From contig NZ_SETE01000002.1 in the NCBI RefSeq assembly GCF_004152935.1, positions 62,001 through 126,000 of the forward strand: a stretch of 64,000 bases of DNA, given 5' to 3'. The stretch is from Brumimicrobium glaciale. GTDB lineage: Bacteria > Bacteroidota > Bacteroidia > Flavobacteriales_D > Crocinitomicaceae. The stretch's first letter is position 1; the number at the start of each line of letters is the position of its first letter. Below are positions 1 to 64,000 of this stretch, in pieces. The notes below the pieces were generated by a model. It worked only from the letters and a program-made list of their open reading frames with translations. It made no database searches and was not told where the DNA came from. The position numbers and the translations under genes are program-made.

Positions 1-1
1 G

Positions 2-301
2 AAATATCGTGAAAGAATTGAAGAAGCTGAAGAAATGATTGCTTTAAGTGTTGTTAAAGCTGAGATGAATTATTCTGCTAAAGTTCAATCGGTTAAGATA
101 GTTGAGAAAGAGATTGAATTGGCACAGGACACTTACGATATGGTGAATCAACAATACAAGAGTAACCTGGCTTCGATCAATGATGTTTTGGATGCTTTGA
201 CGGAATTAGAAAAATCAAATTTTAAATATCAAGAAGCTGTATTTAATCAGCGAAGAGCCATAACAGAATTGTTGCATGCCAACGGAACATTAAACTATTA
301 A
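2..301 (+). CDS. TolC-like outer membrane efflux protein, C-terminal fragment
   Basis: The open frame runs in from the left edge and stops at 299-301, so only about 99 C-terminal residues are visible. They form long amphipathic helices with the pattern typical of the last helical hairpin of TolC/OMF proteins: an E/A-rich helix, then QYKSNLASINDVLDALTEL, then a final helix rich in Q and A. In the family this protein forms the trimeric outer-membrane exit duct of a tripartite pump. It is followed after 35 bases by a HlyD-like adaptor gene and then a permease gene, the normal order of such an operon, which supports the call. The start and the barrel-forming part lie outside the window. Confidence 0.75.
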   Translation, partial: KYRERIEEAEEMIALSVVKAEMNYSAKVQSVKIVEKEIELAQDTYDMVNQQYKSNLASINDVLDALTELEKSNFKYQEAVFNQRRAITELLHANGTLNY

Positions 302-336
302 AAAACTATAACCAAAATTATAAAAAGAGAGAAAAT

Positions 337-1296
337 ATGAAATCAATAAAAATACTCATTATGAGCAGCCTTGTTTTATTCAGTGTGAGTTCATGCAGTG
401 AAAACGAGAAAATCACCTCAAATAGAGGTAAAGTAAAGTTTGAAACAATTTCTATCAGCGGAAAAATCGCGGGAAGAATTTCAAAAATATATGTTGAAGA
501 AGGACAGCAAGTAAAGAAAGGCGATACGTTGGCTTTCATTGATGTACCTGAAGTTTTAGCGAAAATGATGCAGGCTGAAGGAGCAATTATGTCGGCGCAA
601 GGTCAGTTAGAAATGGCTTTTAATGGAGCAACTGCAGAGCAATTGAGTCAGGTAAACCAAAAACTAATCTCTGCTAAAGCACAATTAGACTTCGCACAAG
701 AATCTTTCAATCGTTTGGAAGGAATGTACAAGGATTCATTGGTGAGTCAGCAACAATTCGACGAAGTAAAAATGAAGTTAGCAATGGCAAAAGCACAAGT
801 AGATGCTGTTGAAGCAAAGAAACAAGAAGTCACTAAGGGAACACGTTCAGAACAAATTAGCCAAGCCAAAGGTCAATTAAATCGGGCTTTAGGAGCGAAA
901 GAAGAAGTTGCTGTGGCATCGAATGAAAAATACTTGATTGCACCAATCGATATGTCGATTGAAACAATCAGTTTAGAAGAAGGGGAATTGTTGACACCTG
1001 GATACACATTGTTTAACGGTTACAAAAGAAACAGCGTGTATTTTCGTTTTACAATCCCTGAATCTAAGATTTACGACTATAAAGTAGAACAAGAACTGAA
1101 CCTTGTAAATCCTTATACCAAAGAAGAATACGTAGGTAGAATTGTAGCAATAAAACAATTGGCGCAATATGCTGATATCACAAGTACATCGCCTTTGTAT
1201 GAATTGGATGAATCCATTTATGAATTGAAAGTTGTTCCTGTTACTGAAGTTTCGGACCGTCCATTTTACTTAAACAGTACAGTACTTATTAAATAA
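337..1296 (+). CDS. HlyD-family periplasmic adaptor (membrane fusion) lipoprotein
   Basis: A 319-residue protein with a short signal peptide ending in VSSC, so probably a lipoprotein anchored at Cys20. Residues about 38-70 are the first half of a lipoyl/biotinyl-like barrel (GRISKIYVEEGQQVKKGDTL). Residues about 75-190 are a coiled-coil hairpin rich in A, Q and K, followed by the second half of the lipoyl domain (LIAPIDMSIETISLEEGELL) and a beta-barrel domain. The family links an inner-membrane transporter to a TolC-type duct. It lies between the TolC-like gene and the ABC-2 permease, and the next start is 8 bases after its stop, so the three are almost certainly one operon. The substrate cannot be read from the sequence. 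Confidence 0.85.
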   Translation: MKSIKILIMSSLVLFSVSSCSENEKITSNRGKVKFETISISGKIAGRISKIYVEEGQQVKKGDTLAFIDVPEVLAKMMQAEGAIMSAQGQLEMAFNGATAEQLSQVNQKLISAKAQLDFAQESFNRLEGMYKDSLVSQQQFDEVKMKLAMAKAQVDAVEAKKQEVTKGTRSEQISQAKGQLNRALGAKEEVAVASNEKYLIAPIDMSIETISLEEGELLTPGYTLFNGYKRNSVYFRFTIPESKIYDYKVEQELNLVNPYTKEEYVGRIVAIKQLAQYADITSTSPLYELDESIYELKVVPVTEVSDRPFYLNSTVLIK

Positions 1297-1304
1297 TAAT
1301 TACT

Positions 1305-2489
1305 ATGAAAAAGTTTATAGAATTACTCCGAGTAGAGTTTAAACGTATCTTTTCGAATGGTGTATTGTTAGCAATATTCTTTGGAGCACCCATTGTTTAT
1401 GGATTCCTATTCGGATATGTTTATCAACAAGCGAAAGTAGTTGATTTACCAATCGTTATTGTCGATCAGGACAGAAGTCCAATGTCAGACAAGATTATTG
1501 ATGCTTTTCAAGACAATGAAGGTTTATTGGTGAAAGACGTAAGATTTACCGCTGGAAACATCATCGCAGAAATGCCGATAGAGCAATATGCAGCAGTGAT
1601 AACTTTGCCTAGTGACTTTGAAGCTCAATTGCTACAGAAAAAACATCCTGAAGTGCGTGTGGACCTGAATATGGCGAATATTTTAAACGCAAATACGGCG
1701 AGTAAAAGTATTCAATCTGTACTCATGACAATCAACGCAGGAATAGAAATTGAAGGATTACAAAAGCAAGGAATGCATCCAGATCAAGCGATGACCTCTT
1801 ATGAAAGCTTCAAAATTAATTTCAATAAACTATATAATTCCACAGGAAACTACGTGACATTTATGTTGCCCGGTTTATTGGCTGGGATAATGCAACAAAT
1901 TATCTTATTGGCAATGGCGCTAGTATTTTCACGTGACTTTGAAGATGGATATTTTGGAACTTTGATTGGTCACAGTAAATCATCACTGTATCACATTTTA
2001 TTAAAAGCAACACCATTTTGGTTAATGCTTCCGATAATGTGGTTGGCTGTAAGTTTATTCTTACCTTATTTTAGTGTGGATGCTGCGGTATTCAATTCAC
2101 CTATGTTGGTGTTAGCAACGCTTTTAACGCTAGCTTCAATGTTTATCGGAATGTTGTTTTCAATTGCAATTCCAAGTCAATTAAAAGCGACGGAACTGTT
2201 AATGGTGATTTCCACTCCAGCGTTTATCTTAAGTGGATTCACTTGGCCAACAATGGCTATTCCTGCAGCGATTACAAATATTGCTCAGTTTATTCCATTG
2301 ACACAATTCCTAGAAGGATTTAGAAAAGTCGCTTTCTATGGTGGAGACATGGCTTCGATACGAACTGAAATTAACATGTTAGTATTGATCACAATCGTTG
2401 CATTTGTTGCGATGGTGGTTTTATTGCAAGTAAAGATTTTTTTGTTCAATAAGAAAGCGAAAAAGGGTAGTGCTGTAGTTGAAAGATAA
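1305..2489 (+). CDS. ABC-2 type transporter permease (YhhJ-like)
   Basis: A 394-residue inner-membrane protein. One transmembrane helix lies at about residues 18-38, followed by a large periplasmic domain (residues about 40-185, with IVIVDQDRSPMSDKIIDAF typical of YhhJ/YbhR-type permeases). A cluster of five helices fills about 185-385, ending in a basic cytoplasmic tail. In the family it is the membrane half of an ABC exporter. It is the last gene of the TolC-HlyD-permease operon. No ATP-binding subunit gene lies between or after these genes, so the ATPase must be upstream of the window or encoded elsewhere. Confidence 0.85.
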   Translation: MKKFIELLRVEFKRIFSNGVLLAIFFGAPIVYGFLFGYVYQQAKVVDLPIVIVDQDRSPMSDKIIDAFQDNEGLLVKDVRFTAGNIIAEMPIEQYAAVITLPSDFEAQLLQKKHPEVRVDLNMANILNANTASKSIQSVLMTINAGIEIEGLQKQGMHPDQAMTSYESFKINFNKLYNSTGNYVTFMLPGLLAGIMQQIILLAMALVFSRDFEDGYFGTLIGHSKSSLYHILLKATPFWLMLPIMWLAVSLFLPYFSVDAAVFNSPMLVLATLLTLASMFIGMLFSIAIPSQLKATELLMVISTPAFILSGFTWPTMAIPAAITNIAQFIPLTQFLEGFRKVAFYGGDMASIRTEINMLVLITIVAFVAMVVLLQVKIFLFNKKAKKGSAVVER

Positions 2490-2535
2490 TTAAGGGATAA
2501 GTTTTAATAATTCAAAAAATTAGTTCCTTGAGTTG

Positions 2536-2618
2536 AGTAGAATCTAGCGGAACGTAAAGTAAAGTTAGGTTCTACTTTTTGTTTTAAATAGTAAACTCCG
2601 CCCAAATTGAGCGGAGTT
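2536..2618. terminator. Two hairpins between convergent genes
   Basis: AGTAGAA (2536-2542) pairs with TTCTACT (2570-2576) and is followed by a T run, fitting a terminator for the efflux operon. A second stem AACTCCGC/GCGGAGTT (2594-2601 and 2611-2618) follows and could stop transcription from the catalase side. Assignment rests on dyad symmetry and convergent position only. Confidence 0.5.
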
Positions 2619-2644
2619 CGTTATTTAAAGTTGTAAATAAACTA

Positions 2645-4108
2645 TTAAGTCACATCAACAGTATTAATATCAATATTCAAAGCATCAGCAACACCTTTTC
2701 CATAGGCTGGATCTGCTTTGTAGCAATTTCCAATATGTCTTTCTTGGATAAATTGTTCAGCTCCACCAATATTCCTAGCAGTATTTTCAAACAAAACTTG
2801 TTGCTGTTCTGGTGACATTATTCTGAATAGATTTCCTGGTTGAGTATAATAATCATCGTCTTCTCTGTGATCATAATGGAAAGCATCGCCATCTAATTGT
2901 GAAGCAGGTTCTGCAAATTCTTTACTTTCTTCCCATTGTCCGTAGCTGTTTGGTTCATAATGTATAGTTGAACCTTCGTTTCCATCCACGCGCATTGAAC
3001 CATCTCTGTGCGGATTATGGAAGGGACATTTTGGTTTATTCACCGGAATTTGATAATGATTTACACCTAATCTATAACGCTGTGCATCTCCGTAGGAAAA
3101 TAATCTTCCTTGTAACATTCTGTCCGGAGAAAATCCAATTCCTGGAACTACATTCGCTGGATTAAAAGCAGCTTGCTCAACATCTGCAAAGTAATTCTCT
3201 GGATTTCTGTTCAATTCCATAACACCGACATCATGCAAAGGATAATCGGAGTGAGGCCAAACTTTCGTTAAATCGAATGGATTAAAACGGTAGTCTTTCG
3301 CATCTTCTTCAGGCATGATTTGAATCTTTAGATTCCATTTTGGAAAATCGCTTTTCTCAATAGCATCAAACATATCACGCTGATTACTTTCCCTGTCTTT
3401 TCCAACTAAGGTTTCAGCTTCTTGATCTGTTATCGTTTCAATACCTTGAGCTGTTTTGAAATGGAATTTCACCCAAGAACGTTCATTATTTGAATTTAAC
3501 ATGCTGAAAGTGTGACTTCCGTAACCATTCATGTGTCTAAACGATTTTGGAATTCCTCTATCACTCATCGTAATTGTCACTTGGTGTAAAGCTTCAGGTA
3601 GGAGAGACCAGAAATCCCAATTGTTATTTGGGCTTCTTAAATTCGTTTTAGGATCACGTTTTACAGCTTTATTTAAGTCAGGGAACTTGTAAGGATCTTT
3701 CAAAAAGAAAACAGGTGTATTGTTTCCTACTAAATCCCAATTTCCTTCTTCGGTGTAAAATTTCATTGCGAAACCTCTGATGTCTCTTTCTGCGTCTGCA
3801 GCACCTCTTTCTCCTGCAACAGTTGAAAAGCGAGCAAACATTTCTGTTTTCTTACCGATTTCAGAGAATATTTTAGCTTTCGTATATTTTGTGATATCAT
3901 GCGTAACGGTAAAAGTTCCAAAAGCTCCAGAACCCTTTGCATGCATTCTTCTTTCAGGAATAACTTCTCTGTCAAAATGTGCTAGTTTTTCTAAAAACCA
4001 GAAATCTTCCATCAACATAGGACCTCTTTTCCCTGCTGTTTTAACATTTTGATTTTCTGCAATTGGTCTTCCAGAAACGGAGGTTAGTTTTTTCTTTTTG
4101 TCTTCCAT
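2645..4108 (-). CDS. katA: Catalase (monofunctional haem, small-subunit clade)
   Basis: A 487-residue cytoplasmic enzyme that converts hydrogen peroxide to water and oxygen. Catalytic residues are in place: distal His56 in [12 protein letters not shown], Asn129 in VGNNTPVFF, and the proximal haem ligand Tyr339 in [14 protein letters not shown]. The spacings from His56 to Asn129 (73) and to Tyr339 (283) equal those of human catalase. The [10 protein letters not shown] signature region is present. Length near 490 fits clade-3 small-subunit catalases. It stands alone, convergent with the efflux operon, and no OxyR-type gene is adjacent. The start is the first Met, in an A-rich context typical of this phylum. 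Confidence 0.97.
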
Positions 4109-4443
4109 AATAAATATAATTTTATATAATTCTTTTATCGTTTTTAATGCTGAGGACCATTCAAATGCTGAAATCAGTGATTCAGAATTAGATTTTTTAA
4201 AATCGTCTCCTTCGCCAATTTAAGAATAATAAATTATATAGGAGGAGTTAAATTGGTGTTTGATTTTAGATAAAAGGAATGAAGTTATTAATAGAGGGAG
4301 ACTACTTTTTTTTTTGTAATGCAGAACCTTTTTATTAAGTTACTACATTTTTAATTGTACTTACTTTATTTACATTAAGGCAGTTGAAAGAATAAACTCA
4401 CTAACCTTTATGAAATATTCAATGTTTTTTTATCTGTTTAAAA
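4109..4443. other. Upstream region of the catalase gene
   Basis: No gene is seen here. The stretch is AT-rich and must carry the catalase promoter on the minus strand, but I could not pick a convincing -33/-7 pair or an operator. Confidence 0.4.
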
Positions 4444-5082
4444 TTACCATAATCTCCCAGCTCTTTTATTGGTATCTGTCTTAATATTGTATTCTAATTT
4501 TTTAGTCTTTCCGTTGTGCATGTTCACCAATAATGTTTGTGGTGTTGAGTCATCATTTACTCTATAAAACCCCCAATACTTAGCCTCCTAATCGGAAACC
4601 TCCACTGCTTCAATATGAGGGAGTTTAAACCCATTTTCATTCGCAATTTCTAATGCTTTCCAATAAGTATATTGCAATGTGTCGTAGTCTCTGAAAATGT
4701 ATGGAACTGTTGAGTCATGCGATGTCCATTGGCCAATAGGTGAGTTGTTTGGATAAATTGCTAAGCCACCATAACTTAATTTATTGTTTCTAAAATAAGT
4801 AACCGAGTCCATTTTTTGCTCCAAATTGATTCTGTGTATTGCGAATAATCCCTCATTATTTAGAAAATATTTTTTGATAATTCTAAATTCAGCGCTATCG
4901 GTTTCAATATATCTGTGAGCTGAATCTGAATACTCTTTAACTTGATAGTTTTCTGGGTATTTTACTTTGGATTTAAGGGCTAATTTTTCCAAATCATCAT
5001 CAGTTGTATTTTTCTCATTTGAATTACAAGAGAGAAAAATACAACTAATGAATAATAAGTATAGGACGATGCTTTTCATCAA
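4444..5082 (-). pseudogene. Lipoprotein gene interrupted by an in-frame amber codon
   Basis: The intact first part (4588-5082, 164 residues) begins with a lipoprotein signal peptide ending in FLSC, then a charged mature domain. A TAG at 4588-4590 ends it. The same frame then continues without a stop for 47 more codons to a TAA at 4444-4446 (it reads EAKYWGFYRVNDDS onward), with amino-acid use like the first part. The simplest reading is a roughly 212-residue lipoprotein with a nonsense mutation. Alternatives are a sequencing error or chance openness of the downstream frame. I do not recognise the family. The gene lies just downstream of an outer-membrane protein gene on the same strand (29-base gap). 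Confidence 0.6.
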
Positions 5083-5111
5083 TAAAGTTAAATTTTAAAA
5101 TATTACAAACC

Positions 5112-6005
5112 TTAATTAAAAGTAACCCTAACACCAATTCCTTGGCTAATTCTGGTATTTGTTATTGTGTACAATTCTGGAATTGAAACAACATTTAATT
5201 CTGGTTTTATCTCATAAAATAAATGTGTTCTTTTCCAAAATTCTCTTTTATTTCCTATTCTGAAATCAACTCCAAATGGTATGTATGCGGAGAATCCATA
5301 ATTCATTTCGTTTTTGTAATTTTCTGTAACTCTTTCATCAGAATTATAGTTGCTGTTGTTAATAGAAACATCGTTGTTTTGAGACTCCGTGCTTACAAAC
5401 GTAGAATAATAAATCTGCGTTTTCGCATTGATAGAAACTCCCGCTGTTAGACCGATTCCTGAGTATAAAGACCAACGTGCTTCTGGATTTGTTCTAAATA
5501 TTAAAGCCGCATTAAAACGAAGCTGATCAGAAGAATAATTGGCTCCAGAATGCTGCGTGTAAACAGAATCAACAAAAGTTTGAGCTCCTGTTTGAGAGGA
5601 TGTTAGCGTGTCGAATGGATATCGGGTATCTTCAGAGTAATTTGAGGAAATATGTGTTCCAGAAGAATAGCTAAATCCTAAACGCAAAAGTGGATTGGAC
5701 TTATAGGATGTTTTTTCCTTATTGCTGAATTTTATTCCCACCATTACTGAAAGTGCTGCACTTCCTGAAATTCCATAACCATTTGATTGTGAAAAGTTTT
5801 GGGGATATTCTTCAAGTAAATCTGATTGAGGAGCTAATGTTTGAAAATCGTTAATATTTCCTTTTTGATAACGTTCAAATAGTGGTCCTAAATGTATATG
5901 AATATCATCAAATTTGACTCTTTTTATAGGTTCTGTTTCTTGAGAAAATGAATTAAAAGAGAAAATTATAAGAGCAAAAAAAGTTAATAATTTGAAAGTT
6001 TTCAT
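5112..6005 (-). CDS. Putative outer membrane beta-barrel protein
   Basis: The chosen start (Met at 6003-6005) gives 297 residues and places a classic signal peptide first (MKTFKLLTFFALIIFSFNSF, cleavage before QE). The frame is open 20 codons further upstream, but that would bury the signal peptide. The mature part alternates polar and hydrophobic residues in short strands with Gly/Ser/Asn-rich loops and ends in GVRVTFN, as expected for a barrel in the outer membrane. I recognise no specific family. It is followed by the interrupted lipoprotein gene on the same strand. Confidence 0.6.
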   Translation of the reverse strand: MKTFKLLTFFALIIFSFNSFSQETEPIKRVKFDDIHIHLGPLFERYQKGNINDFQTLAPQSDLLEEYPQNFSQSNGYGISGSAALSVMVGIKFSNKEKTSYKSNPLLRLGFSYSSGTHISSNYSEDTRYPFDTLTSSQTGAQTFVDSVYTQHSGANYSSDQLRFNAALIFRTNPEARWSLYSGIGLTAGVSINAKTQIYYSTFVSTESQNNDVSINNSNYNSDERVTENYKNEMNYGFSAYIPFGVDFRIGNKREFWKRTHLFYEIKPELNVVSIPELYTITNTRISQGIGVRVTFN

Positions 6006-6201
6006 GTTAATAATTTTTAGTTGATAGTTTTCTTTAAAGTCATTTTTAAAGAGTCTAATTAGCATTTCTCGAGTAACGTTTGAATAGTTGTATTTATTGT
6101 GAAATATTAGTATTTAAGATTTTGACTCATTTTGTAGAAAATTAATTGAGTAACAGGGTGTTGTAATAAATTTTAAATTATTTTTCATTTTCAAATTTAT
6201 T

Positions 6202-7149
6202 TTATATCAAAAAAGTTAAAAGAAAAGCTACTAGTGTTAATAGAATAGAGAAAATTTTGTCTTCAATAAGTTTTGCGTTTTTTTCATAAACAGGCTCTCT
6301 ATTATATCTTTTTACATATAAAAATCTTAGAAAACGAAATGAAATGAGAAAGAAGAAGGGGAGTCTGGTTATTACTGACCAAAAATTTTCTTGCAATTCA
6401 AAAGATAAATAATAACCTAAACCACCAACAAAAATGGATAAAACCAAAAGTTTAAAGTAAACCGTATCAAATCTCAATAATTTTTCTTCTAGTATTGCCC
6501 AAAAAGCTAGTGCGAAAGTAAAAACACTTATTGTAGTATCAAAATCACTTGTGTTTTGAGTTATGTAAATTGAAATCAAAAAACTAAAGAAGTATATGAT
6601 GGAAATCCACAAGAATCGTTTTTCAAATTTGGCTAAATCAACATCATCGTTTTTTTTTGAAATCTTTTCTTTATTAATTCCAATGATTTCTAATTTAGAA
6701 CTGGTATAGCTGACTGCTGGTTTTGAATAAGATAACTCAGTGTCCATTTGAATAATTTTTCCACCGAAATCTATCTTGTAAGTATCTCCAGAAGGTATGA
6801 CACCATTTACATTATCATATTCTGAGTCGTTTTTAGAAACATAAATTTGAACAGGTTGACCTAGTAAACTTGATGGAAATATTTTTTTATCTCTAATTTG
6901 CGTAAAGCCTTTTACAGATGATGCTTCTCTTTTGTTATCGGGGTAAGTGAGGTAATTCATTAAAAAGTTAAAAAGTTTATTTTCAATTTCCTTACTCAAT
7001 TCTATAACGGTATGTGATTTATCATATTTGAAAAGCTTGAATTTTAAATCTGAATCTAAATCATCCAAATAGAGTTCAATCCATTGTTCTAAAGTAATTC
7101 TTATATCTAAAAAACCGGTGTTTTCTATATAGATTATATCTTGATTCAT
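6202..7149 (-). CDS. Unknown membrane protein with soluble N-terminal domain
   Basis: A 315-residue protein I do not recognise. Residues 1 to about 175 are soluble and charged, without a signal peptide. From about 180 to the C-terminus there are four or five hydrophobic segments (starting with FLWISIIYFFSFLISIYI and ending with FSILLTLVAFLLTFLI), so it is probably an inner-membrane protein with a cytoplasmic N-terminus. The next two minus-strand genes (7195-7596 and 7629-8294) are also unknown and lie within 50 bases of one another, suggesting one transcript. Confidence 0.6.
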   Translation of the reverse strand: MNQDIIYIENTGFLDIRITLEQWIELYLDDLDSDLKFKLFKYDKSHTVIELSKEIENKLFNFLMNYLTYPDNKREASSVKGFTQIRDKKIFPSSLLGQPVQIYVSKNDSEYDNVNGVIPSGDTYKIDFGGKIIQMDTELSYSKPAVSYTSSKLEIIGINKEKISKKNDDVDLAKFEKRFLWISIIYFFSFLISIYITQNTSDFDTTISVFTFALAFWAILEEKLLRFDTVYFKLLVLSIFVGGLGYYLSFELQENFWSVITRLPFFFLISFRFLRFLYVKRYNREPVYEKNAKLIEDKIFSILLTLVAFLLTFLI

Positions 7150-7194
7150 AGTATATTAGAAGTGTTCTTTTTGATTATTTGTTTTTTAAAATCA

Positions 7195-7596
7195 CTATTT
7201 ATTTCTCACTAAACGAACAAACACAAAAGTGAAAAATACAAAAAACAGCCAATCGTTAATTCCATAAATAGAATAGAACAATCCAGCCATTAAATCCTTT
7301 TCAAAAACATCAGCAATTGAATTATTCAAATGCCAATTTGTCCAGATGAAACCATAAATGAATTTCTCAATGGCAAAAACTGCAACGAGCCATTTCACTT
7401 GATTATAATTTTTGGAAATCGAGATATAAGCCAATCCCCAAATGAAAATCATTAATAATCCAAAATTTGACATAACCGTAGCATCAAATTCTGCGATGGT
7501 TGGATTGGTAAAGAATTTTGAGAAAACAAGCACAGAACTATTCATTAGTCCAGCAAGTACAAATCCTTTGGTAATTGTTTTGTTATTTATTGTCAT
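7195..7596 (-). CDS. Small four-helix membrane protein, unknown function
   Basis: A 133-residue hydrophobic protein with four predicted transmembrane segments (near residues 12-30, 44-62, 68-86 and 105-130). No catalytic motif is visible. It resembles the generic small integral membrane proteins common in Flavobacteriales. It lies 45 bases downstream of neither neighbour's start codon but inside a same-strand run with the genes on both sides, so it is probably co-transcribed with them. Confidence 0.6.
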   Translation of the reverse strand: MTINNKTITKGFVLAGLMNSSVLVFSKFFTNPTIAEFDATVMSNFGLLMIFIWGLAYISISKNYNQVKWLVAVFAIEKFIYGFIWTNWHLNNSIADVFEKDLMAGLFYSIYGINDWLFFVFFTFVFVRLVRNK

Positions 7597-7628
7597 GATG
7601 TATTTTGGTGAAATTTAAGAATTTAATT

Positions 7629-8294
7629 TTAAATACTTTCTAGATTTAAACCTTGGGTCAATAAAGCTTCTTTGAATTCAAAATCAGAATTTAAATCCAC
7701 TAACTCAAATTTCAATTGTTTGTAGAAACGTTTGTAAATAGCCTTAGAAATTAATTCTTCTTTTCCCTTTAATTCTTCATTGAATCCAATTATTATGTAG
7801 GGTTCAACGTTTTTCTCGGTATCCACAAACAACCCAATGACAGGTTGAGATTTCAATATTCCTTCATCAATTAGTTTTTTAAAGACCTTTTTGTATTCCG
7901 GAATTTCTGATTTAGATGGATGAATAAATTTAGTGAAATGCTTTACTATTTCGAGTCTTCCATTATCGTAGCCCGTTCTGTCTAGGTTCAAGTAGATATC
8001 TTCTGTGACATCAACACCTCCATTATTATTCAAACGGACAGAACGATTAACGAAGATGGGTCCAAATGGAAGTCCCCACCAACCAATGATTAATGAAATT
8101 ATATTGTATTTCTTGGCATATTTCGCTTGGTTTCCATCCTTTGGAATAAAGTAAACTTTAGACAATCTGCGCACAGGATAAAATAGAGGCAGAGGTATAA
8201 TCCATTGATAAGTTACAAAAGAACCGCCATTGTTTTCTGCTGCCTTGACTTCCTCATAAGTGTAGGAATTATTATTCGCTAGTTTTATTTCCAT
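7629..8294 (-). CDS. Hypothetical protein with one hydrophobic segment
   Basis: A 221-residue protein of unknown function. Residues about 70-100 (IISLIIGWWGLPFGPI) form a hydrophobic, Trp/Gly-rich stretch that could span or dip into the membrane. The N-terminal part has a YPVRRLSKVYFIPK stretch and the C-terminal 100 residues are soluble. No signal peptide is present. It is the first gene of a three-gene minus-strand run with two other membrane proteins, which suggests a shared but unknown membrane role. Confidence 0.55.
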   Translation of the reverse strand: MEIKLANNNSYTYEEVKAAENNGGSFVTYQWIIPLPLFYPVRRLSKVYFIPKDGNQAKYAKKYNIISLIIGWWGLPFGPIFVNRSVRLNNNGGVDVTEDIYLNLDRTGYDNGRLEIVKHFTKFIHPSKSEIPEYKKVFKKLIDEGILKSQPVIGLFVDTEKNVEPYIIIGFNEELKGKEELISKAIYKRFYKQLKFELVDLNSDFEFKEALLTQGLNLESI

Positions 8295-8396
8295 GGAGTA
8301 GTATGTTTTAATTCAAATTTGAAAGGTAGTGATTCCAATATAATTGTTCATAAAACTCACTTTTATATAATCATCAAATGTATTCTCTGAAGATTA

Positions 8397-8627
8397 TCAA
8401 AATACTCCGCAACGCAAGTTCTTTCTTCTAAATCCGTGTTGTAAAATTTCAAAATATACCAATACAGCATCCATCTCTTGTATGTAAAGTTGGCGTTTTT
8501 GACTTTTTATTAGTTCTAACGTATCATCAGTTTCAATTAATAAAAGTATTTCATTATTCTTTTCTAAAACATGGCCTGGATCTACGATTCAAAAACTAAT
8601 TTTTTTTTCTATTTTTACTAAATCCAT
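8397..8627 (-). pseudogene. Decayed small ORF with internal TGA
   Basis: On the minus strand an ATG at 8625-8627 opens a frame (MDLVKIEKKISF) that hits TGA at 8589-8591, then stays open for 63 codons to a TGA at 8397-8399, reading IVDPGHVLEKNNEILLLIET and onward. The amino-acid use looks coding. It may be a broken gene of about 75 codons. No family is recognised. The rest of the 8295-8740 gap shows no other gene and must hold the promoters of the divergent neighbours. Confidence 0.35.
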
Positions 8628-8740
8628 CTAAAAATTTTAAATATTGGCAAAATCGACGATTCACTAGTTAACACAGATCAATTTACACGAATTTGATCAA
8701 AGCAAACCATTTATAAATAAAAATTCTATATTTTTATAAA

Positions 8741-11700
8741 ATGACTACTTCGAAAACTTACATCTTTAAACTCAAGACTACTTTGAGTTTGTTATTTGTT
8801 TTAATAACTCAGACTTGTTTGTCTCAATTTGAGTTTATGGGTACAATTCCTAACGACAAAAGAGGTAATTTTCATTTGAATGAGAGCAATTCTGTTATTA
8901 AGACAAGCTCAGCTTTATATTATCTATCAAGAGATTATCAAAGACAGCTTTTCGCACTAAAAGAAGGACAGAAGGAACCAAAACTTGTCAAGGACTTTGG
9001 ATACGATAAAATTTACTCTACTTTTTATAGTTACGGTGAAAATGTATATTTTTTTACACAAGATGATTTCCCTGGGCCATTGAGGTTGTTTAAATGTAAT
9101 GAAAATCAAGAGGTAACAGAGATTTACAGTCAATATGTAGATCAAGGAATGAGAGATTTTCAGCAACACAATGAAAATCTTTATTATCGCACGAAACAGG
9201 ATAACTCAAATAAAATATTCAAATACAATACAGATTTAAAAGAATTGGACACGGTGTATCAAAGTAATAAAAATTTGGTATTGCTCGATGTAAATGATAA
9301 TGGAATTTTATTTTCTGAAAGACAGTTTAGTAACTTGGTCGAGCTAATATTTTTAGATCAAACAGGCAATAGAGTGGTTTTATATCAGGGAGTATTCGGA
9401 GAAAGGAGCAATCCCTATCTGCGTTCTGAGTTAATTGAATCGAGCGACAATTTCAATTGGTATTTTAGAAATGTAGACAGTGATTCAACATCTAAAACCA
9501 TACAGATAAATAAAAGTACTTTGCAAACATCCATCATAAGCGCTTCAAACATTGTAGAAATTCATCCAACAACTTCAAATCGTTTCAATGTTGTGATCAG
9601 AACAAACACAAATAATTTTTTAAACGCTGAAATGGTAAATGATTCTCTCATTTTAGGAGATCCCAAAGTAATTGTAAATGAGCAACAATCAACCTTAAGC
9701 TCATTTAATTTAGAATCTGCTAAAAATGGAATTTTCAGTATGGCTGATATAATATACGGAATTGAATTAGGTGTTGTTAATCAGGAAGATTCAATTCAAA
9801 GAATTACTGATCTAAATGAGGGAAAGTTTTCTGGTGTTCCATTTCGTTCTTGTGAAACAGGAGGACATCCTAATTATTCAGTACAAGTTTTTACGCACAA
9901 TCAAAAAGATTATGCTTTTTTGAGCAATGGCAATGATAATTACATTTATCTATACGAAGTTCGTCCAGACACATTGATTTCATTAAGCAAAGCTCCTGAT
10001 TACAATTCTGCACAAACAAGGATTTTACTTTATGATGACTATGTATATTACATAACCGAAAACAATTTTACCCAATTAAATCAGGTTTACCGATGGAAAT
10101 TCGATTCAACTATAGACACTCAACCGACAGAAAGATCATTTGATTCCCTAACTTGGTATACCGAAATTGGGAATGATAGAGAAACTAGACCATGTTCAAG
10201 TTATCAGAACGGCTTACATTCTCAAAATACTATTATTGGTGATGATGGTTCTACCTACCTTAGTTATGTAAACCTTCATTGGTCTGGTGCAGCTTTTGAT
10301 AACGTGGTTTATGACTTTGCCAGTAGAAAATCTGAAAAAAATAGGTTTTCTGATGTTTATGCGAAATACGATAAATATGGAGAACTTCAATGGTTACAAG
10401 GAATAGGAAGCACAAATAAATTATTCTATATCTACGATCAGTTTACTTTAGATAGCAATGGAGATGTTAATATATTTGGATATTTTTTTAAAAATGGATA
10501 TTTCGGACAAGATACAATCGAAAAAGATGGATCTAATAGATATTGGGCGAAACTCAATGGTGAAACAGGTGAAGTGCTCAATGTAAAGTCCCTTTATGAA
10601 ACGACATTCATAGATAACCCTGAATTTTTTAAAGTTAAAGCTGATAAAGAGGATAATTTTTATCTTACAGGAAAGTACAATAGTTATGAATTAGATTTAG
10701 TGGATACAGTGCTCATAAGTGATTGGGATCATCAAAGTTTTATTGCGAAATATGATAATGAAGGAAACTTAATTTGGGCTAGAAATGTCTTAACCAATTG
10801 GAATGACTTTATTGGTGAGATCAGAAGTATTGAACTGAATGAAGAAACAAAAGAGATTCTTGTTTTTTGTTCCCAGAATAAAACTTGGTCATGCACTACT
10901 GACAGTTGGGGAGGGGTTTTGTTAGTTTATGATTTTGATGGAAATGAAAAACAAAGGTTGGTTTTTTCAGGAAATAGCCTTCATTATAATGGCTTAGCAA
11001 CACAACTAAGTGACAATAAAATACTTGTTAAAGGACTTTCGAGTGGTGCAATTCGTTCAGACATTTATGAATTTCAAAATGATTTCAGAAATGATTGTTA
11101 TGAGGTCTCAGAATACTCTATTATTTATGATCCATTACAAAATAGAGTAGTCAGTGCAAATGTGACGACTGATAACAATGGAATGATTCCATTGCTTGTA
11201 AAGCAGGATGTTAATTTTATATACTTTATGGGTGAAGATTTTCATTCTGGAAAAGTGATGATTCAACGATATGATTTAGAAGGAAATTATAAAGGGAAAA
11301 AATTAATAAACCAAATTGCATACCAGGCTACCTTTGATGTGAAGGATAACTCGTTTGTATTGATCGGTTCAAATTTTTCGGCAGATAAAAACTATCCAAT
11401 TGCAGATATTTGGAGACATTCTGATGTACTTTCTATTTTAAAATTTGAGATTAATGATTGGGATTTAACACCTCAAACAATAAGACCAATGGACATTAGA
11501 AATATCGATGCTGATTTAGGAATCAATGTTTATCCGAATCCATTTACATCAACTTTCGAAATTAACTTCCAAGACATAGAAATGCAATTTGAGAAATATG
11601 AAATATCAAATGCAATGGGTCAGGTAATCAAAAAAGGAAATATTTTAGACCAAAACTTTTTGAAAATTGATTTAAGTGACCAGAGACATGGAGTTTATTT

Positions 11701-11755
11701 CATTAAAGTTTTTGGAGCTAACGAAAGTAAAACAGCCAAGTTGATTAAACTTTAA
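8741..11755 (+). CDS. Large secreted protein with T9SS type A sorting domain
   Basis: A 1004-residue exported protein. A signal peptide covers about residues 1-28 (cleavage near CLSQ). The last 80 residues form a type A T9SS sorting domain (INVYPNPFTSTFEI, then YEISNAMGQVI, then HGVYFIKVFG, ending AKLIKL). The middle is made of repeated beta-rich units such as YDKYGELQWL and YDNEGNLIWARNV, reminiscent of SBBP/delta-60 beta-propeller repeats around residues 530-800. It is therefore likely secreted through the outer membrane and attached to the surface or released. Substrate or partner is unknown. It stands alone and overlaps the convergent FISUMP gene by four bases at its 3' end. Confidence 0.85.
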   Translation: MTTSKTYIFKLKTTLSLLFVLITQTCLSQFEFMGTIPNDKRGNFHLNESNSVIKTSSALYYLSRDYQRQLFALKEGQKEPKLVKDFGYDKIYSTFYSYGENVYFFTQDDFPGPLRLFKCNENQEVTEIYSQYVDQGMRDFQQHNENLYYRTKQDNSNKIFKYNTDLKELDTVYQSNKNLVLLDVNDNGILFSERQFSNLVELIFLDQTGNRVVLYQGVFGERSNPYLRSELIESSDNFNWYFRNVDSDSTSKTIQINKSTLQTSIISASNIVEIHPTTSNRFNVVIRTNTNNFLNAEMVNDSLILGDPKVIVNEQQSTLSSFNLESAKNGIFSMADIIYGIELGVVNQEDSIQRITDLNEGKFSGVPFRSCETGGHPNYSVQVFTHNQKDYAFLSNGNDNYIYLYEVRPDTLISLSKAPDYNSAQTRILLYDDYVYYITENNFTQLNQVYRWKFDSTIDTQPTERSFDSLTWYTEIGNDRETRPCSSYQNGLHSQNTIIGDDGSTYLSYVNLHWSGAAFDNVVYDFASRKSEKNRFSDVYAKYDKYGELQWLQGIGSTNKLFYIYDQFTLDSNGDVNIFGYFFKNGYFGQDTIEKDGSNRYWAKLNGETGEVLNVKSLYETTFIDNPEFFKVKADKEDNFYLTGKYNSYELDLVDTVLISDWDHQSFIAKYDNEGNLIWARNVLTNWNDFIGEIRSIELNEETKEILVFCSQNKTWSCTTDSWGGVLLVYDFDGNEKQRLVFSGNSLHYNGLATQLSDNKILVKGLSSGAIRSDIYEFQNDFRNDCYEVSEYSIIYDPLQNRVVSANVTTDNNGMIPLLVKQDVNFIYFMGEDFHSGKVMIQRYDLEGNYKGKKLINQIAYQATFDVKDNSFVLIGSNFSADKNYPIADIWRHSDVLSILKFEINDWDLTPQTIRPMDIRNIDADLGINVYPNPFTSTFEINFQDIEMQFEKYEISNAMGQVIKKGNILDQNFLKIDLSDQRHGVYFIKVFGANESKTAKLIKL

Positions 11756-12753
11756 AGGTTCTTAACGCATCTGGTATACATTCCTCTGTCATTGCTATTT
11801 CCTAATATTTCTATACTGCCTCTAACATAGTCAATGGATAGCATTTGTAAGAAGCTTTCAGTTCCTTGGGTGTTTATATATGGAAAAACTGCATAAGTGT
11901 TTTTACCATAAAAATAACTTGGACCATATTCTTGATACCCGCCTGGTAGTGCTGAAAATCCAGATAAATTATTTGCAAAACCATTGGGCTGTTTCCATAA
12001 TCCTGTTCCTTCTTCCAGAGTTCCAGTAGTTTTCATTTTGCTACCTGTATATTTGTTATTTCCAAGATAAATAATAAGTTCACTCCAGTCATAATCTGTT
12101 GGCACTCTCCAACCACAAGGACAAATGTTTCTTTGGTCAAAAATGGCGTATCCATTATATAATAATCCATAGGTGTCATAATTATTGATATCAAAGTCAT
12201 AGTACAAGGACTGAGGCTCATCATTTCTGTCTAAAAACTGAGTGATATCATTTGACAACGGTATTGAATCACCATTGCAATACTTAAAAGTTTTTAGGTT
12301 TTCAACCATCCACTCCTGATTCCCTAAAATTATTGTCTCATAATTATTACCAGATGCGTCTATAACTCCATTTCCGACTTTGTAATAAGAACCGGACATA
12401 AATGACTGAATTTCTCCATAAAGCGTATCTTCATAAGTAATCACATAAGGCCGCACAAAAAACTGTGTTTCTGCGTCTACGCCAAGGTTGATAGATACGT
12501 TTTTTAATAATTTTTCATCATTTACAACCTTAAAGTTAAAGTAAGAAACTTCTGGATCAACCGTTACAATTGTTCCGCTTTCCCGAACCAAAGGACTTCC
12601 TTCCACGATCACATTGTATTTAATAATAGCGATTAACTCACTATACATAGTGACTTCAACATCAGAAAAAGTGATTGATGTTTTGATATATTCTTCTTTT
12701 TTACAAGCAGAAAAGGAGACTATTATTAGTAGCAGAAATGCAATTTTTTTCAT
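11752..12753 (-). CDS. FISUMP-domain lipoprotein
   Basis: A 333-residue lipoprotein (signal peptide, then FSACKKEEY with the lipidated Cys). Residues about 130-333 match the FISUMP (Fibrobacter succinogenes major paralogous) domain: DASGNNYETIILGNQEWMVE, then ENLKT, CPCGWRVPTDYDW, SGFSALPGGY and a final RCVKNL. The N-terminal 100 residues resemble a beta-sandwich. Such proteins are surface lipoproteins of unknown function. It is a paralogue of the next gene (12779-13762), 25 bases away on the same strand, so the two arose by duplication and are probably co-transcribed. Its last codons overlap the T9SS gene on the other strand. Confidence 0.85.
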   Translation of the reverse strand: MKKIAFLLLIIVSFSACKKEEYIKTSITFSDVEVTMYSELIAIIKYNVIVEGSPLVRESGTIVTVDPEVSYFNFKVVNDEKLLKNVSINLGVDAETQFFVRPYVITYEDTLYGEIQSFMSGSYYKVGNGVIDASGNNYETIILGNQEWMVENLKTFKYCNGDSIPLSNDITQFLDRNDEPQSLYYDFDINNYDTYGLLYNGYAIFDQRNICPCGWRVPTDYDWSELIIYLGNNKYTGSKMKTTGTLEEGTGLWKQPNGFANNLSGFSALPGGYQEYGPSYFYGKNTYAVFPYINTQGTESFLQMLSIDYVRGSIEILGNSNDRGMYTRCVKNL

Positions 12754-12778
12754 TATTTAAAATTATTGAATTTGTTAT

Positions 12779-13762
12779 TTAATTCTTCAAACAACGTATA
12801 GAAACACCATCCTTTTTAGATTGAGTTACACCATTTAGTCGAGAATTACTCCAAGTATTCTCCTTAACATAAGTGAAATTACCTGTTGCTTCTGTTTGCG
12901 TCCACCAAATTCCTGAGAATGTCAGACCAAGAAATCCTCCACTTATTTTTCCACTTGGATGTGCTGAAAAACCAATAATATCAGTAGCATTTTCATTTGC
13001 ACCATTCCAATATTGATTTCCAGTAACTTTCAATTTGTCACCTGCATCATTTCCACCTTCAACTGCTGAAATTGGATCAAGATAAACAACTAACTTATTC
13101 CAATCTTCATTTGTTGGCACTCTCCAACCATCAGGACAAACGGCACAATCTTTAACAGCATACCAATTGTATAGTTTGCCGTGTGGAACCTCATTTTGTT
13201 GATCATTATCATAAAATGCCCAAGCAGGCGTAATCGTATTTGACCATTGACTTACATCAGTAATATTTGGAATTGGAGTACCATCAGAACATGTCGACGT
13301 TCTCAAGTTTTCTGCCATCCATTCCTGATTGTTCCCTAAAATAATAGTTGAATAATTATTACCATCAATATCCGTTACACCTTGTCCAGGATTTGAAACA
13401 ATAGAGTAGGTGGTTGTGAAATTTAAATCCGTTCCATAGGAGATGTCAGTTTTATTTTCAACAAAAGCCCTAACATAATAAGTTGTTCCAGGTGTTAAAT
13501 TTGAAAGTTGAACTGAAATTGAATTATCCTCATCATCTAAAACGAAATTATCATCTTTTGTAGGAATTGGATTAAGCGACCAAGCAACACCGCTGTTTTT
13601 AATTTTAGAATTGCCATCATCAGTAATTTCTCCCTTTACCACTGCGGAATTATCTGTAATATTTACAACTTCAACGGTTGTAACTCTGGCTTTTTCTTTC
13701 TTTTTACAAGAAAACAGAAATATAAAAACTAAGGAAGTCAATAGAAGATGGTGTAATTTCAT
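12779..13762 (-). CDS. FISUMP-domain lipoprotein with Fn3-like N-terminal domain
   Basis: The start chosen at 13760-13762 gives 327 residues beginning with a lipoprotein signal peptide (MKLHHLLLTSLVFIFLFSC, lipidated Cys19). The frame is open 30 codons further upstream, but that extension would precede the signal peptide. Residues about 25-115 look like a fibronectin type III-like sandwich (NLTPGTTYYVRAFVENKTD). Residues about 120-327 are a FISUMP domain (GNNQEWMAENLRT, CPDGWRVPTNEDWNKLVVYL, IGFSAHPSGK, end SIRCLKN). It is a paralogue of the downstream gene. Function is unknown; location is predicted at the outer-membrane surface. Confidence 0.85.
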   Translation of the reverse strand: MKLHHLLLTSLVFIFLFSCKKKEKARVTTVEVVNITDNSAVVKGEITDDGNSKIKNSGVAWSLNPIPTKDDNFVLDDEDNSISVQLSNLTPGTTYYVRAFVENKTDISYGTDLNFTTTYSIVSNPGQGVTDIDGNNYSTIILGNNQEWMAENLRTSTCSDGTPIPNITDVSQWSNTITPAWAFYDNDQQNEVPHGKLYNWYAVKDCAVCPDGWRVPTNEDWNKLVVYLDPISAVEGGNDAGDKLKVTGNQYWNGANENATDIIGFSAHPSGKISGGFLGLTFSGIWWTQTEATGNFTYVKENTWSNSRLNGVTQSKKDGVSIRCLKN

Positions 13763-14147
13763 TTTGTAGTATTTTAAATTGAATTTAAGTTTGCTGCTAA
13801 AAATTAGGGCAAACTGAGTGTTTATGGTTCTAAAGTAACATAAAATATTCAAAAATGAAGTATTAGCGCAATTCTGATTGATGTAAAAAATAGAGGGTAG
13901 CGTTTGAAAAAAGTATTATTAATTTAAAATGCGAATACATTAAATATTGATGAACATGTATGAATAAAAGTAAATCAAACGAATCCTTTGATCAATTTGA
14001 ATCAGCGTGCTACCTGTTTTTTACGCAGATTAAAATGATCAAAATGATTTTAAAACTTTTTGCAATTTCCGAAATTCAGTGAAATTATTAATTGTATTGT
14101 TATTTTTATCCTCTTGATAACGGAAAATAAAACTCTACTTTTAATTC
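13763..14147. other. Divergent intergenic region
   Basis: This lies between the FISUMP lipoprotein gene (minus) and the J-domain gene (plus). It is AT-rich, has no convincing ORF or repeat, and must contain both promoters. Confidence 0.4.
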
Positions 14148-14735
14148 ATGTCCACATACTACGAAATATTAGGAATTACTGAAAATGCTGATGCAGCAGA
14201 GGTGAAGAAGGCTTTTCGAAAACTAGCTAAACAGTATCATCCAGATCTCAATTCGGCTGAAAATGCAAAAGAAAAGTTCATCGAAGTAGAAGTGGCCTAT
14301 AGTTGTTTGTCTGACAGTAAGACACGATTGGCTTATGATAGATTATTGAAGCTCCAACGAATGGAACGTGCTAATCCAAGAGTTAAACAAAAATATCAAC
14401 AAGATGTAAATCGTAAAACAAGGACAGGAACTCGTCGGGCACAATCGCATTCAAAAATGAGTTATCAGCAATACAAAAGAGATCAATTATTTAGAACCTC
14501 TTTTGCAGCTATCATCTTTAAAACGATATTTACAATAGTTTTTGGTGGACTTTTAATGTTCCTTTTTTATCAGGTTGGTTTAAAACTATACGGACCAACA
14601 TCCGAAAAATGGGGACAAAATTCGAGTGCTTATATTCTGTCCACAGTTTATATTTTTAGTTTGATTGGATTGATTTATCTCTATGAATATTTCGTGAGGT
14701 ATTTGGTAGTAGGTAGGCCTAAACGAGAAGTATAG
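14148..14735 (+). CDS. J-domain membrane protein (DnaJ-like)
   Basis: A 195-residue protein. Residues 3-66 are a J domain with the HPD motif at 31-33 (KQYHPDLN), preceded by YYEILGI and followed by AYDRLL. The J domain stimulates the ATPase of an Hsp70 such as DnaK. The linker (70-115) is basic. Two transmembrane helices follow at about 122-145 and 163-185, so the J domain is probably tethered on the cytoplasmic face of the inner membrane. It lacks the Gly/Phe and zinc-finger regions of true DnaJ, so it is a specialised co-chaperone rather than the housekeeping one. It is monocistronic. Confidence 0.88.
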
Positions 14736-14750
14736 GAGGAAAGAGAAATA

Positions 14751-15003
14751 TTTAATTGGGCTACCAATATAGGTCGTTAATCCCTAATTTTAACGATGTG
14801 TTTTTTCAATAATACAGCCGATAATCGCATTAATTAATTTTATCTAGAGTTAAACTTTAGCAAAAAGGAAGAAGGGATTCCTCAGTTGTTAAAATCTAAT
14901 ATTTTCTCAACTATCGGAATGACAGTTCGTAGAGAAGTCTTTGGGGTAAAATTTGCTCAAGCTTCGCTTGAGCAAATTTTACCCCACCCAAGCCAACGAA
15001 AAC
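14751..15003. repeat. 253-bp interspersed repeat, copy 1
   Basis: The segment is nearly identical to 41873-42125, with a few substitutions. It contains a 43-nt hairpin at 14943-14985 with perfect 19-bp arms (GGGGTAAAATTTGCTCAAG and its complement) and loop CTTCG. In the other copy the loop is the reverse complement, CGAAG. It also holds GGGATTCC and CGGAATGACAG, which recur elsewhere as REP-like elements. The hairpin lies just past the J-domain gene and just past the stop of the convergent gene, so it may also act as a bidirectional terminator. Confidence 0.85.
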
Positions 15004-15006
15004 AAA

Positions 15007-17265
15007 TCACTTTATGGATTGATAATACCTTTCAAATGAAAGACAATTTGTAAGTAATTCCTCCTGAACATCAGGATAATTCGCTTTAATCTGATTGTAA
15101 TATTTATTGCTGTAATAGACGAAATCAGCGTAAGAATCATATTTATCTCTATCGAAATTCCTATTGGATTCGAATTTTATCCTAATAGACTCGCATCTGC
15201 CGGCCATTCTCAAAGTTAGGGCTTGAAAATCTTTAGATTTCGCTGCTTCTTTTGCCAAGAGATAATACTTTTTAGCATTTATGCAGGTATTGTAATCTAA
15301 ATCATCAGCGTAAATAGTGTTTTCAAAGTTTATGGACCAATAATATCGTTTCATCATCCACGAATTTCCGTGTTGCGTCATATTGAAATAACAATTCGCA
15401 ATTCCGAACAAAACCTTTGCTTTTGCATCGCCTTTGAGACGTTTACTTTGTTTGATTCGACTTTGTAATTCTTGAGCGATTTCAAGTTTCGTAAATGAAA
15501 CGGTATCTCCAACAGTTTCTTCATGACCAGAATAGAAATTCGCATAAAAAGGATTCGCTTGAAGGTAATCATCATAATTTCTTGCTTCTGAAAACCAGTA
15601 TTCATTTGGTATGATTTCCCAAACTGCAATTGATTTTTCTAGATTTTCCTCACGTAAATACTTAGTTCCAATCATGTCTAGCCAATTCAATTTGTCTTTT
15701 AAAACGAGTTCAGACAATAAAGAGTCTTTATGATTTTCTATTTTCTTCCAGCTGTTTTCAATTTCAGAAGCAGAGTAGTTCGCATCAAAATAATCGAAAC
15801 TGTCATAGTAAAAATCCAAATTATAAGCTGTTCGACCATTTGATTCATGCCAAGTGAATGAGTCATAATTACCTTTATCATTCAAGTGACTGTAAAGCAT
15901 TATGGCAGCTGATAAATCTCCATTGAATTCAAATTCTCTTCCCAAAGCAAATATAAAAGCATTCTTATTTCTATAATCAGTCTTTAAAAAGCTTTCCAAA
16001 TCATAAGATTCGAGTTTTGGAGATTTCGAATCTCTTGCTTTTAATAGCGTTAACATGTTGGATTTCCAATTCTTAAGTTCTACCGATGAAAAAGTTTCCT
16101 TTTCCAATTGTTTGATTCCATTTTTAGGATCTTTCACGATCAATGATAATATGGCAATACTTGCAGAACGAACTTCTGAATTCATGTTTATCGCAGTAAC
16201 AGAAAGCCAATCCAAAAATTCTTTTGCATACAAACGATCTTCTTCTATTCGCTCTTTCATGATTTTATCATTGATGTTATAATCATAATCATAATCTCGA
16301 ATTACAGGTTGATAAGCAGTAATCTCAGGTCCTAAAACCCAATTTTCCAATTTATTGACTTCTCGAATAACATAAAAGCTGAGCAACTCATTGGATGGGT
16401 CTAACTGATAGATTGTTTTGAGCTCATTTAAGGTTTTACCCGTTTCTCGTAAAATATACATAGCATGAACATTGGCCTTTTCATGATTGGTAGCTGCCAA
16501 ATCAAGCACTCTTTCTTGATTAATCTTAGTATTATACAAATTCCATAATCCGTTTCGTTTTGAATGCACAGAAGAAAACAATTGCGCAACTCGATAATTT
16601 CTTTGGTATGAATCTTCTTTAAAGTGGAGGCGGTGGTATTCTGCCCAACGGTCAATTGCCCATTCAGACTTCCCATCGAAATAGCGGTCATACAATTCAA
16701 TGACTTTTGCTTTATTGTTACTGTAGAAATGAAATCTTAAAGCCAAAAAAGCGTAACGTCTTTTGAGCCATTCATCCGTTGTGTTATTTGCATTTTTTAC
16801 AGCTATTTGTGCAGCTACATTTCGCAAAGAATCTTCTTGTTTATCATTCCTTTCCCAATAGTTTCCGCTATTGTTAAGATGAGAATAAGATTTAGCAAAA
16901 ACGAGGTAATCGATATAAGGCTTTCCTTTTTTATCAAGTAATGCCTTAATCATTGGTTGATTTTCTCCATCAATAACTTCTTTGCTGCTTAAACTATAAA
17001 TGGTATGAAATACAAGTTCTTTATCAACTGCTTGGTCAATTAAGTTCCACCAATCCAGCGTGTTTTTATCATTTTCGGATGAGATTTCATAATATTCAGC
17101 TGTAACATCCGCCGAATAATAAAATTCAGAAAGTCCGCCATTGTCAAACCAGCCAGGATAAAGCAAAGAAAATCGAGTTTCCTCTCCATAAGGATACCAG
17201 GGGCCACAAGCAGTTGCAAGTGTGGAACTACTTAAAAATATCAAAAACGCTATCCAGTACTTCAT
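15007..17265 (-). CDS. Large exported protein of unknown function, helical repeats
   Basis: A 752-residue protein with a signal peptide (MKYWIAFLIFLSSSTLATA, then CGPWYPYGEE). Cys20 follows a loose lipobox, so it may be lipidated. The rest is mostly alpha-helical with many aromatic residues and TPR-like helix pairs (for example WLKRRYAFLALRFHFYSNN and KVLFGIANCYFNMTQHG). I recognise no enzyme motif. It overlaps the upstream lipoprotein gene (17228-18271) by 38 bases in another frame, which implies co-transcription and possibly translational coupling. The signal peptide at its first Met supports this start despite the overlap. Confidence 0.65.
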   Translation of the reverse strand: MKYWIAFLIFLSSSTLATACGPWYPYGEETRFSLLYPGWFDNGGLSEFYYSADVTAEYYEISSENDKNTLDWWNLIDQAVDKELVFHTIYSLSSKEVIDGENQPMIKALLDKKGKPYIDYLVFAKSYSHLNNSGNYWERNDKQEDSLRNVAAQIAVKNANNTTDEWLKRRYAFLALRFHFYSNNKAKVIELYDRYFDGKSEWAIDRWAEYHRLHFKEDSYQRNYRVAQLFSSVHSKRNGLWNLYNTKINQERVLDLAATNHEKANVHAMYILRETGKTLNELKTIYQLDPSNELLSFYVIREVNKLENWVLGPEITAYQPVIRDYDYDYNINDKIMKERIEEDRLYAKEFLDWLSVTAINMNSEVRSASIAILSLIVKDPKNGIKQLEKETFSSVELKNWKSNMLTLLKARDSKSPKLESYDLESFLKTDYRNKNAFIFALGREFEFNGDLSAAIMLYSHLNDKGNYDSFTWHESNGRTAYNLDFYYDSFDYFDANYSASEIENSWKKIENHKDSLLSELVLKDKLNWLDMIGTKYLREENLEKSIAVWEIIPNEYWFSEARNYDDYLQANPFYANFYSGHEETVGDTVSFTKLEIAQELQSRIKQSKRLKGDAKAKVLFGIANCYFNMTQHGNSWMMKRYYWSINFENTIYADDLDYNTCINAKKYYLLAKEAAKSKDFQALTLRMAGRCESIRIKFESNRNFDRDKYDSYADFVYYSNKYYNQIKANYPDVQEELLTNCLSFERYYQSIK

Positions 17266-18271
17266 GATTGTATTGTTTTAATTCTTCGTGATCTAAATGG
17301 TACAAAACCACATTAATTTCAGATTGATCAATATGATTTGCTAATAATTTTGCCGCTTCTATCAAAACGGCTTCACTCACTCTTTCAATTTTAATATTTT
17401 CTCCCTTTTTGAAAAATAGATTTCCCAAAGTTGTATCCTTTGTTACGACGTAATGCAAGTGTTTTTCCGTTGACAAAGTTATTCTTTCAAGATCTTCTGG
17501 AACGGCATGAAAAACACCTTCGAACCGTTGTTGGTCAAATCTATACCCAGAAGAGTAAGTTGGAAATGCAACATCAACAGGGACCGGATAAGGTGTGTCA
17601 AAATCTATGTATTTCTTTAATTCTTCGATTTCCAGAATTGAATTTTTATCGGTGTTTTTTGATGGATTCAATAGATTATAGCACAACAACATAATCCGAT
17701 CAACTGGAGGAGTTCCCATTTGTTCTCTATATTTATAAGGATACAAACGCATGGTACAAGAAACTGTCTTTTGAGATTTTTCTTTGACCAGCTTAATCAA
17801 CTGAAAGTAGCTTTCTTGGTTTCCTTTTGACCAATCACAGTCCAATTGAATTTCTTTATAATCTCGATTTTTTGCAGAGGGTTCAAATACACGTTCATCA
17901 ATATATTTATCAATCAGAAAAACGATATTATCGGCTAATTCATTCAGTTGAATAGCACTTAATTTACTTAAAACTTCATTCTCAATAAAAACACAAGGAA
18001 CAATCTCTGCATTCGACATAAATTGATTGCGCAATTTGAAATTTGTTTTTGAAATAGGAATTGCGCCCTCTGTTTCATCGTAAGTCACTTCAAACATTTT
18101 GAGATACAAACGTTCTGCATTAAAAGATTGAAATATTTTCTGATTTATAGTGTCGACCACATTAGAACCCGATTGCCAAGCGTAAAATCCTCGGGTTACT
18201 TTTGTTTTAGAGCAGCTAGTAATGAGAAGTACTAGTGAAAGAAGTAGGAAATATTTTAAAAGAGTTTTCAA
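17228..18271 (-). CDS. Lipoprotein with TIM-barrel, glycosidase-like features
   Basis: A 347-residue lipoprotein (signal peptide ending in ITSC). The mature part has the spacing of a (beta/alpha)8 barrel: RGFYAWQSG, RLYLKMFEV, EIVPCVFIEN, EIQLDCDW, TVSCTMRLYPY, RIMLLCYNLL, and VDVAFPTYSSGYR. The QLDCDW and LLCYN strands are reminiscent of DUF3142 and family-18-like glycoside hydrolase barrels, where acidic residues on barrel strands are catalytic, but a DxxDxDxE motif is not present, so activity is uncertain. It is first in a two-gene unit with the overlapping 752-residue exported protein. Confidence 0.55.
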   Translation of the reverse strand: MKTLLKYFLLLSLVLLITSCSKTKVTRGFYAWQSGSNVVDTINQKIFQSFNAERLYLKMFEVTYDETEGAIPISKTNFKLRNQFMSNAEIVPCVFIENEVLSKLSAIQLNELADNIVFLIDKYIDERVFEPSAKNRDYKEIQLDCDWSKGNQESYFQLIKLVKEKSQKTVSCTMRLYPYKYREQMGTPPVDRIMLLCYNLLNPSKNTDKNSILEIEELKKYIDFDTPYPVPVDVAFPTYSSGYRFDQQRFEGVFHAVPEDLERITLSTEKHLHYVVTKDTTLGNLFFKKGENIKIERVSEAVLIEAAKLLANHIDQSEINVVLYHLDHEELKQYNHEVLDSVFDIFK

Positions 18272-18360
18272 GAGTAATGATTTATGTTTTAAAGGTAGTG
18301 GAAATATTTAAATTCAAAGGTCTTTCCTTCTTTTTCGTTTGTGAAAAAGCAGCTGTAATG

Positions 18361-18419
18361 GTGCGGACGATTTGCAAATCGTCCGTACGATGCGCAGGGA
18401 AATTTCATATATGAAATTT
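18361..18419. repeat. Two adjacent palindromes
   Basis: A 22-nt perfect palindrome CGGACGATTTGCAAATCGTCCG lies at 18364-18385 in halves of 11, extendable to 18361-18388 with a mismatch. It is followed by the perfect 20-nt palindrome AAATTTCATATATGAAATTT at 18400-18419. Both lie in the upstream region of the lipoprotein gene starting at 18271 and beside a candidate structured RNA. Confidence 0.7.
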
Positions 18420-18439
18420 AAGGAAAAACTATTCTCTCC

Positions 18440-18590
18440 AGCGCAAATCTCGGCTGAGGGGTAGCAGCGGCATCCTCTGACGTTTTAGTCAGAGATATAG
18501 CGAATGACCCGACCTATTCAATTCTTTGTAATGGCTTTTTAAATGGAGCTATTTTAGTTAAAGAATTGAATGGGGCAGCCCCAAAAGAAA
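18440..18590. ncRNA. Candidate structured RNA or structured repeat
   Basis: Inside the 388-base gap at 18272-18659 there are two clear stems: CTCTGAC/GTCAGAG (18475-18481 with 18488-18494), and a long stem with ATTCAATTCTTT (18516-18527) pairing with AAAGAATTGAAT (18560-18571), extended by CCT against GGG. GGGGCAGCCCC (18572-18582) can form a competing hairpin. Unpaired stretches such as GATATAGCGAATGACCCGACC look conserved compared with elements I remember from other flavobacterial intergenic regions, similar in spirit to the Flavo-1 class, but this match is from memory and the strand is unsure. The remainder of the gap carries AATTCGTAATT-type short direct repeats (18618-18653). Confidence 0.4.
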
Positions 18591-18659
18591 AGATTAAGTG
18601 CCAATCTATTTCCGAATTAAATTCGTAATTCGTAATTAACAAATTCGTAATTATTTTAA

Positions 18660-20093
18660 TTATTCCCGCTCAATAATCAATCTCGACATAGCTTTCGGGT
18701 AACCACGTTCAATAGTCAATTCCGCAGCCAATTCGTCAATTTCGTCTTTAGAAATGGCATCCAACAAAGCATTTTTATTTGTTCTGTTTTCAATAATAGA
18801 AACAATATTCTCTTCTTGAATTTTATCTATAATCTGGTTCGCAACGGTTAATGCAGATGAAGCTTTAACAATTTCACTTCTTGCATAAGATTCATGAGGG
18901 AAACTCACTTCGCCAACTCTTAAAGTTTCATCATCACCCGGGATTTGTTGCGCACCAAATAGGGGAGGTCCGCCAACAGTTGCCGTTTTAAATGAAGGTA
19001 CAAAATGAGAAACGGAATGAATTGCATTTTCAGTTCGCGAAATAACATCTACTTTTTCCCAACCTTGAAATAACTTCTGATTGATGTCCTCATTAAACTT
19101 TGGTTGTGCTTCATTTTCATTGGAATGAATGAGTCCATCTTTAAATAAAGTGATTTCTTTTGTCATACCATGAATCTGATAATAATCTCCACTGTAAGGC
19201 GTTAATTGAACCATTCCACCCGGCGTTCCGCGCTCTCCATGAAAAATAAGTTCAGGAATTAATCCCTCAATGGGTTGCCATTTGGAAACATAAGCTGCTT
19301 TAAATTCAATTAATCGTTCGGAATTTATATGCAGAGAATCATCAATCTCACCTGTTTTAAATCCACACGAATTGACTAAATATTTGACTTTATAAATCTC
19401 CTTCTCGGTATGGATTTCCCAATTATAATCTAAATCTTGGTCTCTAAGGTCTTTAATATCAAGAACCTTAGTATTTATTTTTAAATCACAATTTTCGGCT
19501 TTATTTAACGCCAATTGAGCCTGAGCTGTTAGTCTAAACATATTCCAGCCATATTCTTGAACAATAATGATTGGAGTTTTTAATTTTTTGTAATCGATTA
19601 GATTTATTGCGTTAATCAGCCATTGGTCTGGTGTCGATGGATTCTGAACACTTGATTTTCCGGATAATTCTTTTAAATCCTCTTCCGAGTAGGTTTTATA
19701 ATATTGATCGGGTTCGCCTAAAATTTCATTTAAAGCATCTTCAGCAATCAAAGATTTATAATAGTCAACCAGCATATCCAATCGACTTTGAATATTTTCG
19801 ACACTATATTTCTGTGTTTTTGGGATGCTTATAAAAGTTGGTCTTTCATCAATAGATTGCGGAAATAAACGTGCCATTTCAATGGATTGCTTCATCAAAA
19901 TTCTACATTGTTCATCCGAAATGTCAGGATAAAGATTTCCACCAGCGTGCAAATGGCAAAAAGGTGGACCGTTGACAACGCTGTTTTCCTGTTCAAACAA
20001 TACATTATCAATTCCGTATTTAGATAATTCTAAAGCCGTAACCACTCCAGAAACACCTCCACCAATAATTCCAACCTTATGCACTTTGTTCAT
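18660..20093 (-). CDS. FAD-dependent oxidoreductase (DAO-like fold)
   Basis: A 477-residue soluble protein. The N-terminal dinucleotide-binding motif GIIGGGVSGVVTALEL (Gly11, Gly13, Gly16) followed by an acidic residue at the end of strand 2 (LFEQE) is that of a GR2/DAO-type flavoprotein. A later LVNSCGFKTGEID is the second FAD-contact region of the D-amino-acid oxidase superfamily. The substrate is unknown. Its start is one base beyond the stop of the HAD phosphatase gene (20095-20766), so the two are one operon and may be translationally coupled. Confidence 0.75.
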   Translation of the reverse strand: MNKVHKVGIIGGGVSGVVTALELSKYGIDNVLFEQENSVVNGPPFCHLHAGGNLYPDISDEQCRILMKQSIEMARLFPQSIDERPTFISIPKTQKYSVENIQSRLDMLVDYYKSLIAEDALNEILGEPDQYYKTYSEEDLKELSGKSSVQNPSTPDQWLINAINLIDYKKLKTPIIIVQEYGWNMFRLTAQAQLALNKAENCDLKINTKVLDIKDLRDQDLDYNWEIHTEKEIYKVKYLVNSCGFKTGEIDDSLHINSERLIEFKAAYVSKWQPIEGLIPELIFHGERGTPGGMVQLTPYSGDYYQIHGMTKEITLFKDGLIHSNENEAQPKFNEDINQKLFQGWEKVDVISRTENAIHSVSHFVPSFKTATVGGPPLFGAQQIPGDDETLRVGEVSFPHESYARSEIVKASSALTVANQIIDKIQEENIVSIIENRTNKNALLDAISKDEIDELAAELTIERGYPKAMSRLIIERE

Positions 20094-20094
20094 C

Positions 20095-20766
20095 CTAAAA
20101 TAAAGTTTTTAATTCCGAAAAAATATCAACAACTAATGTTGGATTATAATCGGCAATATTCTCGTTGTAATTGTATCCATAACTTACCCCAATGCTTTCC
20201 ATTTTAGCATTTTGAGCAGCAAGAATATCATTTTTAGAATCTCCTATCATAATACTTTTTTCAATTGTCGAATTCAGTTCTTTAGCTAAATGAACAAGTG
20301 GAAGGGCATTTGGTTTTTTTTCTGTCAAAGAATCTTCGCCAATCCAAATTTTAAAGAATTGTTTAATTTCTAAAGTGCTTAAAATAGGCTCGATAAAGGC
20401 AAAAGGTTTATTTGTACAAATCGCCATTTTATAACCTTTTTTATCTAGATACTTTAAAGTTTCTTTCACTCCAGGATACAAGAAAGTATCTTTGCAAGTG
20501 ATTTTTTTATAAGCCGACAAATAGATTTCAAAAGCTTCATCAAAATCTATCACAACTGTACTTTGATTTTCTAAAGCCGCCTCTAAAGCTCTTTTAACCA
20601 AAGGTTTTGCGCCATTCCCGATAAAAGGAGTGACTTGCTCTATTGTTAAAGGTGATAAATTATAATGCGATAACATGTTATTTATAGCCGAAGTAAGATC
20701 TGGAATACTGTTGATGAGCGTTCCATCAAAATCGAAAATGATTAGTTCTTTGTTTGTGAAGTTCAC
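20095..20766 (-). CDS. HAD-family phosphatase (phosphoglycolate phosphatase-like)
   Basis: A 223-residue cytoplasmic protein with all HAD motifs: motif I FDFDGTLIN (nucleophile Asp12, acid Asp14), motif II CTNKP, the Lys region around EKKPNALPL, and motif III MIGDSKNDILAA. The helical cap between motifs I and II is the size found in Gph/PGMB-type enzymes. It probably dephosphorylates a small phosphometabolite such as 2-phosphoglycolate, but specificity cannot be read by eye. It is the first gene of a two-gene operon with the FAD oxidoreductase. Confidence 0.85.
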   Translation of the reverse strand: MNFTNKELIIFDFDGTLINSIPDLTSAINNMLSHYNLSPLTIEQVTPFIGNGAKPLVKRALEAALENQSTVVIDFDEAFEIYLSAYKKITCKDTFLYPGVKETLKYLDKKGYKMAICTNKPFAFIEPILSTLEIKQFFKIWIGEDSLTEKKPNALPLVHLAKELNSTIEKSIMIGDSKNDILAAQNAKMESIGVSYGYNYNENIADYNPTLVVDIFSELKTLF

Positions 20767-21106
20767 TTTGTTTTTTTGGTGTAAAGATATAGATTTATTG
20801 GGGTTAGAGGGTGATTTCTCATCTTAGAATTAACTTAACGTATTGATCAAATGATTAGAAAATTTAAATTTCATAATTCCAAAGACTTCTATATTGTTAT
20901 TTTTGTAGTAATAGAATTGCTAGTAGTATTGATAAGGATTGAAATCAGAGAGATTTTAGTAGAAAGTTAAAGTTTATGTCAGAGAGAAAGTGGAATGGAG
21001 ATTTCAGACTACCACTAGGTTGGAACCATACAGTTGTTGGATTGTTCAGTACTTGGGTAATTCAGCAATATGTCTCAAGTTTACACATTTACAATTAATT
21101 ATTAAG
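20767..21106. other. Divergent intergenic region
   Basis: This separates the HAD gene (minus) from a small lipoprotein gene (plus). A 40-codon frame at 20976-21098 (MSERKWNGDFRLP onward) is open but has no supporting feature, and I do not call it. Promoters of both neighbours must lie here. Confidence 0.35.
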
Positions 21107-21547
21107 ATGAGAGAAAGGTCATTATATTTTAGTTTTATCCTAGTCTTGTTATTTTGTAGTTCATGCGAAGATATAACTACTTATGGAGGGAAAAACATGA
21201 TTGGATGCCATAAAGTTATTAGTGATTCACACTTGACTGGTGATTTCTTAAATAAGATTGGAACTGAGAATATTTATTTAAAACTATTCAGTAATAAAAC
21301 TTTCGAAATTTATACAGATATTAATTGTTGTATAAATAATTTAAAAGGAAAATGGAAAATAGAAAAAGACCTTGAAAGTGAATATTTCATGTTTAAAATA
21401 GGGAATGGCAATTATTCTAATGTACCAGGATTGATATTTAATGGACTCAATTGTAACGGACATAGTGGTGTACTTATATTTGATTTAGAAATACTTCCAA
21501 GTTCTCCAAGTTGCATCGCTCCCGATGACCATGACGAAGGCGAATAA
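21107..21547 (+). CDS. Small lipoprotein, unknown function
   Basis: The start at 21107 gives 146 residues and puts a lipoprotein signal peptide first (MRERSLYFSFILVLLFCSSC, then EDIT). A 39-codon upstream extension of the frame exists but would precede the signal peptide. The mature domain has six further cysteines, including INCCINN, GLNCNGH and PSSPSCIAP, which could form disulfides in the periplasm or at the surface. It may be a lipocalin-like small barrel (a GKWKIEKD strand is present), but no family is recognised. It opens the accessory zone at 21-29.5 kb. Confidence 0.6.
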   Translation: MRERSLYFSFILVLLFCSSCEDITTYGGKNMIGCHKVISDSHLTGDFLNKIGTENIYLKLFSNKTFEIYTDINCCINNLKGKWKIEKDLESEYFMFKIGNGNYSNVPGLIFNGLNCNGHSGVLIFDLEILPSSPSCIAPDDHDEGE

Positions 21548-21850
21548 TTTTACTCCCGCGACCTCCAAGACTTTCCTAAAAAAGACCTACTGAAACTCGT
21601 ATCTTTTTAGAAATCAGTGTAATATTAATTCTTGCTATTTTCTTTTAAAATTATTTCTATCTTTAAGAAATAATTAGTTTTTATTCAGTCAATCACAAGA
21701 TGAATCCATACTGCTGCTTGATTTTGCTTTAACTATTCCATCTGGCAGGTCTAATGAGCAATAAAGTAAGGTTTACATACTTATAGAAATGGTGAAATTC
21801 TAAAGGAAGGAAGTTATCAAAATGAAGTTCTAGAAACAACTAAACGAATA
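21548..21850 (+). pseudogene. Non-coding stretch with traces of decayed reading frames
   Basis: No intact gene is present. Just after the lipoprotein stop one frame reads YSRDLQDFPKKDLLKLVSF before a stop near 21610. Directly before the next gene, codons 21770-21850 read TYRNGEILKEGSYQNE and onward, resembling YwqK/MORN-like repeats and in frame with the start at 21851. These look like remnants left by deletions or recombination. Confidence 0.3.
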
Positions 21851-22261
21851 ATGAGAAAAATTTTATCATCGGTGATTTTTTGTTTAATCGCTCAACTTTG
21901 TTTTGCACAAAATGATTTAATAGGAACAAAATGGACTAATACGAGAGAGTTAATAGTTGATTATGACACGCTTATATTTAAGCCTGAGTTTTCCTATTAT
22001 AAAGATTCTTTTGTTGTGAATGTAATCACACCTAAGTCTACTAGAAAAGAGCAATTTATTATTAATGAATGGTGTATTTTTGAAAGTCATTACAGAATTA
22101 AATATTCTGTTTCTTCTCGTAAAAGAAAAAATAGATTTATGTATGCTTATTTCTATTTTGAAGCTGATCAATTGATGTTTTTACCACATGATGAAAAAAT
22201 TCCTTTTGAATCTATTAAAGAAATGTATGGGTGGATGATTTTAACTCGGGTTGAAGAATAA
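21851..22261 (+). CDS. Small exported protein, unknown function
   Basis: A 136-residue protein with a signal peptide (MRKILSSVIFCLIAQLCFA, cleavage before QND). The mature part (GTKWTNTRELIVDYDTLIF, then ESHYRIKYSVSSRKRKNRF) is beta-rich and basic, possibly a small lipocalin-like barrel. No family is recognised. The frame upstream of this Met is open for 27 codons (see the preceding entry), but the signal peptide at the Met favours this start. Confidence 0.5.
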   Translation: MRKILSSVIFCLIAQLCFAQNDLIGTKWTNTRELIVDYDTLIFKPEFSYYKDSFVVNVITPKSTRKEQFIINEWCIFESHYRIKYSVSSRKRKNRFMYAYFYFEADQLMFLPHDEKIPFESIKEMYGWMILTRVEE

Positions 22262-22371
22262 ATTCGATATTTTTAGTAGAATCCTAATAACTGTGTATGT
22301 TACTATGAAGGAGGGGAGCAATAATATGTTAATTCGTACCCCCAACCAACCACATCTTTCCCAACTCGTGC

Positions 22372-22413
22372 CCAAGCTGCCGAAAGATTTAGCGAAGCTT
22401 CTCGTGGCCTTGG
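22372..22413. repeat. REP-like palindrome, family 1, copy a
   Basis: A 42-nt imperfect palindrome beginning CCAAGCTGCCG and ending TCGTGGCCTTGG, with AGCGAAGCTTC near the centre. Related copies lie at 23058, 23557, 23783, 28565 and 29427, all within 7 kb and around the RAYT transposase gene at 28722. This copy lies upstream of the toxin-antitoxin pair. Confidence 0.75.
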
Positions 22414-22547
22414 TGGCCGATGTTTACTTTTCTTTTTTTTTAATTTTTGATAACCTACAAGGTCAGCATATTTGAAAAATGTTGAAAGTCCGCAGGCTAG
22501 CATTTTTTTTACTTCAGATATTTAAATTATATTTGAATAAAAAAGTA

Positions 22548-22763
22548 ATGGCTAAAGAAATAACAATAAGGATAGATGAACGTTCAAAGTTTGGTCAGAT
22601 TGTGTTGCAAATGATTAAAATGGGTGTTTCAGAGGAGAAAGGAATCCAGCTGATATCAGCACCAAACAAAACTACTATTGAATCCATCGAAAATATTAAT
22701 TCTAAAAAGGAGCTGACTAAAACTGAAAATCATTCAGATTTGATGAACAAACTTAACACATAA
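22548..22763 (+). CDS. Antitoxin of a YafQ-type toxin-antitoxin pair
   Basis: The start at 22548 gives a 71-residue protein. MAKEITIRIDERSKFGQIVL has the short beta strand followed by a helix expected of a ribbon-helix-helix N-terminus (DinJ/RelB type). The C-terminal half is polar and probably unfolded until it wraps the toxin. It ends two bases before the toxin start, the usual tight order antitoxin then toxin. In such pairs the antitoxin neutralises the toxin and represses the operon. The family assignment of the antitoxin itself comes mainly from its neighbour. A short dyad around 22475-22508 (AAAAATG against CATTTTT) precedes it and could be an operator or terminator. Confidence 0.7.
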   Translation: MAKEITIRIDERSKFGQIVLQMIKMGVSEEKGIQLISAPNKTTIESIENINSKKELTKTENHSDLMNKLNT

Positions 22764-22765
22764 TT

Positions 22766-23041
22766 ATGTTTGAAATTGAATTCGAATCAACTTTCAAAAA
22801 AGATTATAAGAAGGCTAAGAAAAATAAGAGAAATCTTGATTTACTCGAAGAGGTTTTACTACTGCTAAGAAAGAAAGGCAGTTTACCATCATCATACAAA
22901 CCACACAAATTAAAAGGAAATTATAAAGGTTTTTGGGAATGTCATATTCAACCCGATTGGTTGCTAATATGGAAATTAGATAGTAAAAACAAGATCATAT
23001 ATTTATCAAGAACAGGTAAGCATTCAGATCTTTTTACTTAA
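22766..23041 (+). CDS. YafQ/RelE-family mRNA interferase toxin
   Basis: A 91-residue protein with the complete YafQ signature: His47 in KPHKLKGNYKG, His60 and Asp64 in WECHIQPDWLLIW, and His86 in SRTGKHSDLF. These match the catalytic His50, His63, Asp67 and His87 of E. coli YafQ, a ribosome-dependent endoribonuclease that cuts mRNA in the A site. Length and order are normal and the catalytic residues are intact, so it should be active. It is co-transcribed with the upstream antitoxin gene. A palindromic repeat follows 16 bases after its stop. Confidence 0.92.
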   Translation: MFEIEFESTFKKDYKKAKKNKRNLDLLEEVLLLLRKKGSLPSSYKPHKLKGNYKGFWECHIQPDWLLIWKLDSKNKIIYLSRTGKHSDLFT

Positions 23042-23057
23042 TATTGATATTTAAAAC

Positions 23058-23101
23058 CCCAAGCTGCCGCGAGATTTAGCGAGGCTTCCCGTGGCCTTGG
23101 G
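23058..23101. repeat. REP-like palindrome, family 1, copy b
   Basis: A 44-nt palindrome with ends CCCAAGCTGCC and GGCCTTGGG. It starts a segment of about 115 bp (23054-23170), including a promoter-like pair, that is repeated at 23779-23896. Confidence 0.8.
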
Positions 23102-23123
23102 ACAAAATGCAACCAATTTCGTC

Positions 23124-23153
23124 TTGGTCTCCACCTCAAAACCCTTATATTTA
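23124..23153 (+). promoter_or_regulatory. Bacteroidota-type promoter, duplicated module copy 1
   Basis: TTG (23124-23126), 19 bases, then TATATTTA (23146-23153) fits the TTG-N19-TAnnTTTG consensus of this phylum. The following ATG is at 23170, which would give a leader of only about ten bases. The same sequence with identical spacing lies before the UvrA-like gene. Confidence 0.5.
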
Positions 23154-23169
23154 AGCTTTTCCAATTCAA

Positions 23170-23523
23170 ATGTACTGTTTCTTGAAAAATAACAATTTTA
23201 TTTATAATCTGCATATAACTTGGAATTTAGGTTATAAGGTTAGAAATGGTATACGTATAAATTCTACATTTATATTTGTACTATTATCCAAATTTTTTCT
23301 GAATTTCTTAATCATACCTGAAATTATAAATTATTTTCTAGTTTTAGCTGGAGCTATAGGTTACTTTTCTATTGATATGTTAATCCATGTCACTAAAAAA
23401 AAGATCAATAAAAAAAAGTTTGTCAAATATCAAAAATCATTAAATAGTTATGATTTTGTTTTAATCCCGATTAAGATATTTAGTATTTTAACAATTTTAT
23501 TAGTGTTATTAATTTTATTATGA
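23170..23523 (+). CDS. Small membrane protein, unknown function
   Basis: A 117-residue, very AT-rich ORF. It has hydrophobic segments at about 32-50, 53-75 (LIIPEIINYFLVLAGAIGYF) and 100-117 (IFSILTILLVLLILL), separated by a Lys-rich cytoplasmic-type loop (KKKINKKKFVKYQK). It is probably an inner-membrane protein. It has its own promoter-like sequence and is flanked by palindromes on both sides, so it could be mobile or recently acquired. No family is recognised. Confidence 0.45.
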   Translation: MYCFLKNNNFIYNLHITWNLGYKVRNGIRINSTFIFVLLSKFFLNFLIIPEIINYFLVLAGAIGYFSIDMLIHVTKKKINKKKFVKYQKSLNSYDFVLIPIKIFSILTILLVLLILL

Positions 23524-23556
23524 AACATAGATTAGTGTTTCAAACAATTTTATCTC

Positions 23557-23598
23557 CAAGCTGCCGCAAAATATAGCGAAGCTTCTCGTGGTAGCTTG
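23557..23598. repeat. REP-like palindrome, family 1, copy c
   Basis: A variant palindrome with ends CAAGCTGCCGC and GTGGTAGCTTG and the shared core AGCGAAGCTTCTCG. It lies just after the small membrane protein gene. The rest of the 23524-23910 gap holds copy d and a promoter. Confidence 0.7.
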
Positions 23599-23782
23599 AT
23601 TTCCATACAAAAATCTCCTTTAAGAATCATGATTCACAAGTAGTCGCAATTGATTAAATCTTAACATTTCAATCCAAAACTCTTTTTTTAATTTATTTTT
23701 TTACCCAAACTTCAAAAACAAAGAACTTCAAAATCAAAGTAATCCTAAAAATCAAAACAATCACAGTACAGATAATTTAAAC

Positions 23783-23826
23783 CCCAAGCTGCCGCAAGAT
23801 TTAGCGAAGCTTCTCTTGGCCTTGGG
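23783..23826. repeat. REP-like palindrome, family 1, copy d
   Basis: A 44-nt palindrome with ends CCCAAGCTGCC and GGCCTTGGG. It is the upstream end of the duplicated promoter-bearing module and lies directly before the UvrA-like gene. Confidence 0.8.
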
Positions 23827-23848
23827 ACAAAACGCAAGCAATTTCTTC

Positions 23849-23878
23849 TTGCTCTCCCTTCCAAAATCCCTATATTTA
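23849..23878 (+). promoter_or_regulatory. Bacteroidota-type promoter of the UvrA-like gene, module copy 2
   Basis: TTG (23849-23851), 19 bases, TATATTTA (23871-23878), and the ATG of the UvrA-like gene at 23911. The whole segment 23779-23896 resembles 23054-23170. Confidence 0.55.
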
Positions 23879-23910
23879 AACTTTTCCATTTCAAAAACGA
23901 AATACCCTCT

Positions 23911-26900
23911 ATGAAAATTACAAACGCCCATCAAAACAATCTTAAAAACATCAATTTATCCATTCCTGAAAATCAATTGATTGTGGTGACTGGATTATCG
24001 GGTTCTGGGAAGTCATCTTTAGCAATGGGCGTTATTGCGAATGAAGGATACCGTTACTTTTTGGAGAGTTTACCGGCTTATAATCAACAAAATGGAATGT
24101 TAATTCCAACTGCTGAAGTGGATGAAATTTCTGAACTTCCTCCAGTTATTAAAGTGGAACAGTCAAAGCGTTTTCAGTCTACAAATACCACTTTTGGGAC
24201 GCTTTCAGAGCTAACGGATGTTTTTAGAATTCTGTTTGCTCGCTATTCAGCTGGTGAAAAAATGAGTAAATCGCTCTTTTCTTTTAACAATCCAAAAGGA
24301 GCTTGTGAAGTGTGTAATGGTATTGGTCAACAGGAATTTATTGATATCAATAAATTAGTAGGTGACGAAAATAAAACATTAAGAGAAGGGGCGATAGTCA
24401 CCACTTTACCAAATGGTTATATTGTTTATTCTCAAGTAACAGTTGAAGAGTTAGATAAGTTGTGTACGGCGCATGGATTTAGTGTAGACATTCCATGGAA
24501 AGACCTTTCTGAAGAGCAAAAAGATGTTGTTTTAAATGGAAGCGAACGCATTAAAGTCTTTTATGGAAAGCACACTTTAGAATCGCGCTTGAGGTGGACA
24601 GGATTTAAAGCTAAACCGCGTGAAGAAGGCTTTTACAAAGGTGTTCTTCCCATTATGCAAGACATTTTAAAGCGAGATAGAAACGTAAATATCTTGAAAT
24701 TTGTGAGTTCTAGATTGTGTCCAAGTTGTCAAGGCGCTAGAATAAAAGCAGAACATTTAAAGTATAAATGGCAAGGATTGAACTTTAATTCGTGGATGAA
24801 TTACTCCTTGAATGAATTGTCTGAAAAGCTAGCTATTCAAGACTTAACAGAAGGTGAAAAGGTTTTAGTTGATAAAATTCGCAATCAATTATTCGACTTA
24901 ACTCGTTTAGGAATGGGAGAATATCGATTGAGTTCTCCAAGTTTGGATATTTCTTCTGGAGACGCGCAAAGAATAAAATTGATCAATCAAGTAAACTGTA
25001 ATTTACAAGGAATTCTCTATGTTTTTGACGAACCATCCATTGGATTATCAGCAGCTTACCAAAGTTATTTACTTCATATTCTGAACAGATTGATTCTCCG
25101 TGGAAATACCGTTATGGTGGTTGAACATGATTTGAATTTTATAAAATCTGCAGATTGGATTATAGAATTAGGACCGGAATCTGGCGTAAATGGAGGTGAA
25201 GTGGTTTATAATGGACCGATTGCAGCGTTTTTGAATGCTGAAAACCTTGAAAGTCCGACATTATCAGCGTTAAAATCAGAATCTGAGAAGGCTGTGAAAG
25301 CTTCCAAAACGCCTAAGTTATTAAAGGCAGATTCATTTCAACCGAGTTCGCAGCAATTGACTGTAATTACTAGGAAAACGCCTGAAGTAATTCAGAACAT
25401 TAATGATTTCTGTGAAAAGAATGAATTGAATGTAACTACAGTTTCTGATCAACCGATTGGTAAAACGCCACGAAGTAATCCTTCCACTTATGTTGGTTTA
25501 GCGGATAAAATACGTGATTTACTAGCTAAAACTCCTGAAGCTAAATCTTTAAAATTAGTAAAAGGTGCTTTTTCGTTCAATAATAAAACGGGAAGATGTG
25601 AAGCCTGCGAAGGTGCTGGAGTAATCACGCTTTCAATGAGTATTTTAGGAAATATAAATCAGATTTGTCCGACTTGTAATGGAAAACGCTTTAAACTAAA
25701 AGTTCTACAAGTAAAATGGAACAACAAGAATATTGCTGAAATCTATAATTTAAGTATTGAAGAAGCATCTAAATTCTTTAAAACTGAAAAGAAAATTACT
25801 GAAATATTGTCTTTGATGATACAGTTGGGTCTAGGCTATATCAAGCTCGGACAGCCATCAAACACTTTGTCTGGTGGAGAAGCACAACGGATAAAATTGA
25901 CAAAGTATTTCGCTAAAAAATCGACAAAAACATTCTTACTACTCGAAGAACCGAGTATTGGATTGCATTATCAGAATGTCCGTCAACTAATAGAAGCACT
26001 TCATCAATTGAAAAGCAGTACCGCAGGAATTATTTGCTTTGAAAATCATCCGCTTTTTCAATCTGAATGTGATGTATGGGTTGACAATGCTATAAAAGTA
26101 GAACCAATAGATTTCAAAAAAGAGGAAGATCAACGAAGAGATTTGATTTCTATAAAAGGAGCTAGGACGCATCATTTAAAAAATTTGAATCTAGATTTAC
26201 CTAAGAATCAATTGACTGTCGTGACTGGAATTTCAGGTTCTGGAAAATCTTCTTTGGTAATTGATACGCTGCATGGCTATGGATTACAAGAAATGAGTAA
26301 GCAATTTTCCAGTTATCAGCAGTCACGAGTTGGTGCTAGTTTTCAATTCGATGTAGACAGTATTACTGGATTAACGCCGACAATTTGTATTACAAGAAAG
26401 CAAAAGAATTATTCTCAACGTTCTGATATAGCTAAGCAAACAGGAATTGAAAAGATTTTGCGTTTTGCATTCTCCCGAAAATCTCAGTTCGAAGGATTGG
26501 AATTATCAGCCAGTCATTTTTCAAATAATCATGAATTAGGCAGATGTCCAGTATGTGAAGGAGTTGGAGAGGAGTTATTGCCTGATGTTGATAAGGTGGT
26601 TTTAAATCAAGCGTTAAGTATTTCTGAAGGATTGTTTGAACACAACAAAGTACTTGATTACTATGGTCAACGAGGAAGTCAATACATGGCGATTTTAAAG
26701 GAAGTTGGTACACAATATGGTTTCACACTTGAAACGCCGTTTACAGCTCTTAACGACGATCAGAAAGAAATCATATTTAAAGGAACAGCTGAAACAATTT
26801 GGAAAACGGATTGGATTTATAAAACGAAAACAAATGAAGGAACTCAAGCTTTATCGATGAAGTGGGAGGGAATCTTCAATTATTTGAAAAACGAATACTA

Positions 26901-28410
26901 TTTAACCCGAAAGAATAAATACACGAACAATCTGCTTTCGCTAATGTCCCAAAAAGAATGTAGCGTTTGTCATGGTAGTGGATTAAAGCAAGAAAGATTA
27001 GAAATTAAAATTGCGGGAAAATCGATTTTCGATATAAAGTCAATGGATTTCAAAGCATTGGAAAATTGGTTGAATAAAAACAGCGAAAGTGATTCTATTG
27101 ATGCAAAGCTAATTAATCAAATTCAGCCGCATATCTCCAGTATAATAGACAGAGCGAAACAATTACACATTGATCATCTTCAATTGACAAGAAAATCTGC
27201 AACGCTTTCTGGCGGAGAAAATCAGCGTGTTGAACTGATTAAGCAACTCAATAGTCCGCTCAAAGGAATTACTTATTTACTCGATGAACCTTCCGCAGGA
27301 TTATCAAATGACAATATTCCAGACTTGATTCAGATTCTAAATGAACTTATCGAAAAGGGAAATACGGTAATTGTAATAGAGCATAACAAAGAAATTATTC
27401 TAGCAGCAGAAAACATTATTGAGATTGGCCCTAAAGCAGGAAAGTATGGAGGAGCAATTACTTATCAAGGTTCACCGGAAGTATTTATTGAACAACCTGA
27501 TAGTCATCCATTTCTTAAAGAGCAATCGAATTCTATAAATCTAAAACCAGGAAAAGAACACATTTCAATTCATAAATTAAAGAAACATACGCTTGAAAAA
27601 GACCTATTAGAAATTCCAGTTGGCGGAATTACCGCAATAACAGGAAAGTCAGGAGTTGGAAAAACGACTTTGTTAAAGGAAATCTTGATTCCAACTATTC
27701 AAAATGGCAAACCAGTTAATTGTGAATCAATTGACTTTCCAAAGCAATACGAAGGAGTTCATTATTTCGAATCCAAGAAACTGAGAACTTATGCAGCTAC
27801 TTTATTGGTGGATTATTTGGGATTACTCAATGAAATAACAAAGATCTTCGCAGCAGAGACAGGACTTAAAGCCAAAGACTATTCCTATAAAACTAAGTCA
27901 AGTCAATGTCCGAATTGTAAAGGTAAAGGCTTTCTAGAAACGAGTTTAGACATTGCCGCCAATCACATTGAGCAATGTGAAGTTTGTGATGGAAAACGTT
28001 ATCAAAAGCATATTCTGGAACATCAAATTGATTCTAAAAGCATTGCAGATGTACTTTCGATGAATTTAAGCGAGGTAAAAGAATGGCTTAGAGAATTTAA
28101 AGTATCAATTAAGATGATTAAATTCTTGGATAGATTAGACCAAATTGGACTAGGACATCTTTCCTTAGATCAAACTGTTCAATCCTTATCATCAGGCGAA
28201 CAACAAAGGCTGTTGTTATTGAACTGGCTTCAAGATGAACCAAAAAATGAGTTGTTTATTTTGGATGAACCAAGTATAGGATTGCATTATGCTGATATTG
28301 ATTTGCTTTTTTCGATGTTGGAGGAATTAAGTGAGGAAAATGATGTGTTGGTGGTTGAGCATAATTTGTATTTGTTGGGTAGGATAGGGGTTGGGATGGT
28401 TTTGAAGTAG
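23911..28410 (+). CDS. Tandem double UvrA-like ABC ATPase (1499 residues)
   Basis: The family (UvrA) is a DNA-damage-sensing ABC ATPase with two nucleotide-binding domains, normally about 940 residues. This protein has four. Walker A motifs: GLSGSGKSS (28-36), none at the second site (TVITRKTPEVIQ, 484-495), GISGSGKSS (773-781) and GKSGVGKTT (1245-1253). Signature motifs lie at 345-354, 653-660, 1099-1106 and 1426-1433. Walker B motifs: VFDEPS, LLLEEPS, LLDEPS, ILDEPS. Zinc CxxC pairs are at 132/135, 270/273, 563/566 with 586/589, 879/882, 1017/1020, and 1333/1336 with 1356/1359. The gap from Walker A to signature in each half (about 315 residues) is some 130 shorter than in UvrA, so the UvrB-binding domain is probably missing, as in UvrA2/DrrC-type proteins. 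Role inferred: DNA or drug-adduct tolerance without UvrB. Confidence 0.85.
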   Translation: MKITNAHQNNLKNINLSIPENQLIVVTGLSGSGKSSLAMGVIANEGYRYFLESLPAYNQQNGMLIPTAEVDEISELPPVIKVEQSKRFQSTNTTFGTLSELTDVFRILFARYSAGEKMSKSLFSFNNPKGACEVCNGIGQQEFIDINKLVGDENKTLREGAIVTTLPNGYIVYSQVTVEELDKLCTAHGFSVDIPWKDLSEEQKDVVLNGSERIKVFYGKHTLESRLRWTGFKAKPREEGFYKGVLPIMQDILKRDRNVNILKFVSSRLCPSCQGARIKAEHLKYKWQGLNFNSWMNYSLNELSEKLAIQDLTEGEKVLVDKIRNQLFDLTRLGMGEYRLSSPSLDISSGDAQRIKLINQVNCNLQGILYVFDEPSIGLSAAYQSYLLHILNRLILRGNTVMVVEHDLNFIKSADWIIELGPESGVNGGEVVYNGPIAAFLNAENLESPTLSALKSESEKAVKASKTPKLLKADSFQPSSQQLTVITRKTPEVIQNINDFCEKNELNVTTVSDQPIGKTPRSNPSTYVGLADKIRDLLAKTPEAKSLKLVKGAFSFNNKTGRCEACEGAGVITLSMSILGNINQICPTCNGKRFKLKVLQVKWNNKNIAEIYNLSIEEASKFFKTEKKITEILSLMIQLGLGYIKLGQPSNTLSGGEAQRIKLTKYFAKKSTKTFLLLEEPSIGLHYQNVRQLIEALHQLKSSTAGIICFENHPLFQSECDVWVDNAIKVEPIDFKKEEDQRRDLISIKGARTHHLKNLNLDLPKNQLTVVTGISGSGKSSLVIDTLHGYGLQEMSKQFSSYQQSRVGASFQFDVDSITGLTPTICITRKQKNYSQRSDIAKQTGIEKILRFAFSRKSQFEGLELSASHFSNNHELGRCPVCEGVGEELLPDVDKVVLNQALSISEGLFEHNKVLDYYGQRGSQYMAILKEVGTQYGFTLETPFTALNDDQKEIIFKGTAETIWKTDWIYKTKTNEGTQALSMKWEGIFNYLKNEYYLTRKNKYTNNLLSLMSQKECSVCHGSGLKQERLEIKIAGKSIFDIKSMDFKALENWLNKNSESDSIDAKLINQIQPHISSIIDRAKQLHIDHLQLTRKSATLSGGENQRVELIKQLNSPLKGITYLLDEPSAGLSNDNIPDLIQILNELIEKGNTVIVIEHNKEIILAAENIIEIGPKAGKYGGAITYQGSPEVFIEQPDSHPFLKEQSNSINLKPGKEHISIHKLKKHTLEKDLLEIPVGGITAITGKSGVGKTTLLKEILIPTIQNGKPVNCESIDFPKQYEGVHYFESKKLRTYAATLLVDYLGLLNEITKIFAAETGLKAKDYSYKTKSSQCPNCKGKGFLETSLDIAANHIEQCEVCDGKRYQKHILEHQIDSKSIADVLSMNLSEVKEWLREFKVSIKMIKFLDRLDQIGLGHLSLDQTVQSLSSGEQQRLLLLNWLQDEPKNELFILDEPSIGLHYADIDLLFSMLEELSEENDVLVVEHNLYLLGRIGVGMVLK

Positions 28411-28427
28411 GTTTTTGATTCTGGAGT

Positions 28428-28478
28428 CTATTTAAAGCGCTACCACGAGCTACAAGCTCGCGGTAGCGCTTTAAATAG
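28428..28478. repeat. REP-like hairpin, family 2, copy A upstream of RAYT gene
   Basis: A 51-nt hairpin with 23-bp arms (one G-T type mismatch) and loop TACAA. The arms begin CTATTTAAAGCGCTACC and the 3' arm ends GGTAGCGCTTTAAATAG. It starts 18 bases after the UvrA-like stop codon and may also end that transcript. A diverged copy lies at 29324-29371, on the other side of the transposase gene. Confidence 0.85.
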
Positions 28479-28555
28479 CTTTATTGTTTTAATACTTAGT
28501 AGTATTTGATAAAGAGATTTTTTTTTAATACTAAGTTATCTTTAAAGGCTAGCGA

Positions 28556-28632
28556 GAAAGTAACTCCAAGCTGCCCCGAGCTTGCAGCTTAGCCCGTCCC
28601 GCATTTATCAGGATGGTCTTGGAGTTACTTTC
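28556..28632. repeat. REP-like palindrome, family 1, upstream of RAYT gene
   Basis: Perfect 15-bp terminal inverted repeats, GAAAGTAACTCCAAG (28556-28570) and its complement (28618-28632), enclose a 47-nt centre that begins with the family-1 CTGCC. With the family-2 hairpin it forms an A-B block that recurs as A'-B' after the transposase gene. Confidence 0.85.
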
Positions 28633-28721
28633 TGTTCTTAAGAAGAAGCCAATTATTAAAAGTATTATTTGTAAAGATATCTCAACTATTTCACTATCTT
28701 AATCTTACCAAACTAAATCAC

Positions 28722-29285
28722 ATGAGTAGAAATTATAGATTCCACAATCCAAATGCCCCATATTTCGTAAGTTTTGCTGTTGTTGAATGGCTGAATGTTT
28801 TCGATCAAGATAAATTCAAGGATATTCTAGTTGATAATCTTAATTATTGTCAAAAAGAGAAAGGTATGGAAATTTACGCTTGGGTTATAATGCCAACTCA
28901 TGTTCATTTAGTGTTTCGTAGCACGACTGAAACAACTCCTGGAAGATTGCTTGGAGAATTTAAATCACACACCAGTAAGAAAATTGTTAAGTTGATAAAT
29001 GAAAATTATGAAGAGAAAAATAGACGATTTTTCATGGAAACTTTTAGACGTCATGGAAAATATCGATCAAATGTCAAGAATTTTCAATTTTGGCAACAAA
29101 ACAATATGCCTATCGAACTATGGAGTAATAAAGTAATAACCCAAAAGATTAGATATATTCACAATAACCCTTTAAAGAAGGGAATGGTTTTTAATCCTGA
29201 GGATTATTTATATAGCAGTGCGGTAGATTATAGCGGCGAACAAGGATTAATAAATGGAGTGGTGGTTGTGCCGTTGCTCTGGTAA
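28722..29285 (+). CDS. REP-associated tyrosine transposase (RAYT, IS200/IS605-like Y1)
   Basis: A 187-residue HUH transposase. The metal-binding HUH motif is His60-Val-His62 in MPTHVHLVF. The catalytic tyrosine is Tyr145 in KIRYIHNNPLKKG, the typical RAYT context. The N-terminus NYRFHNPNAPYFVSFAVVEW is also typical of the family. These proteins nick and join single strands at palindromic REP sequences and are thought to spread them; unlike IS200 they are single copy and flanked by REPs. Here the gene is bracketed by blocks A-B (28428-28632) and A'-B' (29324-29483), and related palindromes lie at 22.4-23.8 kb. The reading frame is intact. Confidence 0.9.
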   Translation: MSRNYRFHNPNAPYFVSFAVVEWLNVFDQDKFKDILVDNLNYCQKEKGMEIYAWVIMPTHVHLVFRSTTETTPGRLLGEFKSHTSKKIVKLINENYEEKNRRFFMETFRRHGKYRSNVKNFQFWQQNNMPIELWSNKVITQKIRYIHNNPLKKGMVFNPEDYLYSSAVDYSGEQGLINGVVVVPLLW

Positions 29286-29323
29286 AATTTCCCCGAATAA
29301 TTGAGGTTTGTCCTTTTGGAATC

Positions 29324-29371
29324 TATTTCTAGCGCAGCACAAGCTACAAGCTCACGGCAGCGCTATAAATA
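29324..29371. repeat. REP-like hairpin, family 2, copy A' downstream of RAYT gene
   Basis: Arms TATTTCTAGCGC and GCGCTATAAATA around loop TACAA, diverged from copy A at 28428. The following AT-rich stretch (GTTTTAATACTAAGTAG) also matches the one after copy A (GTTTTAATACTTAGTAG), so the duplication extends past the hairpin. Confidence 0.75.
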
Positions 29372-29426
29372 ATATATCGTTTTAATACTAAGTAGTTTTT
29401 CTAATATTAGTAAAAAGAAAGCTCTA

Positions 29427-29483
29427 CCAAGCTGCCGCGAGAATGGTAACTGAGCTTAGCCGAAGTCCAACTCGTGACCTTGG
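29427..29483. repeat. REP-like palindrome, family 1, downstream of RAYT gene
   Basis: An imperfect palindrome with ends CCAAGCTGCCGCGAG and CTCGTGACCTTGG and a central GAGCTTAGCCGAAGTCC. It is followed by short AT-rich repeats (ATTATCAATT/AATTGTTAATT, 29494-29532) before the rhodanese gene end. Confidence 0.75.
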
Positions 29484-29540
29484 CTCTCCAAAAATTATCA
29501 ATTATCAATTGTTAATTGTTAATTATCAATTGAAATCTTC

Positions 29541-30053
29541 CTAATCAAAAACCTTTTCGCCTTTTTTTAACCAAACTCCCCAAGTTTTCGAGTAGGCGTG
29601 TACCTTTAACGTTTGTTCGCCTTCAGAATCATAAACTGGTTTTCCTTGGTTTACCCATTCAAAAATACTTCCATAAAGATTACTGACATCAGTGTAACCG
29701 GCTTCAATCAATTTTCTTGTAACATCCTCACTTCTTGCACCAACAGAGCAATAAGCGATAATTTTAGTGTTTTCATCTATTTCTTCAACTCTTGATAATT
29801 CAAAATCATCATATCCAACCCAAACAGCATCTTTAATGTGACTCACTTCAAATTCTTTTTTTTCACGGGTATCTATAAAAATTACGTTTGAATTTGCTTG
29901 CTGAATACTGTCAGCTTGGTCAACGGTGAGTTCTGGAACATCGTTTTTGAGCATTGATTTCAACATCGTATTGTAGGCTCCGCTTTGAACTTTTTGTGCA
30001 GCGCAAGACGAAATGAAAAATGATAAAGCTATGAATAGAAAAATGTTCTTCAT
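29541..30053 (-). CDS. Rhodanese-like lipoprotein
   Basis: A 170-residue lipoprotein (MKNIFLFIALSFFISSC, lipidated Cys17). Residues about 40-145 are one rhodanese domain: FIDTREKKEFEVSHI, then the active-site loop with Cys102 in AYCSVGARSE, then LYGSIFEWVNQGKPV. Rhodaneses carry sulfur on this cysteine as a persulfide. The lipid anchor puts it in the periplasm or on a membrane surface, so it may handle sulfur or redox signals there. It is downstream of the topoisomerase gene on the same strand (79-base gap), probably with its own promoter. Confidence 0.88.
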   Translation of the reverse strand: MKNIFLFIALSFFISSCAAQKVQSGAYNTMLKSMLKNDVPELTVDQADSIQQANSNVIFIDTREKKEFEVSHIKDAVWVGYDDFELSRVEEIDENTKIIAYCSVGARSEDVTRKLIEAGYTDVSNLYGSIFEWVNQGKPVYDSEGEQTLKVHAYSKTWGVWLKKGEKVFD

Positions 30054-30132
30054 GAATAAAAAATTGTTGTTCTAGTTTTACTAAAAAATGGATGAACTAA
30101 TGAATTCAAATCATTTTTAATGCCAAGTTACT

Positions 30133-31134
30133 TTATTTCTGAATAATACTCAAAGCCAATTGCTCAGATGCTGATAATTCATAACTCTTTTTCGGTTCTT
30201 TAAAAGGATTTTTAAGCGGAATCTCTTGATTATCGGCAGACTTAAAAATAGCTGGATGAACATAATAATCTCTACAAACTGTTGGTGTATTTCCTAGTGA
30301 TTCAGCAACCATTTTAATGAGAATATTACTGAATTTTCTCCTTGGAAACTGACTGCTTTGTTCTATTGCGTGCGGATATAATTCAACCGCTAGCCTTGAG
30401 GCAACCCAAGTTCTAAAGTCTTTACTCGAGAAATCAGAACCAATTATTTCACTGATGAATTCATTGACATCACTGCTGTCTATATTTTGAAAACCCCCTG
30501 ATTCATCTTGATATCTGAAAATTTCATAGCCAGGTAATTCAGCGCTTTTCTTTATGTTTTTAATCAACTCAGCATCATCGATTAAAACTTCTCTTTCTTG
30601 ATTACTTTTTCCTTTATATTGGAATATTAATTTCGATTTACTAATTGTTAAATGTTTTCTGCGAAGAGTTGTTAAGCCATAGGTTTCATTTTCTTGGGCA
30701 TAATATTGATTTCCTATACGAATTCCATATTCGTCTAATATCATAACTAATAATGCCAAAACTTTATCCTTATTCCATTCTTCTAACTCAATATTTTCTT
30801 GACAAATCTTTCTGATTTCGGGCAGTTTGCTGACAAAGTTCTCAATGCGCTCAAACTTTTCTTCTTGTTTAATCTTCTCCCAAAGTGAATGATAGATGTA
30901 TTGTTTTCTTCCTTTAGCATCTCGGCCAATGGCTTGAACATGTCCATCGTCGAATTTACAAATCATCACTTGATCCCACATCGGAGGAATGACAAGTCCT
31001 TTCAACCGTTTTAATATCTTTTTATCAATAATCTTAGTGCCGTTTTCATCAATAAATTGATAGCCACGACCCACTTTCTTTCGTTGAATACAAAGCGCGG
31101 TATCGTCGATATGTTTGAGTTTTTCTTTCTTCAT
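30133..31134 (-). CDS. DNA topoisomerase IB (poxvirus-like)
   Basis: A 333-residue type IB topoisomerase, which relaxes supercoils through a 3'-phosphotyrosine intermediate. The N-terminal domain has GRGYQFIDENGTKI and GLVIPPMWDQV, and DAKGRKQYIYHSLW is conserved in bacterial TopIB. In the catalytic domain, KDFRTW (Arg241) and LGNTPTVCRDYYVHP supply the active site. Tyr291 aligns with vaccinia Tyr274, and Asn282 replaces vaccinia His265, as is usual in bacterial members. Length is normal. It appears monocistronic. Confidence 0.92.
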   Translation of the reverse strand: MKKEKLKHIDDTALCIQRKKVGRGYQFIDENGTKIIDKKILKRLKGLVIPPMWDQVMICKFDDGHVQAIGRDAKGRKQYIYHSLWEKIKQEEKFERIENFVSKLPEIRKICQENIELEEWNKDKVLALLVMILDEYGIRIGNQYYAQENETYGLTTLRRKHLTISKSKLIFQYKGKSNQEREVLIDDAELIKNIKKSAELPGYEIFRYQDESGGFQNIDSSDVNEFISEIIGSDFSSKDFRTWVASRLAVELYPHAIEQSSQFPRRKFSNILIKMVAESLGNTPTVCRDYYVHPAIFKSADNQEIPLKNPFKEPKKSYELSASEQLALSIIQK

Positions 31135-31270
31135 GTTAATTCGAATAGATATTTTTAAGGATTCTAAAAATAGTGGTTCTTTTATAAAAAATAAATAATT
31201 ATCGTTTGAAAACTGGTGGAATAACGAAATCTTAAAAGATTCATTATTTCTTAAGAAAACGCTAAACGCT

Positions 31271-31834
31271 TTATTCTAATTCTATATAATCAATCAACAA
31301 CTCAAAATCCTCTGCTTTTCCATTCGCTATCAAGAAACTAAATTGCTCAATCCTTTCAAAATTGAAATTTGGAGCATCTAATTTTCTACCTCTAAACTGT
31401 GGATAAAAGTCTTTTAGTTGAAGTTGAATTGTTTGCCATTCTCCATTGGTTTCAAAGACTTGTACATAAGATTCTCTTTGATTTATAGTGCCTTTTAATC
31501 GACATTGATAGGATTTACCATCACCTTTAATTCTCAAAACAAGCCCTGTATGTGATTTTTCTAAATCAATATCAGTTGGTAATTGTACGGATGCAAAACC
31601 ACCATTGTTGTCTAAAGATACATGACCAAAGAATTTTCCGTGATTTTCAGCGGTAAGTTGAATAGCGCTTTTTGATAAACCACCCATTACGCCATCATTT
31701 ACAATTCGCCAATCTTTAATTGGAGACTCTTTTGAAAAATTGAAAATACTCATTGTTTCACTTGCCATGACAAAAATTATAATTACCGAAATTAATTTAG
31801 TCAACATATTCAATACCTTGAGAATATAAAACAA
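31271..31834 (-). CDS. CIA30-family (complex I intermediate-associated protein 30-like) protein
   Basis: A 187-residue protein. Residues 30-187 match the CIA30/galactose-binding-like domain: WRIVNDGVMGGLSKS, GHVSLDNNGGFASVQ, LRIKGDGKSYQCRLK, WQTIQLQLKDFYPQFRGR, and FSFLIANGKAEDFEL. The family is named for a mitochondrial complex I assembly factor; bacterial members are of uncertain role. The first 25 residues are hydrophobic (LISVIIIFVMASET), acting as a signal peptide or anchor. An internal Met at residue 10 (MLTKLIS) is an alternative start. Confidence 0.85.
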   Translation of the reverse strand: MFYILKVLNMLTKLISVIIIFVMASETMSIFNFSKESPIKDWRIVNDGVMGGLSKSAIQLTAENHGKFFGHVSLDNNGGFASVQLPTDIDLEKSHTGLVLRIKGDGKSYQCRLKGTINQRESYVQVFETNGEWQTIQLQLKDFYPQFRGRKLDAPNFNFERIEQFSFLIANGKAEDFELLIDYIELE

Positions 31835-31963
31835 AGAAAAGTGAATATAGTTTAGGCCTTAATGTGAAGTTGGGGATTTCAAAGCGTAATTAATTAACAT
31901 AAAAAACATAAGAATTATAAGTCTTCTATATAATCAAGGGAAGTATACTTTGCGTGGTAATAT

Positions 31964-32221
31964 TTATTTTGATTTCACTTCTTCAAACTCTATGTTTTGA
32001 ATACTATTTTCTGATTTAGCTGTTGAATCAGTAGCACATTTTCCACCAAAGCAATTTCCAGAAGCACAACCAAAAGCGAACAAGCCCATTGAAGCGAAAT
32101 AACCCCCAAATGCAACGCCAATCCATTGTCGGCTCATTATAGTTTGAACAATAATCATAATTCCCATCACTAAATAGAGTACACGAGCTAATGTCCAGTT
32201 GGTAAGAAGTCTTTCTTTCAT
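31964..32221 (-). CDS. Small membrane protein with Cys-rich loop
   Basis: An 85-residue protein of a type common in Bacteroidota. TLARVLYLVMGIMIIVQTIM and WIGVAFGGYFASMGLFAFG form two transmembrane helices, followed by GCASGNCFGGKCATDS with three closely spaced cysteines that might bind metal or be redox active. The C-terminal tail is polar. Its exact function is unknown. The next gene upstream is an alpha/beta hydrolase on the same strand (68-base gap). Confidence 0.7.
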   Translation of the reverse strand: MKERLLTNWTLARVLYLVMGIMIIVQTIMSRQWIGVAFGGYFASMGLFAFGCASGNCFGGKCATDSTAKSENSIQNIEFEEVKSK

Positions 32222-32289
32222 GGTTTAATTTTAAAAGCTAAAAGTACTTGGTTAGAGCAGACATTAGCGTAACAATTGTAACACAGTTT

Positions 32290-33225
32290 TTATTCTTTGT
32301 GATCTATACTTTTTAACCAACTAAACATCTGTTTAAAAGTTTTATTACGCACATTTTCAGCGGATAGAAATAGATCATGTAAACCATTTTCTATTGCTAA
32401 CATTGTCATTTTATCTCCCAAATTTACTCCTCGACTTTTAATGTCATTAATATTGAGAACAATATCTTGATGCGTAGCTTTTTCCGAGTACTTTGACAAT
32501 CTAGCAGATGAACTGGAATGCATTACCAATATCGGAACTTTGATATTCGACTCCTTTAATTTGTTTTGAGCCGTTCTAATTGCTAAAATCCACTTGAAAT
32601 AAGTTGGAAAACCCTTTATTGGTTTCCAATCTAAATTAAAGTTCCATTCCCCATGAAAATCTTTATGAATGCTTTCAGCATAAGCAGGAGATAAAGCTCC
32701 ACTTATTTTTCCATAAGGAAAGAAGCCTGCAATTGGTTTGGAAATTATAAGCGCTAGATTTTTTTCAATACTGGTCAAATTAAAATCTAAAAATGGAGAA
32801 TTTAAGATAAGTGCTTTAATTAAATCTTTCTCCTGACCATAATTCATATAATTTGAAGCAATTAAACCTCCAGTTGAATGTCCTAACAAGAAAATATCAC
32901 CATCACTGGATTCATTAATTTGACGAATTGTAATTGAAATTTCCTCAAAATATTCTGCTATGTCTTTACAGTAATTTGGATGTTGATGTTTTAGAAGTGA
33001 GCGACCATATTTACGAAGATCGATTGCATAAAAATCAAAATCATGCGCGTTAAATTCCTCTCCTAAATGCGCTTGGAAGAAATAATCGATGTACCCATGA
33101 ATATATAAAACGCTCTTTCTATTTCCACGGTTAAATTTTGAACTAATGAGCGTGGCTGTCACTTCACCTTCATAATCTGGCTTTAATTGAATGGTTTGAC
33201 TTGAATAATCTTTGTTTAAATCCAT
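32290..33225 (-). CDS. Alpha/beta hydrolase (monoacylglycerol lipase-like)
   Basis: The start at 33223-33225 gives 311 residues and leaves a 22-base gap to the upstream gene. An earlier in-frame Met at 33261 would overlap that gene. The fold is clear: VLYIHGYIDYFFQ (oxyanion loop), FYAIDLRKYGRSL, the nucleophile elbow LGHSTGG (Ser117 in this numbering), LILNSPFLDF, a later VPILVMHSSSS strand and the catalytic His in NGLHDLF. The pattern resembles serine aminopeptidase S33/monoacylglycerol lipases. It follows a YhhN-type lysoplasmalogenase gene, so a lipid-turnover pair is plausible, though this is inference. Confidence 0.85.
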   Translation of the reverse strand: MDLNKDYSSQTIQLKPDYEGEVTATLISSKFNRGNRKSVLYIHGYIDYFFQAHLGEEFNAHDFDFYAIDLRKYGRSLLKHQHPNYCKDIAEYFEEISITIRQINESSDGDIFLLGHSTGGLIASNYMNYGQEKDLIKALILNSPFLDFNLTSIEKNLALIISKPIAGFFPYGKISGALSPAYAESIHKDFHGEWNFNLDWKPIKGFPTYFKWILAIRTAQNKLKESNIKVPILVMHSSSSARLSKYSEKATHQDIVLNINDIKSRGVNLGDKMTMLAIENGLHDLFLSAENVRNKTFKQMFSWLKSIDHKE

Positions 33226-33247
33226 CTGATTTGATAATGTAAATATG

Positions 33248-33895
33248 CTATAGCTTGTCAATATACAAACCTACAATGGTAAAAGTATATATAGCGATCC
33301 AATAAGTTGATAAAATTAAGATTTCGGCATTTTTTATTGGTTTTTTGAACTTATCGAAAGCAATAATAGCATCTGAAAATGTAAAAAATATTGAACCAAT
33401 TGCTAATCCTATAATCGCAAAAGATTGATTATGATAAAGTAATCCAATCGCTTGCCAATTCATGATAAGAATGACAATTAGATAAACCAATACTGGAATT
33501 GTAAATTTATGTAAATATTTCCTCAGCGAATTAAAAAAAAGCGCACCAATAATTATTAAGATTACTAAAGGAAGTATTTCCCAACTAAAACCAAAAAGGT
33601 CTGTAAAAGCTACTGTGAATATAATGTGCGCAATAAGAAATGAAGAAAGACCTTGCAGAAAGTACTTTTCACCAATTAAAAATATATCACCAATTAATGC
33701 GAAAATTAGCGATACAATCAGCAAAGTGGAATAGGTGGTAGGTGATTCAAGATGCATAATTGCTGCTAATGAAATAATCAGAATAGTCGTCAGTGGCTTG
33801 AAAATAGAGAACATTTTGTTGTTCTTACGTTGTCTGAAAAAGATTGCAATTATTGCAGAAAATAATATCGTTAAACTTATCGCTTCTAGTATCAT
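33248..33895 (-). CDS. YhhN-family protein (putative lysoplasmalogenase)
   Basis: A 215-residue integral membrane protein with about eight helices. It carries family-typical motifs: IFKPLTT, LIFALIGDIFLIG, FLQGLSSFLIAHIIFTVAF, and GSIFFTFSDAIIAFDKF. The acidic residues in GDIF and FSDAIIAFDKF are those conserved in YhhN/TMEM86 lysoplasmalogenases, which hydrolyse the vinyl ether of lysoplasmalogens. Bacterial substrates are less certain. It is followed after 22 bases by the alpha/beta hydrolase and preceded after 40 bases by the metal ATPase gene. Confidence 0.85.
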   Translation of the reverse strand: MILEAISLTILFSAIIAIFFRQRKNNKMFSIFKPLTTILIISLAAIMHLESPTTYSTLLIVSLIFALIGDIFLIGEKYFLQGLSSFLIAHIIFTVAFTDLFGFSWEILPLVILIIIGALFFNSLRKYLHKFTIPVLVYLIVILIMNWQAIGLLYHNQSFAIIGLAIGSIFFTFSDAIIAFDKFKKPIKNAEILILSTYWIAIYTFTIVGLYIDKL

Positions 33896-33935
33896 GTCTT
33901 TTAAAACTAAGTAATTGCCTTTAACATTCCAGTAT

Positions 33936-35948
33936 TTACAATTTATATTTCAATAACCTTAAAGCATTTAGAACAACAAGTACCGTAGAACCTTCATGTC
34001 CAACCACAGCTGGTCCAATCGCTATTGTTCCCATAATAGTCAGGGGAACTAAAACTACTACCATTCCCAAACTGATGAATAAGTTTTGCTTAATGATTTG
34101 ATTCGCTTTTCTGCTCAGTCCAATTGCAAACGGAAGATTATCTAATTTATCTGCCATCAAAGCAATATCTGCTGTTTCCAACGCTACATCTGAACCTGCA
34201 GCACCCATTGCAATTCCGACAGTGCTTTTTGCCATTGCAGGCGCATCATTTACGCCATCTCCAACCATAGCAACGCCGCCATCTTTCTTGAGTAATTCTA
34301 TTGCTTTCACTTTATCTTCTGGAAGCATACTGCCCATTGGATCGGTAATTCCAATGTTTTTAGCAATGGCATTGGCCACTTTTTGATTATCTCCTGTGAG
34401 CATAACCATTTTCTTAATTCCAATTTTCTTTAAAGCAGCGAGAGTCGAAATGGCTTCTGGACGCGCAACATCCATTGCAGAAATAATTCCTATATATTCA
34501 TCTCCTTGGTGAACAATCATAGCAGTATGTCCACCGGTTTCTAGCTCCGACATTTTTAGGTCAATTTCCTCTGGGACAGCTTTTCCGGTTAATTCTTCAA
34601 AAAGTCTGCGGTTACCAATGTGAACAATACTTTCCTTCCATTCCGCTTGAATTCCTCTGGCTGTTAATGCTTTTAAATTTTCAGCTTCTGGAATATCAAT
34701 ATTACCCAATTCCTTTCGCGCTCCTTCTACGATTGCCGCTGCCAAAGGGTGATCACTCAAAGCTTCAACAGCAATAGCAACTTTTAAAAGATGTTCTTTT
34801 GTGACATCTCCAAATGGAATAGCATGAGTTAAAGTAGGTCTTCCTTCTGTCAAAGTTCCTGTTTTGTCAAAAGCAATGGCTTTAATTCTTCCTAAGTCTT
34901 CAAGAGGACGACCACCTTTAATTAATACGCCTTGACGAGCTGCTCTAGCAATTCCAGCTAAAACCGCACTTGGTGTAGAAATAGCCAAAGCACAAGGAGA
35001 AGCAGCAATCAAAACAGACATGGCTCTGTAAAAACTTTGCTGAAAGGTTTCGTCAATTACAAGAAAAGCAAACAATAAGAATATTACTAAAAGTATAACA
35101 GAGGGAACGTAGTATTTCTCAAACTTATCGGTGAGATGTTGTGTTGGTGACTTTTGAGTTTCTGCTTCTTTTACTAAAAATATTAATCGGGAAAGCGTGC
35201 TGTCTTTTGCTTCTTTTAAGACTTTGATTTCCAGTGCTCCGTTACCATTAATTGTCCCTGCAAATACGCGGTGTTCAGATGGAATGCTTTTTATTTCTTT
35301 TTCTTTTTGCCAATCTGGACTTGGATACTTGGTGGTGGGAATACTTTCACCTGTTATTGCTGCTTGATTCACAGGGCTTGTACCTTTAATCACAATTCCG
35401 TCAGCAGCGATTTTTGAATTAGGTCTAACAACAATAATATCTCCGATTCTAAGCTCTTCAATATGTACTTCCTTCAATTCGCCATTTTGTCTAACCAGCG
35501 CCGTAGGAGGAGCTAAATCTGACAGTGCAGAAATAGATTTCCTTGCACGTTTCATCGCATAATGTTCTAAAGCATGTCCCAAACTAAACAAAAACAGCAA
35601 TAAAGCACTTTCTCCCCATTTACCCAAAGCTGCTGCACCGATTGCTGCAAATAACATTAAGAAATCTATTCGAAATCTACCTTTTAATAAATCAATTCCA
35701 GCAGTAAATAGCGTGAATACTGCTCCGAAAAGAGCACCAATTATAAATAGGGTAGTGGCAACATATTCAGAAGCTGAAGTAAATGAAAATATAGCTCCAG
35801 AAATCCAGAAAACACCACTTATTATAGCAAAATAAAGTTCAGTATTTTCGCCTAATACCTGCAGTTTTGAGTGCGAATGTGAGTGAGATGAGCAGTCATC
35901 TCCATCTTTTTTTGATTGCGGTGAATTGCTTAATTTATTACTATTCAT
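33936..35948 (-). CDS. Heavy-metal P-type ATPase (P1B)
   Basis: A 670-residue metal efflux pump. A His-rich N-terminus (SSHSHSHSK, 20-28) replaces the usual HMA domain. The actuator motif TGES is at 199-202, the transmembrane metal site SPC at 317-319, and the phosphorylated Asp361 in DKTGTLTEG. LSDHPLAAAI supplies the P1B nucleotide-contact His-Pro, and MVGDGVNDAPA the hinge. SPC followed by ISTPSAV fits the Zn/Cd/Pb (ZntA/CadA) subgroup rather than copper pumps, which use CPC, but this is inference. No metal-responsive regulator is adjacent. Confidence 0.92.
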   Translation of the reverse strand: MNSNKLSNSPQSKKDGDDCSSHSHSHSKLQVLGENTELYFAIISGVFWISGAIFSFTSASEYVATTLFIIGALFGAVFTLFTAGIDLLKGRFRIDFLMLFAAIGAAALGKWGESALLLFLFSLGHALEHYAMKRARKSISALSDLAPPTALVRQNGELKEVHIEELRIGDIIVVRPNSKIAADGIVIKGTSPVNQAAITGESIPTTKYPSPDWQKEKEIKSIPSEHRVFAGTINGNGALEIKVLKEAKDSTLSRLIFLVKEAETQKSPTQHLTDKFEKYYVPSVILLVIFLLFAFLVIDETFQQSFYRAMSVLIAASPCALAISTPSAVLAGIARAARQGVLIKGGRPLEDLGRIKAIAFDKTGTLTEGRPTLTHAIPFGDVTKEHLLKVAIAVEALSDHPLAAAIVEGARKELGNIDIPEAENLKALTARGIQAEWKESIVHIGNRRLFEELTGKAVPEEIDLKMSELETGGHTAMIVHQGDEYIGIISAMDVARPEAISTLAALKKIGIKKMVMLTGDNQKVANAIAKNIGITDPMGSMLPEDKVKAIELLKKDGGVAMVGDGVNDAPAMAKSTVGIAMGAAGSDVALETADIALMADKLDNLPFAIGLSRKANQIIKQNLFISLGMVVVLVPLTIMGTIAIGPAVVGHEGSTVLVVLNALRLLKYKL

Positions 35949-36016
35949 GTTGTTGAAACCTTGTTAATCATGCTGAATAAAAACCCTAGATTGTGAATAC
36001 TTTTTTATCTTTTATT

Positions 36017-37777
36017 CTAAACGCTATTGTAGTCATTTTTCTCCAAAAATCTGCCATATTTATATGATTTACCATAATCAGGGACGAAGTCTTCATTTTT
36101 AAAAATTGTTTTTCCTGCAACCATTACTCTAGAAACAACTCCTTCATTTCTATTGACTAATCTTTCATAGTTTCCAAATTCTTCAATAACATCCAATTCA
36201 ACTTGTTCTGTGATGTTATCAAACTTTCTAGGATCAATAATCACTAAATCCGCAATTTTTCCTTTGGCTAAGTATCCACGGTCCAATTCAAACCAATCTC
36301 CTTGTTCTTTGGTCAATCTCCAAATGCATTTCTCCATTGTCATTATTGGATTTCCATGATCTATTGCGTCTTGAACTGTTTTTATCATTTTTAAAGGAAA
36401 ATTGTAGAAAGCCATATTGTTTAAATGAGCACCCGCATCTGAAAAACTAATTAAATTGTATGGGAAATTATACAGCTTTTTATATTTCTCTTTTCTATCA
36501 TTGGCAATCGTTGTTGTCCACCTGATTTTCTTATCATATCCAATTATAGTGTCTAAGAAAACATCAACAGGATGAAGATTTTTTTCCTCAGCTATTTCAT
36601 AGAAGTTTTTACCAATCATACTTGTATCCGGACAATCGATAATAACTGCTTTACTTAAATCTTTGTGCCATACTTTTGGAGCAAATTTCTTCTTTATTTC
36701 CTTTTTAAAATTGGCTCTGAATTGAGGATCATTTATCAGCTCATCTCTTGTATCTAATTCTTTTGCAAGGTGTCTAAGCGCTTCTCCACTTGGGAATTCT
36801 TCAAACATTACGGAATCTACTCCATCATAATAAACAGTAAATGGACAAGGTGGAGATTGCATTCTGAAATTTGCTTTTCCCAAGACATTTATAGTTCTTG
36901 AAGCCAATGCAATGACTGGATAAATATATCTATCACCAATTAAATCCATCATTGCAATCATTGTGGTTTTTAATGGTTTTCGGAAAATTCCAGTGCTAGA
37001 AAACATATAATTAAAAGCATTCACTCTGGTTACCAAATTTGGAGCACCTTGCAAAATAGCCTCCCTTTCTCGCAATAAATTGATTAGACTTTTCCTTTCT
37101 TTCCAAGAAGAGTAGAAGGAAGGTGTTTTGTGTGACCAATATCTGTCGCCATCCATTTTATCCCAAGGATTATCCATGGTTGACATTCCAACAAAACCCG
37201 CATCCAATGCCTCATTTAACATGGTGAGCATTATTTCTTCCTCTTGCTTTGTAGCGGAAACGTTATCTGACAAAGACCGATTTATGCCCATCGCTTTCAT
37301 GCGTATATCAGAATGACCAATGAACGAAGCGATATTGATTCCTAAAGGTAATTTATTGATGTATGCTTTCCATTCTTTGGGAGTGTTCCATGTTTTTTCA
37401 TTCTCTAATAAAGGAAGCATGACATCTCTTGGAATTGCTTCAACTCTTGCGAAGGAATCTGTTGTGTCTTCAGGAGAATTAAAAACCGCCGAAACAGAAC
37501 AACTTCCTAAAATAATAGTTGTAACACCATGTCTAGCCGATTCCTTAAGTCCAGGAGAAGCTAGAAGCTCTGCGTCATAATGTGTATGTGAATCAATAAA
37601 TCCAGGAACAATCCACTTTCCTTCTGCATCAATTATCTCTAAACCTTCATCAAAAATTGAATTGCAAGAGCTTATTTCTAATATTTGACCTGCATCATCA
37701 ATTAATATATCTTGTTTGATAGCCTTTTCATTAAGCATACCAGAAAAAAACAATCCATTTTTGATAATTATTCCCAT
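36017..37777 (-). CDS. N-acyl-D-amino-acid deacylase-like amidohydrolase
   Basis: A 586-residue cytoplasmic metal-dependent hydrolase. The N-terminal IIIKNGLFFSG and VPGFIDSHTHYDAELL (His64 and His66 as metal ligands) are typical of D-aminoacylases. GHSDIRMKAMGI, GMSTMDNPW, and SFSDAGAHLNNMAFY (with the catalytic Asp) follow in the usual order. The C-terminal KGKIADLVIIDPRKF is the beta-sandwich end. The length is close to that of long amidohydrolase-3 family members. It may act on N-acyl-D-amino acids or dihydroorotase-like substrates. It is 68 bases upstream of the metal ATPase gene on the same strand. Confidence 0.88.
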   Translation of the reverse strand: MGIIIKNGLFFSGMLNEKAIKQDILIDDAGQILEISSCNSIFDEGLEIIDAEGKWIVPGFIDSHTHYDAELLASPGLKESARHGVTTIILGSCSVSAVFNSPEDTTDSFARVEAIPRDVMLPLLENEKTWNTPKEWKAYINKLPLGINIASFIGHSDIRMKAMGINRSLSDNVSATKQEEEIMLTMLNEALDAGFVGMSTMDNPWDKMDGDRYWSHKTPSFYSSWKERKSLINLLREREAILQGAPNLVTRVNAFNYMFSSTGIFRKPLKTTMIAMMDLIGDRYIYPVIALASRTINVLGKANFRMQSPPCPFTVYYDGVDSVMFEEFPSGEALRHLAKELDTRDELINDPQFRANFKKEIKKKFAPKVWHKDLSKAVIIDCPDTSMIGKNFYEIAEEKNLHPVDVFLDTIIGYDKKIRWTTTIANDRKEKYKKLYNFPYNLISFSDAGAHLNNMAFYNFPLKMIKTVQDAIDHGNPIMTMEKCIWRLTKEQGDWFELDRGYLAKGKIADLVIIDPRKFDNITEQVELDVIEEFGNYERLVNRNEGVVSRVMVAGKTIFKNEDFVPDYGKSYKYGRFLEKNDYNSV

Positions 37778-37980
37778 GATCTAAATAATAGATTAAAACG
37801 TTAAACAAATCACCAAAGCGCTTGATTAAAGATAGCTTAATTTGTGAGAATAGCAGAGAAGATCGAATGATTTATTCAACCAAATATTTCGCTAATAATC
37901 AGTGTATTTAGATATGATAACCTATCCATAAAGGAACATCAAATTGAAATATCCTAAAAAAGAATTACAATAAAAGAGAA

Positions 37981-38145
37981 TTAATCATTGACTTTCCAAG
38001 CTATCCAAACAATTAAAAGAATAACAATCATTGCTCCTAAAGAGATTCCACCAAGAACCAATTTAATAGCGCCTACAATAAATGTTAGTACAGCAATTAC
38101 AATTGCTACGATAACCAAAAGTGATATTACAAGAATTTTTTTCAT
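37981..38145 (-). CDS. 54-residue two-helix membrane protein
   Basis: On the minus strand an ATG at 38143-38145 opens a 54-codon frame to TAA at 37981-37983. It begins MKKILVISLLVIVAIVIAVL and ends WIAWKVND. Two transmembrane helices are separated by a short GAIKLVLGG turn. The Lys-rich start, hydrophobic pattern and A-rich upstream sequence make it more credible than the longer frame on the opposite strand. Similar tiny membrane proteins are common in Flavobacteriales. Function is unknown. Confidence 0.6.
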   Translation of the reverse strand: MKKILVISLLVIVAIVIAVLTFIVGAIKLVLGGISLGAMIVILLIVWIAWKVND

Positions 38146-38495
38146 AGTGTTGTTTTTTAGTTTTGAATTAATAGTTTAAAGCTTCCATAAAGCTCGAGAA
38201 ATTCCATGATTATATAAAATTCATGAATTTCTAAAGTAAAAATGCAAATAATTAAACTAAAAATAAATTCTATTCACTTTTTTTATAATATGATTTGTGA
38301 AAATAGAGTAGTGGTCAAGAAATCTGCGCGATTGCGTTTGTTCTTGAATTAAATTTTGGCAGATTGAAAGGAAGAAGACAAATGGTTTTTAACCTTTATA
38401 AACAGCTAATTTTATGCAGAAAACGATATAGAACGGATTAATTGATTGTAACAACGAGCATCTTATCAGCTGTCAATCGGCATATTCCCAGAGTT
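38146..38495. other. Intergenic region
   Basis: No ORF, repeat or strong hairpin is seen. It carries the promoter of the 54-residue membrane protein and the end of the DUF4375-like transcript. Confidence 0.4.
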
Positions 38496-38969
38496 TTATC
38501 TAATTGTATCCTGTAGATAATCACCCAACAAATCTTCTAAATTCTCTTTGTCTTGCAATTGATCATATCTAACATCACAAGTATAAAGTTGCATTCGTTG
38601 TGGTTCTGATAGTTTGATATTGAAAACAAATGCTTTGTAAGAATCATCCAAAAGTCCGATAAGATTTACAATAGCCAAGGAACTTGAAACAATCTCAGCA
38701 GTTTCAACCGCTTTAATTTCGTTTAAAACATGAATTATTTCCGGCGTAAATATTCCTAATGAAGCTTCATAAAATTCAGAAAATCCACCGTTAGTAACGG
38801 ATTGATTTAACTTTACAATTATATAAACCATCTTTTCAGGAACTGTCAAATCTTGAACCGCTTCATAAGATTTTGACCAGCTTTCGCCATCTAGTCTAGC
38901 ATCTTCTAATTGTTCTTCCGCTGATCTGAATAATCTACTAATTAAAGCTCTGTTTGTGATATTTTCCAT
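38496..38969 (-). CDS. DUF4375/DMP19-like protein
   Basis: A 157-residue soluble, helical protein. The stretch VPEKMVYIIVKLNQSVTNGG followed by FSEFYEASLG matches the core of the DUF4375 (DMP19) family, in which N-GGF-x-F/Y is the recognisable motif. LDDSYKAF follows near the C-terminus. Mammalian DMP19 binds protein phosphatase PP6; bacterial members have no established role, and some occur beside polymorphic-toxin immunity genes. Nothing toxin-like lies next to it here. Confidence 0.65.
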   Translation of the reverse strand: MENITNRALISRLFRSAEEQLEDARLDGESWSKSYEAVQDLTVPEKMVYIIVKLNQSVTNGGFSEFYEASLGIFTPEIIHVLNEIKAVETAEIVSSSLAIVNLIGLLDDSYKAFVFNIKLSEPQRMQLYTCDVRYDQLQDKENLEDLLGDYLQDTIR

Positions 38970-39061
38970 GGGTGGCGAAGGTAAGGATTTTTATTTATTC
39001 ATCCACAATGCGGATGGTGTTTGAGCTTCCCGAAGTTGAACTCACAATTGCTATATAAAAA

Positions 39062-39091
39062 AAAGCACCTACTTCTGAGAGTAAATGCTTT
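39062..39091 (-). terminator. Hairpin downstream of the coiled-coil protein gene
   Basis: AAAGCA and TGCTTT arms with a mismatched middle and an A run on the plus strand (a U run on the minus transcript), 23 bases past the stop of the gene at 39114-39815. Confidence 0.55.
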
Positions 39092-39113
39092 CTTAATTCA
39101 AGTTAGAAAAATA

Positions 39114-39815
39114 TTATTTCAACTTACTGTTTATTCGTTCTAATTTTTCTTTTCGTTCTTTCAACTTGGTGTTGGCTATTTCTAATGCTGATGATTGTTC
39201 TTCTGATTCTTTGGTCAATTCTTCTATTTCTTCTGTTAAGTTTTCTATTTTTTTATTGTTTTTAGAAATATCCTTATTCAGACCTTTCACATCTTTAGAC
39301 AATGTTTTAACCTTTTTCTCTGTATCTTTTACTTGGTCATTATAATAATCTGGCAAATACGATTTCAAGAATTCATTCAACATTCTTGTCATTATTCTGT
39401 ATTCTTCTGGAGTTTCATTCTTGTCAATATAAATGTCATATCCAAATGAAGCAAAAACTTTCATTTCTGATCCAACTTCATCTTCAACTATTTCTGTATA
39501 AAAATTCATGCGTTTTGAAGAAATCTTTGGAATAATAACATCTTCTTTGTACAAGAGGTCTTTATTTGATAAAAATCCTATCCCTTTGATTTTAAAGTCA
39601 TAATTGTCCTTTAGAAAATCTTTCCAAGCTTTTTTTAAAGGTTTTGGCTCTGGATCTAAGTTAACAAAAATACATGGTCTTTCACTGTCGTTGTGCTCAA
39701 TTTTACCATCTTGTGGAACTACATTTTGTGCTTTTACTGTGTTATTAAAGCCTAGTGTTATTAGTGTAACAAAACTTAATTGCATTAAAAATTTAAAATA
39801 ATTTGTCTTTATCAT
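39114..39815 (-). CDS. Exported protein with C-terminal coiled coil
   Basis: A 233-residue protein with a signal peptide (cleavage near TVKAQ, about residue 30). Residues about 50-155 form a soluble domain, and residues about 158-233 are a heptad-rich coiled coil dominated by K, E, L and S (for example LTEEIEELTKESEE). It probably oligomerises in the periplasm. No family is recognised. It has its own terminator and a sizeable upstream gap, so it is monocistronic. Confidence 0.65.
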   Translation of the reverse strand: MIKTNYFKFLMQLSFVTLITLGFNNTVKAQNVVPQDGKIEHNDSERPCIFVNLDPEPKPLKKAWKDFLKDNYDFKIKGIGFLSNKDLLYKEDVIIPKISSKRMNFYTEIVEDEVGSEMKVFASFGYDIYIDKNETPEEYRIMTRMLNEFLKSYLPDYYNDQVKDTEKKVKTLSKDVKGLNKDISKNNKKIENLTEEIEELTKESEEQSSALEIANTKLKERKEKLERINSKLK

Positions 39816-40032
39816 TTTGATTTATTTGAGGAGAAACTCTCCTTATGATTTATAATTAATATATCTCTATCAAAGTAATAAATTATTACCAATAAATCAA
39901 ATTATGATTTTGGGTAAATAGCATTCAGAAATAACAAAATACTGATATGCAATTGTTTGGATAAATGTGAAAGTTTTGTAAAAGATGGTTAAATGACAAA
40001 ATATCATTACAGTTAAGATTATTTAAAACCAA

Positions 40033-40064
40033 AAAAGCATCCACCCCAAAGAGTGAATGCTTTT
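40033..40064 (-). terminator. Terminator of T9SS paralogue 1
   Basis: AAAAGCATCCAC (40033-40044) pairs with GTGAATGCTTTT (40053-40064) with one mismatch and is followed by a U run on the minus transcript. An identical hairpin follows the second paralogue (42403-42434). Confidence 0.8.
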
Positions 40065-40086
40065 CAAAATTATCAACTAAAAAATC

Positions 40087-41244
40087 TTACTTCTTCAAAA
40101 ACTTCAAAGCTGTTCCATTTTCGAATTTCAATAGGTACAATCCATTATTTAAGCCTTGAATATCTAATTTGTCATCTTTATTAACAACTGCATCAAAAAC
40201 TTTAACTCCTAAAACAGTATAAACGGATATATTTTCTGATTTTGTAATTCCATTTATTTGAATGAAATTGTTTGCTGGATTAGGGTAAAGACTGATATTT
40301 GGAGACGCTTTAGCTTCATCAAGATTCAATACAAGTTGGCTAGTATAATTAAACGTTGTTCTTTCTGTTGGGTAGAATGAATTTGTTACATCATCATATT
40401 GATTACCCGTGTAATTGAGGATTTTATTGGTATAAGGAAAATCTTCAAGAATACTTTCCAAACCTCTCAAATATGAAAATGGATTAGCAATGTTAGCCAT
40501 TTGACCTGTTAAATCGTATTCATATTCTGCATAGAACTCTTCAGTTCCTGGGAAACTTAAACTCTTCTTTATAAGGTTGAAATTATTATCCAAAGTGTAA
40601 TCTATTTTATAATCTTGTGACCAACTAGATCCATCATAACTCTCAAATGATGAATAGGTCATTTTATTAGCTGAATTGTAGAAAAACATAATTCTATCTT
40701 CAGATTCCCATTGCGTCCCATTTAATTCTTCAGTAACAAGTGTCGTGAGATTATTGCCGGTATATGTGGTTAAGAATCGACTTTCAACTTCCCATTGCGT
40801 ACCATCATATCCAGCGTATTCAATCATTTCTAAAACACCGAATTCATAAGTAAAACTTTGTTTATCAAAATTTTGCCATGCAGAGCCGTCCCATTCTTGG
40901 GTAACAATATTAGCTAATAAACCAGATGAGAAATAAGTATAAGTCGTTTTATCAAGATTAGTAAATTGACTAACTCCGTCCCAACCCATTTCAATTTCTT
41001 CGGTCACTAGGTTATTCATATTGTAGGAACACAATGTTATATAATTGGGTGACCAATCCGATCCTGTCCATTCATAGTTGGATTCTTTAATCAGGTTTTT
41101 ATTGGCATCATAATAATAATCGGAACCATAATTTTTAGTCCAAGTGGAGCCATCATAATATTCATCTATTGAAGATTCAACTTTAACTTGACTGTTTAAA
41201 GAGAATGCAAATGCGCATAAAATAGGTAATAGAATTTTTTTCAT
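40087..41244 (-). CDS. T9SS-sorted secreted protein, paralogue 1 of 4
   Basis: A 385-residue protein with a signal peptide (MKKILLPILCAFAFSLNSQ). Residues about 20-280 contain imperfect repeats of the form W-x6-9-Y-x-Y with GSxW pairs (DGSSWSQDYKIDYTLDNNFN), resembling YD/RHS-like beta repeats. The C-terminal 80 residues are a type A T9SS sorting domain (ISLYPNPANNFIQINGITK, then VYTVLGVKVFDAV, then NNGLYLLKFENG, ending LKFLKK). It is presumably secreted across the outer membrane. Paralogues lie at 42457, 44022 and 48001. Each has its own promoter region, and most have their own terminators. Confidence 0.85.
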   Translation of the reverse strand: MKKILLPILCAFAFSLNSQVKVESSIDEYYDGSTWTKNYGSDYYYDANKNLIKESNYEWTGSDWSPNYITLCSYNMNNLVTEEIEMGWDGVSQFTNLDKTTYTYFSSGLLANIVTQEWDGSAWQNFDKQSFTYEFGVLEMIEYAGYDGTQWEVESRFLTTYTGNNLTTLVTEELNGTQWESEDRIMFFYNSANKMTYSSFESYDGSSWSQDYKIDYTLDNNFNLIKKSLSFPGTEEFYAEYEYDLTGQMANIANPFSYLRGLESILEDFPYTNKILNYTGNQYDDVTNSFYPTERTTFNYTSQLVLNLDEAKASPNISLYPNPANNFIQINGITKSENISVYTVLGVKVFDAVVNKDDKLDIQGLNNGLYLLKFENGTALKFLKK

Positions 41245-41290
41245 AGTATTAGATTTAAAATTTTAAATAAGAATTTAACTTTCGAAAATG

Positions 41291-41387
41291 CTCCTGCCTT
41301 AGGTGCTTATTTCATCAATTTATACAAGCTTTATTATCCACAATTTTAATAAATGGCTTTATCTTGTTTAGTATTGATTTCTATCTA
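41291..41387 (-). promoter_or_regulatory. Conserved 5' leader of T9SS paralogue 1
   Basis: The stretch 47-143 bases upstream of the start resembles 43665-43767 before paralogue 2. Both hold CCTGCCTTAGG (plus strand, 41294-41304 and 43668-43678), an AAGCTT block and a CATTTTT-type dyad, in the same order. It may be a promoter with structured leader. Paralogues 3 and 4 lack the motif. Confidence 0.35.
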
Positions 41388-41611
41388 AGTCTTATTTGAA
41401 TAATATGCGAATCTACTTATATTAATTCTTATTTCAATCAATTAAATTTGGTTCTAAATGATTTTGTGTGGGTAGTTTTAAAATCTATGGTTTTAATTGA
41501 AGCTAAACGATTGTTAATTTGGTTCTACTTTTATTTAAATGGAAACTTTCTATCAAAAATCTAATTTGCTTAACTTTATAAGTTCCTGTTATTTAAGCAT
41601 TTATTATTCTA

Positions 41612-41806
41612 AGTCCCAGAGGGACGGCATGTTAATAGGGATGGACGTAAGTCCATCCGCCAAACGATACAAACCGAAACCAAACCCCACAAAATCGACC
41701 TAATTGCATGCAATTAGGTCGATTTTGTGGGGTTTGGTATTATATCTATTTGTTTTAAACCAAGGACTTACGTCCTTGGCTATTAATATGCCGTCCCGCT
41801 GGGACT
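41612..41806. repeat. 195-bp nested palindrome of paired REP elements
   Basis: The outer inverted repeats of 27 bp (41612-41638 and 41780-41806, two mismatches) each contain a GTCCC-n3-GGGAC hairpin. Inside are two 20-nt hairpins in mirror orientation sharing GGACGTAAGTCC (41639-41658 and 41760-41779). At the centre is a perfect 60-nt palindrome (41679-41738; half-site ACCAAACCCCACAAAATCGA then CCTAATTGCA in reading order). The 1.2-kb gap 41245-42456 contains this, the 253-bp repeat and no gene. Confidence 0.85.
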
Positions 41807-41872
41807 AATCAATTGAAATACAGACCACCATGTGCTTGCTGGTAAAAATGAAATGATAATTTTGATAAATAC

Positions 41873-42125
41873 TTTAATTAGGCTACCAATATAGGTCGTT
41901 AATCCCTAATTTTAACGATGTGTTTTTTCAATAATACAGCCAATAATCGCATTAATTAATTTTATCTAGAGCTAAACTTTAGCAAAAAGGAAGAAGGGAT
42001 TCCACAATTGTTAAAATCTAAGATTTTCTCAACTATCGGAATGACAGTTCGTAGAGAAGTCTTTGGGGTAAAATTTGCTCAAGCGAAGCTTGAGCAAATT
42101 TTACCCCACCCAAGCCAACGAAAAC
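41873..42125. repeat. 253-bp interspersed repeat, copy 2
   Basis: A nearly identical copy of 14751-15003. The 43-nt hairpin (42065-42107) has the same 19-bp arms, but its loop is CGAAG, the reverse complement of CTTCG in copy 1. Here the repeat is extended: CTGTCATTCCGA (42126-42137) is the reverse complement of TCGGAATGACAG inside the repeat, and GAGGAATCTC (about 42149-42158) complements its GGGATTCC, so copy 2 forms a larger dyad to about 42165. Confidence 0.85.
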
Positions 42126-42402
42126 CTGTCATTCCGATGGAGTAAAACAACGAGGAATCTCTTTTTAAATAATTACGACTTAGCTTGGTAACCCAATACT
42201 TTAAAATACAACTCGTTTAGGTTACAGTTAAATTCGCAATATAACCATTAATTTTTCGAAGGATTAAAATTGATCACCCACAGTATTTCATATAGAGCCT
42301 AAAATTTGAGGTGATGAAAAATAATTTATGGACAGTTCTATGTGAACGAAATTATTGAATTAGACATCCTTTAATTATGCCAGAACAACTTGCTATAATC
42401 AA

Positions 42403-42434
42403 AAAAGCATCCACCCCAAAGAGTGAATGCTTTT
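42403..42434 (-). terminator. Terminator of T9SS paralogue 2
   Basis: Same sequence as the hairpin at 40033-40064 (AAAAGCATCCAC with GTGAATGCTTTT), followed by a U run on the minus transcript. Confidence 0.8.
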
Positions 42435-42456
42435 CAAAATTATCAATCAAAAAATC

Positions 42457-43614
42457 TTACTTCTTTAAAAACTTCAAAGCTGTTCCATTTTCGAATTTCA
42501 ATAGGTACAATCCATTATTTAAACCTTGAACATCTAATTTTTCATTCTCTTTAATAACTGCATCAAAAACTTTAACTCCTAAAACAGTATAAACAGAAAC
42601 ATTTTCTGATTTTGTAATTCCATTTATTTGTATAAAGTCACTTGCAGGGTTAGGGTAGAGGTTTATTGCTTGAATTTCTTTTGCTTTTTCAACTCCTAAA
42701 ACGATTTGACTATTGTAGTTATACGTCGTTCTATCTCCAGGTGTAAAGGCGCTAGTTTGAGTGTCATATTCAAAATATGTTTCCGTTAAAACTTTATTCA
42801 CATGAGGAAATTCTTCAACGAAGTATTCTAATGGAGAAGCCTCTTTAAAAGGATGTGCAAAACTAGATAATTGAGCTGATAGATCGTAAGTGTACTCTGT
42901 CTTAGATTCAATTAATCCATCATAAATATCAGTTTCTTTCAAGCGGTTAAAATTGGCATCTAAATCATAATTTATTAATTCGAACTCTGTCCATATTGAA
43001 CCGTCAAATTCTTCTAGTTTAGTGGAGACGATTTTGTTACTTGAATTGTGAGTGACCATAATTCTCATTACTTCTTCCCATTGTGGTCCAAAATATAATT
43101 CTAATGAAACCTTACTAAGGTTAGTTCCTGTATAAGTTGTTGTAAACCTTGTGTCACTTTCCCATTGTGAGCCATCAAATTCACTAAACTCAACCATTGA
43201 GATTCTAGAATTAGTATAAGTATAATCTTCTTTTTCTGAGTTTTCCCATTGCGATCCATTCCAATATTGAATCATTGTTTGGCTTACTTTTCCTTCAGAA
43301 TTGTAAGTATAAGTTGTTTTTTGCGTCTCTTCGAATTGACTTATTCCGTCCCAATCACTTTCAATCTGCTCAGAAACTTTATTGATTGAGTTATAAGTGT
43401 AAGTGGTTTTAGAATTTTCGGACCAACCAGAAATTGTCCATTGAAAATTTGTCGCTGCTAAAAGATTCTTGTTGTTGTCATATTCATAGTCAGTTCCATA
43501 AGATTTTTCCCATGAAACACCATCGAAATATTCCTCTACGGAAGATTCTAATTTTGTCTGTCCATTCACCGTGAAGGAAAGAATTGCTAAAATAAAAAGT
43601 ATAGATTTTTTCAT
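42457..43614 (-). CDS. T9SS-sorted secreted protein, paralogue 2 of 4
   Basis: A 385-residue protein with a signal peptide (MKKSILFILAILSFTVNGQ) and the same architecture as the 40087 gene: W/Y-rich repeats over residues 20-280 (SEFDGSQWESDTRFTTTYTG) and a type A sorting domain (INLYPNPASDFIQINGITK). The last 60 codons and the terminator are almost identical to paralogue 1, suggesting recent duplication or gene conversion of the 3' end while the repeats diverged. Confidence 0.85.
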   Translation of the reverse strand: MKKSILFILAILSFTVNGQTKLESSVEEYFDGVSWEKSYGTDYEYDNNKNLLAATNFQWTISGWSENSKTTYTYNSINKVSEQIESDWDGISQFEETQKTTYTYNSEGKVSQTMIQYWNGSQWENSEKEDYTYTNSRISMVEFSEFDGSQWESDTRFTTTYTGTNLSKVSLELYFGPQWEEVMRIMVTHNSSNKIVSTKLEEFDGSIWTEFELINYDLDANFNRLKETDIYDGLIESKTEYTYDLSAQLSSFAHPFKEASPLEYFVEEFPHVNKVLTETYFEYDTQTSAFTPGDRTTYNYNSQIVLGVEKAKEIQAINLYPNPASDFIQINGITKSENVSVYTVLGVKVFDAVIKENEKLDVQGLNNGLYLLKFENGTALKFLKK

Positions 43615-43664
43615 AGTATTTGATTTAATTACGTTTTTTTAAAGGTTTTGTTTTTTAGTGAAAG

Positions 43665-43767
43665 CTACCTGCCTTAGGCTTTAATTCACTTGCTTATTTC
43701 TTATAATAAGCTTGCATAACATCATTTTTTAAAAATGGTTATGCTTTGTTTAGTAGTGTTTTACATC
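43665..43767 (-). promoter_or_regulatory. Conserved 5' leader of T9SS paralogue 2
   Basis: Matches 41291-41387 in order and spacing. It contains the dyad GCATAAC/GTTATGC (43714-43720 and 43738-43744) around an A/T-rich loop, and CCTGCCTTAGG near the gene. The rest of the 43615-44021 gap shows no gene. Confidence 0.35.
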
Positions 43768-44021
43768 TTTTTATTTCAATTGTTTAAACGAAATTACAAT
43801 TAATTATTATTATTCCAATAATTAAAATTTCATGAGTAGAAGATTTTATAAACTGACCTTTATTTTTCTTAAAAATAAGGAGTAAAACAATTCGAGTTCT
43901 TTTTAAAATACCGTTAAAAACTTCCGATTAATTATGAATCAAATCATTCCTAAAGTTATAATTATAGAAAGAAATCCATCCAAATAGAAGTAATGCGTAT
44001 TTCTAAAAAAAATTAGAATTC

Positions 44022-45185
44022 TTACTTTTTCAAAAACTTCAAAGCTACTCCATTCTCAAATTTCAATAGATAAAGTCCTTTCGATAATCCTTCTATATTT
44101 ATTTTATCACCCTCATTAGTTACAGTATCAAAAGCTTTAACTCCTAAAACAGTATAAACAGCAACGTTTTCTGAATTGGTAATTCCAGAAATTTGAATGT
44201 ATTCGTTAGCAGGGTTAGGATAGAGATTGATATTTTGAATTTCCATATTGCTTTTTGTGCTTAGAAATAAAGAATCAGTATAGTCATATCTTACTCTATC
44301 AATAATATAAGCTGAATTGGTTTGTGTATCAAAACCATAGGTAGTATTGTTTAAAATTTTACTTACATAGGGAAAGGTTTCGAAAATATAATCTATTCCT
44401 GTTTTGTCCTTAAAAGGATGTTGATAATCTGAGAGCTGCGCCGTGAAGTCATAGTTGTATTGTGAATCAAAATCAAAATATCCTTCTTCAAAAGAGATTT
44501 CATTTAATAGATTCAAATTATTGTCGAAATCATAATTAACCTTTTCATATTCAACATATCCAGTTCCATCAAAAGACTCTGAAATAACACTTGAAATTTG
44601 ATTATTTGAATTGTAAGAAAATAAAATTCGCCAAGATAATTCCCAATCCGTACCATTGTGATCTTCGATTATTACTTGATTTAACCTATTCCCTATATAT
44701 GTCAAGGTAGATTTCTCTTTAAGATACCATTGATTTCCATTGTAATGACTTAATAGACTGGTCGCTAATTTTGTACCGTTATAGGTAAATTCCGTTTTTC
44801 CAGAAACAACATATTGACCGCTTGTATTCATCATTATGTCTAGAAATTGGGTCGGTAAACCGTTTGCATTATAAGTGTACTCAGTCTTACTGCCATCAAG
44901 ATATTGTTGAACAATTCCGTTCCAACCTTTCCTCTTTTTTAATGTCACTTTGTTATCATTGTCATAGGTAAAAAAAAGTATATAATTTTTCGCCCAACTA
45001 TTTCCTACCCAATCGTAGTTCGTTTCTTTAATAAGATTATCGTTGCTGTCATATTCATAGTTTTTCCCTCTTATTGTTTCATAAGATGAGCCATGATGTT
45101 TTTCATAAATTGATGATTCTATTTTATTTTGACCAAATAGGCTACAGGCTAGCATTGTAAATGAAAGGAGTAGTGTTTTCTTCAT
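44022..45185 (-). CDS. T9SS-sorted secreted protein, paralogue 3 of 4
   Basis: A 387-residue protein with a signal peptide (MKKTLLLSFTMLACSLFGQ), the same W/Y repeat region (SHYNGNQWYLKEKSTLTYIG) and a type A sorting domain (INLYPNPANEYIQISGIT, ending LKFLKK). It is the most diverged of the first three in the repeat region. It lies upstream of paralogue 2 on the same strand, separated by 407 bases with no gene, so each is a separate transcript. Confidence 0.85.
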   Translation of the reverse strand: MKKTLLLSFTMLACSLFGQNKIESSIYEKHHGSSYETIRGKNYEYDSNDNLIKETNYDWVGNSWAKNYILFFTYDNDNKVTLKKRKGWNGIVQQYLDGSKTEYTYNANGLPTQFLDIMMNTSGQYVVSGKTEFTYNGTKLATSLLSHYNGNQWYLKEKSTLTYIGNRLNQVIIEDHNGTDWELSWRILFSYNSNNQISSVISESFDGTGYVEYEKVNYDFDNNLNLLNEISFEEGYFDFDSQYNYDFTAQLSDYQHPFKDKTGIDYIFETFPYVSKILNNTTYGFDTQTNSAYIIDRVRYDYTDSLFLSTKSNMEIQNINLYPNPANEYIQISGITNSENVAVYTVLGVKAFDTVTNEGDKINIEGLSKGLYLLKFENGVALKFLKK

Positions 45186-45295
45186 AATTATGGATTTTAA
45201 AAAGTGTTTTTAGTTTTTTAAAAACTTCTAAATCATTACTAATCTAGCTAATTAAATTCATTTCTGCTAGTTTTATCTTACAACTTTTTAATATC

Positions 45296-46047
45296 TCAAA
45301 TTTCGCCTTTTTTAATCAAGTTCCTCAACGCATGTTTAATTATCCAAGTCCTTTCTTTACTCATATTTTCCACTTTCCAACTTTCAATAAGTTGAATTCC
45401 AATTTCTTTGTTGTCTTTTAAGATATCATTTATACAATTGGCCACCGATTTCTGAACGTATTTGGATTTATCATCTTTCAAATTATTCAATATTGGAAGT
45501 AGAGGCGCAGGATCTTTTATAAATAAATTAAGCTTTGTAGCCCAAGGTAATCTGGGTCTGCCGCTTTCACTCGCTAAACGCCTGATGTGTTTATTGGAAT
45601 TCTTTGACCATTCTAGCATCTGCTCCATTGTTTTCTCAGGATTTGCTTCAATAAATGGACGAATCGCATATTCTCCAGTATTTCTCTTCGTAATTTCTTC
45701 AATTAAATGCATTGAAGTCTCGAAATCATTTAATCCATATTTCTCAACATATTTTGCAATTGGCATTATCCAATAATAATTGGTAAACATTCCAGTTTCT
45801 TGTTCATTTTCAGGGCCTAATATCTGAGATAGAATATTTGTATTTACATTGAATTCCTTTGTTAAATAATTGGCTAATTCATCCGCTATGACTTCTATTC
45901 GATCTTTTAATTCTAGATTTGGATTTTTTCATCTATTGCCATCACAAAAGATTTCTTATCGAATGTTGAATGAACAAATCCAATTTTATCTGCTAGCATT
46001 TCTGCTAAATCCTTATCAAACCAGTATTTAAGTTTTTTAAATGCCAT
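45296..46047 (-). pseudogene. Frameshifted DNA-alkylation-repair (AlkD/HEAT)-like gene
   Basis: The 3' part (45296-45790, 164 codons from the Met) encodes a HEAT-like domain with RRLASESGRPRLPWATKL, the hallmark of bacterial DNA-alkylation-repair/AlkD-like proteins. Upstream, an ATG at 46045-46047 starts MAFKKLKYWFDKDLAEMLAD in one frame. At a run of six A (45924-45929) the frame must shift by -1 to continue as NPNLELKDRIEVIADELANY into the 3' part. One extra A restores a 250-residue protein. So the gene carries a single-base deletion, a sequencing error, or a slippery-run frameshift. Confidence 0.75.
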
Positions 46048-46176
46048 TCTTAGTTTGTTTCATTTTTTTCTTCAAAATGCATTTTCAATCATTTCCTCAA
46101 ATGATTTTTCTCTAACTACTTTCACAGATAAAAGGAGATTATGTAATAAGTTTTAAATCCATAAGGAGCTCTTTGA

Positions 46177-47055
46177 TTATTCAACATCAATTGAGTCTGA
46201 TTTCAAGGATATTTCATAATTAAATCGCAAAACTTTCAGGTGCCACAATGTTAAACTCTGTTCTGCAATGATGCTTTCATGATTTGGAGAAACAATTAAC
46301 TTGTCTCGAAATGACATTAAGTATTGAGACCAAAGATTGCCTTTTGAGTCGGTGAGTAAAAAATAGAATCCAGCATCGCCAAATTTCCGTCCTGATGAAT
46401 TCAAAATTAGCGCTCCCTTTTCGTCAACACTTGGCGTCATAATCACAGTAGCGTTTCCTTTGGGTAAAGGGAATACTGCTTTTACACAGGTATTTCCAGA
46501 AGGTAGCTTACAGGTGCTATAAACGCCAGAATACACTGTTTGACCACTGGATTTAATGGTTCTGAACCAAATTGTATGCTTCACAAGCTTTGTTTTGGGA
46601 TCAACTAAGGTAATTATTTCACTGCTCAGTGCTTTTGAAGCATTTAAATTTCCAGTCGGAATGTTCAATTGGCTTATTCTACGGCTAAATAATTTATTGA
46701 CGAGTACACCGAAAAATTTAAACAGAGGATTCCATTTAACAGATAATTTCAAGTTGTAATCTGCTGTCTTTTCATAAAAATCAATAACCTTTGTAGAAAG
46801 AGTATTGAACTCATTTTCTGACAAATTCAAATTCATAAAAGGAGAAATTAAACCATGAGAAGTTGTGTTTCTTTGGATGATTAAACCTTCAGATTTAGCG
46901 AATTGAACAATGAAATCGTCGGAAATAGAGCCTAAATCACCAAATGGACCCATTAACCAAGATTCTTCAACTGCATCAATTTTCTTACCCCACAAAATAA
47001 CCCATTGTTGAGTAAACCAATCTTTTAAATTTTGCTTCGGATAAGCTAAACTCAT
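46177..47055 (-). CDS. Hypothetical protein, coupled to CrtA-like gene
   Basis: The start Met at 47053-47055 overlaps the upstream stop as ATGA and gives 292 residues; an earlier in-frame Met at 47100 would overlap more. The protein has no signal peptide or membrane segment. It has a helical N-terminal part and a beta-rich C-terminal part (TIWFRTIKSSGQTVYSGVYS, SVDEKGALILNSSGRKFGD, AGFYFLLTDSKGNLWSQYLM). I recognise no family with certainty. The coupling to the CrtA-like gene suggests the two proteins act together. Confidence 0.6.
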   Translation of the reverse strand: MSLAYPKQNLKDWFTQQWVILWGKKIDAVEESWLMGPFGDLGSISDDFIVQFAKSEGLIIQRNTTSHGLISPFMNLNLSENEFNTLSTKVIDFYEKTADYNLKLSVKWNPLFKFFGVLVNKLFSRRISQLNIPTGNLNASKALSSEIITLVDPKTKLVKHTIWFRTIKSSGQTVYSGVYSTCKLPSGNTCVKAVFPLPKGNATVIMTPSVDEKGALILNSSGRKFGDAGFYFLLTDSKGNLWSQYLMSFRDKLIVSPNHESIIAEQSLTLWHLKVLRFNYEISLKSDSIDVE

Positions 47056-47765
47056 TTGTTTACTTTTATAATTGGAATAATGTTTTTTCGGCCATCCCAT
47101 TCGCCATGTTCCGACAATGATTTAAAACGAAGTGTAGTAAATTCAATATGAAAATCTTTCCTTTTTCTTTCTTTCATCGCTTTTATGTGACGTTCAGGCT
47201 GAGGAACAGAACTGTGCCCATGAACCATATCAGTCATTTCTTTCTGAGATTTCCAAACAGAGAATGTTGAAACTGTTCTAGGCAATTTAATTGAAGCCAA
47301 AGAAAGTGTACTACCAGGATGATCTCGAACCAATCGCTCAACTGGCCTTCCCCAATGAATAAATCGAGGAACTTGAAAAAGCTTCATTCGGGCAATTGTT
47401 ACCGCAACAACAGGAGCACTTGGATCATTTAATTCATCATTTTCCATTGGAATTTTAAATCCTTCAAACTCTCCCCATTGACGTAAAAACTTCAATCTTG
47501 TGTGCCACCCTTTTGATAGAACTTTTCCAAATCCATCATTCTCTAAATAATTAAGTAAATCCTCTTCACTTTTCCATTGAGCAAAAACAATAATCTTTCG
47601 ACTAAAAAATCGAGCAGGAGAGAGCACTTTTGAACCTAAAGTCATAAATGACATGCATTCAATATGAATTAAACCCGAAATATTCTTTGGCTGTGGAGAA
47701 AAAACAAGAATTCTAAACGCTTTGTAGTAAGATGTTTTCACAAGATGATAGGAGAATATACTCAT
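47052..47765 (-). CDS. Spheroidene monooxygenase (CrtA)-like protein
   Basis: A 237-residue soluble protein. SFMTLGSKVLSPARFFSRKI, followed by IVFAQWKSEEDLLNYLEN, and RTVSTFSVWKSQKEMTDM resemble the two ferredoxin-like halves of CrtA-type proteins, which are dimeric alpha/beta barrels; CrtA itself oxidises carotenoids. No other carotenoid gene is present here, so the real substrate is unknown. The assignment is by pattern only. The next gene starts within its stop codon (ATGA), a strong sign of translational coupling. Confidence 0.55.
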   Translation of the reverse strand: MSIFSYHLVKTSYYKAFRILVFSPQPKNISGLIHIECMSFMTLGSKVLSPARFFSRKIIVFAQWKSEEDLLNYLENDGFGKVLSKGWHTRLKFLRQWGEFEGFKIPMENDELNDPSAPVVAVTIARMKLFQVPRFIHWGRPVERLVRDHPGSTLSLASIKLPRTVSTFSVWKSQKEMTDMVHGHSSVPQPERHIKAMKERKRKDFHIEFTTLRFKSLSEHGEWDGRKNIIPIIKVNK

Positions 47766-47954
47766 TGAAAACGCTAATTAGTTGTTTCTGATTCTCAAAT
47801 ATAACACTATTTTATTTCTGTATCTTTGATTAGAGAAGTATAAACGGTAAATGATATGATTAAAAGTATACTATCGATGTATTTACAATTTGTATGATTA
47901 TGGCCTTCTCAAGATTCGATTTAAAATGTTTCCATGTTCCTTTAATAGAAATTA

Positions 47955-47986
47955 AAAAGCATTCAATCCTAGGAATGAATGCTTTT
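47955..47986 (-). terminator. Terminator of T9SS paralogue 4
   Basis: AAAAGCATTCA (47955-47965) pairs with TGAATGCTTTT (47976-47986) around a CCTAGG-containing loop, 15 bases past the stop of the gene at 48001. Confidence 0.8.
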
Positions 47987-48000
47987 CTCAAGTAAAACAA

Positions 48001-49158
48001 TTATTTCTTTAAAAACTTCAACGCAGTTCCATCTTCAAATTTCAATAGATACATTCCATTGTTCAAACCTTTAATATCTAATTTTTCATTCTCATTTATA
48101 ACAGAATCGAAAACCTTCATCCCCAAAACTGAATAAACAGAAACATTCTCGTGTTTTGAAATTCCTTTAACTTGAATAAAGTCATTGGCCGGGTTAGGGT
48201 AGAGGCTTACTTTTTGAATTTGTTGAATATTATCTGTACTCAACACAATATAGTCATTGTAATTGTACGTAGTCTTTTTGTCCTCCTTATATATCCCCGT
48301 TAATGTATCATATTTGAAAGTCGTTTCTTTTAAAATTTTATTCACAAATGGGAAATCTTCATACACATATTCGTTTGGTTTAATTCCTTGAAAAGGATGA
48401 GCATAATTCGCCATTTGAGCAGACAAGTCATAATCATATTCTATTTTAACATGCGCAGAATTTACATCACCAGCATATTTAGAAATGCGGTTAAAATTAG
48501 CATCTAGATTATAATTATATCTGTCAAATTCGGTCCAAACAGAATTAGTACTGGATTCGCCAATAAACTCCTCAACCCTATCATTAGCATCATATGATAA
48601 AATATACCTGTAATCATCTTTCCATTGCGTACCATCAAATGAAGTTAAATCCGCTTGGGTAAGATTGTTTCCTGTATAATTGTTGACTATTTTACTATCA
48701 AAAACCCACTGGTTTGAACTGCGATAACTGTGGTTTACTTGTGAAATATTTGAATTTACATGAGTGATGTCAAACTTTCTTATTTCCTTCCAATTAGATG
48801 CGTATTGGTTATAAACTATATGTTCAATTACTTCTCCAGATGAATTATAAAAGCTTTCACATTTTTCCCAATTTTCTAGTTGACCTAAAGTATTGTTCCA
48901 AACCATTGTAATTTCCTCAAAGATTTTATTTTCGGAATTGTAAGTATAGGTTGTTTTTCCAGAAACTTCGTAATCAGTTCCGCTCCACGAATAATAAGTA
49001 GCCGACGAAAGTTTATTATTAACGTACTCATAATCTACACCTCCTAACTTGTCCCAAGTTGAACCATTATACTCTTCATACACGGAGGATTTTAAACTGT
49101 TTTGACCGTACAAAGAAAAAGAAATCCCAGCCAAAATTAATAGTAGTAAATTTTTCAT
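48001..49158 (-). CDS. T9SS-sorted secreted protein, paralogue 4 of 4
   Basis: A 385-residue protein with a signal peptide (MKNLLLLILAGISFSLYGQ), the W/Y repeat region (SYRSSNQWVFDSKIVNNYTG) and a type A T9SS sorting domain (VSLYPNPANDFIQVKGISK, ending LKFLKK). It is separated from the other three paralogues by the frameshifted AlkD-like gene and the coupled pair. It has its own terminator, closely resembling those of paralogues 1 and 2. Confidence 0.85.
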   Translation of the reverse strand: MKNLLLLILAGISFSLYGQNSLKSSVYEEYNGSTWDKLGGVDYEYVNNKLSSATYYSWSGTDYEVSGKTTYTYNSENKIFEEITMVWNNTLGQLENWEKCESFYNSSGEVIEHIVYNQYASNWKEIRKFDITHVNSNISQVNHSYRSSNQWVFDSKIVNNYTGNNLTQADLTSFDGTQWKDDYRYILSYDANDRVEEFIGESSTNSVWTEFDRYNYNLDANFNRISKYAGDVNSAHVKIEYDYDLSAQMANYAHPFQGIKPNEYVYEDFPFVNKILKETTFKYDTLTGIYKEDKKTTYNYNDYIVLSTDNIQQIQKVSLYPNPANDFIQVKGISKHENVSVYSVLGMKVFDSVINENEKLDIKGLNNGMYLLKFEDGTALKFLKK

Positions 49159-49345
49159 AATAGTATTTTTTAATGTTCACCAACAAAATTAGGACATTTA
49201 TGGGAAGTATAAAAATTTTAATATCAGTAGTTTAACGATAAGTATACAAGTTTAAAGGTTCTTCTGTTTTAGGTCAGCATGTTATTAATTTTGATGAAAA
49301 AACCAAACTCTCCCTAGATTCTACCCCTCTCCCTGAGCGCTAGCT

Positions 49346-50128
49346 CTACTTCATCTCCCCACTAACCCCCAAACCAAACAACGCAAAGTCATATTTACAA
49401 GGATCACTTTCATCCATCTTTCTCAAATTCTCCATCAATTCTTCCAAGGCTTTCCAATCGTCTTGTTTTCTGGTGATTAATCCAAGTGTTCTGGCTACAT
49501 TTCCGGTGTGTACATCAAGCGGAACATAGAGTTCGTTCATTTCAATAGAATTCCAAATACCAAAATCAACGCCTTTTTCATCTTTTCTGACCATCCATCT
49601 CAAGAACATATTCAATCTTTTGGAAGCTGAACCTTTCTCTGGATTAGCAATGTGCTTTTCGCTGCGTTTTTCATGGGGAGTCTCCATAAAAGCCTTGCGG
49701 AAGTTGATGATTCTTTGTTTAACGCCACTTTCATTCGGATTTAATGCAAACCAAGCTTCCAATGAATCATTCTTAGTATAGCAGTCTTTTAAAGCACGAA
49801 GAATAAAATCTAAATCGTCTGTATTAAAAGTCCGGTGAACAAAAGCTTTTTCGGAAAGCATTCCGGTTTCGTAGTTCATCACATAATCGAACGGAGCGTG
49901 ATCCATGATTTCAATCAACTTATTTCCATTGTCGATAATCATCTTTCTTTTTCCCCAAGCGATTAACGCAACGATGAATCCGATGATTTCAATGTCTTGC
50001 TTTTTACGAAAACGATGGGGCAGAAGAACAGGATCGTCTTTAATGAAGTCGACAGTATTAAACTGTTCAACCTTTACATTAAGTAAGTCTGCTATTTCGC
50101 TGAATTTGAGTTTAGATAAATCTTCCAT
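49346..50128 (-). CDS. TIGR02757-family protein
   Basis: A 260-residue cytoplasmic protein matching the TIGR02757/DUF2400 family of Bacteroidota and other bacteria: DPVLLPHRFRKKQDIEIIGF, IVALIAWGKRKMI, HRTFNTDDLDFILRAL, KRLNMFLRWMVRKDEKGVDF, LYVPLDVHTGNVAR and DPCKYDFALFGLG. The family has a helix-hairpin-helix-like character and no proven function. Its start lies within the 3' end of the LolD-like gene (17-base overlap), so the two are an operon. A 187-base gap with a short dyad separates it from the T9SS paralogue. Confidence 0.88.
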   Translation of the reverse strand: MEDLSKLKFSEIADLLNVKVEQFNTVDFIKDDPVLLPHRFRKKQDIEIIGFIVALIAWGKRKMIIDNGNKLIEIMDHAPFDYVMNYETGMLSEKAFVHRTFNTDDLDFILRALKDCYTKNDSLEAWFALNPNESGVKQRIINFRKAFMETPHEKRSEKHIANPEKGSASKRLNMFLRWMVRKDEKGVDFGIWNSIEMNELYVPLDVHTGNVARTLGLITRKQDDWKALEELMENLRKMDESDPCKYDFALFGLGVSGEMK

Positions 50129-50762
50129 CAGCCATTTCTAGTTTGCGGTCAGAAATATCTGCGAGCTGCGTATTGTGTGTTACAATAATGAATGTTTGTC
50201 CGAAATTCTCACGTAAACTAAAGAACAATTGATGTAATTCTTCCGAGTTTTTCGTGTCCAAATTTCCTGAAGGTTCGTCTGCTAAAATCACTTTTGGACT
50301 GTTCATTAATGCACGGGCAACGGCAACTCTTTGTTGTTCTCCACCAGATAATGCAGAAGGTTTGTGATCGTCTCTATTTCTTAAATTTAAAAATGAGAAC
50401 AATTCTTTAGCACGTTTCTCGGCAACACTTTTTTGATCTCCACGAATTAATGCAGGTAAAATAGCATTCTCAATCGCTGTAAACTCAGGCAATAGCTGAT
50501 GAAATTGGAATACAAATCCAATGGATTCATTTCTAAATTGAGCCAATTGTTTTTGGGATAATTCGAATGGAAACTTCTCTCCAACTTGGTAAGATCCTTG
50601 GTCTGGATGTTCCAACGTACCCAAAATTTGGAGTAAAGTTGTCTTCCCGGCACCAGATGAACCAACTATCGAAATTAGTTCGCCTTCTTTAACAGAAATA
50701 TCAATACCTTTGAGTACTTCAACTTGGTCGTATGCCTTGGTAATATTTTTGGCTTGAATCAT
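50112..50762 (-). CDS. lolD: LolD-like ABC transporter ATP-binding protein
   Basis: A 216-residue ATPase. It has Walker A GSSGAGKTT (34-42), a Q-loop in FVFQFHQLLPEF, signature LSGGEQQR, Walker B VILADEPSGNLD and an H-loop in IIVTHN. The FQFHQLLPEFTA sequence is typical of LolD and MacB-type ATPases, which drive lipoprotein release from the inner membrane (LolD with LolC/E) or related MacB-type processes. No permease gene is adjacent, as is usual for LolD in this phylum. The downstream gene overlaps it by 17 bases. Confidence 0.85.
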   Translation of the reverse strand: MIQAKNITKAYDQVEVLKGIDISVKEGELISIVGSSGAGKTTLLQILGTLEHPDQGSYQVGEKFPFELSQKQLAQFRNESIGFVFQFHQLLPEFTAIENAILPALIRGDQKSVAEKRAKELFSFLNLRNRDDHKPSALSGGEQQRVAVARALMNSPKVILADEPSGNLDTKNSEELHQLFFSLRENFGQTFIIVTHNTQLADISDRKLEMADGRFI

Positions 50763-50827
50763 AGGAGGACGAAAATAATATTTAATTTGTGTATAAACTG
50801 GAATTAACTTAAATTTGTTGACGAGAT

Positions 50828-51778
50828 ATGGAAAATTTTGAACAACAATATCCCCAAAAGCCGATTTTAATGAAACGGAAGAGCAGTGGTCACATCTCTG
50901 TGACTATTCTTTCTATGGTTATTTTCGCAATTACTTTTTCGCTAATTCTAGATGATTACTACCTGATAGCTATATTGTTAGGTGTTTTATTATTTCATGA
51001 ATTAGGGCATTTTCTAATGATGAAATTATTCAATTACGAAGATCTCAACATGCTATTTATTCCATTTATGGGAGCGATGGTCTCTGGTCGAAAGAAAGAA
51101 TATTCACAAGTTGAAAGTTCATTGATGGTGATTGCCGGACCTTTACCTGGAATTATTCTGGGTGCATTTCTTTTACTTTATGGTTGGGACGAACCTTCGT
51201 CTTTATTTATTCAGTTGGGAGTGATTCTTATTTTACTGAATGTCATGAATTTGATTCCAATTGACCCTTTAGATGGTGGACAATTAATGCGCATTTTATT
51301 CTTTAATAATTATGAATTTGCACAATTGATTTTTACTGCAGCTTCTTCGTTAGCTATTGCTGGAGTTGGATTGTATTTTAATTCATGGTTAATGATCATT
51401 TTCGGATTGTTACTCGGATTCCGAATTAAGAACAAGCACAAACTTTATTTGATTCGCAAGGACATGAAGGATGATGAAATTCAATATGAATCCAATTATG
51501 ATGACATTTCAAACAAGACTTATTCTAGAATAAAACGCATAATCATTGAACATACACCTGTTTTAAACGATATAGAAGAACATAACCAAGAAGACAGATA
51601 TAATCAAATCGTAGCCAAGCAAGTAGAAGGTGTTTTGTTTCCGCCAACAAAGAAAGATGCATCTGTATTTTTTAAAATATTTATGATGATTCTATGGGCT
51701 GGAGGAATTTTCCTTTCCGCTTATGCTGCTGCCTCAATCGAATTCAATTCAATAATCAATGCGTTTCAAAATAGGTGA
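50828..51778 (+). CDS. Site-2 protease-like M50 family membrane metalloprotease
   Basis: A 316-residue protein with about five transmembrane helices. The zinc-binding motif HELGH is at 57-61, and the third ligand is in NLIPIDPLDGGQLMR (Asp149). S2P proteases cut transmembrane segments of substrates such as anti-sigma factors or remnants of signal peptides. The C-terminal 100 residues form a soluble basic domain and a final helix. It overlaps the Smr gene by 20 bases on the same strand, so both are in one operon. The physiological target is unknown. Confidence 0.88.
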   Translation: MENFEQQYPQKPILMKRKSSGHISVTILSMVIFAITFSLILDDYYLIAILLGVLLFHELGHFLMMKLFNYEDLNMLFIPFMGAMVSGRKKEYSQVESSLMVIAGPLPGIILGAFLLLYGWDEPSSLFIQLGVILILLNVMNLIPIDPLDGGQLMRILFFNNYEFAQLIFTAASSLAIAGVGLYFNSWLMIIFGLLLGFRIKNKHKLYLIRKDMKDDEIQYESNYDDISNKTYSRIKRIIIEHTPVLNDIEEHNQEDRYNQIVAKQVEGVLFPPTKKDASVFFKIFMMILWAGGIFLSAYAAASIEFNSIINAFQNR

Positions 51779-52295
51779 AAAAGTTGGCTTCCTGAGGGAA
51801 GTTGGAGGAGGAATTGTGCAATCGTACAAAAATGATCAAATAGTTATTGTTGAAGATGAAACGGGTTTTGACCGCGAATTTTTAGTGGAAGATTTGAACT
51901 CAATTGTGGGTGATCAAAGTGATATTCTAAGCAGTAGTTTCGACATTAAGGATGTTATTGAAGAAACTGTAAGCTATGGCAAAGACCTTGGAGATATTAC
52001 TAGAAATAAAGATTTTTGGGAAATCGATTTGCACACACATGTTTTAATGGAAAGCGAAAGAGGATTGAGCAATGGACAGTTATTGAGCCATCAATTGCTT
52101 GAATTCAAACGCTTCTTTAGAAAAGGAAGAGAAAAAGGGGTCCGCAAACTGGTCGTGATTCATGGAGTAGGTGAGGGCGTTCTTAAATCTGAAATCCGAA
52201 GCTTTTTGAATGGAAAAGAAGGAATAGAAGTTTATGATGCTGATTTCCGCAAATATGGAAAAGGTGCGACTGCCATTGAATTGTTTTATCGCTAA
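51759..52295 (+). CDS. Smr-domain protein (DUF2027-like)
   Basis: A 178-residue protein. The N-terminal 50 residues (KIGEKVGFLREVGGGIVQSY) are a small beta barrel as in DUF2027 proteins of Bacteroidota. Residues 88-178 form a Smr domain: EIDLHTHVL (Asp90, His92) and VVIHGVGEGVLKSEIR with the conserved HGxGxG (135-140). Smr domains bind or nick nucleic acids, and in other proteins they rescue stalled ribosomes or suppress recombination. The start overlaps the S2P gene by 20 bases, so the two are translated together. Confidence 0.88.
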   Translation: MRFKIGEKVGFLREVGGGIVQSYKNDQIVIVEDETGFDREFLVEDLNSIVGDQSDILSSSFDIKDVIEETVSYGKDLGDITRNKDFWEIDLHTHVLMESERGLSNGQLLSHQLLEFKRFFRKGREKGVRKLVVIHGVGEGVLKSEIRSFLNGKEGIEVYDADFRKYGKGATAIELFYR

Positions 52296-52563
52296 TTATT
52301 CTTTGGTAAATAACGTCAAATACTTCGTTATGCTTGTTTATAATTACAATCACTTATAAACATAAGCTCATATAATTATAAACTTCACAAGCCTTGTCTT
52401 TAACGTTATTACATCAAAGACTAAATTGATATCTAAATTTCGTTATAAAACTATTAATTACAGTTAGTGTGGCCCACTAGGAACAAATTTTAAATTTCAT
52501 TGTTATGTTAGAAATTCAAATAAAATCAACATCGTATAAATTTTAAAACAAAAACAAATCAAT

Positions 52564-53103
52564 ATGAAAAGTATAATTCTAGGACTATTATTAGCGAGCG
52601 CAGCATTCACATTCGCTCAAGAAAAAACAATCTACGATTACAAAGTTGAAACAATCGACGGAGAGATGATCAGTTTGTCTGAATACAAGGGTAAGAAAAT
52701 CATGATTGTTAACACTGCTTCTAAATGTGGATTTACGCCGCAATATGAGCAATTGCAAGAACTTTATGAGGAATATGGAGGTGATGATTTCGTGATTTTA
52801 GGTTTTCCATCGAATGATTTTATGAAACAAGAACCAGGAAGTGACGAAGAAATTGCTGCATTCTGTCAAAAGAATTATGGCGTGACTTTCCCTATGATGT
52901 CGAAAATTTCAGTGAAAGACGATGATATGGCGCCATTGTATGCGTATTTAACTTCTGAGGCTCTGAATGGAAAAATGGACAGTAAAGTAAAATGGAATTT
53001 CCAGAAATATTTGATTGGAACAGATGGGAAATTGGACAAAGTGTACTATTCTAAAACACTTCCAACTGATCAGGAAATTATCGATTGGATAGAAAAGAAG
53101 TAA
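52564..53103 (+). CDS. Glutathione peroxidase-family thiol peroxidase, exported
   Basis: A 179-residue protein with a signal peptide (about 1-18, cleavage after FAQ). The peroxidatic Cys55 lies in NTASKCGFTPQYEQL, Gln89 in KQEPGSD, and Trp144-Asn145 in VKWNFQKYL: the full catalytic tetrad. Instead of the usual FPCNQF the motif reads FPSNDF, so the resolving or secondary Cys found in many thioredoxin-dependent members is Ser here; Cys101 may take that part. It reduces peroxides, probably in the periplasm with a thioredoxin-like partner. It is monocistronic. Confidence 0.92.
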   Translation: MKSIILGLLLASAAFTFAQEKTIYDYKVETIDGEMISLSEYKGKKIMIVNTASKCGFTPQYEQLQELYEEYGGDDFVILGFPSNDFMKQEPGSDEEIAAFCQKNYGVTFPMMSKISVKDDDMAPLYAYLTSEALNGKMDSKVKWNFQKYLIGTDGKLDKVYYSKTLPTDQEIIDWIEKK

Positions 53104-53277
53104 GATATATTCTTAATTAGGGTTAAACAAATTTTATAGTTCAAATAATTTGCGTTTTTCACTAATAATTCCTTAATTTTGGAGAGTTGGATTTGTTGCA
53201 CCAACCGCAGATATTAATATCATGCACAACTAATACGCTTTTCGTAACTAAAAGCACAAAATATTTTATAAATATAA

Positions 53278-53730
53278 ATGGGTAGATCGCAGGAATCGTT
53301 TAGTAAACGTGAGAAAGAAAAGAAAAAAGCAAAAAAGAAAAAGGATAAAATGGCCAAGAGAGAGTCTCGTAATGAAGACAACAATCAAGGCGGTTCTTTA
53401 GATGACATGATTGCTTATGTTGATGAATTTGGAAATTTATCCGATACTCCACCAGACGAAACTAAAGTCCGTGAAGAAATCGAAGCTGAGGACATCGTAA
53501 TTGGTGTACCGAAGAAAGAAGATTCAGGTGAACCAGAAGTAAATGTTGGTACAGTTGCATTTTACGATAGCAGCAAAGGATTCGGATTTATTAATGACAA
53601 TAACTCCGGAGAGAAATACTTCTTCCACGTAAACAACGTAACATTTGACATCAACGAAAACGACAAAGTTACTTTTGATATCGTCCGCGGTAGAAAAGGA
53701 ATGGATGCTGTAAATGTTGCATTAGCTTAG
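53278..53730 (+). CDS. Cold-shock-domain protein with basic N-terminal tail
   Basis: A 150-residue protein. Residues 1-30 are Lys/Arg-rich (EKEKKKAKKKKDKM) and probably bind nucleic acid or ribosomes. Residues 30-85 are acidic and flexible. Residues 88-150 form a cold-shock domain: RNP1-like KGFGFI (100-105) and RNP2-like YFFHV (114-118) bind single-stranded RNA. The layout of basic tail, acidic linker and CSD is common in Bacteroidota. The gene is monocistronic, with a long leader, and is followed by a strong palindromic terminator. Confidence 0.9.
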   Translation: MGRSQESFSKREKEKKKAKKKKDKMAKRESRNEDNNQGGSLDDMIAYVDEFGNLSDTPPDETKVREEIEAEDIVIGVPKKEDSGEPEVNVGTVAFYDSSKGFGFINDNNSGEKYFFHVNNVTFDINENDKVTFDIVRGRKGMDAVNVALA

Positions 53731-53807
53731 TATCTTAGGTTTCTTTTTCCTAATATATAATATTGAAACTGTCTTAACACGAAGATTCGAAAGGATTTGG
53801 TGGTGAG

Positions 53808-53867
53808 GCAGTTTTTTTTGTTTGTAGAGCCACAATGCATTGTGGCTCTACAAACAAAAAAAACTGC
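53808..53867. terminator. Perfect 60-nt palindrome acting as bidirectional terminator
   Basis: Each half is exactly 30 nt, beginning GCAG, then eight T, then GTTTGTAGAGCCACAATG, with the mirror in the other half. It lies between the CSD gene (plus) and the J-KTSC gene (minus). T runs inside the arms fit termination in both directions. A second short hairpin CTGCTA/TAGCAG (53864-53886) follows. The length equals the 60-nt palindrome at 41679-41738, but the sequence is different. Confidence 0.75.
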
Positions 53868-53964
53868 TAACAATAAATGCTAGCAGCCTCTTCAAAATAT
53901 ATCATTAAAGTAAAATATCAGTTCAGAGCACCTCAAGATTCAAGACTCCTAACTCAATACTGTT

Positions 53965-54414
53965 CTAAGCTGTTTCTAAATCACGCTTTGACTTTCTATA
54001 AAGACAAGTTGTGAAAATCTTTCTTTTACCAAATCTAAATTGTTTGTCAGCATTGACAAATTTGATATACAAAGGTTTTGAAACTCCGAAATACTCATAA
54101 GTACTTCCGTTTGTAAATTCAACCTCTAATACCTGATTTTTCCAATTGAAATCAACAACACCACAAGTGTCCAGTATATGATCGTATTCAACCAAGTTAT
54201 TTTCCTTTGTTGCTGGAGCAATACTGATTAAGAATTCATATCCTTGAGTAATCTCACGACTTTTCTCTTCAGCTTCTAAAGCTTTTTCATCCTGTTCCTG
54301 AAATTTATCTGGATGCCATTCCTTAACTAAAGAACGGTAAGTTTTCTTAAGTTCTGCTAAATCGATAGCCGATTCAACATTAAAAAGTTTTTTGTATTGT
54401 GTAATACGTTTCAT
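53965..54414 (-). CDS. J-domain plus KTSC-domain protein
   Basis: A 149-residue cytoplasmic protein. Residues about 6-60 are a J domain with HPD at 34-36 (KEWHPDKF), which would recruit Hsp70. Residues about 80-135 match the KTSC domain (VDFNWKNQVLEVEFTNGSTY, YEYFGVSKPLYIKFVNADK), a small domain thought to bind RNA or be linked to lysyl-tRNA synthetase. This J-KTSC fusion is a Bacteroidota type. The KTSC domain may bring Hsp70 to a nucleic-acid-associated target, which is inference. Confidence 0.85.
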   Translation of the reverse strand: MKRITQYKKLFNVESAIDLAELKKTYRSLVKEWHPDKFQEQDEKALEAEEKSREITQGYEFLISIAPATKENNLVEYDHILDTCGVVDFNWKNQVLEVEFTNGSTYEYFGVSKPLYIKFVNADKQFRFGKRKIFTTCLYRKSKRDLETA

Positions 54415-54736
54415 TGTTTCAAATTAAAATGTGTGCAAAAATACGCACTTATTATTGAGTGACATAAGAAATAGAAGTTTTTTTTATAAAATGTGTTTTT
54501 TGACCGTTTTAGGGTGAGTTGAAAGGGGAGTGGTGGTGGTAAAGCAAGAAATGATTTAAGTCAAAGAAAACTATATAACTTAAGACTATTTTGAATAATG
54601 ATATTTTTGATTATTCTTAAAATAATTTCTACTGGTGGAATGCTTTTCTTTAAAAATGTAAATTGTTAAAAATGTTTAATTAGAATTGGAAATAAAGGCG
54701 AAAATATGATTATTTTTGAATTTCAACTTAATAATT
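54415..54736. other. Region upstream of the defence-locus ATPase gene
   Basis: This is a divergent gap between the J-KTSC gene and the ATPase gene. It contains a G-rich stretch (AGGGTGAGTTGAAAGGGGAG, near 54511-54530) that loosely resembles one before the second gene of the locus (57306-57331). No repeat or integrase site is seen. Confidence 0.35.
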
Positions 54737-57094
54737 ATGCAAAAAGGATTTTTCGCTTATGGTTCACAGATTGCTTCTAGTGGTGAATGCGTAGAAGAAG
54801 CTATTGAAATAATAAACAACCTAGATCATGGAGTTTTAATTAAATCTTGGAGAAATATCTTTATTAATGGGAGACCAATTATTTCTCAAATAATAAAAGA
54901 GATTGATGAAGCTGATTTCTTTTGTGCCGATTTAACAGGTTTAAATGATAACGTTCTTTTTGAACTAGGTTACGCCTTATCTAAAGGAAAGCCTCTATTC
55001 CTAATTAATGATAATACACAATTAGAATCCGTTCATAAGTATAAAGAATTAGGACTGTTAACCACAATAGGTTATCATTCATATACTAACACGAAAAACA
55101 TTGTTGCGGGATTTGCAATTGAAAGACCATTTGATCCTATTGATAAATATTGGGAAGATTTAAAGTCTGGTTTAAATGATGATTTATCTCAAAAAGTAGT
55201 TCTCGCATTGAACAGCCAACATGATACAAATTTTAATTTAGAAATCGTAAATCAGTTAAACTTTTTTCGTTTTCCAAGTGTTGTTGATGATGCTTCAGAA
55301 TCCGTTGTTCAATCTATAACATGGTACTTAGAACAGCTGTACTCTGTGCCAGCTGTTTTGGTTCAGTTTTCGTCTCAATCTAGAGCAGGTTATGAGACTC
55401 ACAATTCAAAATGTTCACTCATATCAGGAATGGCTTTAGGGTTAGATTTAACTCTTCAAATGGTTGCAGAGAAACCATATTCAATTCCAATTGATTTTAA
55501 AGATTTATTAAAGAAATTTTCGAATCGTACAGAGCTTTCTGCAATTATTAAAGAATATTTAGAAAATCTTAAAGTCAGCGTAGCCGAATTACTCATTAGT
55601 AAAAGAAGGGTTGAATCGAAAAGAAAAAAAGAAAATGAATTACATAATCTTAATTTTGGAGAATCTATCGCTGAACACGAGAGTGATAAAGTTTTTGATT
55701 ATTATATAGACAATCAGCATACTAAACAATTAATTAAAAATGAATATAATATTGTTGTAGGTCGAAAAGGAACAGGAAAGACCGCTACTCTGTACTATTT
55801 AAACGAATACTTGGGCCAAGATATACGTAATAATATCATCCTAATTAAACCAATAAATTTTGAGGTAGATGGACTCATATCATTGATGGAAGAGTCTAAC
55901 AATGAATTTGAGAAGGGATTTTTAATAGAATCAATATGGAAATTTTTAATTTTCACAGAAATAGCCAAATATTTATATTATAAAGTTAATTCTAAACCTT
56001 TATATGCTCAGGATGATACAGATCGTGAATATTTAGCATTCATTCAGGCAAATGAATCGATATATCTTTCTGATTTTTCTACAAGACTTGAAGAACAATT
56101 AAAATTATTAAAGGAAAATAAAATCAGTAAAATTGGAGGAGGAAATAATAAAGAATTTCGTTTAAAAGTTTCAGAACTTCTTCATGATGCTTCAATAGCA
56201 GAAATGAAATTATTTTTTAGTCGATTGATTACGAAAAAAGAAAAATTAATTGTTCTAATTGATAATTTAGATAAATCTTGGAGAAAAGATTCAAAAATTG
56301 GAATCCTGAGCAAGTATTTATTAGGTCTATTAAGTGTTTCAGGAAGAATATTCAAAGATTTATCATATGTTAAATCTACCAATACTAATATCTCTTTTCA
56401 TTTAACTATCTTTTTAAGAAGTGATATTTTTAAGGAGATTATCTCTTTTGCCAGAGAGCCAGATAAAATTGAAGTTTCTAGATTAAATTGGGAAGATCCA
56501 GAAAAATTATTTCGTATAATCGAAGACAGATTTGTGGAGTTAAGTAAGGGTGATTATAAGGAGTCTGATTTATGGGATAAATTTCTAACTGATAAAGTAA
56601 ATGGAATTTCAACAAAAGAGTTTATTGCTGATTGTATTTTCCCAAGGCCTAGAGATATTATATATTTTATTAGGGCTTGCAAAGAAATGGCAATTTCAAG
56701 AGGCCATACAGTTATTGAAGAAAAAGACATAATTAGTGCACATGGAGAATATTCAAGTTGGGTGTTTAAAACACTTTTAGTTGAAAATGGAGTTTCATAC
56801 AATCAGATGGAAGAGTTTATGTATGAAATGATGACTTGTAATCAAATACTCAAAAGAGAAGACATTGTTCAAATGATGAAGAACGTAAACTTTAATATTG
56901 ATGAAAATAAAATCGATGAATTTATAGATCATTTGGTCAACTTAACAATCATTGGTCGAGAAATTAAAGTAGATAAGTACGGTTATGAACATGATGTAGA
57001 CAAGGCTAAAAAGTTAAAAGTTTTAGCTAACAAAGTTCAAAATGGAAAATATAGAGTACATAATGCTCTTGTTCCGTACTTAGAATGTACTTAG
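54737..57094 (+). CDS. Multidomain P-loop ATPase with TIR/deoxyribosyltransferase-like N-terminus
   Basis: The ATG at 54737 gives 785 residues; a TTG seven codons upstream is a weaker alternative. Residues 1 to about 125 resemble the nucleoside 2-deoxyribosyltransferase/TIR-like fold: GFFAYGSQ, then ADFFCADLTGLNDNVLFELG (64-82). Residues about 160-260 may be a second Rossmann-like unit (VPAVLVQFSSQSRAGYETHN, SLISGMALGLDLTLQM). The ATPase follows, with Walker A VVGRKGTGKTA (340-350) and Walker B LIVLIDNLDKSW (504-515). A helical C-terminus holds FPRPRDIIYFIRAC, seen in KAP/Sll1717-type ATPases. The likely role is phage sensing by the ATPase and nucleotide depletion or signalling by the N-terminus; this is inference from domain types, and nothing here shows activity. 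Confidence 0.6.
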   Translation: MQKGFFAYGSQIASSGECVEEAIEIINNLDHGVLIKSWRNIFINGRPIISQIIKEIDEADFFCADLTGLNDNVLFELGYALSKGKPLFLINDNTQLESVHKYKELGLLTTIGYHSYTNTKNIVAGFAIERPFDPIDKYWEDLKSGLNDDLSQKVVLALNSQHDTNFNLEIVNQLNFFRFPSVVDDASESVVQSITWYLEQLYSVPAVLVQFSSQSRAGYETHNSKCSLISGMALGLDLTLQMVAEKPYSIPIDFKDLLKKFSNRTELSAIIKEYLENLKVSVAELLISKRRVESKRKKENELHNLNFGESIAEHESDKVFDYYIDNQHTKQLIKNEYNIVVGRKGTGKTATLYYLNEYLGQDIRNNIILIKPINFEVDGLISLMEESNNEFEKGFLIESIWKFLIFTEIAKYLYYKVNSKPLYAQDDTDREYLAFIQANESIYLSDFSTRLEEQLKLLKENKISKIGGGNNKEFRLKVSELLHDASIAEMKLFFSRLITKKEKLIVLIDNLDKSWRKDSKIGILSKYLLGLLSVSGRIFKDLSYVKSTNTNISFHLTIFLRSDIFKEIISFAREPDKIEVSRLNWEDPEKLFRIIEDRFVELSKGDYKESDLWDKFLTDKVNGISTKEFIADCIFPRPRDIIYFIRACKEMAISRGHTVIEEKDIISAHGEYSSWVFKTLLVENGVSYNQMEEFMYEMMTCNQILKREDIVQMMKNVNFNIDENKIDEFIDHLVNLTIIGREIKVDKYGYEHDVDKAKKLKVLANKVQNGKYRVHNALVPYLECT

Positions 57095-57452
57095 TTATAA
57101 TATTTATATTCAAATTGATTCTGAAATGAGCTAAATATCACTGTAATTCATATTATATCATTTATGTCTTATAATGTATTGCGTTATGTTTCTTAGCTTG
57201 GAGACCTGTTCGTCACAAAGTAACAAACAGGTAGACGGTTTCTTTATTTTGATGATGTTGTAAATAAACGTCATTGAACGGACACCTTGTTAAATGGAGC
57301 TTGCGGAGTGAAATGGGGAAGGAGTGGGAGTCAAAAATAGGTGATTGTTGCAGTTTTGCAATAGAGATATTAAGTATAAATGCTTATTGATATTGTAACT
57401 ATCTTAGTTACCTTTATTTAAATTCTATTATTTCTCAACCGAGCTGTCAAAA
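57095..57452. promoter_or_regulatory. Gap between defence genes with a 29-nt dyad
   Basis: ACCTGTTCGTCAC and GTAACAAACAGGT (57204-57216 and 57220-57232) form a dyad of 13 bp with two wobble pairs around a 3-base loop. It could be the terminator of the ATPase gene or an operator for the next gene. A G-rich tract (57306-57331) follows. No ORF is seen. Confidence 0.4.
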
Positions 57453-60400
57453 ATGCATATTTCAGAATTACATATTTTCCAGAAAGACACTGATGCTACT
57501 GAAGCATTAAGAGGATATAAATATCAAGAATTAAAGACCTTAGAAGCTTGGTTGAAAAATCGAGTGGAGAATAACGAAGAATTTATTTACTGCGACTTTG
57601 AAGAAGACATATTCCAAAGAAATTTAGTTGAATATAAATCAAAGTTCAGACAAATTAAACTTTACAATTCAAAAAACTTTTCATTTGCAAGCAATGAAAT
57701 TAAAAAGACAATTAGCCATTTCTTTATGCTCTATGTGAAAGGGGAATATTTACACGATGAAGTTAGTTTTATTTTTGAAACTAATACAGGTATAGCAGGC
57801 GCATATACTGGAAATGATGCAGAATTACTTAGAGAATGGCATGAGAAACAAGATGACCTTAGTCAAGAATTACTCGAGAAGATCGCCTCCAAAATTAAAT
57901 CAGTTGTATTTGATGCATTGGAGGCAGATATTTATTCTGAGAAAAACACAGAGGTCTTAGCCGCTAAGAAGCAAATAAAGGATAACTTACAGAGTAAAGG
58001 TGAAGAAGTCTGGAAAGACTTCTCTAAAAAAATTGGATGGGACTTCTTGAATATTACTGCTGAAGAAGAGATGAACAACTGTTCAGCTAGAATCTTTGAC
58101 TTCATAGGTCAACTACCATATCCCATTAGTAAAGATGATTACAATATTGTATTCTCTAGCTTATTAAGAGAAGTGGGAGAGAGATCAATTGAATTGGTTG
58201 GTGAGAATCGAGTTCTCTCCAATGAGCTAATTAATGATATACTTTTGAACTTAGGAGATACGGCGGATAAAAGATATAATCAAATCTATAAGGAATGGAA
58301 AGAAGTTTCATCTATTCAATCCTTCCTAGTAGGAGAGTTTTACGAAGTAATAAGTGGTGCTAATCACTGTGCTAGAAGTAAATATCTTGAACAACATTCA
58401 GCTCATTGGATAAGTTTGATAGAGCAATACATTAATTCCGCAGTTACTCCTGAGATGTTCAAGTGCGATGCTTTGTATCAATACATTTGGCTTAAGGTTA
58501 GACCAAGGTTTGGCCCTAATCCAATGAACTCTATTGAGGGTGAAGAGCTTAGAGTTAAGGAGTTCTTTGAACGCTCATTAAGTTATGATAGAACAATTGA
58601 TTTTGAGCATCTTTTGAATATTCTAAACCTACTCCTTCCAGCAGTTAAGATGTCGAATTTGGATATTGACAACTCTCAGGTCCAAGAGTGGGAAGCTAGC
58701 CTTGAAGAAAAAATAACTAATGAAATTTCAACTATTGCGAGTTACAACAAAAAATGCGCGTTGTTTGAAATCACGGCTTTCTTCGACTTTTACAAAAGAC
58801 TGAGATACCCTGAGGATGTTAGTATGGACAAGGTTAAAGAATCATTCGATCAGATTCTTGAGCACTTGCCGAATGCTGAATTATTTTCGGTATCACAATT
58901 AAGTTGGAGAATTGATTCTATTGTCGAGATGCTTAATTCGGTGTCGAGTGACTCTGACGAAATCGAGGTTTTCGAAGAGTTTGGAAATCAATTATTGCCT
59001 ATTGTCGGAGAAAGAGAAGGTGATTTCAGTATGGCAAAGAGATTCTCCCAAAAAGGACTTTCTTTTCTCCAGAGTAAGAAGCCTGAAAACATTTTAAAGG
59101 CTCTCGATTATTTCCATAAATCAAAGAGACTTTGGTACAAAGATGAAACGATGGAAGGATTCCTTCTGGCTGTACTCAATATTTCTCAACTCTACCTTTC
59201 GATAGGAATGTACTCAGCTGCTAAATATTATGCTATGAGCGCTGCATGGTATCCAATGACTCAAGATAATCCTGATCATTATAAAAGAACGTCACAAGCA
59301 ATGGGATTGGTAATTCACGCAGACATACTACAAGGTGCATGGATGGCTGTTTTAGATGACTTTAAAGTATTTGCTTGGAGTTGGCAACAATTTAGCTCTC
59401 AGGAAACTGGAGCGACTGAAAATGAAGATTTTTGGAAACCAATTTTTGAAACTGCCACAGTCCTAATGGAATCAGTAGAAAGATCGCCTCAACTTGATGG
59501 GTTCATTGAGTTTTATAAAGAAGGAAGCGTAAAAGAGTTCTATGATCAGTTCGTTAAACCTATTAATGACGAACTAACTAAAAGAATTTCTGAAACAGGT
59601 GGATTAAATAAACAGCTAGTTCGCACCCCTTTAAAGGATTTAGGCGAAATGAGAGAAATTGATTGGAAATGTTTTGGGTCTCAATGGAGCGTTCGTTTTA
59701 AAAATGACTTCGAAAATACAGTCGTTGCTGAGGAATTTGTTGCTGTATTACAAATTTTACTTGCTGAAATTGCTCTTACTAAAACGGATTTATATTTAGT
59801 TCCAAAGGAAGTGGTTCTTAACTTGGAAATTGGAGATAACATAGAAGTTGAACAAGACTTGGATAGTGACGGATTAGAATGGAATATTAGCCTGAAATCC
59901 ATTAACCATCATGATATCCAGGAATTACGCGGACATAGTTCAATTCTCATAGCCAAGATTTGGAGTGTAATTAATGAAATAAGTTTACTCCCTCAAAAAG
60001 ATCTTCAAGGTTATTTGCAATCCAGAATGCAGGAACATGACTTAATCAGTAAACTTTTCATTTTAACGAGTTATCAAAACTGCTTTAGAGATTTAATACT
60101 TGAAAGTGAGTTTAATGAATCACAAAGAAACAACTTTACAGATCATTTGGAATTTATTTACTATAAAGAACACCTGGTCTTCACTGAGGATAATTTGGTC
60201 TCGGATAGATACAATAAAGAAAAAAGTCTACAATGGATAAAGAATCGCTATAAAAGAGCGAGTCATTTGACTAACTTGACTCTTGATAGAATTAAAGAGG
60301 AACAAGATTTTATTGATTTTGTGAAAGAGCAAAGACAAAAAGGAGCATTGGATTGGCAAATTGTTATGGCTTTAATGAATACCATTATTGATTATAAAGC

Positions 60401-60698
60401 CAAAATAGCACTCAAATATTTATCAACTGAAGATCCGAATTTCCATCGTAAAATAAGAGATAAATTTCTTGAGTTGATGAAGATTCCAGAGAAAGACAAT
60501 TATATCGAAATTCCAGTGTCCAAGATAATCGAAAACATGAAAATTCATTTGGTAGCAACACCGATTCAAGTTCTTGAGAGTTTTAATTTACAACACAAAA
60601 TTCATCGATTTATAACTACAGAAGTAGTAACAGAAATGCTGAATAAGAAGTTTAATTTTAATGTGGACGATATTCCAGAACTAAGTCCGTTGGATTGA
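57453..60698 (+). CDS. Large protein with Cap4/DUF4297-like nuclease N-terminus and helical repeats
   Basis: A 1081-residue cytoplasmic protein. Residues 20-70 read ALRGYKYQELKTLEAWL, then FIYCDFEEDIFQ, then EYKSKFRQIKLY. The spacing of GYKYQ, E50-E51-D52 and QIK (67-69) fits the PD-(D/E)xK nuclease core seen in Cap4/DUF4297 effectors, which degrade DNA when triggered. Residues about 530-680 have TPR-like helix pairs (LYLSIGMYSAAKYYAMSA). The rest is helical. There is no P-loop, membrane segment or signal peptide, so energy or sensing may come from the neighbouring ATPase. It lies 358 bases downstream on the same strand. Function is inferred. Confidence 0.5.
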   Translation: MHISELHIFQKDTDATEALRGYKYQELKTLEAWLKNRVENNEEFIYCDFEEDIFQRNLVEYKSKFRQIKLYNSKNFSFASNEIKKTISHFFMLYVKGEYLHDEVSFIFETNTGIAGAYTGNDAELLREWHEKQDDLSQELLEKIASKIKSVVFDALEADIYSEKNTEVLAAKKQIKDNLQSKGEEVWKDFSKKIGWDFLNITAEEEMNNCSARIFDFIGQLPYPISKDDYNIVFSSLLREVGERSIELVGENRVLSNELINDILLNLGDTADKRYNQIYKEWKEVSSIQSFLVGEFYEVISGANHCARSKYLEQHSAHWISLIEQYINSAVTPEMFKCDALYQYIWLKVRPRFGPNPMNSIEGEELRVKEFFERSLSYDRTIDFEHLLNILNLLLPAVKMSNLDIDNSQVQEWEASLEEKITNEISTIASYNKKCALFEITAFFDFYKRLRYPEDVSMDKVKESFDQILEHLPNAELFSVSQLSWRIDSIVEMLNSVSSDSDEIEVFEEFGNQLLPIVGEREGDFSMAKRFSQKGLSFLQSKKPENILKALDYFHKSKRLWYKDETMEGFLLAVLNISQLYLSIGMYSAAKYYAMSAAWYPMTQDNPDHYKRTSQAMGLVIHADILQGAWMAVLDDFKVFAWSWQQFSSQETGATENEDFWKPIFETATVLMESVERSPQLDGFIEFYKEGSVKEFYDQFVKPINDELTKRISETGGLNKQLVRTPLKDLGEMREIDWKCFGSQWSVRFKNDFENTVVAEEFVAVLQILLAEIALTKTDLYLVPKEVVLNLEIGDNIEVEQDLDSDGLEWNISLKSINHHDIQELRGHSSILIAKIWSVINEISLLPQKDLQGYLQSRMQEHDLISKLFILTSYQNCFRDLILESEFNESQRNNFTDHLEFIYYKEHLVFTEDNLVSDRYNKEKSLQWIKNRYKRASHLTNLTLDRIKEEQDFIDFVKEQRQKGALDWQIVMALMNTIIDYKAKIALKYLSTEDPNFHRKIRDKFLELMKIPEKDNYIEIPVSKIIENMKIHLVATPIQVLESFNLQHKIHRFITTEVVTEMLNKKFNFNVDDIPELSPLD

Positions 60699-60700
60699 TA

Positions 60701-60890
60701 ATGCAAATAAATGTAAAGCATGAAAGACTTCAAATTCAACCCAGTAATGCAGGTCGTGCATTATACTTTTGAAAAAAGTGCTAATGTCAATCTAGAAAAT
60801 GGATTTCTTAATTCAATTAAAGAAATTTGTGAAGGAGTTTCAGGAATTAACTTCAAACTAATCTGTGGCAATACATTGTCTTATAATTAA
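60701..60890 (+). pseudogene. Possible decayed third gene of the defence locus
   Basis: Two bases after the stop of the nuclease-like gene an ATG opens 23 codons (MQINVKHERLQIQPSNAGRA onward) that end in TGA. An overlapping frame (60720-60890) gives 56 residues (MKDFKFNPVMQVVHYTFEKS onward), and its later part may continue the first peptide after a frameshift. Either could be a small accessory gene or a remnant. The rest of the gap to 61070 shows nothing else. Confidence 0.3.
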
Positions 60891-61070
60891 TATTATGTTA
60901 AATAGAATAATCTAAAACTCCAAACTATACTTTAATCATCCATATTTGAAAATATTAAACAATTAAATAGATAGTCTTCTCCTTCACTTACTAAAACAAT
61001 AGAATTCTAAAGAACTTGCCTTTTTCTAGAATAATGAACAACACGTATTAATCAACCAGTTCCTTAATAT

Positions 61071-63428
61071 TTATCTAATTAAATTAACCATTCCTTTACT
61101 CATTTGGCCAGTTGAATTAGTTATTCCTTTGAATCTTACAATCCAAATATAAACTCCTTCTTCAACCATACGATTATCATAACTTCCATCCCAGCCAATT
61201 TCCGCATTATTTGATTCGAAAATTATTTCTCCCCAACGATTATAAATTTGCAATTGGTAGTTCATAGGATCAAATTCTGATGTGAAAATTGGTTTGAAAT
61301 TATTATTAAATTTATCTCCATTTGGTGTAAATGCGTTAGGAATAAAATAATCGAGTTTCTCTTCAGTAATCAGTTCAAATTGTGCTGTGTCAGAACATCC
61401 ATTTTCGTTTAAAGCTATTAAAGTTATCATGAATGAATCTCCATTTGATGCTTTAAAAGTATGAAAAGCATTAAAATTATTTTCTTTTGGTGAATCATCT
61501 CCAAAATCCCAAGTAAAGTTATTCGCGTAACTTGACTCATTAGTGAAATTTACATCAGGTTCACCAATTGGAATTGTAATTGGATCAGTTGAAAATTGAG
61601 TTATTGGATTAGGCATAACTTCTATATAATTCGCTTTAGAATTACTCGCTACACACCCATTTTCGTCAGTTACAGTCAGTGTTACACTATATATACCAGC
61701 AGAAGTATATAAATTTGAAGCCGAATTCATTTGATTACTCGTGTTTCCATCTCCGAATTCCCATAAACAATCAACTAAAGTTGTATTCGAAGTAATATTG
61801 AAATTGACAAGATGAGATTCGCAACCTTTTAAAAAGTCTGCTGTAAAATTGGTTGACGGTAAATTGTTTACTTCAATTTCAATCTGATCTGTATATAAAC
61901 ATCCTTCTACTGTGATTGCGTTGTAAATATATATTCCTTCCATCATTGATGCTGGATCAAAAGTCCCAAGGTTTCCTCCTGTTAAAGTTGAAGCACCTGT
62001 CCAAGTTCCATTGTTAGCTGGGTTCCCTCCTAGCTGATCAAATAAATTCAATGTTGCAGAATTATCACATAAATTAATCGTGTTGTTATTTCCAGCGTTT
62101 CCAGTTGAATTAATGTTTACCGTGACAGTTGAACTTTCTTGACATGTTCCAGTTCCAACAGTATAAGTGTAAATTCCAGCGTTCATTGTTGTTGGATTAA
62201 ATGTTCCAAGATTTCCACCAGTTAAAGTTGAAGCACCTGACCAAATTCCATTATTATCAGGATTTCCTCCAAGCTGATCAAATAAATTCAATGTTGCAGA
62301 ATTATCACATAAATTAATCGTGTTGTTATTTCCAGCGTTTCCAGTTGAATTAATATTTACAGTGACCGCTGAACTTCCTTGACATGTTCCAGTTCCAGCA
62401 GTATAAGTGTAAATTCCAGCGTTCATTGTTGTTGGATTAAATGTTCCAAGATTTCCTCCTGTTAAAGTTGAAGCACCTGACCAAATTCCATTATTATCAG
62501 GATTCCCTCCTAATTGATCAAATAAATTCAATGTTGCAGAATTATCACATAAATTAATCGTGTTGTTATTTCCAGCGTTTCCAGTTGAATTAATATTTAC
62601 TGTGACCGTTGAACTTTCTTGACATGTTCCAGTTCCAACAGTATAAGTGTAAATTCCAGCATTCATTGTTGTTGGATTAAATGTTCCAAGATTTCCACCA
62701 GTTAAAGCTGAAGCACCTGTCCAAGTTCCATTATTAGCAGGGTTCCCTCCTAGTTGATTAAATAAATTCACTGTTGGAGAAGTTGAACAAATATTCAAGT
62801 TTCCATTTGAACCCGCGTTGGAAGAACTGCAGTTAACAGTCACATCATCAATTCTCCAGTATTCGGATCCAGCCCAAGTTTGAACAGAAATTCTAATTTG
62901 TAAATTACTTCCAGTATTCGGAATACAACCGGTTGAGTAGGTCATCAATGGAGTATCGTCAGACGCAACGACATTTATATTACCACAAGCACCACTACAA
63001 TAAGATGAATTACTAGGGTCAACCCATCCATTTCCATCGATATTGTATTGAAAACGAACCCAATCCACAGAATTGCAACCCGTTCCACAACCTTCCATCG
63101 ATCCAACACTTTCTATACTGAAATCAATTTCTATGTTATTGCAATTTGAAATATCAATAGGTGAGGTAGTTTCCCAAATTGCCTCTCCATTGGTGTCATT
63201 ACCTTCAAAAACGCCAGCTTTAACTTCCCAATAATCCCCCGACAAACATGTTGGACATGAGGATGACCAATTTATTCCATTTGCAGTTCCAGATGTTGTT
63301 CCGTCTGCACTGTTAAATGATTCTTGAAATATGATTTGAGCATTGAGATTCGTTATGGAAGAGAAAATAATAATGGTATATATTACCATTATCAAAAACC
63401 TTCTATTGTAATCTATTTGAATTTTCAT
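61071..63428 (-). CDS. Repeat-rich surface protein with PKD domains and gliding-type C-terminal domain
   Basis: The start at 63426-63428 gives 785 residues with a signal peptide (FLIMVIYTIIIFSSITNLNA). The N-terminal 180 residues form a jelly-roll-like domain with many cysteines. Then come four nearly identical units of about 80 residues (each with NLFDQLGGNP, GASTLTGGNLGTF, GIYTYTVGTGTC). PKD-like domains follow (CLWEFGDGNTSN and TWDFGDDSPK). The end is a gliding-motility-associated (CHU_C) domain (IPNAFTPNGDKFNN, LQIYNRWGEIIFES, GVYIWIVRFKG), a type B T9SS signal. It is likely a secreted adhesin-like protein. Confidence 0.85.
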   Translation of the reverse strand: MKIQIDYNRRFLIMVIYTIIIFSSITNLNAQIIFQESFNSADGTTSGTANGINWSSSCPTCLSGDYWEVKAGVFEGNDTNGEAIWETTSPIDISNCNNIEIDFSIESVGSMEGCGTGCNSVDWVRFQYNIDGNGWVDPSNSSYCSGACGNINVVASDDTPLMTYSTGCIPNTGSNLQIRISVQTWAGSEYWRIDDVTVNCSSSNAGSNGNLNICSTSPTVNLFNQLGGNPANNGTWTGASALTGGNLGTFNPTTMNAGIYTYTVGTGTCQESSTVTVNINSTGNAGNNNTINLCDNSATLNLFDQLGGNPDNNGIWSGASTLTGGNLGTFNPTTMNAGIYTYTAGTGTCQGSSAVTVNINSTGNAGNNNTINLCDNSATLNLFDQLGGNPDNNGIWSGASTLTGGNLGTFNPTTMNAGIYTYTVGTGTCQESSTVTVNINSTGNAGNNNTINLCDNSATLNLFDQLGGNPANNGTWTGASTLTGGNLGTFDPASMMEGIYIYNAITVEGCLYTDQIEIEVNNLPSTNFTADFLKGCESHLVNFNITSNTTLVDCLWEFGDGNTSNQMNSASNLYTSAGIYSVTLTVTDENGCVASNSKANYIEVMPNPITQFSTDPITIPIGEPDVNFTNESSYANNFTWDFGDDSPKENNFNAFHTFKASNGDSFMITLIALNENGCSDTAQFELITEEKLDYFIPNAFTPNGDKFNNNFKPIFTSEFDPMNYQLQIYNRWGEIIFESNNAEIGWDGSYDNRMVEEGVYIWIVRFKGITNSTGQMSKGMVNLIR
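61970..62800. repeat. 240-bp tandem repeats within the gliding-type gene
   Basis: Blocks at about 62041, 62281 and 62521, plus a diverged one near 62761, repeat every 240 bp in frame and are almost identical at the DNA level. Such arrays change copy number by recombination. Confidence 0.9.
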
Positions 63429-63742
63429 AAACTTAAAATTATTGGATCGCACGAATTTAAAATGAAACAAAATTGTCCTGATTTATGAATTTATGTTCCG
63501 TCATTGCGCAAAGAAATAGTTTTTACTTCAAGTTGTTATTAACACTATATTATTAAATAAACTATTTGTCATATTCTCGCAGAATTGTTTTTTTTTCTAA
63601 CCACATATATTTATGTTTTACGACTTAATTTGGTATTCCACGAGTTGTTTTATGTCTTATCAAGAGAACCTAAAACTGCAAGTGAATTAAAAAAATATTT
63701 ATCAATTAAAATATTCTTAAATGAATTTGGTTTAATTGAAAA

Positions 63743-63771
63743 GATTCCAAATCGCAATGCGATAAGGAATC
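63743..63771. repeat. Palindrome of the GATTCC/GGAATC type
   Basis: GATTCC and GGAATC arms enclose a TCGC/GCGA inner stem. It resembles the GGGATTCC and GAGGAATCTC parts of the 253-bp repeat at 41873-42165. The wider gap 63471-63823 shows no gene I can support. Confidence 0.55.
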
Positions 63772-63823
63772 TCTTTTAATAACAACATATTAAGTCTTCT
63801 ATGGGTATTAAATATAATGTTCT

Positions 63824-64000
63824 TTATTTCTCATCTTTATCATCTGGCGAACTAAACAAATCCCATTCTACTTGCTGTGATGGTTTATCCTTAATTGGTC
63901 TTCTTGACAAACTTCTTTTACGAGCTTCGGGTTTTGGCGTTTCTTCTTCCTTAGGTTTATACTCATTTGTTTTCTGCTTAGGTACCGACTTTTCTTTTAA
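63824..64000 (-). CDS. C-terminal tail of a gene cut by the window edge
   Basis: On the minus strand the frame enters at 64000 and stops with TAA at 63824-63826, giving the last 58 residues. They are highly charged and Pro/Lys/Arg-rich (KPKEEETPKPEARKRSLSRR), ending in QVEWDLFSSPDDKDEK. Such tails are common at the ends of cytoplasmic or RNA-binding proteins, but the family cannot be named from this part. Confidence 0.55.
   Translation of the reverse strand, partial: LKEKSVPKQKTNEYKPKEEETPKPEARKRSLSRRPIKDKPSQQVEWDLFSSPDDKDEK

Follow-up and report, generated by a model that had tools for sequence, protein, structure and literature searches.

A double-length UvrA with one degenerate ATP site and without UvrB-binding domains in Brumimicrobium glaciale and other Bacteroidota

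RESULTS

Gene and product

The stretch of DNA analyzed here (the window, 64,000 nucleotides of the genome of the marine bacterium Brumimicrobium glaciale) contains a single open reading frame at 23911-28410 on the + strand, stop included, for one protein of 1499 amino acids that consists of two UvrA halves. All features described below lie on the same strand. A sequence-only reading of the DNA had taken the product for a head-to-tail double UvrA, and it was right in this, since each half matches UvrA models on its own. With the UvrA model TIGR00630, half A scores 579 bits, half B 509 bits, and the whole protein 1073 bits. Two UvrA nucleotide-binding units, an insertion domain and a zinc hairpin are present twice over. 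The separate matches rule out that only one half is complete and UvrA-like. An assembly join of two genes, or a frameshift, is likewise ruled out, because the same fused frame, of 1493-1696 amino acids, recurs in 72 of 80 named relatives (out of 143 relatives, these 80 entered the check); the length of the window gene matches theirs. Half A and half B were not found as separate genes at any of the loci examined. The short frame of G226 is cut off by the end of its contig. Broken frames occur in L187, L213, G193 and G134, the last of which also contains N.

The UvrB-binding domain PF17760 is absent from both halves in a domain search at E 1e-5. The two other UvrA proteins of the genome are positive in the same search (L005, 102 bits; L006, 77 bits), and the genome also contains a separate uvrB. 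Motif scans found exactly three GxxxxGK[ST] motifs (residues 28, 773 and 1245), in line with the three intact Walker A motifs counted before. They also found exactly two long zinc fingers of the CxxC-x19-CxxC type (at 563 and 1333), again the number expected; in addition, units 1 and 3 each carry a zinc module of the form CxxC...CxxC.

Half A

Unit 1 (residues 1-463, 23911-25299), assigned by domain search and structure match, comprises ATP-binding domain I, the insertion domain and signature I. Its Walker A (GLSGSGKS, 28-35, 23992-24015) belongs to the proximal site of half A and is intact; the lysine is present in 93 of 94 doubles, and the remaining one has a gap. The DNA-binding insertion domain (residues ~145-265, 24343-24705) was recognized by PF17755. 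The signature of unit 1 (ISSGDAQR, 347-354, 24949-24972), which pairs with the dead distal site of this half, is altered, and both its glycines are retained in only two of the 94 doubles.

The motifs of unit 2 are found at 25300-26130. The earlier description of this unit (no Walker A, EEPS at Walker B, and ENH at the switch) was accurate; the ENH (711-713) takes the place of EHN in UvrA. Walker A is lost from its place at residues ~482-500 (25354-25410); it is absent in all 55 rows of the window type and intact in 28 of the 94 doubles. Walker B (679-680, 25945-25950) has EE instead of DE, and the switch residue (712, 26044-26046) is asparagine instead of histidine; the aspartate occurs in 7 and the histidine in 5 of the 94. 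The distal site of half A in the window protein is without Walker A, Walker B aspartate and switch histidine. The other elements of unit 2 are kept: the KTPRSN motif (518-523, 25462-25479; Arg-Ser-Asn in 94/94), the CxxC-x19-CxxC zinc hairpin (563-589, 25597-25677), and the signature (LSGGEAQR, 653-660, 25867-25890), which pairs with the proximal site of half A and is intact (LSGGE in 94/94).

Linker and half B

The boundary between the halves, earlier set at 745/746, is corrected here to a linker of residues 725-745 (26083-26145), which has exactly 21 residues in 55/55 window-type rows and 25 to 60 residues in the other subgroup. Unit 3 (residues 746-1213, 26146-27549) comprises ATP-binding domain I, insertion domain and signature I of half B, with Walker A at 773-780 (26227-26250) and a less conserved insertion domain at residues ~892-1012 (26584-26946, PF17755). 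The stretch with the unit 4 motifs (27550-28407) contains Walker A (1245-1252, 27643-27666), the zinc hairpin of the CxxC-x19-CxxC type (1333-1359, 27907-27987) and the signature LSSGE (1426-1430). At residues ~1286-1305 (27766-27825), unit 4 has lost the motif that reads DQSPIGRTPRSNPATY in UvrA; Arg-Ser-Asn is present here in none of the 94 doubles.

The earlier claim of one degenerate ATP site stands, and is to be supplemented by losses of the Q-loop glutamine in units 3 and 4 of the window protein. In unit 3 it is replaced by Arg829 (arginine in 88 of the 94 doubles), and in unit 4 it is missing in 55/55 window-type rows, the window protein among them. Half B is thus not fully intact, and in view of these losses, it is an assumption that its ATP sites are live.

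Asymmetry across the family

The family counts refer to 94 doubles, 55 of them of the window type. Eight of the 80 named loci were left out, either as contig-end cuts (L159, L170, L203, L207, L209 and L212) or as broken (L187 and L213), and so were unnamed doubles shorter than 1400 amino acids and rows contained in another row. Distal site A was scored by a four-part test (Walker A, Walker B and switch of unit 2, and signature of unit 1). It is incomplete in 92/94 doubles and complete in two, and all four parts are gone in 59. By the same test, distal site B is complete in 90/94. Proximal site A passes a four-part test in 93/94, and proximal site B, for which the signature serine and second glycine alone were scored, also in 93/94; in both cases the remaining row is cut there. 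Of the two rows in which distal site A is complete, L218 has LSAGE as its distal B signature. The fourth signature is mostly LSSGE in window-type rows, and LSSGD in the first signature is therefore, by itself, no proof of a dead site there.

According to PMC6486640, the distal site of UvrA is composed of ATP-binding domain II and signature I, and the site pairing can also be taken from PMC10192343. The dead site coincides with this known pairing, which strongly supports the reading as an asymmetric protein. PMC6486640 also gives glutamine at proximal and arginine at distal sites for the fifth residue before the signature. In the window protein, the three live sites follow this rule (glutamine proximal, arginine distal), and the dead site has serine.

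The Arg-Ser-Asn motif shows the mirror image: it is present in unit 2 (half A) of all doubles and in unit 4 (half B) of none. In unit 2 it is kept even where the ATP site of the unit is gone, and hence not for ATP binding. The RTPRSN stretch of UvrA (671-676 in the 3pih sequence) presumably contacts DNA. Of the 16 zinc cysteines, none is missing from more than one of the 94 doubles. The identity of the insertion domain is higher in half A than in half B, both in the window type (0.81 versus 0.61) and in the other subgroup (0.79 versus 0.51), and the same applies to the zinc/signature II region (0.82 versus 0.66 and 0.76 versus 0.55, respectively). These two regions of half A are the most conserved of eight stretches compared. 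Half A as a whole is more conserved than half B (0.73 versus 0.66), so that the difference in the DNA-facing parts is partly general. It is strongly supported that a dead distal site in half A is common to the family as a whole, and that it is mirrored by the loss of a conserved motif in half B.

Predicted structures

Structures were predicted with 36 alignment rows each, from 60 aligned rows. The predicted fold of both halves is that of a complete UvrA without the UvrB-binding domain. In superpositions on whole UvrA chains, half A gives Z 35.3, rmsd 7.4 and 700 aligned residues, and half B, taken from a model of residues 300-1499, gives Z 36.6, rmsd 4.2 and 616 aligned. Against UvrA2 of Deinococcus radiodurans (2vf7), the values are Z 33.7, rmsd 6.0, 698 aligned for half A and Z 31.3, rmsd 8.3, 722 aligned for half B. 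Against Ecm16 (7sh1), they are Z 33.8, rmsd 2.7, 557 aligned and Z 35.3, rmsd 3.2, 577 aligned. The sequence-only reading had envisaged a prediction of the protein as a monomer; the joint model covers residues 300-1499, with parts of both halves, and has a pTM of 0.77. This value, the linker of 21 residues and the similar trees of the halves suggest that the halves dimerize with each other inside one chain. Of the earlier idea of a one-chain asymmetric dimer, the asymmetry is thus strongly supported by the family-wide dead site and the mirroring motif loss, and the intramolecular dimerization is suggested.

DISCUSSION

In fold, motifs and domain order, the window protein is the same as canonical UvrA (TIGR00630). 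However, each half alone stays below the TIGR00630 cut-off of 729.8 bits, and both halves lack the UvrB-binding domain PF17760, which canonical UvrA carries. The absence of this domain is shared with class II UvrA proteins, such as UvrA2, Ecm16 and DrrC, as are the insertion domain, the two zinc modules per half and the superposition of each half on 2vf7 and Ecm16. In contrast to class II enzymes, which are single-length chains, the protein consists of two fused halves, has one dead ATP site, and carries Arg-Ser-Asn on one side only. A class II dimer has four complete ATP sites, whereas one of them, distal site A, is incomplete in nearly all members of the present family. The known class II UvrAs listed in PMC10192343 range from 756 to 874 residues in length, and four nucleotide sites are given there for Ecm16.

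A one-chain, double-length UvrA is also described by the NCBI model NF001885/PRK00635 (1809 positions), which we take to represent the chlamydial UvrA, of fused make-up. With 663 bits, the window protein stays below the cut-off of this model (3054), and is therefore not a member of that family. Double UvrAs were thus already known, and it is the asymmetric form without UvrB-binding domain that is new. With the search terms used, the literature collection searched yielded no paper describing an asymmetric UvrA or, in Bacteroidota, a tandem one; the excerpt of PMC3747172 reports two UvrA paralogues in a Bacteroidota species and does not mention a fusion. Asymmetric ABC transporters with one degenerate site are familiar from TAP1/2, CFTR and the BmrCD type. 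There, the Walker parts and the partner signature of one composite site have both degenerated, and the other site is live. The likeness to the UvrA-like window protein is one of principle only.

We consider it probable that the protein is a covalent UvrA pseudo-dimer that works independently of UvrB, and in which half A is specialized in reading DNA and half B in turning over ATP. The halves would pack together around DNA like the two chains of an ordinary UvrA dimer. UvrB-independent action is expected since the UvrB-binding domain is missing in both halves, and UvrB may be dispensable as in proteins of the UvrA2/Ecm16 type. The chances are about even that labor is divided within the chain such that half A reads DNA with a proximal ATP site only, and half B supplies turnover without Arg-Ser-Asn. 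Half A has retained the presumed DNA-reading parts (insertion domain, Arg-Ser-Asn and zinc hairpin) and its proximal ATP site next to a dead distal one, and half B has retained both its ATP sites as far as Walker A, Walker B, the switch and the signature are concerned. Clamping on DNA may be asymmetric, distorted or ligand-bearing DNA may be read mostly via half A, and ATP turnover, mainly in half B, could serve to bind, test, and release or strip what is found. The cellular role is the least certain step, and we propose only tentatively that the protein lets cells tolerate bulky lesions or small molecules bound to DNA, outside the UvrABC path.

It could be argued that the protein is a plain UvrA2 with spare parts, in which only the proximal sites were needed after the fusion, and the distal sites and the Arg-Ser-Asn motif of half B were left to drift. 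The graded states fit such relaxed decay: 26 of the 28 doubles with Walker A in unit 2 lack the other three parts of the site, the distal site of half B has also been lost in G210 and G202, and the state of Walker A in unit 2 requires at least four changes on the half-B tree, three of them forced by well-supported branches. Yet the losses are one-sided, with distal site A complete in 2 and distal site B in 90 of the 94 doubles, Arg-Ser-Asn is always lost from half B, and the two best conserved stretches, insertion domain and zinc/signature II region, are those of half A. Drift is unlikely to pick one side so consistently, although a single early event inherited by all would look one-sided too, and on balance we regard decay as rather unlikely. 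An arrangement of two double chains head to head (A-A' and B-B'), with the linker as a mere tether, appears improbable. UvrA is a homodimer, and the linker of the other subgroup varies in length, but a pairing of A with B accounts more easily for the complementary losses, and the invariant linker of the window type and the pTM of the model that spans parts of both halves also speak against pairing between chains.

We attach very little weight to the idea of an additional damage sensor for nucleotide excision repair that still passes lesions to UvrB. The genome has uvrB, and signature domain II also bears UvrB-contact residues according to PMC6486640. However, both halves lack PF17760, which the genome's two other UvrAs possess, and Ecm16, which also lacks it, protects E. 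coli independently of UvrB, as stated in PMC10192343. A role in anti-phage defense, or another one unrelated to DNA damage, is just as doubtful. The distribution, which the sequence-only reading had singled out for a check, is patchy (35 of 399 genomes of the order), the neighbors of the double-UvrA genes differ between loci, and PADLOC models match the window protein, best among them mad3 with 269 bits in four stretches. Nevertheless, the matches to mad3, mads_3 and others were judged generic, as many unrelated ATPase models match, probably through shared ABC ATPase sequence. No shared neighbor or operon that hints at function was found, the best neighbor groups reaching 7 of 72 loci.

Work on UvrA has dealt with a symmetric dimer, which has a proximal and a distal ATP site on each side, and any mutation therefore always affects both sides. 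In the double UvrA, each side is encoded by its own part of a single gene, and one of the sides is naturally without distal site. Site-by-site and side-by-side mutants are therefore possible in one chain, and the role of the distal site and the need for two-sided reading of DNA become directly testable. If half A is indeed the reading side and half B the turnover side, a UvrA dimer would need no more than a single reading side and a single distal ATP site, and the sensor could be directional on DNA. The protein represents a type of UvrA that lacks the UvrB-binding domain and is widespread in Bacteroidota, and its lopsided design, conserved in many of them, is a natural means to test the role of each part of a normally symmetric repair sensor.

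The fusion most likely originated by one tandem duplication, as judged from trees of the halves (48 rows and 31 rows, from 64 prepared). Each half forms one clade with a similar inner branching order, and the halves group together opposite UvrA1 and class II with a support of 92/93, which is not starred. Among three class II singles sampled, two rows lie with UvrA1, away from the halves, and the third is a long branch. The base composition of the gene (GC 0.35 versus 0.33 for the window) gives no clear signal of recent transfer. Carriage by plasmids or phages was considered as well, and the searches returned weak matches only. Among 72,556 plasmid records there were two, with 30-31% identity; a set of 50,697 phage records gave 31, each with less than 60% identity. 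The best ten of these 31 have 27-31% identity, and none of the ten is annotated. With such low identities, the plasmid and phage proteins are closer to ordinary UvrA than to the double-UvrA family.

A double UvrA with one ATP site lost

The double UvrA, encoded by a single ORF of 1499 amino acids (window 23911-28410, + strand), consists of two fused UvrA halves, lacks the UvrB-binding domain, has one ATP site that is dead by sequence, and carries the Arg-Ser-Asn (RSN) motif of UvrA unit II in one half only. The three Walker A motifs and two CxxC-x19-CxxC fingers proposed in the sequence-only reading are indeed present, at residues 28, 773 and 1245 and at residues 563 and 1333, respectively. 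The whole protein scores 1073 bits against TIGR00630, and its halves 579 and 509 bits. The UvrB-binding domain (PF17760) was detected neither in half A (units 1 and 2, residues 1 to about 745) nor in half B (units 3 and 4, residues 746-1499). With the UvrA DNA-binding domain as query, two more UvrA genes were found in the 4.27 Mb genome, for proteins of 933 (L005) and 927 (L006) amino acids that both contain PF17760, and a clear uvrB is located elsewhere in the same genome. The L006 gene (362-3145 of its locus, - strand) adjoins an ABC exporter-like gene, and its product branches away from the main UvrA1 rows in the tree. The available text of a study on another Bacteroidota species describes two UvrA paralogues, one of them required for peroxide tolerance (PMC3747172).

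AlphaFold2 models were built separately for half A (mean pLDDT 82.8, pTM 0.77) and for residues 300-1499 (pLDDT 85.7, pTM 0.77). Residues 1-730 of the former match best to UvrA 3zqj (Z 35.3, rmsd 7.4, 700 aligned), followed by Ecm16 (Z 33.8, rmsd 2.7, 557 aligned) and UvrA2 2vf7 (Z 33.7, rmsd 6.0, 698 aligned). Half B, taken from the latter, matches UvrA 9gxl (Z 36.6, rmsd 4.2, 616 aligned) and Ecm16 (Z 35.3, rmsd 3.2, 577 aligned).

ATP sites and the Arg-Ser-Asn motif

According to the accessible part of PMC6486640, the proximal site of UvrA combines ATP-binding domain I with signature II, and in the distal site signature I is paired with ATP-binding domain II. Sites were counted in 94 doubles (93 distinct ones and G575, a divergent double), and were taken as complete, or intact, when Walker A, the Walker B Asp, the switch His and two signature glycines were present, irrespective of the Q-loops. 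The proximal site of half A is complete in 93 of the 94, as is that of half B, scored by the signature Ser and second Gly only; in each case the remaining row is cut at that place. The distal site of half B is complete in 90/94, the exceptions being a cut row, L218 (a divergent double with the signature LSAGE), and two truly decayed cases, G210 and G202. The latter (loci L093 and L094) come from another family of the order, and have a decayed distal site in both halves. In the distal site of half A, Walker A is kept in 28/94 doubles, the Walker B Asp in 7/94, the switch His in 5/94 and both signature glycines in 2/94; all four parts are found together in two doubles, and none in 59. In 88/94 doubles, unit 3 has Arg in place of the Q-loop Gln, that of unit 4 is lost in all 55 rows of the window's own subgroup (window-type) and kept in 35 of the 39 others, and signature 4 reads LSSGE in most window-type rows. 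These features of units 3 and 4 count against a simple picture.

The RSN motif probably contacts DNA. It is kept in all 18 single UvrA rows examined (17 by pattern, and L138 as ARSN in its sequence), and in the doubles it is present in unit 2 in 94/94 and in unit 4 in 0/94. Unit 2 retains the motif also in those doubles in which the ATP site of this unit is deleted, so ATP is not the reason for its retention there. Conservation of the halves agrees with this mirror loss. Mean identities over up to 400 random pairs are higher for half A than for half B, both in the window-type rows (55) and in the other subgroup (39): 0.81 vs 0.61 and 0.79 vs 0.51 for the insertion domain, 0.82 vs 0.66 and 0.76 vs 0.55 for the zinc/signature II stretch, and 0.73 vs 0.66 and 0.63 vs 0.54 for the entire halves. 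Conservation is lowest where unit 2 has lost its Walker A (0.36 and 0.48, respectively).

Proposed mode of action and origin

The two halves would form a UvrA dimer within a single chain, in which half A may read the DNA and half B may drive ATP turnover. By analogy with Ecm16, the protein would act without UvrB. The available text on Ecm16 states that it protects E. coli without UvrB, and that its insertion domain sets the substrate (PMC10192343).

Class II UvrA proteins are already known, and so is a fused UvrA, represented by the NCBIfam model NF001885 (1809 positions), which we take to be the chlamydial UvrA. The window protein is far below the cut-off of this model (663 vs 3054). As far as the literature searched shows, a fused UvrA that lacks the UvrB-binding domain and has complementary losses in its two halves is new, as no description of one was found there.

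In the tree, each half forms one clade (100/100 for both), and the halves together are separated from UvrA1 and class II with support of 92/93, a value that is not starred. This is in line with a single tandem duplication as the source of both halves. The two doubles with a complete distal A site, L218 (an unbroken ORF in a MAG of an uncultured Flavobacteriales) and G575 (with an in-frame stop), have already lost the RSN motif of unit 4, and G575 is the first branch of the half-A clade, the position of L218 being unsure. This suggests that the RSN motif of half B was lost before the distal site of half A. On the half-B tree, which has long branches, Walker A of unit 2 requires at least four state changes, three of them forced by well-supported branches. 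The divergent double G575 (locus L142, about 1247-6103) has all four Walker A motifs, and its half B has a short cysteine stretch at the expected place of the UvrB-binding domain.

Distribution and genomic neighbourhood

A scan of named genomes yielded 143 relatives, assigned to Bacteroidota wherever the record names a group. Among the best 80, which were kept, the closest named ones are Brumimicrobium species, and 72 are single ORFs of 1493-1696 amino acids. An artefact as the origin of the double UvrA is ruled out by this recurrence of the same fused ORF. A survey of 150 genomes of the family found the full-length protein in 9 of the 10 genomes from the genus, as well as in one additional genus; two other genera have doubles that are more divergent. 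At the level of the order, the half-A region was matched in 35/399 genomes (E 1e-25), and at the level of the class strong matches occurred in 5/295, the genome of origin being included in both counts. A sixth, weak match in the class (L143, 958 amino acids) groups with ordinary UvrA1. None of the loci opened contains the halves as separate genes. Among the matches listed for phage records are unannotated entries, e.g. OR848183 and OR844990, which share 27-31% identity with the insertion region of UvrA and are perhaps host DNA.

The neighbours provide no functional hint, the largest neighbour group being common to 7 of 72 loci at most. Upstream of the double UvrA gene lies a small gene pair (window 22479-23041, + strand), of which the second encodes a YafQ/ParE-type toxin by Pfam and the first has no Pfam match. 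An IS200-like (Y1) transposase gene is found just downstream (window 28722-29285, + strand), and a bacterial topoisomerase IB gene at window 30133-31134 (- strand).
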